Origin: Fulvivirga sp. | GTDB lineage: Bacteria; Bacteroidota; Bacteroidia; Cytophagales; Cyclobacteriaceae | DNA length: 38,533 nt | Reading direction: 5' to 3' | Assembly (NCBI GenBank): GCA_028280565.1 | Contig: JANQLQ010000031.1 | Span: 1 to 38,533, forward strand | Part shown: positions 1 through 38,533 of the stretch, piece after piece | Layout of the letters: each line of letters opens with the position of its first letter | How positions within the stretch are numbered: position 1 is the first letter of the stretch | The notes under the pieces: generated by a model | What the model saw: the letters and a program-made list of their open reading frames with translations, nothing else | Databases searched by the model: none | Told to the model about the DNA's origin: nothing | Made by a program: the position numbers and the translations under genes

Positions 1-445
<445 letters not shown>

Positions 446-769
446 TAGGGTATCATTGAAAATTCAAGTGGCGTATCGAGGGTAGACATCCAGGAACAGC
501 GCGGCCCATTTGAGGCCTGCGGATAAGCGGCCTATAAGGGCTGGACAGTGCGTTTTGAGGGGAAAATGGGCTTGGTTGCTGGCGCCCTTTTCTTTTGTTT
601 CGTTTTCTTTTGGGCGGGCAAAAGAAAATGAAAACTGGACTTAGAACCTCAAAATCCCGCGTATACTGCTCATTGAGAGGTTCCCATTACCCTAAACACC
701 TTAAAAATATAGCTTAACTTGCCAAAATTAAACGTTCTACTATCAAAGCTAATTTTCAAAGACACCCTA
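446..769 (+). mobile_element. MITE-like element, copy A (intact)
   Basis: The element is bounded by TAGGGTATCATTGAAAATT (446-464) and AATTTTCAAAGACACCCTA (751-769). The reverse complement of the right end matches the left at 17 of 19 positions. Both ends finish in TA, so a 17-bp terminal repeat starting GGGT with a TA target duplication fits. The interior shares long near-identical blocks with the elements at 4440, 22286 and 34103, including GACATCCAGGAACAGCGCGG and an A/T-rich hairpin (cgttttctttt against caaaagaaaatg). It has no credible ORF. Small size, no coding capacity and inverted ends define a MITE-like element, probably moved in trans by a transposase outside this window. The family assignment is unknown. 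Confidence 0.75.
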
Positions 770-790
770 TTTTTTCGGTCCTGTTCTAAA

Positions 791-845
791 AGTCGGCAAT
801 CAGCAACCCCCTATTTTACCTACTGCCCTTCGCCAATTGCTGACT
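791..845. repeat. Heptamer-type inverted repeat right of MITE copy A
   Basis: AGTCGGCAAT (791-800) and ATTGCTGACT (836-845) match at 9 of 10 positions as an inverted repeat. The spacer holds further units of the class seen at 295-390 (cctactgc, ccttcgcc). The text AATCGGCAACCCC at left and AATCAGCAACCCC here are alike, so copy A sits between two related repeats. It may have inserted into an older array. Confidence 0.5.
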
Positions 846-1007
846 AATTGAAAACTTCCTTACAACAAAAATATATTCGTCACGTACCCTACCTGTCGAT
901 TAACGTGTGACCCGAAACTAGTACTTCTATTACACCACCACAAAAATCATTACCATGAAGGCTTTACCCCTTACAATAATAGCATTACTATTATTCATAG
1001 ATAATAA

Positions 1008-1015
1008 TATATTTG
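1008..1015 (+). promoter_or_regulatory. Possible -7 promoter element for the propeptide-like gene
   Basis: TATATTTG is an exact match to the Bacteroidota -7 consensus TAnnTTTG and lies in a very A/T-rich stretch about 100 bases before the gene at 1119. No clear -33 TTTG is seen at the expected distance, so the call rests on the -7 box alone. Confidence 0.35.
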
Positions 1016-1118
1016 AATTTTAATAAATTATAAATCAATGTCTTATAAGATTATATAAAATAACGGGGTTACCTATTAAAAATCAGGATCTATAAAGTAC
1101 AAACATTCCTGTAATAAA

Positions 1119-1577
1119 ATGATACCCTCTAAAAAATTACCCCTTCTTCCAGGACTATTACTGCTATTGGTAAACATAAATGCTCTTGCACAAAACGCGG
1201 CAGATAGAGCGCTCATAAAAGAAAAGACTAATACAGAGGCCTTGACAAAAATTATAGAAGCAAGGAATCAAAACTATCAATCTGACCTGGCCCTTGCCAC
1301 CCAAAAAGGAATACCCCTGGTAATTTTTAATCAAAGCGGTGAAAAAGGCTATTTCTGCGCATTGTTGAAAAACGGGCCTTCTTACTATTTCGACGATGCC
1401 AGCACCAGGTCCAAATCAAACGATCTCAAAAAGAAGGATCCTAACCAGTTAAACAAAAAGCAAATCAAAAAAGCAAAACTACCCAAGAAGGTCACCGCTG
1501 CGGATGGCACAATAGGACGCTTGCGTGCAATTTCCGGGGACGGTCATCCTATCTACTACTTTAAAAAAGCAAGCTAA
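1119..1577 (+). CDS. Small secreted protein resembling a free-standing subtilase propeptide
   Basis: The 152-residue product starts with a signal peptide (KK followed by LPLLPGLLLLLVNINALA, cleavage near AQ at 24-25). Residues 25-95 line up with the N-terminal prosegment of the protease encoded 76 bases downstream. Both have AQ, then DRA-x-I-x3-TN-x2-AL-x2-II, then a hairpin-like unit with an IP start and a YYFDD or YAYDD end. A second, shorter copy of that unit lies at residues 121-150 (LPKKVTAADG to HPIYYF) after a Lys-rich linker (about 104-124). No catalytic subtilase motif is present. The arrangement suggests a duplicated propeptide that could act in trans as inhibitor, chaperone or decoy for the neighbouring enzyme; this is inference. 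The gap and shared strand suggest co-transcription. Confidence 0.7.
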   Translation: MIPSKKLPLLPGLLLLLVNINALAQNAADRALIKEKTNTEALTKIIEARNQNYQSDLALATQKGIPLVIFNQSGEKGYFCALLKNGPSYYFDDASTRSKSNDLKKKDPNQLNKKQIKKAKLPKKVTAADGTIGRLRAISGDGHPIYYFKKAS

Positions 1578-1653
1578 AACCCGGTTGTCGTTGGCTTTAA
1601 AATAGAAAACCTATTTGGTAATGTAAGTTAAACTTACCCTAAATGAAACAACG

Positions 1654-4335
1654 ATGAAATCAATACTAACCCTAAGGTTAAATAGGAAATTACTATTTGC
1701 CTTAACTGTTTGTTTTACTTTCCAGGTATCTGCGCAAGATAGTAATGATCGAGCCATGATACGGAAGAATACCAATGTACAAGCTTTGAATTCAATCATC
1801 CAACAGAAGAGTTCAGAGTTTAGCAGGCAACGCTCCAACGCAAGAAGTGACATCCCCATGGAGAGGGTCAATAGTGAGGGCCAGTTAGGGGTCCTTTATA
1901 GTTTCGATGAGAAAGGAAACCCAGTCTATGCTTATGATGACAATGTTGATGCCGCTATTTCCGGCCGTACGAACAAAATTTGGGTAGGCGGATCTTCCGG
2001 GTTGAACCTGACCGGCACGGGCATAGAAATTGGCGTCTGGGAAAGTGGAAAAGCCCGGCCAACGCATCGTGAATTTGGCGGAAGGGCTACCTCGGGGGAT
2101 GGCGCCTCCGTGACCAGCCACGGGACACATACAGGCGGCACATTGATAGCCTCCGGTATAGACCCGGCAGCTAGGGGAATGGCGACTGGCGCTTCTATTA
2201 AAAATTACACCGCGTCAGGAATGGTTTCGGAAGCCGCAGCTTTCGCCGCAGCCGGGGGCATACTGGCCAATAACTCCAATAGCCCCTCCGGGACACCCGG
2301 TGAATATGATGCAAATGCCAGGGACATGGATAACGTCACCTATAATGCCCCGTTTTATTTGCATTGTAAGTCAGCCGGCAATAATGGTAGCCCCTACGGC
2401 AGCATTTATGGCAATCAACTGGCTAAAAACTTATTAGTAGTGGCTAATTCGAATGATGTGCCCAACTATACGGGACCGTCATCGGTAACCCTATCTAACT
2501 CCAGTTCTTATGGGCCCCCGGACGATTGGAGAATAAAGCCTGATATCACCAATAATGGTGTAGGTGTTTATTCATCAGACAGCGGTAGCGATGCAGATTA
2601 TGGCACTAAAAGCGGTACTTCCATGTCTACTCCTGCCACTACAGGCTCCATTGCTTTATTGCAGGAGCATTACAAAAATTTGAATGGCGTGTACATGCGG
2701 GCTGCGACAGCCAAGGCTTTAGTTATTAACACGGCCGATGAAGTAGGCGCTAATGACGGCCCGGATTTTAGAAGTGGATGGGGACTCGTTAATTCAGAAA
2801 GAGCAGCCCAGGTCATTACGGATAACGGTAGTGCAGCGCTTATGGACGAGTTGGTGCTTAATAATGGAGAAACCTATACGACCACCATTATTTCAGATGG
2901 CTCAACCCCATTGGCACTTACGATAGCCTGGAATGACCCTGCCGGACCCCTTAACGCCGGTAACAGCCCGGTCCTGGTCAATGACCTGGATGTAAGGGTA
3001 AGTGGCAATGGAAATACCTATTCCCCTTGGGTAATGGTGCCTAACGCCAACTTCAACAATTACACAGCCCCGGCTCAAAAAGGCGATAATCCCAGGGACA
3101 ATGTCGAAAAAATAGACGCTGCACCACCTGCCGGTACTTATACGGTCACCGTGACTCATAAAGGAACGTTGCAAAGCGGCTCCCAGGCTTTCTCACTCGT
3201 GGTAAGCGGTGTAACACTTGTTCCTGATAATGAAGCGCCAAGCACACCTACCAACTTAACCGTTTCCAATGTATCTTCTACCAGCGCGGATCTTTCATGG
3301 ACAGCTTCTACCGACAATGTAAAGGTAGTCGCTTATGACATATTCCAAGGAACAACGAAAGTCGGTGCGTCAGCTACCACCAACTTCAGTGTTACAGGAC
3401 TGGCCCCGGAAACGGCTTACAGTTTTACCGTACAGGCGAGAGATGCGGCGAAGAATGTATCCGGCAGCAGTAATGCAGTGAGCTTTACTACCTTGCCTCC
3501 TCCTCCCTGCGCAGGGATCACCAGCTTTCCGTACAGCGAAAGTTTTGAAACCAATTTGGGTGCCTGGACCCAGTTAACGAATGATAACTTAAACTGGAGA
3601 CGGGATTCAGGGGGAACACCCTCATCAAACACAGGCCCTTCAAATGCAGCAGATGGTACATTCTACCTTTACATAGAATCTTCTTCAAATGGTACGGGAT
3701 ATCCTAACAAAGTCGCTACAATTGAAAGCCCGTGTATAGACCTGTCTTCTTTAACAAGTGCCGCATTAAACTTTGATTACCATATGTATGGATCTGCTAT
3801 GGGCACATTAGAGGTACTAGTAAGTGTAGATGACGGCAATACGTATTCCACGCTTTGGTCTAAAACAGGGAACCAAGGAAATACATGGAATCAAGCAGAA
3901 GTAAGCCTTGATACTTACATCGGGGGCGTAATCCAGCTTCAATTTAAAGGAACTACAGGAAGTAGCTATACGAGCGATATTACGATTGATCATGTTGAGA
4001 TTACATCACTTCCAACAGCCACGCAAGCACTGAGATCAAGTGAAGCCGAGAAAGGTACGGAGCTTAGCGAAACGCTAAATGATGATGTTGATATAAGTAA
4101 AGAAATATCATCCTATCCCAATCCTTTCTCGGGCCAGTTGCATATAACATATCATGAAAGCTGGTCTGGTGGAACATTACGCATACTAAATCTCAATGGT
4201 GCCGTACTTTTCCAAGCTCAGTTGAAAGACGCAGAAAAAATGACCGTAATAGATCCAAAGCTTAACGAAGGTTTTTACCTGTTAACGATCACCAACGGCG
4301 ACATGACCTATCGCACCAAACTGGTCAAAAAGTAG
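1654..4335 (+). CDS. S8 subtilisin-like protease with FnIII, MAM-like and T9SS sorting domains
   Basis: The 893-residue protein has a signal peptide (1-27, ending VSAQ), a prosegment (about 28-105) and an S8 catalytic domain (about 110-400). Visible residues are His156 in SHGTHTGG, Asn243 in SAGNNG (oxyanion hole) and Ser323 in GTSMSTP. The Asp motif, usually VWDGG or similar in this bacterial subgroup, reads GVWESGKARPTH, placing Glu130 (GAA at 2041) at the catalytic Asp position. After a beta-rich region come a fibronectin III domain (about 525-615), a MAM-like beta-sandwich beginning CAGITSFPYSESFE (about 620-790) and a type A T9SS C-terminal sorting domain (about 818-893, YPNPFSGQLHI to LVKK). 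It should be exported across the outer membrane by T9SS and cleaved or anchored there. A substrate cannot be inferred. The Asp-to-Glu change leaves activity uncertain. Confidence 0.92.
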   Translation: MKSILTLRLNRKLLFALTVCFTFQVSAQDSNDRAMIRKNTNVQALNSIIQQKSSEFSRQRSNARSDIPMERVNSEGQLGVLYSFDEKGNPVYAYDDNVDAAISGRTNKIWVGGSSGLNLTGTGIEIGVWESGKARPTHREFGGRATSGDGASVTSHGTHTGGTLIASGIDPAARGMATGASIKNYTASGMVSEAAAFAAAGGILANNSNSPSGTPGEYDANARDMDNVTYNAPFYLHCKSAGNNGSPYGSIYGNQLAKNLLVVANSNDVPNYTGPSSVTLSNSSSYGPPDDWRIKPDITNNGVGVYSSDSGSDADYGTKSGTSMSTPATTGSIALLQEHYKNLNGVYMRAATAKALVINTADEVGANDGPDFRSGWGLVNSERAAQVITDNGSAALMDELVLNNGETYTTTIISDGSTPLALTIAWNDPAGPLNAGNSPVLVNDLDVRVSGNGNTYSPWVMVPNANFNNYTAPAQKGDNPRDNVEKIDAAPPAGTYTVTVTHKGTLQSGSQAFSLVVSGVTLVPDNEAPSTPTNLTVSNVSSTSADLSWTASTDNVKVVAYDIFQGTTKVGASATTNFSVTGLAPETAYSFTVQARDAAKNVSGSSNAVSFTTLPPPPCAGITSFPYSESFETNLGAWTQLTNDNLNWRRDSGGTPSSNTGPSNAADGTFYLYIESSSNGTGYPNKVATIESPCIDLSSLTSAALNFDYHMYGSAMGTLEVLVSVDDGNTYSTLWSKTGNQGNTWNQAEVSLDTYIGGVIQLQFKGTTGSSYTSDITIDHVEITSLPTATQALRSSEAEKGTELSETLNDDVDISKEISSYPNPFSGQLHITYHESWSGGTLRILNLNGAVLFQAQLKDAEKMTVIDPKLNEGFYLLTITNGDMTYRTKLVKK

Positions 4336-4386
4336 TCCCATGCCGTTTTAAGTTAAAGTAATTTTACGAATAAATACGTTACAAAG

Positions 4387-4423
4387 AAGCCTGCCGATCA
4401 CTTGGTCGCAGGCTTCAGTTTTT
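4387..4423 (+). terminator. Intrinsic terminator after the S8 protease
   Basis: AAGCCTGC (4387-4394) pairs perfectly with GCAGGCTT (4408-4415) over a 13-base loop and is followed by cagtttttc. It lies 52 bases after the protease stop codon. Confidence 0.7.
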
Positions 4424-4439
4424 CTGGATACCTGGTCTG

Positions 4440-4766
4440 AGTTTGACGCATGGAGGGGAGACATCCAGGAACAGTGCGGCACATTTGAGGCCTGCGGGTA
4501 AGCGGCCCATAGGGGTTGGATAGCGCGTTTCGAGGGGAAAACGGGCTTTGTTGCTGGCGCCCTTTTCTTTTGTTTCGTTTTCTTTCCCCGAAGGGATGCC
4601 CATGGCATGGGTGTGCAAAAGAAAATGAAAATCGGGTTTAGAATCTCAAAATCCCGCTTAAACTGCTCATTTCCAGGCGGGCATTACCCGAAACATCTTA
4701 AAAATATAGCTTAACTTACCAAAATTTAACGCTTTACTATCAAAGCTAATTTTCAAGGGTGCTCTG
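4440..4766 (+). mobile_element. MITE-like element, copy B (left end decayed)
   Basis: The interior matches copy A from gacatccaggaacag through ttagaatctcaaaatcccgc to tatcaaagctaattttcaa. The right terminus (4748-4766, AATTTTCAAGGGTGCTCTG) agrees with the copy A right end at about 13 of 19 positions. The left TIR is not recognisable, so the left boundary is approximate. In place of the short A-type loop it has a longer one containing ccccgaagggatgcccatggcat, which it shares with copies C and D, so two subfamilies are visible. It lies directly downstream of the protease terminator, in the same orientation as the gene. Reverse-strand ORFs across it are chance readings of repeat DNA. Confidence 0.7.
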
Positions 4767-5012
4767 AAAAAACAAAGAAAACCCCCAAGGAGCCCAGGAA
4801 TTATTATTTACCCTCAGCGATAAGCGTTGGCTTTCAATTAATTTGCTTCGAATAGGTTGTTTCGGAAGTATAGTTTATTAACCCAAGCCCAGGCCAATTA
4901 CCCAAAAAATAAGTAAAAAGCATTATGAAAATTCCATTAGTAAAAAACCTCGAAAAGGTGAAATAATACCACCTTTCAAGGTTCGCGATAATCATTACCC
5001 TTACTAAAAAGA

Positions 5013-5609
5013 TCAATAAGCGCCGCTTTTCTTCATGTATTCCTCTACTTCTCTCCGTTTCAAATAAAATGCCATACCCAATAACTGGTACCCAAGGCCA
5101 TGATCTATCGCTGTCCTATCCGCTTGTCTCTCGAACTCGCGGTGGAATTTCTTCGAAGTTACATACTTCACCGCCCACCAAAGCATATGAATAGCCGGGC
5201 GTTGGCTGTAGTACAAGAAATGGGCCATTTCATGACCAAACACCCCTACTTGGTTGTTTAAAGAGATCCGTTTGATGAAGGTATCTGACCTGATCAATAA
5301 GATATAAGTGTGCTTTTTCCTTGACTTAAAAATATTACCAAAGGCCCAGCTAGCAGTGATCGGGTGACGAACATTCTTTTTATACTTGATCTTGATCTTA
5401 TGCCGCTCCAGCTCGGGATAGTGCTTGAGTGCTATGTTTACAGCCAGTTCCAAAGGATCTCCCATAGGGGACACCCGGTACCCGTTCCGCACTCTTAACT
5501 CTTCTAGTTTAGGGGCGTAAACTTCTTCTTGGTAATACTTTACTTGGCACAGTGCCTTAATTTGCCCTAAGACAAAAAACAGGATAAAAAATAAAAAGAT
5601 CCTAACCAT
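5013..5609 (-). CDS. M48-like zinc metallopeptidase, probably periplasmic
   Basis: The 198-residue protein starts with a hydrophobic signal sequence (VRIFLFFILFFVLGQIKALC). It carries the HExxH zinc motif HEMAH at 126-130, preceded by NNQVGVFG, and a downstream E-x3-D motif (Glu160, Asp164 in FERQADRTAIDHGLGYQL). This spacing is that of M48-type and related gluzincins, with two histidines and a glutamate binding zinc and Glu127 as the general base. There is no membrane-spanning domain of the HtpX kind, and the length is short for M48, so it is a compact soluble form. A Cys at 21 (KALC) could be a lipobox, but the preceding residues fit only loosely. It is a monocistron with no obvious partner. 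Substrate unknown. Confidence 0.75.
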   Translation of the reverse strand: MVRIFLFFILFFVLGQIKALCQVKYYQEEVYAPKLEELRVRNGYRVSPMGDPLELAVNIALKHYPELERHKIKIKYKKNVRHPITASWAFGNIFKSRKKHTYILLIRSDTFIKRISLNNQVGVFGHEMAHFLYYSQRPAIHMLWWAVKYVTSKKFHREFERQADRTAIDHGLGYQLLGMAFYLKRREVEEYMKKSGAY

Positions 5610-6286
5610 ACCTATCCCCGTTCATTGGTTATGTCACAGCCATTCAATATTGATTTTGGGAATTGTTACCCAATCTAACCCAGTCGATACACACACTTTT
5701 CTGACCATACCATTCATCCAAGGATTACCCATTGGCTACTCATAACCTTTAAAAAAAACTAGATGCCAAATTGATACACTTGTTTTGTACCTTCTAACCT
5801 AACTACACTTATTTCAACTGCCCTCCCACTAGGCCACCTGTCATACAAGCACTAACCTACGAAATTTACACATACAAAAATTTATTAGAGCCCTCGTGGT
5901 TTTCATCGATTACGCTACCAGTCCCTTAGTACCCTAGGATCTTGATAGTAGTGTTCAAACCACCGAGTCCTTAAGACGCAAAGAATCGTGAAGAGTTCTT
6001 TTTGATGTTTCGTCACGGCTTCTCTTCTTGTACAAACCAGGAGTATTAGTTTCTTCTTATACCCCCATTATTTCTCCAATGATCAGCCTATCCAATCCCA
6101 GTGATGAAACAGCAATAAACATCTATAATAATACCTACCCGCTCCCCCGGGGAAATACCTTATACACTAATAACGGCCAAAAGAACGAAAATACGCAAAA
6201 CTACCTATGAAAAATACAGCACTTTGCTGAAAACATCGCACAAAAAGTCCTATTAGTTTTGAAATTGTGAATTAAAGGAAAAAGTG
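5610..6286. other. Gene-free region between the metallopeptidase and yfiR-like gene
   Basis: Both flanking genes are transcribed away from this 677-base stretch, so it should hold two promoters. A 60-codon reading frame at 6028-6210 lacks a convincing ribosome site and resembles no family I know. The segment around 5962-5995 (accgagtccttaagacgcaaagaatcgtgaagag) resembles the common intergenic repeat with CACTAAG and CACAAAG units; a similar but weaker stretch occurs at 23870-23905. Confidence 0.5.
6254..6261 (+). promoter_or_regulatory. Possible -7 promoter element for the yfiR-like operon
   Basis: TAGTTTTG matches the Bacteroidota -7 consensus TAnnTTTG exactly and lies 25 bases before the chosen start codon. 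The nearest upstream TTTG (6223-6226) is farther away than the usual 19-21 base spacing, so the promoter is not fully supported. Confidence 0.35.
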
Positions 6287-6781
6287 ATGAGATGGATTTT
6301 GAAAGTAGCACTCCTGTATTTTGCTTTAGGAACATCATGCGCCATAGGGCAAGGTAAGGAAAAGTTTGAGGCCTTATTTATTTATAAATTTTGCGACTAT
6401 GTGAAATGGCCTACTGACAATATGACCAAAGTAGTAGGTGTTTACGGGAATCCTGATGTTGTAATGGAACTGAAGAAAATATCCGCTTCCTCTGAAAAGA
6501 TCTCGGTAAGAAGTTTGAACGACCTAAAAGAGGCCAGCGACTGTGATATTGTCTACGTTAGCGAGTCTCAACGATCAGTACTGACCAACATCCGGTCTGT
6601 GGCACAAGCCAACAATGTATTAGTTGTATCCGAAAATGATGCCACAGTCAGCCAAGGTGCATGTATCGGTTTTTACACCGAAAATGGCCGGCTAAAATTT
6701 GCTATGCGTGAACCTACCGTTGACGCTTATGCTCTTAAAGTGAGTGGCACCTTGGCAAGCCTCGCCAAGATAGTTAAATAG
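6287..6781 (+). CDS. YfiR-like (DUF4154) periplasmic protein
   Basis: The product has a signal peptide (RWILKVALLYFALGTSCAIGQ) and the YfiR-family pattern: FIYKFCDYVKWP near residue 30, a Rossmann-like body, and the C-terminal block GACIGFYTENGRLKFAMREP followed by KVSGTLASLAKIVK. In the characterised YfiBNR system of Pseudomonas, YfiR is a periplasmic repressor of a diguanylate cyclase. In other genomes this domain often sits beside TonB-dependent receptors and sensor kinases. Here the receptor follows after 22 bases, and no cyclase or kinase is adjacent. I chose the ATG at 6287, with AAGGA about 7 bases upstream, over the GTG one codon earlier. It probably acts in the periplasm as a signalling partner of the receptor; that role is inferred. 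Confidence 0.8.
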   Translation: MRWILKVALLYFALGTSCAIGQGKEKFEALFIYKFCDYVKWPTDNMTKVVGVYGNPDVVMELKKISASSEKISVRSLNDLKEASDCDIVYVSESQRSVLTNIRSVAQANNVLVVSENDATVSQGACIGFYTENGRLKFAMREPTVDAYALKVSGTLASLAKIVK

Positions 6782-6803
6782 TATTTACCAAAACTTAAGA
6801 AGA

Positions 6804-8993
6804 ATGAAAAGAATAGTTGGATTAATGATAGCCTGTGGCTTTTGTTTTGGCCCTACATTTGCCCAAGACTTGGAAGAGCTAACGGAGCTAAGTTTGGAAG
6901 AATTAATGTCTATTGATATTACTTCTGTGTCTAAAACTTCGGAAAAGCTGCAAGACGTAGCCTCTTCTATCTATGTGATCACCGCAGAGGACATAGACCG
7001 TTCAGGAGCTACCCGCCTGCAGGATCTATTAAATATGGTACCGGGTTTTTTCTTTGTACATACAGATTATAATGACGGATATTCCGGCGCTCGTGAAGTG
7101 TCTGACGGATCACAAGGAAGTGTATTAGTTCTTGTAGATAACGTACCATTACAATCCGTTTACAGTTCTACCTTTGATTACGAGAACTATGACATTGATC
7201 TCGAGGAAATTGACAGGATCGAAGTGATCAAAGGCCCCGGGGGTACGATTTACGGCGCTAACGCCGCTACGGGAATCATCAGCATTTTTACTAAAACGCC
7301 CGAAGACAGCCAAGGTTTTCGCGCCACATTTAACCAAGGCACAGACGGCTTTCTCGCGCCTTCCATTCGCTATGGAACCAAAATCGATAATACTGCACTG
7401 AAATTTCACGCCAAAGGTCACTTTTTCGATGGCTACAGACCTTTAAGTCAGTTTGACGGGGATTATGTTACCGTCCCCAGGATGGTGAGAGATGCAGACG
7501 GGATTTCCACTGGTGTGGTCAATGGTGATACCACAATACAGAACAACTTGATCGACGATGTCTATCTCACAAGGAAGTTTAACATCGGGTTTTCAGGGGT
7601 TTCGGAAATCAGTGATGAAACACGTATCAGTGGGCACGCTTATGTAGTAGGTCATGATTTTGGCTCCTATTTACCTCAAAGAGGTACTTTTGTTCCAGCC
7701 GTTTTCGGCGAATCTTTCCTGTATGAATCCAGTTTCAGGCGCTTTGTCACCTCTGCCAGGGTAGATCACACTTTCAGTGAAAATCATTCCATTTTCGCCC
7801 AGGTTTCAGGAAACAAAGAAGGCAATGGTGATATTGATACCTACGTTGGTAACTTAGAAATACAGAGCAATCTCACCGCGGGTAGCCACAACATGAGTTT
7901 TGGGATCAACACCCGGGTCGTGGATTTCAGTGTAGGTCCTTTCCCGGAAGAATATGGACTCGTATTTAGAGATCCTAATGCTACAGAATACTTGTGGGGA
8001 GTATTTGTCCAAGATAAAATTAACTTTAATGAGAAGTTGAATGCCACCCTGGGTGTGAAAGCCGAAACATGGACACTCATTGATAACAAACCGGAATGGT
8101 CTCCCAGCCTACGGTTAGCCTATAAACCGACTAAAAACACGACCATCTGGGGTGCTGGGTCCAGGAGTGTAACTACACCGGGTTTCATACAAACTAATAT
8201 TGTATTAACGATCTCAGATCCAGTAGCCCCTATACCGGGGGTCTTACCAGATGGGATACCAAGGGTTGTGTTTACAAACTCTGACAATAACGACCAGGTA
8301 GAATATTTGACCGCAGAACTAGGTTTCAAAGGATTGTTTGGCAATTTCAGCTTAGATGTGAGTGGTTTTTACGCACAAGCAAGTGGTATTATAGGTTTCG
8401 ATGGAGTAAGCAGTACGGTTACTCAAAATCCTGACAACCCACAAGAAACCGTAGTGGCAATCTTATATGAGAATGCATTTGATGCAGATAACTACGGCGT
8501 AGAAACCGTATTGAACTATGTTCCTTCTGAAAAAGTGAGATTCGAATTATCCCACACGTGGTTCCAAAACGACCGCTCCGGGAGGATCAATAGCCTTACG
8601 GGAGCAAGATTTGCCGTTGCTGATCTTGATAACCCGATCATGCCGGAGCATGTTTTCCGTATGAGGTCCTACTTTACCTTTACCCCGGGTATAGAGCTAT
8701 CATTTAACGGGTTCTACAGGACAGCGGTTCATTCCGATACGGGTTTTATCTATGATCAACAGGTCCGGGAAGGTGGCAATACAGGTGTCGGGTTCAGAGT
8801 AGATGAAGATACCGATAGATTTAGGCTGGACTTTAAACTCGCCAAGCAATTCAACAATGGTAAAGCTAGTATATTTATATGGGGTACGGATGTATTCAAC
8901 ACAGGATTGGTAGAACGATATGATTTCTTCCAAACAGGGATCCCAAAGCAAATACATAATCTTTTCGGCGCAGGGGCTACAGTTTCCTTTTAA
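6804..8993 (+). CDS. TonB-dependent outer-membrane receptor
   Basis: The 729-residue protein has a signal peptide (ending FGPTFAQ, residue 21) and the segment LTELSLEELMSIDITSVSK, which is characteristic of receptors of this class. A plug domain follows (about 43-163, with VASSIYVITAEDIDRSG and IEVIKGPGGTIYGANAATG). A 22-strand-type barrel continues to the terminal aromatic residue (GAGATVSF). It lacks the carboxypeptidase-like N-terminal domain and SusC features, so it is not a glycan (SusCD) transporter. It forms a two-gene unit with the YfiR-like gene and ends in a strong terminator. Cargo or signal cannot be read from sequence; the class includes colicin I-, vitamin B12- and siderophore-type receptors. 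Confidence 0.9.
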   Translation: MKRIVGLMIACGFCFGPTFAQDLEELTELSLEELMSIDITSVSKTSEKLQDVASSIYVITAEDIDRSGATRLQDLLNMVPGFFFVHTDYNDGYSGAREVSDGSQGSVLVLVDNVPLQSVYSSTFDYENYDIDLEEIDRIEVIKGPGGTIYGANAATGIISIFTKTPEDSQGFRATFNQGTDGFLAPSIRYGTKIDNTALKFHAKGHFFDGYRPLSQFDGDYVTVPRMVRDADGISTGVVNGDTTIQNNLIDDVYLTRKFNIGFSGVSEISDETRISGHAYVVGHDFGSYLPQRGTFVPAVFGESFLYESSFRRFVTSARVDHTFSENHSIFAQVSGNKEGNGDIDTYVGNLEIQSNLTAGSHNMSFGINTRVVDFSVGPFPEEYGLVFRDPNATEYLWGVFVQDKINFNEKLNATLGVKAETWTLIDNKPEWSPSLRLAYKPTKNTTIWGAGSRSVTTPGFIQTNIVLTISDPVAPIPGVLPDGIPRVVFTNSDNNDQVEYLTAELGFKGLFGNFSLDVSGFYAQASGIIGFDGVSSTVTQNPDNPQETVVAILYENAFDADNYGVETVLNYVPSEKVRFELSHTWFQNDRSGRINSLTGARFAVADLDNPIMPEHVFRMRSYFTFTPGIELSFNGFYRTAVHSDTGFIYDQQVREGGNTGVGFRVDEDTDRFRLDFKLAKQFNNGKASIFIWGTDVFNTGLVERYDFFQTGIPKQIHNLFGAGATVSF

Positions 8994-9017
8994 TACCTTG
9001 CCCGGTAAAGCATCATA

Positions 9018-9054
9018 GGCTCGATGGCAGTTTGCCATCGAGCCTTATTTTTTT
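9018..9054 (+). terminator. Intrinsic terminator after the TonB receptor
   Basis: GGCTCGATGGC (9018-9028) pairs perfectly with GCCATCGAGCC (9034-9044) around a five-base loop and is followed by TTATTTTTTT. This is the strongest terminator in the window, 25 bases past the receptor stop codon. Confidence 0.92.
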
Positions 9055-9325
9055 ATCCAAGGAGCCTTCATCCCATGCGTTTCGGGCCTGCCTCATCAGC
9101 ATCCTCCGCATCAGTTACTCTTTACTAGCTAGTTACAAATGTCAAACACACTTTAGATTTATACGGAGATCTCTAAATACTTAGTTTTTATTTTGTTATA
9201 AAAATATATTTATTTTACATAAATAATAATTAAAAAAATAAATAAAAAACAAAATAATACAGGGTTACAAACAATATACCTTTTACACTAAGACAAAACT
9301 TTTCTCCACCAAAAAAATTTAACCT

Positions 9326-9970
9326 ATGAAAAATTTGAGAATCGCTGTTGTCTTTTTTATGCTGATCGGGTTAGTTTCTTGCCAAGACGATCCCGTGGTA
9401 AACAATGACTCACACCCCTCTGAGCCTGCCCGGGAACTATCGCTGAAACAGGAAGGCCAAGAACAGGGTCGTCGTCAGAGATACTGTTTGCCAAACACCG
9501 TCGAAGGGCTACTGGTCAGAGACCCAGCAACCGGTCTTTCAGAATGTAAACCTTCACTTTCTGGTATATGTTCCATTAAGTGGTATTGCTATGACATTCC
9601 CGAGATATTTTTTGATCCATGCGAATTTATACCCTGCTGGATCGAACCGTTTGAACCATGGGAAATCTATTTTGAACTACAGCCCGAAGAGTTCTTTTCA
9701 TTTAAAGATGAGCTAGGAATTGATATTGACCTAGACACTGAATTTGCGCCTGCAAGGATCAATGAAGTCAACCTGGTATTACAGTTCTATGCACCTAAAG
9801 AAGAAGTACTGAACGAAGAAGTACTCTTTTTAGCCAACGACCTAAATTTAGGCGAAGAGTTTGCCGAACTATACGGTATGAACGGTAGTAAAATCGCTGC
9901 TGGAGAATACCCGGTGATATTCAACCCGGAAAACAACACCTACAATGCTATTGTAAATGTGGGATGGTAG
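9326..9970 (+). CDS. Lipoprotein of unknown function
   Basis: The N-terminus (KNLRIAVVFFMLIGLVSC) ends in a lipobox with Cys20, followed by QDD, so the 214-residue protein should be lipidated. The middle is rich in Cys (CLP, CKPS, CSIKWYCYDIP, DPCEFIPCW) and aromatic residues, which suggests disulfides. The C-terminal third is acidic (ELGIDIDLDTEF, EEVLNEEVLF) and ends in a predicted beta segment, NTYNAIVNVGW. I do not recognise a named family. The gene stands alone. The roughly 270 bases upstream are extremely A/T-rich (9180-9300), as expected for a promoter region, but no clear consensus was found. Confidence 0.7.
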   Translation: MKNLRIAVVFFMLIGLVSCQDDPVVNNDSHPSEPARELSLKQEGQEQGRRQRYCLPNTVEGLLVRDPATGLSECKPSLSGICSIKWYCYDIPEIFFDPCEFIPCWIEPFEPWEIYFELQPEEFFSFKDELGIDIDLDTEFAPARINEVNLVLQFYAPKEEVLNEEVLFLANDLNLGEEFAELYGMNGSKIAAGEYPVIFNPENNTYNAIVNVGW

Positions 9971-10283
9971 CGATCAAATAAATAAAACAACTTGAATCCG
10001 GGATAACGATTCCCAAAAAAGACTGTTATTGTCACTGCAAATGGCGGACATTTAGCAAAAAATGCTTGAATGCAGGGCAACAAGAGTCAACGTTTTCTTA
10101 GCTCACTCAAGAGATAGTATTCCCCACTCACTGGGCGGCTCAGGGCCGCCCGGTGAGTCATACGGGTTAGAGTTTTAGAACTATTGACCAGGCAAGTATT
10201 TCCTCCTCTCTCCCCTGGTAGAAACATCCCCTTCGAGGAATTACGGTTGATGCTGCAAGTTTGATGAGCCACACCTTCGCGCC
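9971..10283. other. Gene-free structured region with a strong G/C hairpin
   Basis: CTCACTGGGCGGC (10127-10139) pairs with GCCGCCCGGTGAG (10145-10157) with one G-T pair and a five-base loop. It has no T-tract, so a simple terminator is unlikely. The reading frames here are short and overlap repeat DNA. On the minus strand this stretch continues from the two-hairpin repeat at 10284-10402. It may be part of a decayed mobile element. Confidence 0.5.
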
Positions 10284-10402
10284 GATTTTGCAAAGGAAAG
10301 GTTCCTGTCTTGATGACAGGGTTCGTAGGACACCCGCATTACAAATGCTCGTGTTGGCGCCCTGTATTACTCGATGGGTGCGCGTTGCAAACGCCGACCA
10401 AT
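10284..10402 (-). repeat. Two-hairpin REP-like repeat, copy 1 (minus orientation)
   Basis: Read on the minus strand this matches 34391-34525 over more than 100 bases with scattered substitutions. It contains GCGTT-GCA-AACGC (10382-10394) and ACCCGCATTACAAATGC (10332-10348), whose core GCATT-ACA-AATGC is a perfect five-base stem. A third hairpin, CCTGTC-TTGAT-GACAGG, lies at 10304-10320. Paired palindromes with identical loops are typical of REP/BIME-like elements. Reverse-strand ORFs over it are artefacts of the repeat. Confidence 0.65.
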
Positions 10403-10458
10403 TTAAGTGGCACACTGCGGACCAGCTTATGGGCAAGGAGATTCGTTGTCGAGATAGC

Positions 10459-10500
10459 AGCTTTTTGCCGACTGCTTTTTTGCCAACTGCCGACTCAAAA
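10459..10500 (-). repeat. Heptamer-type repeat abutting the response-regulator stop codon
   Basis: On the minus strand, directly after the regulator stop codon, the units AGTCGGC, AGTTGGC and AGTCGGC occur, separated by A-rich spacers (aaaaaagc, aaaaagc). They are the same class as the repeats at 295-390 and 791-845. They do not form a clear terminator. Confidence 0.5.
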
Positions 10501-11259
10501 CTAAACGTCCAACCACCTTTTAAACTCCGGCGTCTTATCCGAGCTGATGACGATATCCACCTCCGCAGCTGGCTTTAGATCAATTTTAATACGCCCTTTG
10601 AAGTAAGGATGGATCTCATCGATGGCATCAAACTTTACGATGAACTGCCGGTTAGCGCGGAAAAACAGCTTTGGGTCCAATTGTGGGTCTATCACCTCCA
10701 AAGGCTGGTCCAGTGGGTATTTTTTTTGGTCGTGGGTCACAATATAGGTAAGCTTGTTATGGCTGTAGAAATAAGCGATCTTTTCTACCGGCACGGCCAA
10801 TATCTTTTGGCCAGAGCGGATCATAAAGCGAGATTTGTATTCTTTTTTTTGAGCCTGTATGATGGAGAGCAAGTCTTCATAAGGCACCGGGTGATCCCCC
10901 GACTTTGATAAGTCTTTGAATTTATGCAAGCTCGCTTCCAGCTTGTCCTTTTGTACCGGTTTGAGAAGATAATCGATACTATTCACCTCGAAAGCCTTGA
11001 TGGCATATTGGTCATAAGCCGTAGTAAATATTACCGGCCCTTTGTAGTCCACCTGGCTAAAGATCTCGAAGCTTAGCCCGTCGAGTAAACGGATATCGCT
11101 AATGATAAGCCCGGGGGCCTCATGCGTTTCAAACCATTCTATTGCCGACTCAATAGACTTCAACTCACCCACGATCTCAACCCCGTCATCAATATCCTTA
11201 AGCAGGTTCGCAATTTTTTCAGCGGCTAAGGTTTCATCTTCTAAGATCAATATTTTCAT
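10501..11259 (-). CDS. LytTR-family response regulator
   Basis: The 252-residue protein has a receiver domain (1-120) with the acidic pair in LEDE, phospho-acceptor Asp55 in IISDIRLLDG, Thr80 in FTTAYDQYA and Lys100 in YLLKPV. A LytTR DNA-binding domain follows (about 145-250, RFMIRSGQKILAVPVEKIAYF to FRANRQFIVKFDAIDEI). Phosphorylation by the adjacent kinase should control binding to promoter-proximal direct repeats, as in AlgR/LytR-type regulators. Its ATG overlaps the kinase stop in the form ATGA, which indicates translational coupling. Target genes are not evident; nothing adjacent is an obvious output. Confidence 0.92.
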   Translation of the reverse strand: MKILILEDETLAAEKIANLLKDIDDGVEIVGELKSIESAIEWFETHEAPGLIISDIRLLDGLSFEIFSQVDYKGPVIFTTAYDQYAIKAFEVNSIDYLLKPVQKDKLEASLHKFKDLSKSGDHPVPYEDLLSIIQAQKKEYKSRFMIRSGQKILAVPVEKIAYFYSHNKLTYIVTHDQKKYPLDQPLEVIDPQLDPKLFFRANRQFIVKFDAIDEIHPYFKGRIKIDLKPAAEVDIVISSDKTPEFKRWLDV

Positions 11260-12287
11260 ACCGTTTCTATCTCTAAAAGGGGTATTTCCACTTTAAATGT
11301 ATCCTCATCTTGCAGCACTGTTACTTGAAGGTCCGTAAAATATGCATATCTTTTTACTATATTTTTAAGCCCACTCCCTCCTTTATCTACCAAGTCCCCG
11401 GGTTTGAGAAATAGTGAGTTTTCCACCAGCAGGCGCCCTTCTTTACTTGTACCCATACGTACCCTCAACGGATGCTTCTCACTAATGATATTATGTTTAA
11501 TAGCGTTTTCTACTAGCAATTGAAGGGTTAGTGGGGGTAAAGCCCGGTACCTGTCCGCCGGGTCGATATCGATCTCAAAAATAATATTCTCCTCGAACCG
11601 GGTTTTTACAAGGTAGATATACGCTTGTATAAACTCCAACTCTTCTTCCAGTGAGACCAGGTCTTCCTCCTTTGACCTTAGGATCGCCCGGTACACTTCG
11701 GCAAATTTATCCAGGAACACTTTTGAACGGTCCTGGCTTTTATCGATCAGCGAAGATAAAATGTTCAGGTTGTTAAATAAAAAATGGGGATCGAGATGAT
11801 TTTTTAAAGAAGCCAGCTCGGCCTGTACAGTCTCTTTTTGGAATTGCTCCGCCACAAGTACGGACCTTTTCCAATGGCCCAAGAAATACAAGCTAAAATA
11901 AATGGAGAAAAGAGGAATAAATATGACCACGCTCCAGGCATTCATCACAATGATCTGTTCAAAAACCGGCGGGTCCTGGGTAAGCAGTACTTTAAATAAA
12001 AGGTAGGCTAGGTTGATCACAATAAGAGAATAGAGGATCCCCGCGACCAGGTGCGCGTAAAATCGTCGTGTGCCAAATTTTAACCAAGGAAAATACCGGT
12101 TAAACTGCCGGGTGATCCAACGGTTGCCCATCAATAATAAAATGATCACCGTAGTGAACCAGGTCACCGTTATGACCGCCGTTAGCTCTAGTCCCAGCGG
12201 ATCGGCAAAGAAATAAGCCAATAATTCTGCCAATACAACGATAAGCGCAACAATGTACCAGCGATTGATTTTAAAGCGTTTTATCAC
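11256..12287 (-). CDS. LytS/YehU-type sensor histidine kinase
   Basis: The 343-residue protein has four predicted membrane segments (about 10-30, 35-55, 78-102, 112-136) and no large sensor domain. The HisKA-like motif is NHLDPHFLFNNLN, with His168 the likely phosphorylation site. An ATP-binding domain follows (N-box around VENAIKHN at 259-266, G-box GGSGLKNI at 303-310). This is the usual partner of LytTR regulators in Bacteroidota, and the regulator gene overlaps its end by four bases. The start is GTG (12285-12287), chosen because it places a basic residue run before the first membrane helix. Confidence 0.9.
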   Translation of the reverse strand: MIKRFKINRWYIVALIVVLAELLAYFFADPLGLELTAVITVTWFTTVIILLLMGNRWITRQFNRYFPWLKFGTRRFYAHLVAGILYSLIVINLAYLLFKVLLTQDPPVFEQIIVMNAWSVVIFIPLFSIYFSLYFLGHWKRSVLVAEQFQKETVQAELASLKNHLDPHFLFNNLNILSSLIDKSQDRSKVFLDKFAEVYRAILRSKEEDLVSLEEELEFIQAYIYLVKTRFEENIIFEIDIDPADRYRALPPLTLQLLVENAIKHNIISEKHPLRVRMGTSKEGRLLVENSLFLKPGDLVDKGGSGLKNIVKRYAYFTDLQVTVLQDEDTFKVEIPLLEIETV

Positions 12288-12455
12288 CTTGGATCCCGTT
12301 AGTAGTTATAGGGTGATTGTGTTGTCAAGAGGTGGATGATCATGGAATGCTTGTTTGTCATTTGGAAGATGTTTTTGCGAGGACAGCGATAGAAACTCGC
12401 CAGCAGTCATAAATAAAGCTTTTAACAGCTGGTTTCCAACGCACAACTTAATAAA

Positions 12456-13724
12456 TTAATCAAAAACAATCTCGCTTACATTCTTCCAAGATATATATTC
12501 CGGGTCTTTTTTCCCTCTTTGGAAGACAAGAACACCATCGTTCCGGTCGGAAACATCCCGGCCATCTCCTAAGATCAGTTCTTGTCCATTTTTAAGTTCT
12601 ACCTGCGAATAGTTATAATTTTTGGGGCGAATTCGTTTAACATTTCGAAAGGGGATACGGTATTCCAGTTCATCGTCTTTGCCTTCCAAAAATTCGATAT
12701 CCATAGCCTCATCGAGGTCGTACACAATACGGCCCTGGTACCGGTTATTTTCATAGGTGATCACCGTGCCGCTCAGCCCTTTGGGTGGCCGGTAAGAGGA
12801 GTAACCGGGACCACTGCTCTTATAATCTTTTTCAAATACCACGTTGTCAAACACTTTCCATGGGATGTCGATCTTGCCCACCCCCTCTACGGTAACGATA
12901 ATACCGCGGTTCCCGGAGTTTACATCATTAGACCCGGTAAGGAAGAACGACCTGCCGCCATGAAGTTCCACGGTACTGCCGCCACGTCCACTTTCGATGG
13001 ACCTTATGCTTTCAAAACGGATAGAAGCATTACCATCCCGGTTATCGCCATCCAGCTTATCATTGCCGAGCCGTTCGTCATGATCCCACTGGATAAAACC
13101 GGTAAAGCTACCTTTGCGATATACCTCTACGGTGCCGTACAAAGGTTTGCCGAAATTAGGACGAAGATTGTTCGGAGTGGGTAAAAATTCCACCTTATCT
13201 ACCACCTCCCACTTTAAGGAGATCTCCCCTATTTCGTCGTCCAATATCCTGAGCCTGGGCTCAAGGTCGTTGTAGCCACTTCCGCTGACCCTTATCTTAC
13301 TGCCGTTCTTTAATTCTAAAACAGCGCTTTTTCTACTGTAGCTTTTTATGGTTTTAAGATCCCCGAATTGGACGGTAAACTGGTGCGTGTTTCCCACCTT
13401 GTTTTCCCATATGCTTAAGAAATTCCAATCAAAGTCCAACCAACTGTTTTCATCGTTACTATCCTTGCGTAAATGCTCATACTGCTGGCCCGCCACCTTG
13501 GATACATTGAAGTGATCGTTCCAGTAGGCTTCCTCCTTGCCCCAGCGCAGCTGTCCCTGGTAGGTATTATCACGGGTATACACCTTGCCATAAATGAACC
13601 CCCTCGTATCCTGTGCCTTTGTCTCCATTACAGTGATCAATACGGCCACGATAATGCCGAGCCCCAGTTGGAATGCCTTTTTGTATTTGGCTAGCAGTGA
13701 GATGGTTGTACCTATTACTGTCAT
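12456..13724 (-). CDS. Secreted protein with three internal beta-rich repeats
   Basis: I recognise no named family. After a signal or anchor segment (LGLGIIVAVLITVMETKAQ, ending near residue 38 from the ATG at 13724) come three tandem repeats at about 42-181, 192-298 and 314-422. Each has the order: G-x-V near the start, a Y-x-G or F-x-G-x2-x-W/Y strand, a D-E step, an I-x-F-x2-I-x2-I strand, a VELKNG or VELHGG turn, a DV-x3-N-x-G-I/V turn, and a final IxWkxhxxVxF strand. The first copy is longer than the others. A GTG nine codons upstream (13751) is the alternative start. It may be a periplasmic or surface beta-propeller or multi-blade scaffold. No catalytic motif is visible. Confidence 0.7.
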   Translation of the reverse strand: MTVIGTTISLLAKYKKAFQLGLGIIVAVLITVMETKAQDTRGFIYGKVYTRDNTYQGQLRWGKEEAYWNDHFNVSKVAGQQYEHLRKDSNDENSWLDFDWNFLSIWENKVGNTHQFTVQFGDLKTIKSYSRKSAVLELKNGSKIRVSGSGYNDLEPRLRILDDEIGEISLKWEVVDKVEFLPTPNNLRPNFGKPLYGTVEVYRKGSFTGFIQWDHDERLGNDKLDGDNRDGNASIRFESIRSIESGRGGSTVELHGGRSFFLTGSNDVNSGNRGIIVTVEGVGKIDIPWKVFDNVVFEKDYKSSGPGYSSYRPPKGLSGTVITYENNRYQGRIVYDLDEAMDIEFLEGKDDELEYRIPFRNVKRIRPKNYNYSQVELKNGQELILGDGRDVSDRNDGVLVFQRGKKDPEYISWKNVSEIVFD

Positions 13725-13891
13725 ATTACAAATAAGCGTAATAATAGGCACAAAGGTTCTTTAGTTTTTCCAAATGAGGGCATAAGCATACCGAATCGGG
13801 ATATGAGTAGACCAAAACTGCGATGAATAAGGGGTAAATCCCGGTAAAAGGGATCGACACCTATCGCAGACATGGGTAAAACCCTTCGGGA

Positions 13892-14506
13892 TCAATGGAT
13901 ATAATACTGTATACCAAAAAGACAATGACGATTCCTAGCGTATTCTGTATCGAAGTCGAAAGCAGGGTCATTCTCATCCAGTAATAAGATTTCTGTCAAG
14001 GGTCGTAATCCATGATAATATCGTGCACTCAATGCCCACCGCTCAAAAAAGTTGTAGGATACGCCTAGGTTGATCCCAATGTCAAAATCATCATAATTAT
14101 CCAGTTCAGAATCCCCCAGTCCATCGCTTGATTTAGACAAAGCATAGTTGAGCTGCGGCCCAAGCCTGATCCCTATTAAGTCTTTGACCGTATATTGCAG
14201 CTGTAAAGGAAGGGAGATGTAATTAAAGCGGATGGTAAAGTCACTTGTCGCAAAATTGTAATCTGCCCCCCGTCTCTCATAGTTGAGCTCTGCATGTAGT
14301 GCCAAATTATGTGACAATTCATGCGCTCCAAACAAACCAGCCATGATACTTGGAGCAGCGTCATAAAAATTACTAGATGGTAAATCAGGTTCCGACAAAG
14401 TACTGATGCCGATACCGGCGTTAACACCGTACCTGGCCTGGGTAAACCCTGTATATGAATGTATTATAAGCCCTAGAAATAAAAATATTGGCAAAATTCT
14501 CATCAT
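13892..14506 (-). CDS. Outer-membrane beta-barrel protein (paralog 1)
   Basis: The 204-residue product has a signal peptide (RILPIFLFLGLIIHSYTGFTQA) and the eight-strand pattern of the small Bacteroidota OMP beta-barrel family: RYGVNAGIGIST, LHAELNYERRGADYNF, FNYISLPLQLQYTV, IRLGPQLNYALS, DIGINLGVSYN, ALSARYYHGLRPL and FGIQYYIH at the C-terminus. It is a clear paralog of the next gene upstream (14557-15177), 50 bases away on the same strand, so the two are probably co-transcribed. Barrels of this family are structural or adhesive; no specific role is deducible. Confidence 0.82.
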   Translation of the reverse strand: MMRILPIFLFLGLIIHSYTGFTQARYGVNAGIGISTLSEPDLPSSNFYDAAPSIMAGLFGAHELSHNLALHAELNYERRGADYNFATSDFTIRFNYISLPLQLQYTVKDLIGIRLGPQLNYALSKSSDGLGDSELDNYDDFDIGINLGVSYNFFERWALSARYYHGLRPLTEILLLDENDPAFDFDTEYARNRHCLFGIQYYIH

Positions 14507-14556
14507 TATGATAGGTTAAAAAATAATATACTCTTGTGAGAGAAACAATCACTCGA

Positions 14557-15177
14557 TCAATGCAGGTAATATTGTACGCCTATCGCCCAGTGGCGATGTC
14601 TACCAAACTCGAATTCTTCGCCAGGGTCATTAGCATCTTCTGTAAAAAGAAGTGTATCTAGTGGTTTTAGTCCATGATAGTACCTGGCGGCTACTCGTAT
14701 TTTTTCTATTATTGGATAGCTTATTCCTAAGTTAATCCCTATATCGAAATCATCATAAACTTCATCGACCTCTGAATCAGGCAAAAAATCGCTAATCCCT
14801 GATACAAGATAATTAAACTGTGGGCCTAGTTTAAAACTAATATCGTTTTGAAGTGAATATTGAAGTTGTAGAGGGAGAGACAGGTAATTAAAGCGAATCT
14901 CGCCTTGGTCAAAAACGGCTACGTCAGCTCCCCGCCTTTCATAATTCAATTCTGTGTAAAGATCGAATTTTTCGGAGAGTTGAAATTCTCCGAACATGCC
15001 AAAAAGATAACTCATTGCCGCCTCGTAATAATCACTTTCAAAAGGCTCAGGAGGGTCATTAATATCGGACATATTGTTAATCCCAATGCCTGCATGAATA
15101 CCGTATCTTAATTGGCTGAATCCCGGTTGAAAGCTAGTAAGTAGAACCAAGATTGTGGGGAACAGGAAAAGTCTCAT
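14557..15177 (-). CDS. Outer-membrane beta-barrel protein (paralog 2)
   Basis: This 206-residue protein has a signal peptide (RLFLFPTILVLLTSFQPGFSQ) and the same strand order as the neighbour at 13892. Shared blocks include ELNYERRGAD, SLPLQLQYS/T, KLGPQFNY, YDDFDIGINLG and ARYYHGLKPL, and the C-terminus is GVQYYLH. The two differ mainly in the presumed surface loops (for example INDPPEPFESD and TEDANDPGEEF here), which suggests duplication followed by loop divergence. It is the first gene of the presumed pair. Confidence 0.82.
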   Translation of the reverse strand: MRLFLFPTILVLLTSFQPGFSQLRYGIHAGIGINNMSDINDPPEPFESDYYEAAMSYLFGMFGEFQLSEKFDLYTELNYERRGADVAVFDQGEIRFNYLSLPLQLQYSLQNDISFKLGPQFNYLVSGISDFLPDSEVDEVYDDFDIGINLGISYPIIEKIRVAARYYHGLKPLDTLLFTEDANDPGEEFEFGRHRHWAIGVQYYLH

Positions 15178-15301
15178 AACGGGTGATTGGTTTATTATCT
15201 CGAAATAACGAAAAAACCGTGTTTTTCGTATATGCTTTCTTTTGTTAAATCCTATCCTTTTACCTATGAAATGAAGAATTTAAAGAAAGTGGTATTGCGT
15301 T

Positions 15302-15646
15302 TTAAATCATTTTAGCCCTGTAACCTTCTTTTTGGAGGATATCCACCACCTTTTTCCTGAAATCTCCCTGGATCAATATTTCACCCTCTTTGGCAGAGCC
15401 GCCCACACCACATTTCGATTTCAGTAACTTTCCTAGCGTAGTAAGATCAGCAGGTGATCCTACGAATCCTGTCACCAAAGTCACCTGCTTACCGGCCCGT
15501 GCTTTTTTGTCCAGTTGTACACGTAGATTTTGCTCGGCGGGATCAAGGGTTTCCTCCTCCTCGTCGCCTTGGTAATGGTAATCATAGTCTGAATTGGTGG
15601 AATACACTACCCCATCCCTATTCTTCCAGTTGTTTTTCTTTGCCAT
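15302..15646 (-). CDS. yciH: SUI1/eIF1-family translation factor homolog (YciH-like)
   Basis: The 114-residue protein has a variable charged N-terminus with a [19 protein letters not shown] linker. The SUI1 fold follows (about 54-114): [32 protein letters not shown], then [22 protein letters not shown]. The family is related to eukaryotic eIF1 and bacterial YciH, which influences start-site selection in vitro. Its ATG lies three bases after the porP stop codon, so it is almost certainly co-transcribed with porP. A functional link is not obvious. Length is typical. Confidence 0.9.
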
Positions 15647-15649
15647 AGA

Positions 15650-16693
15650 TCAAAAGTCAGGGCATGGGATCTGCATTACGTGCCTGGGAGGTTTACGAGG
15701 ATCTTTGGTAGACCAAGAATAAGAGATCGACACCTCGTGGGCTCCGCCACTCCCGGATCCCAGCCGGGAAATCGTAAAATCGTAACTATAACCAATGTTC
15801 AGCACATCGGAAGGGCGCTTTTTTGTAAACCCTACCAATAAAACGATTGACTCGTTATTGCTAAATCCTTCTAGGGATTTAAAAGGGAGCCCACGATACC
15901 ACGTGCCAATGATCAGGGGCTCTAAAGTAAGGTACATCCCTAAGTCTAGCTGGTCAAATTCTCCTTGTGTTTTGTATTGAAAGGTAGGGCTTAAGCTTCT
16001 TTCTTGTGGACGTGCATAGAGGCCACTGCCCATTACCCCGGGCTTGAACATAAGCTTCACACCCCCGTGAACTGACAATTTCCTCGGCAATTCATTAGGG
16101 TCCGACCCGTCGTCAAAAGCCTGGTTAGGAGTATTTAAATGATGTGCAGCTACCCCAAGCCATGCGTTCCTGGTGTAAAAGATCCCACCTGCGGAGATAT
16201 CGACAAAGTTTTTGCTTAGATCACCAAAGGTTTCACCGGAAGGGTTTTCCAGCTCCCCCGTCAAAGGATTGAATTGATCGCCAAAGGTAAGATCCGCAAA
16301 ATTCACATTCCGGTTAAAAAAAGCTGCTTGCAGCCCCGGGCGAAAGGTAAGCCAGTCATTGATGTATAGCTGGTAGGCGTATTGGACGGCTACACTGGTC
16401 GAAGACAGGCCTTGCTGCCCTTCACGGTCACGCATAAGCAAAAGTCCTACCCCGGAGTTCTTATCTTCGATGAACATATCGAAATATGCCGAGAAAGTGA
16501 CAAAATTAGCCTCGAGCGACGGCCACTGGTTTCGGTAGTTCACCCCTACCCGTGCCTGCTGTGTAGAACCGGCAAAAGCGGGGTTCAAATACAAGGGAGC
16601 GGCATAAAACTGGGAGAATTGCGGGTCTTGCGCGTTCACCGAACCGGGCAGTGCCAACACTATGATCAAAAATAAAACGAACGCTTTTCTCAT
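15650..16693 (-). CDS. PorP/SprF family type IX secretion outer-membrane protein
   Basis: The protein (347 residues from the ATG at 16693) has a signal peptide (RKAFVLFLIIVLALPGSVNAQ) and the family signature QDPQFSQFYAAPLYLNPAFA, followed by NYRNQWPSL. A beta-barrel follows with strands such as YAYQLYINDWLTFRPGLQ and LSVHGGVKLMF, and the tail ends PCPDF. PorP/SprF proteins accompany large T9SS cargo with CHU_C-type sorting domains, and SprF is needed for SprB secretion in Flavobacterium johnsoniae. The divergent CHU_C protein at 16896 is the likely cargo. A TTG four codons upstream (16705) is less probable. It is followed immediately by yciH. Confidence 0.92.
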   Translation of the reverse strand: MRKAFVLFLIIVLALPGSVNAQDPQFSQFYAAPLYLNPAFAGSTQQARVGVNYRNQWPSLEANFVTFSAYFDMFIEDKNSGVGLLLMRDREGQQGLSSTSVAVQYAYQLYINDWLTFRPGLQAAFFNRNVNFADLTFGDQFNPLTGELENPSGETFGDLSKNFVDISAGGIFYTRNAWLGVAAHHLNTPNQAFDDGSDPNELPRKLSVHGGVKLMFKPGVMGSGLYARPQERSLSPTFQYKTQGEFDQLDLGMYLTLEPLIIGTWYRGLPFKSLEGFSNNESIVLLVGFTKKRPSDVLNIGYSYDFTISRLGSGSGGAHEVSISYSWSTKDPRKPPRHVMQIPCPDF

Positions 16694-16751
16694 GCAGTAA
16701 ATCAAATAAACCCCAGCCAGCCCTAAAGTAAAATGTTATAATCCTTAGAAC

Positions 16752-16759
16752 CAAAAATA
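16752..16759 (-). promoter_or_regulatory. Possible -7 promoter element for porP-yciH
   Basis: On the minus strand the sequence is TATTTTTG, an exact fit to TAnnTTTG, about 60 bases before the porP ATG. The upstream -33 region is a weak match (ttatgg). It lies in the roughly 200-base gap shared with the divergent surface-protein gene. Confidence 0.4.
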
Positions 16760-16895
16760 CAAAAAGTAACTTTTTACCATAACGGCATTTTGTCGTTTAT
16801 TGTATAAATTAGTGAGTCACAGGGATAAAAAATTTCCCTATGATACAATCAGGACTGATTTTTGCAGTTATCTATCTAAACAAAAAAAGAATAAC

Positions 16896-19800
16896 ATGTC
16901 CCACAGTAGGCTTCACCGGGTTTGCCTGGTCGTGTTTTTTGTTGTTGGCAGTTTGTTGGACCTTTCCGCGCAAAGCTATTCAGGGATCAACTGGTACTTT
17001 GGTAATAATACCAATAGTATACGGTTTACAAGGCCTACCCTAGCGGCCGAAAACATCACATTACCTGGTGCTCTTGGGGTGGGCGGAGGAGCCGTCGCCA
17101 CTGACCCGGTAACCGGGGAAATATGGTTCTACACCGATGGCGTAAGCGTATTTGACCGTACCGACTTTAATTTGACCAACGCCATCAACGGCAGCACTAC
17201 GCGTAATCAATCCGTAGCCGTCGCAGAGAACCCGGCAAATCGTAATGAATACTTTTTGTTTACGATAGACGATACAGGGACCCTTTTCCGCTCCATATTT
17301 GATAAAACCGAGTTTAGGCCCGGTTCTGTATTCCCGGAGCCACCCAATGGTAATTTCACTGACATCAACCAGCCCGTACCTGCCCTGGCGGGCCCGCTTT
17401 CAGAAGGTATGATCATTGTTTCTAACGACACACAGGACGGGTACTGGCTGATCACTCAATCCGCTGGGGGAGATATAAACGTGACCCAACTGGACGGCAC
17501 GGCTACTTTTACTACGACTACTTTTCCTACTACCTTAACGAACATTTCTAATTTCTCATTCAATGCCACTACCAACCGGTTGGCACTCACTTCTTCACTA
17601 GCCGGCGAGGGAGTTGAGATCTTAGATATCGATCTCGCTACCGGCGCATTATCTGCCCCGGGGATCGACCTTTCGGCGATAACATTCAATGGCATCTACG
17701 ACACGGAATGGAATAACAATGGCCATTACCTCTACGTTTCCGGTAACTTTGGCGAGGCGCAAGACAGTTTGGCCAGGATCGATATCGTGGAAGTACCCCC
17801 CGTATTTGAAACGATCCAAACCTTTGACGTTGTCAATAGTTTTGGCATTCAAATGGCTCCGGATAGTGCAATTTACCATCTTTTTGAAGATAACGATGGG
17901 CTATTCCGTTTGGGGCGTATCGATGATCCCGACACATCAGACATTGGCCAAGTGTTATATGATCCCCGGCCATTCGTGGATATCGATCAGCAGAACCAGG
18001 TCATTAATGATATTGATTTCGCCGCCCAGCAGTTCCCGGCTTTTTTACCTTTTATCGAGCCTGATTTCACCGTAGATTTCACCTGGTTTGGCGAATGTCA
18101 AAACGAAGAGGTCTTCTTTTTCCCGGAAATCAGTGAGGTGGCAGACAGCGTAGTTTGGGATTTTGGAGATGGAAATGGCAGCGGAGCATTGTCACCGGTC
18201 CATACCTACTCAGAGGCACAAGATTTTACCGTCACGCTTACCGCTTTCGTGAATGGAGTGGGCAGACAAGCTACGGACACCGTTACCATCAATCCCTTCG
18301 AGGTGACGATCGATGTGATCACGGATACGACGTTCTGCCGGGAAAATTTCATAGATCCTTATGGCCTGATTACTGACCTCAATGATCCCGAATTAGCCCA
18401 AGTAGTAGCCCAAGTAGATGGGGCGTCGTCGGTGACCTGGTTCAACGGCCTTACCACGCAAACAGGGAATACCCTAGTACCAGACTCCGCAGGGATCTAC
18501 TGGATAGTAGCTTCGGATGGTTCCGGCTGTAGCACTTCGGAAACAGTCACGGTCAATACCTATGGTGAAAATGAACAGAGAGGATTTGTTTGGTATTTTG
18601 GGACGAATGCGGGTATTGATTTCAACCCCATTACTAACAACGGCCCGGTGACTAATATCCCTTTTGGAGACCCAAATATCTTTAACGGTGGTAACCAAAT
18701 GACCACACCGGAAGGCACGGCCATTTATAATGACCCTAACGGCCAACCGCTATTTTATTCCGATGGAAATGACGTGTATGACCGGGAGGGTAACTTGCTC
18801 ACACCTACTGATAAATTAGGAGGCAGCAATGAATCCAGCCAATCCGTCCTGATCCTTCCCTTCCCCGATGATGAAACGCTCTATTATATCTTTACAACGG
18901 AAGAAGTTTACAATACCAATAACGAATACAACTTACGCTATGCCATTTTCGATCTCAAAAGGAATAATGGGTTAGGCGAATTAGTTAGGAACGAAAACGG
19001 CGAAATAAGCACCGTACTGTGTACAGGCATTACCGAACGGATCACCGGCTCAGAAAACTGGGTGATCGTCCATGAGTTGGGCAACAATAATTTTAAAGCC
19101 TTCCCTGTAGCCGCAGCAGGCATTGGAAATGCCGTGATCTCCAATGTAGGTAGTGTCCATGGAGATGCCCAAGGTGCCCAAGGGTACATGGTATTGGAAG
19201 ATAACGACCGGTTGGCCGTCGCCTTTTCGGAAAGTGATACTGAAAACTTTGTAGAACTCTTTGACTTCGATGCTGCCACCGGTGCCATCACAGCGTTTAT
19301 TGTTCTGGATTTCAACGACCCTGACCGGGCCAGCGGGCCGTCACCGGTGAGTGGGCAGGTATACGGGGTGGAAATTTCAGGGTCTAATGTATTTGCTACT
19401 ATCCGGGGCACCGCGGGGAGTCAAATTTATCTTTGGCATTTAGACTCTGCTCGGGGGGGAGCAGCAGACCCCACTTACATACGTGACTCCGTAGAAGTTG
19501 TTGATATTTCCAATTTACCGGCAAACGTACAACTCGGCGCCATAGAACAAGGACCTGACGGGGTATTGTATATCGCGATGGATGGAGAGCAGCAAGTGGC
19601 TACCATTACGAATCCAGGCACCCGGTTTGGTGACCCGGTCCCACAAGCGACACTCTTTGGACTGGCCGCAGGTACGGATAGTCAACTGGGCCTGCCCAAT
19701 TTTATCCAAGATCCTTTTGGCAACAATCAGAATGCCAGTATTACCCCACCGAATGGGTGCTCGGGGGATAGCTTCACGTTTACCGTCCAAAATCCTTTAG

Positions 19801-21422
19801 ATATATCTTTAGAACTATATCAACTCAATATTTATGATCCGTCAAGTATATTGGTACAATCCGAGACTTTAAGCCAAGATAATACTACTGTCACCTACAC
19901 CTTTACAGACCCCGGGGAGTATACCATGGAGTTTACGATACAGCCGCAGTGTTTGGACTTACCCAGCACCACCGATCTTTTGCCGGGTATAACCACTACA
20001 CAAACTTTCTCCGTTAATCCACTGCCTACGATACAAGAGCCCATCCAAATTACAGCAATCCCCAACTGCGATGGAAATGACGGGGCAGCGGAGGTGATTT
20101 TCACGACCAGCGGCCAACTTTCTTACACGGTAAGTGGCCCGGTCTCCTACCCTTCCACCCCGGTGATCAGTAATGGCAATACCGCTGTGACCATTCCCGG
20201 GTTACGGGCAGGCGCTTATACGCTTAACGTAAGAAATGACGCTACTGGGTGTACCGATAATTTTACATTCTCACTCAATAATCCCACCACGTACAATGTC
20301 GCCGCGGTACAATCAAGACCTGCGGAATGCGATAATACCGGGGGGGAGATCACCTATGCCCTAAGCGGCGCCGGGGTGCCAACGATCTTTACTTGGGAGC
20401 TGAGAAGGCAAGTTGACAATGTTTTAGTGACCAATGGGGATCAGAATGACCCTAGCCAGGTCATCTCACCGGTAAACACCGGGGATTATACCTTTTCCTT
20501 AACCGATGATAGTCAATGTTTGACCACGGTCAATGTGAGTGTGAACCGGCCTCCTACCGTCCAATTATCTGTAAACCCGGGCCCTATCCCTGCCTGTGAT
20601 GACGAGGCGGTCCAGGTCGATCTCAGTTCAAATAGCCAGGAGATCGTAAGGGTTACCCAACTCGATGGGAGCCCCGCCCCGAATGTAAACGTGATCGGGG
20701 CCAACGAATTTCTTGAGGTAACGAACCCGGGGGTACTATCGGAATCCATAACCTATGCTGTGACTGCCCTTGGCGACAATATCAATACTTGCGATACTAC
20801 CGCGTTTGTCACCATTTCCTTTGGAGAGTCCTCCCCGAACCCTTTTGACTCGAGGTATGCACTATGCCCGTTTGAGCAAGATCCGGCCCGGCGGTTTGTC
20901 ATGCTAGAAAACCCGCCAGGGGGATTTAGCTCCGTGGTTTGGCTGGACCGGGACGGGAATGAGATCACCAACGCAACGCCCGGTTACCGTTTTTCATCCG
21001 CAGGGGATAGCCTTATTGTCGAAAACCTTGGGCGGATCAGCGCTGAGCTAACCAATCCTTTTGGGTGTATTACGGAGGCAGACATAGACATTATCCAAGA
21101 CTGCGAAGGCCGTATTAACGCCCCTACTGCCTTCTACCCTAACAGTATGATCAATAACAATCGCCAATTCACTATTTTCCCATTCTTGGTAATCGCTGAC
21201 GACTTCGAGATCTTTATCTTCAACCGGTGGGGCGAGATGATCTTCCAGTCCGATGACCTGGAATTTATGCGTACCCAGGGCTGGAACGGCGGCTACGATA
21301 ATGATCCCGGGCGACCGGTACAAGGTGGCACGTACGCCTACCGTATCAATTTCCGCGGCCAGTTTGATGACGTAGCAGGCGATCCCCAAGAACAAAGAGG
21401 AAGCGTTACTTTGATCCGTTAA
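16896..21422 (+). CDS. Giant T9SS-exported surface protein with PKD and CHU_C domains
   Basis: I chose the ATG at 16896 because it begins a clean signal peptide (HRVCLVVFFVVGSLLDLSAQ); the frame is open back to a TTG at 16800. The 1508-residue product has a propeller-like region opening with NWYFGNN (about 28-385) and a PKD domain (about 395-465, VVWDFGDGNG to HTYSEAQDF). An Ig-like segment follows, then a second propeller-like region opening with VWYFGTN (about 562-941). Several Ig/SprB-like repeats (about 948-1400) and the gliding-motility C-terminal domain (about 1405-1508, FEIFIFNRWGEMIFQS, GWNG, GGTYAYRINFRG) complete it. The C-terminal domain directs T9SS export and surface attachment, probably aided by the divergent PorP/SprF protein. 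It is likely an adhesin or scaffold; no enzyme motif is seen. Confidence 0.9.
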   Translation: MSHSRLHRVCLVVFFVVGSLLDLSAQSYSGINWYFGNNTNSIRFTRPTLAAENITLPGALGVGGGAVATDPVTGEIWFYTDGVSVFDRTDFNLTNAINGSTTRNQSVAVAENPANRNEYFLFTIDDTGTLFRSIFDKTEFRPGSVFPEPPNGNFTDINQPVPALAGPLSEGMIIVSNDTQDGYWLITQSAGGDINVTQLDGTATFTTTTFPTTLTNISNFSFNATTNRLALTSSLAGEGVEILDIDLATGALSAPGIDLSAITFNGIYDTEWNNNGHYLYVSGNFGEAQDSLARIDIVEVPPVFETIQTFDVVNSFGIQMAPDSAIYHLFEDNDGLFRLGRIDDPDTSDIGQVLYDPRPFVDIDQQNQVINDIDFAAQQFPAFLPFIEPDFTVDFTWFGECQNEEVFFFPEISEVADSVVWDFGDGNGSGALSPVHTYSEAQDFTVTLTAFVNGVGRQATDTVTINPFEVTIDVITDTTFCRENFIDPYGLITDLNDPELAQVVAQVDGASSVTWFNGLTTQTGNTLVPDSAGIYWIVASDGSGCSTSETVTVNTYGENEQRGFVWYFGTNAGIDFNPITNNGPVTNIPFGDPNIFNGGNQMTTPEGTAIYNDPNGQPLFYSDGNDVYDREGNLLTPTDKLGGSNESSQSVLILPFPDDETLYYIFTTEEVYNTNNEYNLRYAIFDLKRNNGLGELVRNENGEISTVLCTGITERITGSENWVIVHELGNNNFKAFPVAAAGIGNAVISNVGSVHGDAQGAQGYMVLEDNDRLAVAFSESDTENFVELFDFDAATGAITAFIVLDFNDPDRASGPSPVSGQVYGVEISGSNVFATIRGTAGSQIYLWHLDSARGGAADPTYIRDSVEVVDISNLPANVQLGAIEQGPDGVLYIAMDGEQQVATITNPGTRFGDPVPQATLFGLAAGTDSQLGLPNFIQDPFGNNQNASITPPNGCSGDSFTFTVQNPLDISLELYQLNIYDPSSILVQSETLSQDNTTVTYTFTDPGEYTMEFTIQPQCLDLPSTTDLLPGITTTQTFSVNPLPTIQEPIQITAIPNCDGNDGAAEVIFTTSGQLSYTVSGPVSYPSTPVISNGNTAVTIPGLRAGAYTLNVRNDATGCTDNFTFSLNNPTTYNVAAVQSRPAECDNTGGEITYALSGAGVPTIFTWELRRQVDNVLVTNGDQNDPSQVISPVNTGDYTFSLTDDSQCLTTVNVSVNRPPTVQLSVNPGPIPACDDEAVQVDLSSNSQEIVRVTQLDGSPAPNVNVIGANEFLEVTNPGVLSESITYAVTALGDNINTCDTTAFVTISFGESSPNPFDSRYALCPFEQDPARRFVMLENPPGGFSSVVWLDRDGNEITNATPGYRFSSAGDSLIVENLGRISAELTNPFGCITEADIDIIQDCEGRINAPTAFYPNSMINNNRQFTIFPFLVIADDFEIFIFNRWGEMIFQSDDLEFMRTQGWNGGYDNDPGRPVQGGTYAYRINFRGQFDDVAGDPQEQRGSVTLIR

Positions 21423-21469
21423 GAGTGGATAGATAAAACTCAATACCCAGGACTCAACACTCTTTTTTT
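21421..21469 (+). terminator. Weak terminator between the surface protein and ispE
   Basis: AAGAGTG (21421-21427) can pair with CACTCTT (21458-21464) across a 30-base loop, and a run of seven T (21463-21469) follows. The T-run ends 11 bases before the ispE start. The stem is short, so partial read-through into ispE is plausible. Confidence 0.4.
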
Positions 21470-21480
21470 ACCAAGACTAA

Positions 21481-22299
21481 ATGGTTGTTTTTCCAAATGC
21501 TAAGATCAACATAGGGCTGAACATTTTATCCAGGCGAGAGGATGGTTACCATAATATCTCCTCGTGTTTTTACCCTATTCCTTTGTGCGATGTGCTGGAG
21601 ATCGTTCCTTCTGAAAAATTTGAATTTACGGGTTCCGGGATACTTGTAGACGGTACGTTTGAGAAAAACTTATGTGTAAAAGCCCTGCGGCTACTGCAAG
21701 AAGATCATGCCATAGGTGAAGTAAAAATGCATCTACACAAAGTGATCCCCATGGGTGCGGGACTTGGTGGAGGCAGCGCAGATGCTACGTTCACTCTAAA
21801 AGTGCTCAATAAGCTGTTTAGCCTCGGTCTTTCCACCCACAAACTGGAAGAATACGCCGCCCAACTTGGAAGTGATTGCCCGTTTTTCGTTAGGAATGAA
21901 CCCGTGATGGCTACAGGTACAGGAACTGAATTCACACCTTGCACGATAGACTTAGCAGGCAAATACCTCGTGTTGTTGTATCCTAATTTACATATCTCAA
22001 CACAAGAGGCATATAGCGGTGTAAAGCCTGCTTTACCTTCTCATGACCTGCAAACTGTCTTGACAGAAAAACCATTAAAAGACTGGCCGCAATGGGTAAT
22101 CAATGATTTTGAAGGCTCCATTTCCCACAAGCATTCAATTATCTCACAGCTAAAGGCCACTCTATATGATCATGGTGCTTTTTACGCCAGCATGACGGGC
22201 TCCGGATCAGCCGTGTATGGGATTTTCGAAAAACCCTTAACCAACTCCAAAGAACTACCAGGCATCGTTTGGAAGGGAATACTACCAGGACATCATTGA
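21481..22299 (+). CDS. ispE: 4-diphosphocytidyl-2-C-methyl-D-erythritol kinase
   Basis: The 272-residue GHMP kinase phosphorylates the 2-hydroxyl of CDP-methylerythritol in the non-mevalonate isoprenoid pathway. Motifs are NAKINIGLNI at the N-terminus, the ATP-binding loop PMGAGLGGGSADATFTL (about 97-113) and the C-terminal GHMP motif MTGSGSAVYGIF. It is cytoplasmic and of normal length. The last codons (CCA GGA CAT CAT TGA, from 22285) run into the terminal repeat of MITE copy C, so the element supplies the final residues and the stop codon. The remainder is intact, so activity should not be affected. Confidence 0.95.
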   Translation: MVVFPNAKINIGLNILSRREDGYHNISSCFYPIPLCDVLEIVPSEKFEFTGSGILVDGTFEKNLCVKALRLLQEDHAIGEVKMHLHKVIPMGAGLGGGSADATFTLKVLNKLFSLGLSTHKLEEYAAQLGSDCPFFVRNEPVMATGTGTEFTPCTIDLAGKYLVLLYPNLHISTQEAYSGVKPALPSHDLQTVLTEKPLKDWPQWVINDFEGSISHKHSIISQLKATLYDHGAFYASMTGSGSAVYGIFEKPLTNSKELPGIVWKGILPGHH

Positions 22300-22570
22300 A
22301 AATTCAAGCGGCGTGCGGAGGGGGGACATCTAGGAACAGCGCGACACATTCCAGGTCTGTGGGTAAGCGGCCTATAGGGGCTGGATAGCGCGTTTAGAGT
22401 GGAAGATGGGCTTGGTTGCTGACACCCTTTTTTGTTTCGTTTTCTTTCCCCAAAGGAATGCCTATGGCATGGGCGAGCAAAAGAAAATGAAAACACCGAG
22501 CTTAGAACCCCGAAATCTCGCGTATACCGCCCATTTCCAGGCTGGCATTACCCGAAACATCTTAAAAATG

Positions 22571-22743
22571 CGTGAGTTTTAGGCTATTCAACCCACCTAT
22601 AATACTTCACTTCAATGCAAAGTATTGAAAACCAGCTTTTAACCGCAGAGGACACGGAGTAATCCCTGTGGCCCTCGGCGGTCTTCTCCGTTTTCTCTTC
22701 GGTTAAACCATTGACTACTTGGCAATTAAAGCCAAAACTCATG
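22571..22743. mobile_element. Second small inverted-repeat element nested in MITE copy C
   Basis: Its left end CGTGAGTTTTAGGCT (22571-22585) is mirrored by AGCCAAAACTCATG (22730-22743), giving roughly 14-base terminal inverted repeats with one mismatch and one extra base. It falls exactly where copy C departs from copy A. It holds the large hairpin annotated at 22638-22707 and no ORF. A nested MITE or a hairpin repeat captured later are the two readings. Confidence 0.5.
22638..22707. repeat. Long hairpin repeat (AACCGCAGAG type)
   Basis: Twenty-two bases at 22638-22659 match the reverse complement of 22686-22707 at 19 positions (TTTAACCG-AGAG-A-ACGGAG), with a 26-base loop. The text (accgcagag, cacggag, ctcggcggtctt) is of the kind seen as dispersed intergenic repeats in many bacteria. 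No T-tract follows, so it is not a simple terminator. Confidence 0.65.
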
Positions 22744-22872
22744 TCAAGAATGCACCCCAATTCTCCAAAAATAAACGTTCTCCTATCAAAGCTAGTTTTC
22801 AAGGACGCCTCACCACCAAAAAGGTGCAAATCAACGTCCTTTTAAAGCTCTTGAGCCGGCACTTTCGCGCAC

Positions 22873-23637
22873 CTATTCCCTCACAACATAATTGACCTTA
22901 TCTACCCCAGTATTGCCAGTAGCCGCATGATAGGCATAAACGACTAATTCGTAATTACCGGTGGCGCTCACTTCTGCCTCCCCTTCAAACAAGTTGGGAG
23001 AAACCAGCTTCATGTTGATTTCACCAAGATTTTCACCCTCTTTCTTGAGGACACCTCTTACCTCATATTTATTCGCATCCCATATCCCACCATCACTGAT
23101 AGTACAGCCACACATCATTACCACATTTGCTTGAACTTGTACGATTCCTTCTTTAAGTGCTTTTAACGAAATAAACTGGTGGGTCCTGGGCTTGAGTACA
23201 TCCACGATAAATCCCGGGATTTCCAGCACCACACCATCCCCGAGAATGTGTTTACCCGGGATCATCCATAATTCAGTAGAAGCAAACACCGTGGCTTGTT
23301 TTTTACTGGCCGGGGCCAATACTTCTACGCGGATAAAAACAACCTCTTCAAGGTCTAGTTCTACCATGAATTTTGCCGTGTTGTCGTCGGACAGCTTATC
23401 TCCGCGTTCTTTTAACGTATTCATGATCAATTGTGTATTGCCCGTGCTGCCCTGTGTTAGTCCTTGCGCCAGTATCTCACCGGTTGCCTTGTTCCTGATG
23501 ATAACCTGTGCACCGCCTATGGACGAACCGATAAACTTGGCATCTTTTGCCTTGGCCCGCACAATGAGCTTAGTAGGAACAGCCCAAAGCCCTTGACTGA
23601 TCATAAAAAAACAAATAAAAAAAAGTGTTCTTTTCAT
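22873..23637 (-). CDS. Secreted protein of unknown function
   Basis: The 254-residue protein has a clear signal peptide (KRTLFFICFFMISQGLWA, cleavage near VPT at 20). The body is predicted mainly beta, with Ig- or transthyretin-like strands: KLIVRAKAKDAKFIGSSIGG, AQVIIRNKATGEILAQGLTQG, VVFIRVEVLAPASKKQATV and a closing NYELVVYAYHAATGNTGVDK. A CGC motif lies near residue 176 (VVMMCGCTISDGG) and could bind a metal or form a disulfide. I recognise no named family. It is transcribed toward MITE copy C and ends 60 bases from it. Confidence 0.65.
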   Translation of the reverse strand: MKRTLFFICFFMISQGLWAVPTKLIVRAKAKDAKFIGSSIGGAQVIIRNKATGEILAQGLTQGSTGNTQLIMNTLKERGDKLSDDNTAKFMVELDLEEVVFIRVEVLAPASKKQATVFASTELWMIPGKHILGDGVVLEIPGFIVDVLKPRTHQFISLKALKEGIVQVQANVVMMCGCTISDGGIWDANKYEVRGVLKKEGENLGEINMKLVSPNLFEGEAEVSATGNYELVVYAYHAATGNTGVDKVNYVVRE

Positions 23638-24022
23638 TATTAGAGAATGTTTGGGGTTTTTCTAAGTTGAAACCCTTCAAAGGTAGAACCTTTCCAACGG
23701 TCTAACACCTGTTTGGCTTGTTTTTCATCTACACGGATCATCTTGCTTCGCCAGTTTTTGTTCTAACCCGGGTGTAATGATCATTTACTGCCCCCTTGTT
23801 ATCCTCGGTAGTTCTGTCTAGAAAGCTTGGTGAGCCTTAGTGCATTTGCGTTTTGGTGGCGAAGTTTCCCCGGCCACTAAAGCTTAAAGAATCACAAAGA
23901 GATTTTCTTTACGATTTAACCCGGATCGTGAAAAAAAATTAAAATACGGAACTAGGGACCCAGTATGGCAAATCGTTATTCTTCACCTCACGAATAGTCG
24001 ATCTTCGTACGCATAGATCACA
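23638..24022. other. Gene-free region
   Basis: This 385-base gap between two minus-strand genes should hold the promoter of the secreted-protein gene at 22873. Around 23870-23905 the text (ccactaaagcttaaagaatcacaaagag) resembles the stretch at 5962-5995, suggesting a degenerate dispersed repeat. I see no RNA gene or ORF of note. Confidence 0.45.
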
Positions 24023-25021
24023 TCATAGCAAGGCCTCTGCAAAGGGTTCTTTTTTGTCTACATACAAGGCTATCGCATCGAAAGATCTCTTTATCCCGTA
24101 AAACCTGTGCAAAACATAACTTGAGTCCAAATACAAAACTACATTTGGGCTTTCTAAGCTTCCCAGTGGTGAGAGTCTTATAATTTTTGTGCCTACCGGT
24201 AGCTCACCCGTAATGAACTCTACCTTACGGATATCGCCAAGGGAAATGGAAGCCTCACCAAAAATACCATAACGAAGCTCTAACCGGTCTTTTTGTAGAT
24301 AGATGGGTCTCTTACTCATCGACCTGGCCAAACCTAATAATTGCAAGCCACTATAAATGCTCAGCCCTGATACGATCCATGCGGCAGTCACGCTCCATCG
24401 CTGCAGCAGGAGATGGAAGACAAATGTTTCAGCGATCACGAGGAAAATAATAGCACCCAGTACTGCCAGCGTACCGCTATGTTTATGGTATGAAAACTCA
24501 TTTTGCTTTAGTGGCCTCTTTTTCCAATCCAGTAAGCCATAATAAAACACGGCGATCTCGGTGGCAAAAGCGGTGCTTATCCCTTTAGGAAGTATTTCCT
24601 CGGCAGCTCCTTTTAACGCGGTAAAAACGTCAGGGTCAGATCCTTTAAGCTTATGGTAAGCTTGACGAGTGCCATAGACTTTTACGATGACAAAAGTTAG
24701 CACGAAGAGCTCCGCTAACGGGACAATCCATGTTTTCACTAACTCCAGCCAAGACTGGTGCTCGCTGGGAATAACCACTCCTGCGACCACCACGGCCAGG
24801 ATAAAAAAAGGAACGACCGTAATATTGGGGATCGCGGTTTTACGCACCAGCAAAAAGTAGACGATTGGGGCCGTTAGCACAAGATCAAATGTAACCCCAA
24901 AAGAGAACATAGCTGGCTGACCCACAAACCCTTGAAAGTACGTAATAGAGACCATCAAAACAATGATCGATACGGGGATGGCAAGGGCGACAAGATGATT
25001 TAGACTTATGCTTTTGCTCAT
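24023..25021 (-). CDS. Integral membrane protein with C-terminal PH-like region
   Basis: The 332-residue protein has about seven hydrophobic segments: near residues 8-30, 37-60, 63-85, 88-112, then 150-170, 184-208 and 213-235. A soluble C-terminal part (about 240-332) reads RLELRYGIFGEASISLGDIRKVEFI, followed by beta strands, and resembles the bacterial PH-like domain seen in membrane-associated proteins. No transporter signature or catalytic motif is visible. It is 36 bases after the stop of the gene at 25058, so the two are likely an operon. Confidence 0.6.
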   Translation of the reverse strand: MSKSISLNHLVALAIPVSIIVLMVSITYFQGFVGQPAMFSFGVTFDLVLTAPIVYFLLVRKTAIPNITVVPFFILAVVVAGVVIPSEHQSWLELVKTWIVPLAELFVLTFVIVKVYGTRQAYHKLKGSDPDVFTALKGAAEEILPKGISTAFATEIAVFYYGLLDWKKRPLKQNEFSYHKHSGTLAVLGAIIFLVIAETFVFHLLLQRWSVTAAWIVSGLSIYSGLQLLGLARSMSKRPIYLQKDRLELRYGIFGEASISLGDIRKVEFITGELPVGTKIIRLSPLGSLESPNVVLYLDSSYVLHRFYGIKRSFDAIALYVDKKEPFAEALL

Positions 25022-25057
25022 ACGATTAAATTACTGGTTTGTCCTGCAAGGGCCCGG

Positions 25058-26044
25058 CTATGGTTTTTCCAAGGTTAAGAGGTCCGCGAGCCCTATGGGA
25101 GAGATCACATCAATATTATCCCCTTCTTGTATAACATTGATTTTCGTGAATTTACCTTTGTAGTACCAAAAAAACTCCCTAGATACCGGTCTCGGGTGCT
25201 CACCGTAGGCCTTTTCAATGCTTGACTTGAACTTTTGTATAAATTTGACAAAGTCTAAGGGTTTATCTTTAGATATCTTGCAGATCGCCACCAGGCCTTT
25301 ATTAGGAATAGCCACCACAGAACCCCAATCGCCGACCAATCCCGGGAAATTACGATGTAGATCCAGCGCCACGCTGGACGCATAATCTTCTCCCTCCAAA
25401 AAACTGACCATGATGTTAGCTCCATTCGCATCGATCTCTTCTGAGACCATTTCCACGTTGTTGGGGTCAGCATTATTCCGGGCTATGGCAAATACCTCTT
25501 CCTCCGGTAGTTCCCAGCTCTCAAAGATCTCACGGGACACCGGCGTAAAGGCATTAGGCAGGTCCAGCATTAACACGGACAGGGTACCCTCTAGTTCTGT
25601 TTTGGTGACAAAATAATCGAATCCGCCGTTTTGAATCACAAAGCTCTCCTCATACAAGCGTACCGCCAGCCGTGGCTTCACATTGTCAAAATGATCCCAG
25701 AACAGGTCCTTACGGGCATCTAGTGATTCGAATATGGCTCGATAATGCGTTTGGATCACACCGGGCCAGCCCGACCTGTCCGTGGTATGAATACATTTCA
25801 GCACCAGGTTGTCCAAGTTAAAGGCGCCCATTTCCTGGCCTTCCCCGAGGATAATGGTCCCCTCTTTTACAGCGTTCACCTCGTAGCGCTCGGCAATGAT
25901 CCTGACGGATTCGTCAACGATCATCCTGTAATCCTTTCTTTTAATATCATCTTTAAAAATCCCGGGGATGGTGTAATCAATGACCTGTCCCATGACACTA
26001 AGGCTGGATACCAGCCATAGTAGCACTGCAATTTGTATTTTCAT
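25058..26044 (-). CDS. Secreted protein, possibly DUF1444 (YtpQ)-like
   Basis: The 328-residue protein has a signal peptide (KIQIAVLLWLVSSLSVMGQ). Parts resemble the DUF1444/YtpQ pattern: PRLAVRLYEESFV near 125, a strand with DYFVTKTELE, then FTPVSREIFESWELPEEEVFAIARNNADPNNVEM at about 166-198, where the family usually reads a tryptophan-containing helix and an ALxN motif. SSVALDLHRNFPGLVGDWGSVVAIPNKGLVAI follows. That family lacks an assigned biochemical role. Unlike the typical cytoplasmic members, this one carries a signal peptide. The match is from memory and should be tested by a profile search. Confidence 0.5.
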   Translation of the reverse strand: MKIQIAVLLWLVSSLSVMGQVIDYTIPGIFKDDIKRKDYRMIVDESVRIIAERYEVNAVKEGTIILGEGQEMGAFNLDNLVLKCIHTTDRSGWPGVIQTHYRAIFESLDARKDLFWDHFDNVKPRLAVRLYEESFVIQNGGFDYFVTKTELEGTLSVLMLDLPNAFTPVSREIFESWELPEEEVFAIARNNADPNNVEMVSEEIDANGANIMVSFLEGEDYASSVALDLHRNFPGLVGDWGSVVAIPNKGLVAICKISKDKPLDFVKFIQKFKSSIEKAYGEHPRPVSREFFWYYKGKFTKINVIQEGDNIDVISPIGLADLLTLEKP

Positions 26045-26187
26045 GCGGTCTTCACTCTCTCATATCCTTCGTAAAACGATACTGGCAGTAATCTTGAAAA
26101 TAGGCCATAAAAAGTCAAATCAAAAATAAACCGGGCATTAAAAGCCAGGAACGCATAACAAAAGACAGCTATAACGAATCTAACATA

Positions 26188-27096
26188 TCACCGGAGATTG
26201 TCTATACTCATGGCTTTTCTCTTATAGTACTTGTTAAAAGCCGGGTAGCTTAATACGGAAGCCAATATGATCAGTGTACCATAGTAAAACCCGGGGTCCA
26301 TTTGCTCTTTCTCTCCAAAAATGAGTAGTGCAAGAATAATACCATAAACGGGTTCTAGGTTCACCGTTAAATTGATCAGGAAAGCAGACAAACGCTTCAT
26401 CAATTCTACCCATACGGAGTAGGCATATACCGTGCAGAGTACAGCCAAAATAGCAATATAGAGCCAATCCATTGCCGTGGGGGTAAGATCAAGTAGCCCA
26501 TTAGAAAAATAGGCCATGTATACCGGGAAAAAAGCCACGGTACCCAAGCAGGCGCCGACCATTTCATAAAACGTGATCACGTAGGGATCGTAACGCTGTG
26601 TAAATTGGCTATTGATCACGGAGAATAATGCGGCGAGTAACGCAGAGAGCACCGCCATGGTCAACCCTAAGGCATGATCAAATTCAAATCGAAAGATAAC
26701 ATACAGGCCTACAATGACGATCAATCCCAAGGCTACTTCAAAAAGTTTGATCTTACGGCGGGTCATCATAGGCTCCAGGAAACTGGTCCATAAAGAACAG
26801 GTGGCTATCCCTGCCAAACACACCGAGGCGTTTGAAACGCGTGCTGCCGCGAAGAATAAGATCCAGTGGGCCGAAATCAGGACACCTGTGCCGAAGATCT
26901 TTAGCATGGGGAATACGTCCACCTTGAAACTCCTTTTCCAATAGAGCAGGAGCAGCCATAAAGTCAATGAAGCGATGAGCGTACGAAAAAATACCAATTC
27001 TACAGAAGGGATAGTGATCAATAGCCCTAAGATGGCGGTAAATCCCCATATCCAAACAATGAAGTGGAGTTTGACATAATCCCTTACCACACTCAT
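26188..27096 (-). CDS. EamA/DMT-superfamily transporter
   Basis: The 302-residue protein is hydrophobic throughout with ten predicted membrane helices arranged as two EamA repeats (about 1-140 and 145-290). Typical features are the N-terminal VWIWGFTAILGLLI, RTLIASLTLWLLLLYW, the second-repeat start LTMAVLSALLAALFSVINSQFTQRYDP and the LEPVYGIILALLIFGEKEQMDPGFYYGTLIILASV motif near the C-terminus. Members export amino acids, nucleosides or other metabolites, but no substrate can be assigned here. The start is two bases after the lptG stop, so it belongs to the tgt-lptG-EamA transcription unit. Confidence 0.9.
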   Translation of the reverse strand: MSVVRDYVKLHFIVWIWGFTAILGLLITIPSVELVFFRTLIASLTLWLLLLYWKRSFKVDVFPMLKIFGTGVLISAHWILFFAAARVSNASVCLAGIATCSLWTSFLEPMMTRRKIKLFEVALGLIVIVGLYVIFRFEFDHALGLTMAVLSALLAALFSVINSQFTQRYDPYVITFYEMVGACLGTVAFFPVYMAYFSNGLLDLTPTAMDWLYIAILAVLCTVYAYSVWVELMKRLSAFLINLTVNLEPVYGIILALLIFGEKEQMDPGFYYGTLIILASVLSYPAFNKYYKRKAMSIDNLR

Positions 27097-27098
27097 GA

Positions 27099-28172
27099 TC
27101 AGCGAGGTACGTATTTATACATAAGCAGTGAGATCCCACCAAACACAATGTTAGGGATCCACACCCCGATCATAGGATGGAGCCCTCCTGCCTCGGCTAC
27201 GGTCTTGCTTAAGATAAAAAATAAGATAAAAAGGAACGACAAGAAAAATCCCAGCGCGATCTGGAAGCCAGCACCCCCGCGCGTCTTGCGGGCTGAAACG
27301 ATGACCCCCATAAACGTGAGGATCAAAATAGCGAAAGGAGAAGTAAAACGTGTGTATTTTTCCACCTGGTATACCTCTACATTGCTGGCGCCCCGCATGG
27401 TGAGTTTCCTGATCTCTTCGTTGAGTTCGTTGATGGTCATACCATCGTAGTTGCGATATTTGTTTTCAAACTCGTTAGGGTGGATCGCCAGCGTAGTATC
27501 CATCTCCTTACCTTGCTCGATCACCTCTTCCATACCCTGCATCTCGTGCTTCTTCCAAGTGGTAAGCTGCCATTTGTCTTTTTCATCATCCCATGTGATC
27601 CTATTGGCTGAAAGCTTGGATAAAAGTTGGGTACCTTCTACCTTTTCCAAGGTAAAATTATAGCCTACGTCTGATTGGTTATTATAGCTTCTCATATACA
27701 AGTAGGTATCCGGGGCCACCTGCATATGGATATTGGTTTGGTCAAAGTAATATTTACTTTTCAGGTATTCGATCTCAAACGCCAGCCTTGATTTGTTTGA
27801 ATTGGGAATGACCCAGCCGGTAAGCACAAAACTTACGGCGGCGATCATCAGGGCCCCGATAAAATACGGTACCAGCATACGGCGAAAGGACACCCCGCTG
27901 CTAAGGATGGCAATGATCTCTGTACGCCCGGCCATCTGCGCAGTGATGAAAACCGTGGCAATAAAAGTGGTCAAAGGGGTTATAAAATTGCCGATCCAAG
28001 GTATAAAATCAACGTAATAGCCTATGATCTGCCCGGTAGTGACCCCTGCCTTTACAAATTTCTCCGTTTTCTCGGTAATATCTATGATCAATATGATCGA
28101 TACGATGATGAGCACGGTAAAGACAAACGCCCCTAAAAACTTCTTTAAAATGTACTTATCGATAAGCTTCAT
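27099..28172 (-). CDS. lptG: LptF/LptG-family LPS export permease
   Basis: The 357-residue YjgP/YjgQ-type protein starts with KLIDKYILKKFLGAFVFTVLIIVSIILIIDITEKTEKFV. It has three N-terminal membrane helices with the coupling segment RTEIIAILSSGVSFRRML. A large periplasmic beta-jellyroll follows (about 130-265), then three C-terminal helices. LptF and LptG form the inner-membrane core of the LptB2FG transporter, which moves LPS into the Lpt bridge. Assignment to G rather than F is by resemblance and position next to tgt, an arrangement common in Bacteroidota. It lies 82 bases after tgt. Confidence 0.88.
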   Translation of the reverse strand: MKLIDKYILKKFLGAFVFTVLIIVSIILIIDITEKTEKFVKAGVTTGQIIGYYVDFIPWIGNFITPLTTFIATVFITAQMAGRTEIIAILSSGVSFRRMLVPYFIGALMIAAVSFVLTGWVIPNSNKSRLAFEIEYLKSKYYFDQTNIHMQVAPDTYLYMRSYNNQSDVGYNFTLEKVEGTQLLSKLSANRITWDDEKDKWQLTTWKKHEMQGMEEVIEQGKEMDTTLAIHPNEFENKYRNYDGMTINELNEEIRKLTMRGASNVEVYQVEKYTRFTSPFAILILTFMGVIVSARKTRGGAGFQIALGFFLSFLFILFFILSKTVAEAGGLHPMIGVWIPNIVFGGISLLMYKYVPR

Positions 28173-28254
28173 ATACTCCTTTGCCTGTTTTGCCTCCCAT
28201 TTCGCACTGTTTTCAATAGCAAACAGGAAACAAAAAACCGTAAATCCCTCTTTC

Positions 28255-29385
28255 TTACAACTTGGTGCTAACCTTCCCTACCATTCTTCTTTTCCAATCA
28301 AAAAATGTGCCTTTTTCTATTTGCTTCCGAGCCTCCGTCACCAACCAAAGGTAAAAAGTTAGATTATGTATACTGGCAATTTGCGCTCCCAAAATTTCCT
28401 TACTCATGACCAGGTGGCGTAAATAAGCCTTGGAATAAAATGTATCCACATACCCTCCTAAACCCGGGTCAACAGGCTCCAGGTCATCCTCCCATTTTTT
28501 ATTCTTAATGTTGATGATCCCCTCCGTGGTAAACAGCATACCGTTTCGTGCATTTCTTGTGGGCATAACACAGTCGAACATATCCACGCCCAGGGCGATA
28601 CACTCCAGGATATTGGCAGGCGTCCCTACTCCCATAAGATAGCGCGGTTTATCTGCCGGCAATATATCGCATACGAGTTCCGTCATTTCGTACATCATTT
28701 CAGCAGGTTCGCCTACAGAAAGTCCGCCGATAGCGTTACCTTCTCTTTCAAAGCTTGCGATGGCTTCGGCAGACTGGCTCCTGAGGTCCTTATATACACT
28801 CCCTTGTACGATGGGGAACAAGGTTTGTTGGTAACCGTATTTACCTTCCGTATTGTCAAATTGCTGGCAACAACGCGCTAACCAACGGTGGGTCATTTCC
28901 ATGGATCTTTTGGCGTAGTCGTATTCGCAAGGGTAGGGCGTACATTCGTCAAAAGCCATGATGATATCCGCACCTATCGTTCTTTGGATATCCATTACCC
29001 TTTCAGGGGTAAAAATATGGCTCGACCCGTCGATATGCGATTGGAACGTTACCCCATCTTCTGTAATTTTCCGTGAATCTGCCAAGGAATACACTTGGTA
29101 TCCACCGCTGTCCGTAAGCAAGGGACGTTCCCAACCATTGAATTTATGCAATCCCCCGGCTTTTTCTATAATGTCCAACCCGGGCCTGAGGTAAAGGTGA
29201 TAGGTATTCCCGAGAATGACCTGTGCCTTGATATCGTTTTCAAGCTCTCGCTGGTGTACAGCTTTCACAGACCCTGCGGTACCTACAGGCATAAAGATGG
29301 GCGTTTGGATCACACCATGCCCCGTAATGATCTTACCCGCTCTTGCCTTGCTGCCCTTGTCTTTATGTTGTACTTCAAATTCCAT
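28255..29385 (-). CDS. tgt: Queuine tRNA-ribosyltransferase, zinc site absent
   Basis: Tgt exchanges guanine-34 in GUN-anticodon tRNAs for the queuosine precursor preQ1. Present are TAGSVKAVHQRELENDIKAQVILGNTYHLYLRPG, LTDSGGYQVYSL, DECTPYP and the nucleophile motif DMFDCVMPTRNARNG. At the usual zinc site (DPECDCYTC in E. coli) the sequence is DPGLGGYVDTFYSKAYLRHL, so the three cysteine ligands are replaced by Leu, Gly and Asp, while the IHNL motif is kept. I recall this loss in other Bacteroidota Tgt proteins. The ATG at 29385 (376 residues) is preferred over a TTG four codons upstream. A TAATTTTG on the minus strand nearby could be a -7 element. First gene of tgt-lptG-EamA. Confidence 0.93.
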   Translation of the reverse strand: MEFEVQHKDKGSKARAGKIITGHGVIQTPIFMPVGTAGSVKAVHQRELENDIKAQVILGNTYHLYLRPGLDIIEKAGGLHKFNGWERPLLTDSGGYQVYSLADSRKITEDGVTFQSHIDGSSHIFTPERVMDIQRTIGADIIMAFDECTPYPCEYDYAKRSMEMTHRWLARCCQQFDNTEGKYGYQQTLFPIVQGSVYKDLRSQSAEAIASFEREGNAIGGLSVGEPAEMMYEMTELVCDILPADKPRYLMGVGTPANILECIALGVDMFDCVMPTRNARNGMLFTTEGIINIKNKKWEDDLEPVDPGLGGYVDTFYSKAYLRHLVMSKEILGAQIASIHNLTFYLWLVTEARKQIEKGTFFDWKRRMVGKVSTKL

Positions 29386-29589
29386 AGCAAGCCGCAAAAT
29401 TAAGTTTTATTCGCAGATCGTTCGCTTGGCGACTGTAAAATTCATGTACAGGTATGATCTTTAACCCGTTGGGATGAGTTTTCCTAAGTCTTTGTCCACC
29501 TAAGAAGAGTTCCAGGAATAGTCCAGGGTTTTTACTTAGTGTTTACTTTAGGATTCGTTGATATATTTGCTCCCTTTCATGATCTTGGT

Positions 29590-30696
29590 ATGGCTTTAGA
29601 TATTTTCTTACTCATCCTTTTTTTGGTAGTCATTGGTATTCAATTGATCTATCTCACCCGTTTTAACCTGGCATTTCGCAATTACGAACCCCCGGTTTTA
29701 AAGAATGCCGGGCCTGTTTCCATACTGGTCTGCTCTCAAAATCAATCCAAAAACCTGCCTAAACTCTTGGCTTCCCTCCTAGGGCAAGAGTATGCTACAT
29801 TTGAAGTGATCATTGTTAATGACCGCTCTACGGATGATTCCCGGGAACTTTTAGAGCAGGAAAGCAAAAAAAATGATAAACTTAGGGTGGTCAACATCGA
29901 TCGGCTCCCCGATCATGTAGATGGAAAAAAGTACGCTTTAACGTTGGGCATAAAGGCAGCACAATTTGATAAGATTGTCTTGACGGATGCCGACTGCCTG
30001 CCTGGTTCTAGTCATTGGCTTGGACACATGGCTTCTGGCTTTGACGACACCACCCGCATCGTACTGGGCTATTCAGGATATGAAAAACAAAAGGGCCTCT
30101 TAAATTATTTCATTCGTTTTGAAACCCTGTGGACCGCCTTGCAATACATCAGCTTGGCAATTTCTGGAGCCCCGCACATGGGGGTAGGACGCAACCTCGC
30201 CTATTCAAAAGCGCTTTTCCTGCAAGTAAAGGGATTTAACGGCTACCAGGATGTAACCGGGGGTGATGATGACCTGTTTGTAAACAGGAACGCCGACAAG
30301 AACAACACTAAGGTAGTGATAGGTCCCGGGGCTAATACGTGCTCCCAGCCGAAAAGATCATGGACCGCATTCTACCGGCAGAAGCTCAGGCACCTATCAG
30401 TCGGTAAACACTACTCGCTGGGCAGTAAGGTGATACTCGGGCTGTTTTCTATCACCCATATATTAGGTTGGGTGCTGTTTGTCCTCTTGTTAATCCTTGG
30501 TATTGAACCTATTATTGTTATTGCCAGTTTCTTAACCCGAACCCTAATGCTACATCTGACGTTAATGATGGCATGCAAAAAATTAGGAGAAAAGTTCGAA
30601 TTGTGGGGTTTACAGATTTTAGATTGTATTTTTGTTCTATATTACAGTTTAGTCGGCATATCAGCCTTAGTCACAAAAAAGGTTAAATGGATTTAA
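29590..30696 (+). CDS. Family 2 glycosyltransferase, membrane-anchored
   Basis: The product has an N-terminal helix (ALDIFLLILFLVVIGIQLIYL). The GT2 fold follows: VSILVCSQNQSKNLPKLLASLLGQEY, FEVIIVNDRSTDDS (nucleotide-binding Asp), the DxD-like TDADC, GGDDDLF (catalytic-base region) and RQKLRHLSVGKHY, the counterpart of the QxxRW motif. Two to three further membrane helices end the protein. The class polymerises or transfers sugars at the inner face of the membrane. I prefer the ATG at 29590 (368 residues), where the helix begins; a GTG at 29539 would add 17 residues. Its 3' end overlaps the sigma-factor gene by ten bases, so expression is coupled. The sugar substrate is unknown. Confidence 0.85.
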   Translation: MALDIFLLILFLVVIGIQLIYLTRFNLAFRNYEPPVLKNAGPVSILVCSQNQSKNLPKLLASLLGQEYATFEVIIVNDRSTDDSRELLEQESKKNDKLRVVNIDRLPDHVDGKKYALTLGIKAAQFDKIVLTDADCLPGSSHWLGHMASGFDDTTRIVLGYSGYEKQKGLLNYFIRFETLWTALQYISLAISGAPHMGVGRNLAYSKALFLQVKGFNGYQDVTGGDDDLFVNRNADKNNTKVVIGPGANTCSQPKRSWTAFYRQKLRHLSVGKHYSLGSKVILGLFSITHILGWVLFVLLLILGIEPIIVIASFLTRTLMLHLTLMMACKKLGEKFELWGLQILDCIFVLYYSLVGISALVTKKVKWI

Positions 30697-31295
30697 AGAA
30701 GCAGTTCTCGGATAAGGCGTTAGAGGATTTCAAGCTTATTGACCAGGCGGTAAAAGAAGATGACGAGCAGGCTTTTGCCATGTTAATGGATCGTTACAAG
30801 CGACCCGTCTATCACATGGTACTGAAAATGGTACGTAATGTAGACGACGCTGAAGACCTCACCATAGAGGCATTTGCCAAAGCCTTTAAAAATCTTCATC
30901 GTTTTAAAAAAGATTATACCTTCAGTACCTGGCTGTTTAGGATAGCCACGAACAACGCAATAGACTTTATCCGTAAAAAAAGACTGGAGACCATGAGCCT
31001 CGACACCTCTTTTACGGATGACAGTGGTGAAGCGGTACAAATAGATGTTGAGGACAAAAACCTCAACCCACAGGAAGAAGCCATCAAAAGTCAAAAAATT
31101 GAGCTTATCCAGCTTTTCGTTACTAAACTACCGGCTAAATACCAACGACTTGTCAAATTAAGGTATTTCGAAGAGCTTTCATACGAAGAGATCGCCCAAG
31201 AGTTGGACGCCCCCTTAGGTACAGTCAAGGCTCAATTGCACCGGGCCAGGGAATTGATGTACGACTTGGTAAAAAACAAAAAGGAGCATATCTAA
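30687..31295 (+). CDS. ECF-type RNA polymerase sigma factor
   Basis: The 202-residue protein contains sigma region 2 (about 30-100: FAMLMDRYKRPVYHMVLKMV, DAEDLTIEAFAKAF, FSTWLFRIATNNAIDFIRKK). A variable linker follows, then region 4 with the helix-turn-helix (about 140-190: LPAKYQRLVKLRYFEELSYEEIAQELDAPLGTVKAQLHRARELM). It overlaps the preceding glycosyltransferase gene. No anti-sigma factor follows; the next gene encodes an acetyltransferase after 42 bases. It may be controlled by transcription alone or by an unlinked anti-sigma factor. Confidence 0.92.
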   Translation: MDLKKQFSDKALEDFKLIDQAVKEDDEQAFAMLMDRYKRPVYHMVLKMVRNVDDAEDLTIEAFAKAFKNLHRFKKDYTFSTWLFRIATNNAIDFIRKKRLETMSLDTSFTDDSGEAVQIDVEDKNLNPQEEAIKSQKIELIQLFVTKLPAKYQRLVKLRYFEELSYEEIAQELDAPLGTVKAQLHRARELMYDLVKNKKEHI

Positions 31296-31337
31296 CCTGT
31301 GCCGGGAGGTGATTCGCCCACTTTGAAGCCATAGCGC

Positions 31338-31778
31338 GTGAATATTACAATTTTGGAAGGCACTATTGAAGAGGTGGTGGCTATCTCATGCCAGGTCCCG
31401 GAATTCAAAGACCCTTACCCCGCAGAAGAGTACCACCTTCGATTAAAAGAAAAAGAACACCTAGTGCTAATCGCCAAATACGAAGATGAGCCCGCTGGAT
31501 TTAAGGTAGGGTACAATAAAGAAAATGATGGCTCATTCTACAGTTGGATGGGGGCAGTATTACCAAAATTTCGAAAACTAGGGATCGCGCAGGCCTTGTT
31601 AGAGGAACAGGTTCAGTGGGCCAGGTCAAAAGGATATAAAAGTGTACGGTTCAAAACCCGCAATCATCTCAAACCTATGCTCATCTTTGGCCTAAAGAAT
31701 GGTTTCGATATTATTGAAGTGATCCCATACCCGGGAGTGAAAGACCATAGAATTTTGCTGGAAAAAAGTTTAAAATGA
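31338..31778 (+). CDS. GNAT-family N-acetyltransferase
   Basis: The 146-residue protein has the GNAT fold: an N-terminal strand (NITILEGTIEEVVAISCQVPEF), LVLIAKYEDEPAGFKVGYN, the acetyl-CoA-binding motif A SWMGAVLPKFRKLGIAQALLEEQVQWA (pyrophosphate loop RKLGIA), SVRFKTRNHLKPMLIFGLKNGFDII (motif B) and the C-terminal strand HRILLEKSL. The start is a GTG at 31338, chosen because it places the first strand at the N-terminus. It probably acetylates a small molecule or protein amine; no substrate can be inferred. It may share a transcript with the sigma factor. Confidence 0.85.
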   Translation: MNITILEGTIEEVVAISCQVPEFKDPYPAEEYHLRLKEKEHLVLIAKYEDEPAGFKVGYNKENDGSFYSWMGAVLPKFRKLGIAQALLEEQVQWARSKGYKSVRFKTRNHLKPMLIFGLKNGFDIIEVIPYPGVKDHRILLEKSLK

Positions 31779-31791
31779 GCATCTTAAACCA

Positions 31792-31822
31792 TAAAAAAAG
31801 AGGCTGCTAAAAATACAGCCTC
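31792..31822 (-). terminator. Intrinsic terminator reading on the minus strand
   Basis: GAGGCTG (31800-31806) pairs with CAGCCTC (31816-31822). On the minus strand the stem is followed by TTTTTTTAT (complement of the A-run 31792-31799). On the plus strand no T-run follows, so it is directional for minus transcripts, although no annotated minus-strand gene lies to its right before 34838. Confidence 0.6.
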
Positions 31823-32233
31823 TGCAAGCAAAGAGGTAAATACTATTTTAATTACAGTTAAATATAACAAGAATTTTCAAATATCAAAGACTATCAAAAC
31901 ACTAAATCGTTCAATAACAGCCTATTAAAGCAACTTTTTTTGACGTTTTATGCCCTACTTTCAAATTCTTGTGTCTAGGCCTGCTCCAAAAAGTCCTATT
32001 TAAATTTCTGAAGATGGGCACGGTTCACCAAGTTTACTACCCTGGATAACACCTGGGTGATAAATGGTGAGCGACCCCAGGTCAACAGGAACCGGGACAT
32101 TAACCGCTAACCTGCCAGATCAACCACCCCCCGCATCAAAAAGTCTTTATAAACGCACCCTTTCGTTAATTATAATAGTATTTTTTCTCTCTTTTTATAA
32201 CTTGGCCTGTTTTAGGCACAAACCTTTCAAAAT
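31823..32233. other. Gene-free region before the ABC exporter
   Basis: The 411-base stretch includes an A/T-rich tail (32160-32215, ttaattataatagtatttttt) likely holding the exporter promoter. ACCTGGG (32051-32057) pairs with CCCAGGT (32076-32082). A 61-codon reading frame at 32064-32249 looks like chance. With the minus-strand terminator at 31792, a short minus-strand RNA ending there is conceivable. Confidence 0.45.
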
Positions 32234-33130
32234 TTGGAAAATGTTTTAAGTATCAAGGGTCTCACCAAAAGATACGGTCGTCTCACAGCAGTTAATGATC
32301 TTTCTTTAGAAGTAGGCAGAGGAGATGTATTTGGTATACTCGGCCCCAATGGTAGCGGGAAGACGACTACCTTAGGTATTTTACTGGATGTGATCAATAA
32401 AACGAGCGGTGAGTTTTCGTGGTTTGGTCAGCCTCCTACAAAAGAAGTGAGGAAAAGGATCGGGGCTATTTTAGAAACCCCTATCTTCTACCCCTATCTT
32501 TCCGCGGTAAAGAACCTGGAAATTGTGGCTGCCATTAAGGAAGCACCTACCGCGAATATCGAGCCCGCGTTAAAAAAAGTAGAACTTTTTGAACGCAAAG
32601 ATGACAAATTCAGGACCTACTCTTTAGGAATGAAACAACGGCTTTCTATTGCATCAGCGCTGATCTGTGACCCGGAGGTGATGATCCTGGATGAACCCAC
32701 TAACGGGTTGGATCCCCAAGGGATTGCAGAGATCCGTGAACTGATCAAGCGTATAGCGGCTGAAGGCAAAACCATTATCCTGGCGAGCCACCTGCTGGAT
32801 GAGGTGCAGAAAGTATGCACCCACTTCTGCGTACTGAAGAAAGGGAGCTTGCTCTATTCAGGAAGTGTTGATGAAATAGGCGCAGGGGCCGTTACCGTAG
32901 AGGTAATGGCCGACCAAGCGCTGGATGGGGCCTTAAAAAATTGGACAGGAGCCAAGGAGGTCAAACAAGAAAACGGACGGTATGTGGTGACATTGGCAGA
33001 GGACCAATCTGCGGTAGGCCTTAACCGCTACCTTTTTGAACAGGGCTTAGTAGCTTCTCATCTCCTTACCCAGAAGAAAAGCCTGGAAAAACAATTTCTC
33101 GAACTTTTAGCCGAATCTGAAAATGCTTAG
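32234..33130 (+). CDS. ABC transporter ATP-binding protein
   Basis: The 298-residue subunit has Walker A GPNGSGKTTT (about 38-47), Q-loop region GAILETPIFYPYLS, signature YSLGMKQRLSIAS (about 132), Walker B VMILDEPTNGLDP and the H-loop ASHLLDEV. A C-terminal extension beyond the nucleotide-binding domain is typical of exporters of the CcmA/NatA-like group. The start appears to be TTG at 32234 (no in-frame ATG precedes the ABC fold), an uncommon start. The permease gene overlaps its end by eight bases, so the two are translated together and form one exporter. Substrate unknown. Confidence 0.92.
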   Translation: MENVLSIKGLTKRYGRLTAVNDLSLEVGRGDVFGILGPNGSGKTTTLGILLDVINKTSGEFSWFGQPPTKEVRKRIGAILETPIFYPYLSAVKNLEIVAAIKEAPTANIEPALKKVELFERKDDKFRTYSLGMKQRLSIASALICDPEVMILDEPTNGLDPQGIAEIRELIKRIAAEGKTIILASHLLDEVQKVCTHFCVLKKGSLLYSGSVDEIGAGAVTVEVMADQALDGALKNWTGAKEVKQENGRYVVTLAEDQSAVGLNRYLFEQGLVASHLLTQKKSLEKQFLELLAESENA

Positions 33131-33923
33131 ACTACTACGAATAGACTTACTCAAGCTGACCAGCTACCGGGCTTTTTGGGTGCTTAACATCCTTTATGGC
33201 CTGCTGATCATAGGCATACCGTCCGGGGTGATCGAATTTCTAAAATGGCTAAAATCCATAGGTGCTGATTTTGACAATTTCGACCCTATGAAGATCCCCA
33301 TCCTCTATTTCCCGGATATCTGGCAGAACATCACCTATGTATACACCCTGCTCAAAATATTCATGGCGATCATCGTGGTGATCACTATCTCCAACGAATT
33401 CTCCTACAAAACCGTACGGCAGAATATCATTGACGGCCTCAGCAGGGGTGACTTTCTCAAATCCAAGCTTGCCACTATCTTCCTGCTTTCGTTAGGCTCT
33501 TCCTTGTTGGTTCTTTTGACCGGTTTGATCACGGGGCTCATCTATACTCCTGACGTATCATTTTCAGAGATGTTTGACGGGGTAGAGTTTGTATTTGCCT
33601 ACTTCCTGGACCTATTCGGTTTCTTAGTTTTTGCTTTCTTAATGACCATACTACTCAAACGATCTGCCTTAACCGTATTCATCCTTATGATCTACCGTCC
33701 TGTAGAGCTGATCTTAATTGCGAACCTTCCGAAAGCCATTGAAGGCATTGGAAATTATTTCCCGCTACAATCGATGAGCAACATGATAGAGGTGCCCTTT
33801 CCGCGCTATATCTTCCGGGAGATACAGGACTACGTTAGTTTAGGGTTTGTCGCGGTTTCCTTGCTTTGGATAGTGTTATTTGTTTATGCCATCTATTCTA
33901 AGCTTAAGGCCAGTGACTTATAA
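33123..33923 (+). CDS. ABC transporter permease (ABC-2 type)
   Basis: The 266-residue membrane protein has six hydrophobic segments: FWVLNILYGLLIIGIPSGVIEFL, IFMAIIVVITISNEF, LATIFLLSLGSSLLVLLTGLITGLIYT, FVFAYFLDLFGFLVFAFLMTILL, ALTVFILMIYRPVELILIANL and LGFVAVSLLWIVLFVYAIYS. The segment EFSYKTVRQNIIDGLSR is the usual ABC-2 coupling stretch. It overlaps the ATPase gene by eight bases. A half-exporter dimer with the ATPase is expected. No accessory protein is encoded here, and the substrate is unknown. Confidence 0.88.
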   Translation: MLRLLRIDLLKLTSYRAFWVLNILYGLLIIGIPSGVIEFLKWLKSIGADFDNFDPMKIPILYFPDIWQNITYVYTLLKIFMAIIVVITISNEFSYKTVRQNIIDGLSRGDFLKSKLATIFLLSLGSSLLVLLTGLITGLIYTPDVSFSEMFDGVEFVFAYFLDLFGFLVFAFLMTILLKRSALTVFILMIYRPVELILIANLPKAIEGIGNYFPLQSMSNMIEVPFPRYIFREIQDYVSLGFVAVSLLWIVLFVYAIYSKLKASDL

Positions 33924-33931
33924 AGGCACAT

Positions 33932-33958
33932 AGGAGCAGCAGAAGCTCCTTAGTCCTT
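33932..33958 (+). terminator. Weak terminator after the ABC permease
   Basis: AGGAGC (33932-33937) pairs with GCTCCT (33945-33950), followed by tagtcctt, a poor T-tract. Support is modest. Confidence 0.3.
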
Positions 33959-34102
33959 AAGGGTCACACCTGTACACTCACAGGGGTTAGGTAAAAGTAA
34001 AAACTAAAAAAAAGGATCGTGATTCGGCCGGTGGTGAGGGCGCAGGCTTGTGCGAGGGCCGGGAACCTACGGGGTTGTTAGGCATAAACCATCCTTTGTA
34101 GG

Positions 34103-34565
34103 TAGGGTATCATTGAAAATTCAAGTGGCATATGGAGGGGGGACATCCAGGAACAGCGCGGCACATTGGAGGCCTGTGGGTAAGCGGCCTATAGCGGCTG
34201 GACAGTGCGTTTAGCGCAGAAAATGGGCTTGGTTACTGGCACCCTTTTTCTCTGTTTCGTTTTCTTTCCCCGAAGGGATGCCTATGGCATGGGCGAGCAA
34301 AAGAAATAAAGACCAGTGACCTGTCCTAAAATAAGTTTACAAGTTAGACATTTAAATCCTGGCCATGGTTTACACCAGGCTTAGAACCTTAAACTGGTCC
34401 GTGTTTGTAACGCGGACCCACAGAGTACTATACAAGGTGCTCACACCAGCATTTGTAATGCGGGTATCCAACGCACACTGTGATCAAGACGGAAATCTTC
34501 CCCTTGTAAAACCAGCGCCCAACCGGTAAGTCATAAGAAGATCGATAATTTTCAAGATCCTTGTA
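34103..34565 (+). mobile_element. MITE-like element, copy D, carrying insertions
   Basis: The left end TAGGGTATCATTGAAAATT (34103-34121) is identical to copy A, and the body matches copies B and C up to caaaagaaat at about 34311. About 65 foreign bases follow, including tgacctgtcctaaaataag at about 34317, which looks like an insertion-sequence end. Homology returns briefly at gcttagaacctt (34379-34390), then the two-hairpin repeat begins. The right end is decayed; AATTTTCAAGATCC at 34547-34560 is the best remnant. The element lies 180 bases past the ABC permease, in the same orientation. Confidence 0.65.
34391..34525 (+). repeat. Two-hairpin REP-like repeat, copy 2 (plus orientation)
   Basis: Hairpin 1 is GGTCCGTGTT-TGT-AACGCGGACC (34396-34418), nine of ten pairs Watson-Crick plus one G-T. 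Hairpin 2 is ACCAGCATT-TGT-AATGCGGGT (34445-34465) with one mismatch. Both have the loop TGT. The sequence aligns with the reverse complement of 10284-10402 past both hairpins, ending near accagcgcccaacc. It sits inside MITE copy D. No ORF is supported. Confidence 0.65.
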
Positions 34566-34623
34566 AGCATACCACAAAAGTAGGTCATAGGTACGCTAGG
34601 GCAGCATTATGGGGTTAGACGTA

Positions 34624-34718
34624 AAGCAATCCCCTACTCGTAGCATGCATATGTACGTTATTCGCATTTCTCGACTGGGGGATTGCTTCTTCCTCCTATC
34701 GTCGTCATCGCAATGACG
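34624..34718. repeat. Inverted repeat resembling the CGTCATTGCGA-type element
   Basis: AAGCAATCCCC (34624-34634) is perfectly mirrored by GGGGATTGCTT (34678-34688). Just right of it CGTCAT-CGCA-ATGACG (34703-34718) is a perfect six-base hairpin. Such text (attgcttc, cgcaatgacgg) is common as an intergenic repeat in many bacterial phyla. The related stretch near positions 50-95 may be another member. The rest of the gap to 34837 shows nothing else. Confidence 0.55.
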
Positions 34719-34837
34719 GCAAAATATATTGTCCTGGTTTTATTTGAGCACTCTCATCCCAAGTCCAGGTTCCTTAGTTTCTGCTTCCCGGTTTAATATT
34801 TCTGATTCCCTCCATTTGCCCCCCATCTCTTCCTAGC

Positions 34838-37800
34838 TTATTCTTCTCCCAAGCCTTGTGCGGTGCGGTCTTCCATTGCGGGAGGAGGGGTGATCTCCGG
34901 GGTGTTTTTTTCTAACAGCTTAAGCACCTCTTCCACCACTTTTTCTACCTGTGGGTCGCGCCCTTTTACCAAGGTATTCGGATCATCCCAAACAGGAAAA
35001 TCAGGTTTTACACCTTCTCCTTCCCAGAACCAATGCCCGTCATTATCATAAAGCCGCGCCCCGGGCACAGTGATCCCTCCGCCATCGATCAAGCGGTGAC
35101 CTGTAGCCGGGCCTACCAATATCCCTAACGTGCGCTCACCCACAATAGGACCGGCCTCCAACTCTTGAAAAGCCCAGGGCAGTCCATCTCCCCCGGAGCC
35201 TGCCCAGCCGTTGATCAACATACCCATAGGACCGGTATTCGCCTTCACCGGCCAGGTGTGGTGCTTTCCATGCCGCCAGTATAAATTATAGACCACCGGC
35301 CGTTGTAAGAGCTCAAGGAACCGGTCCGCCAGTTGCCCGCCACCGTTGAAGCGCTCATCGATAATGAACCCTTTTTTGTCTAGCTGTCCATAGTACATCC
35401 TGACCAATTCCAGTTGTCCGCGAGCGGCTGTATTGGACATGTACACGTACCCCAACTGTCCGTCCGAAAGCTTCTCCACCAGCTTGCGGTTGTTTTCTAT
35501 CCATTCCAGGTAACGCAGGTTTTGTTCTTGTTGCTGGGTCAGGCATTTGATCACCAATTTTTTAGCGTCACTTCTATTACCGGTCTTGCTTATGGCAAGT
35601 GACACCGTTTTCCCACTTAAGCCATCAAAAGCGGCATATGGGTCTTTTTGGGCATCTATGGGAATACCATTGACTGAAAGGATATAGTCGCCTGCATTCA
35701 CATCTATCCCGGGAAGATCAAAAGGGGATCGTACTTCGGTATCCCAGGCCGCCGGCCGCACGATGCGTTTGATGCGATACTGGCCATTGTTCAGCTCCCA
35801 ATCAACCCCCAGGTATCCTGTGACCATCCGGGTCACGCGCTCATTGTCCCCGCCAAAGGTATACGTATGCCCTGCGCTAAGCTCAGCGCTTAGGTTAGAT
35901 TGCAGGTTACTAACATCCCAGCGCGTACGGGCATCTTCGATCAACGCCCCATACCGCTCTTTTAATGCTTCCCAATCCACTTGGTGTAGCTCTTTATCGT
36001 AAAAGAAGTCCCTATGCCTTCTCCAGGTATCTGTAAATATCTGCCGCCATTCTTCTTTCGGGTTGAGGTTCATGACCAAACCGTTTGTAGCGATCGGCTC
36101 TTTTATTTTTTGATCCGGCTCGGGTTTGATGATCCCGTATTTCCCCCCGGACTGGACCAACAGGCTTTTACCGTCGGCAGTAGGTACCATGCTTTGTACA
36201 CCTTCTAAAATTGTTTTTTCTTCCCGTTTTTCCAGGTCATAGAACATTAAGGTAGGCTTTCCTTCCATCTCACCGGTGTTAGGGAATCGCTGGTAGACCA
36301 CCTTTCCTTCAAATACGACGAGGTTACTGATGTTTCCCGGTTTCGGTGGCAAGAGGGTCAGCCTACTTTCCAGGCCTTGCCAATCAATTTTAACGTTTAC
36401 CTCCTTTTTGCCTTCTTCTTTTTTATCTCCTTTATCTCCTTTCTTTTTTTTGTCTTTATCCTTTGCCTTTGGATCCTCTCCATTTTGCTCCTTTTTGCCT
36501 TCTTCAAGGGCATCATTTTTAGGCTGGAGTAAAAACGGCGCGTCCTTGGTCAAACTAATGGCTGCTAATTGTGTACTGTTAGGGTAGATCCACGTGCCAT
36601 CCCCAAGGCTACTGTAGGCGGATTGCATACTCCTATTGGTAAGAAAAAACAGGTATTTCCCATCAGTGCTGAATATGGGCTGTGCATCTGAAAAATAACC
36701 GCTCGTCACCGGGTAAACTTTACTTTCTGCAATGTTGTACACAAAGAGGGCATTATTGCTATTATCTTGCCCTATGGCATACGTAAGCCATTTGGAGTCC
36801 GGTGACCAACGGATGGGGTAAGAATAACGTGCGCCATGCCCATAATTCCAACGGTAGTTATCCACTATTTTAGTTTCCCCGGTGGCAATATTGACCAGGT
36901 TAATGTTGTTCTTTTCATCGATAAAGGTGATCATTTTATTATCCGGTGACCAATAGAGCTGGTACCCAAAACCACTCCCCCGTTGGGTGAGTTTTCTTGG
37001 TGTACCGCCTTTTCGTGTGTCTTGCAAGTAGATCTCGTATTCACCAGACCGGTCACTCCAATAAGCCACATGATCACCGTTTGGTGACCACGACGGGCTA
37101 TGATCAAACGCCCCGCTTGACTGGGTAAGATTTAAAACAAAACCTTCCTTTACAGGAACATCGAATAACTCACCACGCGCTTCAAATATGATTCTTTTTC
37201 CCCCTGGCGCAGCAGCCATACTTTGGATCATTTTATCTACCTTTTGCATCCTGGCCATTTCCGCTGCGAGGTCACTGACTACGTTTACGGAGATCGGTTT
37301 ATGTTTTTCTGTGTCGAGGTCCATGGTATACAAAGCACCTCCTGCCTCAAATACCAATTCCGCAGGGCCTGCCGAAAGGTAAGTAATATCAAAATCCGTA
37401 AAAAAAGTTACTTGCCCGGTTTCTTTGGTATCGGTATCGTAAGACCAAATATTCCTTCGCATCATCTTACCTTTATCGGAAAGGTAATACACCTTGCGGC
37501 CCGCCCATGCGGGCTTGCCATCGTTGGCTGTATTATTCGTGATATTTTCTGCGCTGTTGTCCTTTAAGTTGAAAAGGATCACATCCGAGGTAAGCCCACC
37601 ACGATACCTTTTAAAGGGATAGTTTTCCGTTATTTTCGTGATGTAGGCCAGTTGGTCGCCGCTGGGGGAGAAACTCGCCAACTCACCGTAGGGTACGGGT
37701 AACTTTACAGGAAATCCACCCTTTTTATTCACCATGAAAAATTGGTTCACCCTAGGGATGCCAGCCTCCCTACGGGAGGCAAACAAAATACGTTCCCCGT

Positions 37801-38146
37801 CAGGGTGCCAATCCACCATTCGATCAAAATAAGAAGCGTAGGTCAATCGCCTGGGCACACCGCCGTTGGTAGGTACTACAAAAATATCACTATTGCCATT
37901 GTAGCTGGCGGTGTAAGCGATCTCCGATCCATCTGGGGAGAACTTTGGGTAAGATTCTTCCCCGGGAGAGTGGGTGAGCTGGACGGCCGTTCCGCCGGTC
38001 TTAGGCACCACCCAAATATCGCCCCCGTAAACAAAAGTGACCTGGGTTTCTGAAATATCTACGTAACGCATCAGTTTAGCGTTAACCTGCCCTTTGGCAA
38101 GGCCTGCTGAGCACAAGGTAAAAAGTAGAAGTAGGATCCTTTTCAT
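34838..38146 (-). CDS. Tricorn-type S41 protease with propeller, PDZ and catalytic domains
   Basis: The 1102-residue protein has a signal peptide (KRILLLLFTLCSAGLAKGQ), so it is periplasmic or surface exposed. Two propeller parts follow (about 25-290 and 295-535) with TolB/WD40-like strands such as YPKFSPDGSEIAYTASYNGNSDIFVV. A Lys/Glu-rich stretch (about 540-580, DKDKKKKGDKGDKKEEGKKE) comes next, then the tricorn core, a PDZ domain (about 775-852, GIDVNAGDYILSVNGIPID) and the S41 domain. Candidate catalytic residues are His760 in SAGHTYTFGGD, Ser984 in GWAGSGGDG and Glu1042 in FWEGEGVKPD. Tricorn degrades peptides released by larger proteases; a role in peptide scavenging is likely. It is monocistronic in this window. 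Confidence 0.9.
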   Translation of the reverse strand: MKRILLLLFTLCSAGLAKGQVNAKLMRYVDISETQVTFVYGGDIWVVPKTGGTAVQLTHSPGEESYPKFSPDGSEIAYTASYNGNSDIFVVPTNGGVPRRLTYASYFDRMVDWHPDGERILFASRREAGIPRVNQFFMVNKKGGFPVKLPVPYGELASFSPSGDQLAYITKITENYPFKRYRGGLTSDVILFNLKDNSAENITNNTANDGKPAWAGRKVYYLSDKGKMMRRNIWSYDTDTKETGQVTFFTDFDITYLSAGPAELVFEAGGALYTMDLDTEKHKPISVNVVSDLAAEMARMQKVDKMIQSMAAAPGGKRIIFEARGELFDVPVKEGFVLNLTQSSGAFDHSPSWSPNGDHVAYWSDRSGEYEIYLQDTRKGGTPRKLTQRGSGFGYQLYWSPDNKMITFIDEKNNINLVNIATGETKIVDNYRWNYGHGARYSYPIRWSPDSKWLTYAIGQDNSNNALFVYNIAESKVYPVTSGYFSDAQPIFSTDGKYLFFLTNRSMQSAYSSLGDGTWIYPNSTQLAAISLTKDAPFLLQPKNDALEEGKKEQNGEDPKAKDKDKKKKGDKGDKKEEGKKEVNVKIDWQGLESRLTLLPPKPGNISNLVVFEGKVVYQRFPNTGEMEGKPTLMFYDLEKREEKTILEGVQSMVPTADGKSLLVQSGGKYGIIKPEPDQKIKEPIATNGLVMNLNPKEEWRQIFTDTWRRHRDFFYDKELHQVDWEALKERYGALIEDARTRWDVSNLQSNLSAELSAGHTYTFGGDNERVTRMVTGYLGVDWELNNGQYRIKRIVRPAAWDTEVRSPFDLPGIDVNAGDYILSVNGIPIDAQKDPYAAFDGLSGKTVSLAISKTGNRSDAKKLVIKCLTQQQEQNLRYLEWIENNRKLVEKLSDGQLGYVYMSNTAARGQLELVRMYYGQLDKKGFIIDERFNGGGQLADRFLELLQRPVVYNLYWRHGKHHTWPVKANTGPMGMLINGWAGSGGDGLPWAFQELEAGPIVGERTLGILVGPATGHRLIDGGGITVPGARLYDNDGHWFWEGEGVKPDFPVWDDPNTLVKGRDPQVEKVVEEVLKLLEKNTPEITPPPAMEDRTAQGLGEE

Positions 38147-38533
38147 AGTAAGTGAGTTAATTTCCGGTAAAGTAAAAAAAACGAATTCAGAAGGAAGGAG
38201 AAACTATAAGTTGGTCATGAGGCAGCCTGGGACACTGAACGGTATAATGGTTTAAGTGATTGGGCTAAATAGGGGAAAGCTGAAAGAGGAAAGCTGAAAG
38301 AGGAAAGCTGAAAGAGGAAAGCTGAAAGAGGAAAAGAAAAGTTATCAAATTGAAACCATTTCAAGGAGTATTTCCAAAATCTTGCTTCTTACTGTCCTTG
38401 GATTTCCCCTGGTGCCACTAATTTCCTATTTCAGATTACTGGTATCCGGTTAAAATCAAGTTTTCCAAAAAAAGGCGGTTTCACAAAGAATCAAGGCGAA
38501 TTTTGGGCGTACTGAAAATGACCCCTCAATTTC
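38147..38533. other. Upstream region of the tricorn-like gene
   Basis: This stretch should hold the promoter of the minus-strand protease. It contains the tandem repeat at 38275-38336. Nothing else is recognisable; the window ends before another gene. Confidence 0.45.
38275..38336. repeat. 14-base tandem repeat, four copies
   Basis: The unit gaaagctgaaagag occurs four times without change (38275-38330), then a partial unit gaaaag. It is purine-rich on the plus strand. Perfect identity points to recent expansion by slippage. It lies about 130 bases upstream of the tricorn-like gene start. Confidence 0.92.

Follow-up and report, generated by a model that had tools for sequence, protein, structure and literature searches.

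What is the short repeat at 446-769 of this Fulvivirga contig, by what means did it spread, and does it carry anything besides its inverted ends? The window, meaning the whole 38,533-nt stretch of DNA analysed here, was compared with the rest of the host genome and with related genomes. The most likely answer, as far as sequence comparison can give one, is that a MITE shell with IS ends is spreading an uncatalogued structured RNA. We are fairly confident of the explanation as a whole, in which a non-autonomous MITE with the ends of an IS would be moved in trans by a transposase and would carry a structured core as cargo.

The sequence-only reading of the window had described 19-base inverted repeats agreeing at 17 positions at the edges of copy A, which can be read directly from the sequence. 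The sharp inverted ends are 17 bases long, and the 19-base version (446-769) agrees at 17 positions. The same interior had been placed at three further window sites, and copies B, C and D are indeed there. The window copies are not all intact, since B lacks its 5' end, C is interrupted and D lacks its 3' part. The interruption of copy C (22571-22739) consists of ∼170 bp of other DNA. Both loop types distinguished by that reading (copy A versus B, C and D) are real. Other features of the window include an 89-bp inverted pair, 80% complementary and 24 kb apart (10279-10367 and 34430-34518), and type IX secretion tails in encoded proteins, a trait that points to a host in the Bacteroidota. The flanks of copy A (240-410 and ∼775-850, the second stretch judged by eye) are part of another dispersed repeat (GGCAATCGGCAACCCC..GCCTACTGCC), and several MITEs lie inside or adjoin that repeat, at least three of them at TAAGAA.

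Table. Positions of the element and its parts in the window
Feature	Position	Strand	Remarks
Copy A, full-length MITE, GGG...CCC	448..767	+	sharp ends common to many genome copies
5' inverted end of copy A, GGGTATCATTGAAAATT	448..464	+	pattern match, 0 mismatches
Structured core, model R1	472..634	+	186.3 bits; R1 was built including copy A
P1 5' arm	490..497	+	pairs with 575-582; one G.G mismatch in copy A
P2 5' arm	504..511	+	pairs with 564-571
P2 3' arm	564..571	+	pairs with 504-511
P1 3' arm	575..582	+	pairs with 490-497
Pyrimidine tract, TTTTCTTTTG	588..597	+	putative third strand, also fits P4 3' arm; based on tracts of other genomes
P4 hairpin	601..630	+	601-612 with 619-630, loop 613-618
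3' inverted end of copy A, GGGTGTCTTTGAAAATT	751..767	-	end-pattern match
Copy B, without 5' end, long-loop type	4444..4762	+	
Copy C, long-loop type, interrupted ∼22571-22739	22287..22810	+	
Copy D, without 3' part, long-loop type	34104..34314	+	

The interior of the element folds, and the fold is conserved between genomes. A DNA search recovered parts of copy A in 8 of 58 genomes (host included). In alignment A1 (18 sequences: nine taken from the window or other genomes, the others host copies), three helices are paired in 95.2% of cells, with 27 compensated cells against 7.0 after shuffling and 0-4 after sliding. Alignment A4 comprises 53 matches from other genomes (51 distinct; 4-5 look secondary or opposite-strand and were retained) and gives 283 compensated cells against 75.2 shuffled and 42-85 slid, with all 28 pairs changed on both sides, counts that lean towards the structure because R1 was the model to which A4 was fitted and A1 already held 8 of the 53 rows. 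Of 148 genomes in the order, 28 have a match to model R1, and of 395 in the phylum, 20 match R2 (built from A4) at 1e-5, both counts including the host (at most 19 and 7 places scored per genome, respectively). When 23 R1 matches from 17 other genomes were folded singly, P4 formed in all 23, and at least six long-range pairs formed at the place of P1 and P2 in 21; the match from G031 gave none and that from G561 five. The lowest-energy fold of the G556 sequence differs by eye from the model. Searches against Rfam 15 gave no gathering-score match in the window or in 12 core loci of other genomes, and a lax threshold on the core gave six matches, all far below gathering score.

In other genomes the core occurs mostly without the MITE ends. 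It is a dispersed repeat in G039, where the flanks of 11 core copies lack these ends by eye, and the single-contig genome G580 (L244 4907-9843) holds 10.1 tandem copies of a 491-bp unit in which the core has diverged. The well-conserved, hairpin-rich interior noticed in the window is a structured core that many genomes hold without these ends, a point that had escaped the description.

The 3' part of the core reaches further. The P4 pattern occurs in 6 of 395 genomes of the phylum (host included), and the reversed pattern is absent from these six. A Burkholderia version of the pattern was found in 21 of 72,556 plasmid records, with at least 38-40 places in each of seven Paraburkholderia replicons, and a Haliovirga plasmid (Fusobacteriota) gave a hairpin-only match. 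Pseudoalteromonas replicons contain four forward-strand TwoAYGGAY matches above gathering score (51 bits in L203; 65, 65 and 52 bits in L261), and the P4 module starts ∼20 nt 3' of each. These TwoAYGGAY matches with a P4 hairpin lie at 107-1794 of L261 and 466-646 of L203; three further matches, of which two are on the opposite strand, score below gathering.

In a comparison of 28 rows, the pyrimidine tract before P4 agrees better with the P4 3' arm of its own lineage than with those of other lineages. The antiparallel fit reaches 242 of 252 (229.7 on average after shuffling) and the parallel fit 234 (212.9 on average), with none of 5000 shuffles as high, for rows that are kin by descent and to which some genomes contribute more than one. 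The tract reads TTTTGTTTT where P4 is A-U and CCTTTTTTG where the 3' arm ends in GG. Counted per stretch, its orientation is tied in 36, antiparallel in 10 and parallel in 3, with 5 stretches having no hairpin. If the three strands do co-vary, they would make up either a switch between two mutually exclusive hairpins or else a triple helix. All this can be drawn together, tentatively and as one joint reading that we think doubtful as a whole, into a mobile RNA family that is widespread in this phylum at least, with a three-strand 3' part and with a 3' module akin to repeats of Pseudomonadota and Fusobacteriota. The same doubt, as a single joint estimate, covers the vehicles this family might use, namely IS-ended MITEs here and end-less repeats and 491-bp tandem arrays elsewhere.

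Whether the fold matters as RNA or as DNA can be approached through its wobble pairs. A fold needed as RNA read in this direction should show an excess of G-U over A-C. In other genomes the ratio is 37 to 4 over all pairs and 23 to 3 when the default G-U pair is omitted, whereas in the host (107 matches aligned with the same model) it is 34 to 37. Two core pairs are mostly broken in the host, one P1 pair being G.G in 65 of 94 and one P2 pair A.G in 60 of 96. The G-U excess suggests that between genomes the fold is most likely conserved as RNA, and its lack in the host copies makes these look like drifting passengers. We read the two together as constraint elsewhere and passenger drift in the host, where the counts speak against an RNA function.

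The host counts are also what would be expected if the core mattered as DNA (a cruciform or single-strand hairpin) or as a plain terminator between converging genes, rather than as a specific RNA. The gene context fits this too: of 60 loci where the element has reading frames on its flanks, 37 are placed between converging, 21 between co-directional and 2 between diverging genes (90, 327 and 98 of the 515 gaps that these loci contain), window copies B, C and D all sit between converging frames, and a U-rich tract follows P1 on its 3' side. Set against it are the 23-to-3 ratio in other genomes and the retention of three separate helices, which is probably more than a terminator would need. At the 21 co-directional loci the element runs with the genes in 7 and against them in 14, too few to tell. 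On this evidence a DNA or terminator role seems rather unlikely, and an RNA remains the preferred reading of the core.

The family in the host is far larger than the four members counted by the sequence-only reading, because the end pattern AGGGYRTCNTTGAAAATTA (up to two mismatches) gives 174 + 179 = 353 matches in the 9.05-Mb genome against 3 + 0 for the reversed-pattern control; it numbers hundreds of end matches. In 997,068 fetched bases, from regions mostly picked because they hold hits, a profile of the element matched 132 times, and 70 of these matches are nearly full-length. The 52 two-ended copies are mostly ∼320 bp, or ∼342 bp with a longer P4 loop, and a few are near 300 bp. Outside arrays, the flanks diverge right up to GGG and from CCC onward, so that the boundaries at the proposed ends, on which the idea of an element could have failed, are sharp. 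The copies contain no transposase gene, as had been noted, and their number is high, both of which suit a MITE. Some copies are connected by a 97-bp linker, found at 38 places in the fetched stretches (L026 618-714 and 37 others); it touches an element at 36 of these and has elements on both sides, head to tail, at 18. Many linker copies contain the palindrome GGATTACAAATCC. Literature searches with tract strings and topic words, judged by titles and abstract starts, gave no paper that we recognised as describing this element. A search of named genomes with the exact 3'-end pattern returned 8 stretches against ∼30 expected by our own estimate and was set aside, and phage matches were weak (E 2-6) and were not used.

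The dispersed core of G039 and the tandem core of G580, both without such ends, would suit a REP- or ERIC-like hairpin repeat with its own route of spreading, for which the inverted ends would be a side feature and a DDE transposase would play no part. In the host, however, the copies have their boundaries at the inverted ends and show target duplications. An IS with the same ends also exists elsewhere, and we consider this alternative improbable.

That IS came out of the suggested check for a full-length element with the same ends. A search of 60 genomes of the family (host included) found two inward-facing ends 1.7 kb apart in G023, which belongs to another genus. They delimit a full IS (L151 2-1705; the contig begins at the IS end) with MITE-type ends GGGCATCCTTGAAAATT. 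Its reading frame, taken from the ATG at 156, encodes a 445-aa protein. The protein matches DUF772 in Pfam (26.7 bits, over the cut-off of 23.1), while DDE_Tnp_1_2 (25.9 bits, cut-off 29.2) and DDE_Tnp_1 (16.3 bits, cut-off 23) fall under theirs. Its best NCBIfam matches are the IS5-type models NF033578 (transpos_IS5_1, 172.5 bits, cut-off 275) and NF033593 (113.6 bits, cut-off 325); with both scores below the curated cut-offs, membership of the IS5 family does not follow from the models and we call the protein IS5-like. At E 0.001 it matches 11 of 38 genomes, and the host assembly, searched among the 38, has no match. Related ISs are present in G006, of the same genus as the host (13 matches), with ends (GGCCTCCCTTGATAATT on the 3' side) related but not identical to those of the MITE. 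IS pieces in G010, cut by contig ends, have no recognisable matching ends.

In the host itself, 21 inward end pairs lie 360-6000 bp apart (in 997 kb), and no transposase was recognised by eye in the reading frames of 7 of these 21 regions. An IS5-type transposase does occur in the host (G000:C179:27930-29188; L281, L282) and is its one strong IS5_1 match (two frames, 304 and 104 bits), with a 6-bp TAGATA duplication; its ends (GTCGTCCCTTAAAA) differ from those of the MITE, and it was rejected as partner. Shared ends would also result if the MITE were an internal deletion of one IS, with the core once part of that IS. By eye the G023 IS and the MITE have only their ends in common, and the core is found in other families without those ends, which makes such an origin very improbable.

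The target site was read from copies with both ends and flanks. Exact direct repeats of at least 6 bp abut the ends of 10 of 51 host copies (start and end being allowed to shift by one or two bases), against 0.63 on average and at most 4 in 200 shuffled pairings; the other 41 have no exact duplication, and none is present at copy A itself. The duplicated stretches are 6-7 bp long, with T first and A last (TAAGAA, TAGGGTA, TGATTA, TGGTCA), and the three TAAGAA cases among the ten are not independent because all lie in one host repeat. When the flanks of each copy were joined, junction-spanning paralogues were found for 8 of the 51 (107 matches in total). Empty paralogues of L094, L100 and L119 have a single TAAGAA, and those of L089 have one copy of the TAGGGTA stretch, reading CAGGGTA in two; L111 lacks a clean duplication; L038 and L101 are ragged. 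In G006, six IS copies among the 13 matches were read, and each has a duplication of 6-7 bp (TATAATA, TAAAAA, TAAATA, TACTTTA, TAAGTA, TATTTTG). In G002 and G003 the MITE ends are intermediate in kind, and the duplications, read by eye, are TATCTA, TAAGTTA, TATTTT and GAAGATT. One MITE copy in G010 has an imperfect repeat, and in the G013 copies these ends were not seen.

Flanks and empty sites thus bear out an element that duplicates its target, at a size of 6-7 bp (T....A) and not the TA duplication that the ends had suggested. Because the duplicated stretch starts with T and finishes with A, A and T flank the GGG..CCC ends, and T-A stands before GGG and after CCC in most of 36 non-array copies. 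The TA noted at the outer edges is real in most copies, as the inner edge of the longer duplication and not as the target. IS630/mariner elements duplicate TA, and the TA at both outer edges would fit one, but such an element is hardly credible here given duplications that merely start with T and end with A, empty paralogous sites that speak against a TA duplication, and an IS5-like protein in the IS with these ends.

We therefore return to the MITE that is most likely moved in trans, as first proposed, a view consistent with the sharp boundaries, the duplications, the empty paralogues and the IS with the same ends elsewhere. The element, mostly ∼320 or 342 bp long, bears the inverted ends of an IS with an IS5-like transposase. 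We infer that a transposase of the G023 type moves it, and this enzyme, acting in trans at GGG...CCC, would duplicate the 6-7 bp target T....A. Its copies lie mostly between converging genes, some of them in head-to-tail arrays with the 97-bp linker. The cargo would be the structured core (P1, P2, pyrimidine tract and P4) and not an IS remnant. As nothing in the host assembly matches that transposase, the family is probably a fossil or awaiting a new supply.

MITEs are usually regarded as empty shells. A shell with a traceable IS relative that bears a fold kept in other genomes makes it testable whether transposon ends serve structured RNAs as vehicles. With R1 and R2, a class of repeats frequently placed at contig ends and between converging genes can be searched for, and the putative three-strand 3' module, from several phyla, is a concrete structure for probing.

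MITEs are also known from Porphyromonas gingivalis, of the same phylum as the host. BrickBuilt, MITE464/PgRS and MITE700 of that species have the ends of IS5-family elements, and BrickBuilt contains tandem repeats and no transposase remnant (PMC4596501). The P. gingivalis elements differ in their end sequences (GAGACC.., ACGT..) and in a 23-nt minisatellite inside, and the excerpt of that account used here describes no conserved fold (PMC4596501). The MITE of Cardinium is likewise IS-derived and spread in one genome; it differs in coming from an IS982-family element and, in the excerpt used, is reported as unique to one strain (PMC9769881). Members of the IS1202 family of the ISAjo2 type have outer ends 5'-TGT (PMC10132070), a trait that the G023 IS, with its GGG ends, does not share. 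The P4 module adjoins matches to the TwoAYGGAY RNA (RF01731, PMC2864571) in Pseudoalteromonas, whereas the MITE core itself gives no gathering-score match to RF01731 in the window or the 12 core loci and has no AYGGAY loops by eye. Seen more broadly, the element is like other dispersed repeats of bacterial genomes in being structured and intergenic. ERIC and REP/REPIN sequences are repeats of this kind, from which the host element is set apart by its inverted ends, its duplication of 6-7 bp and the existence of an IS that shares those ends.
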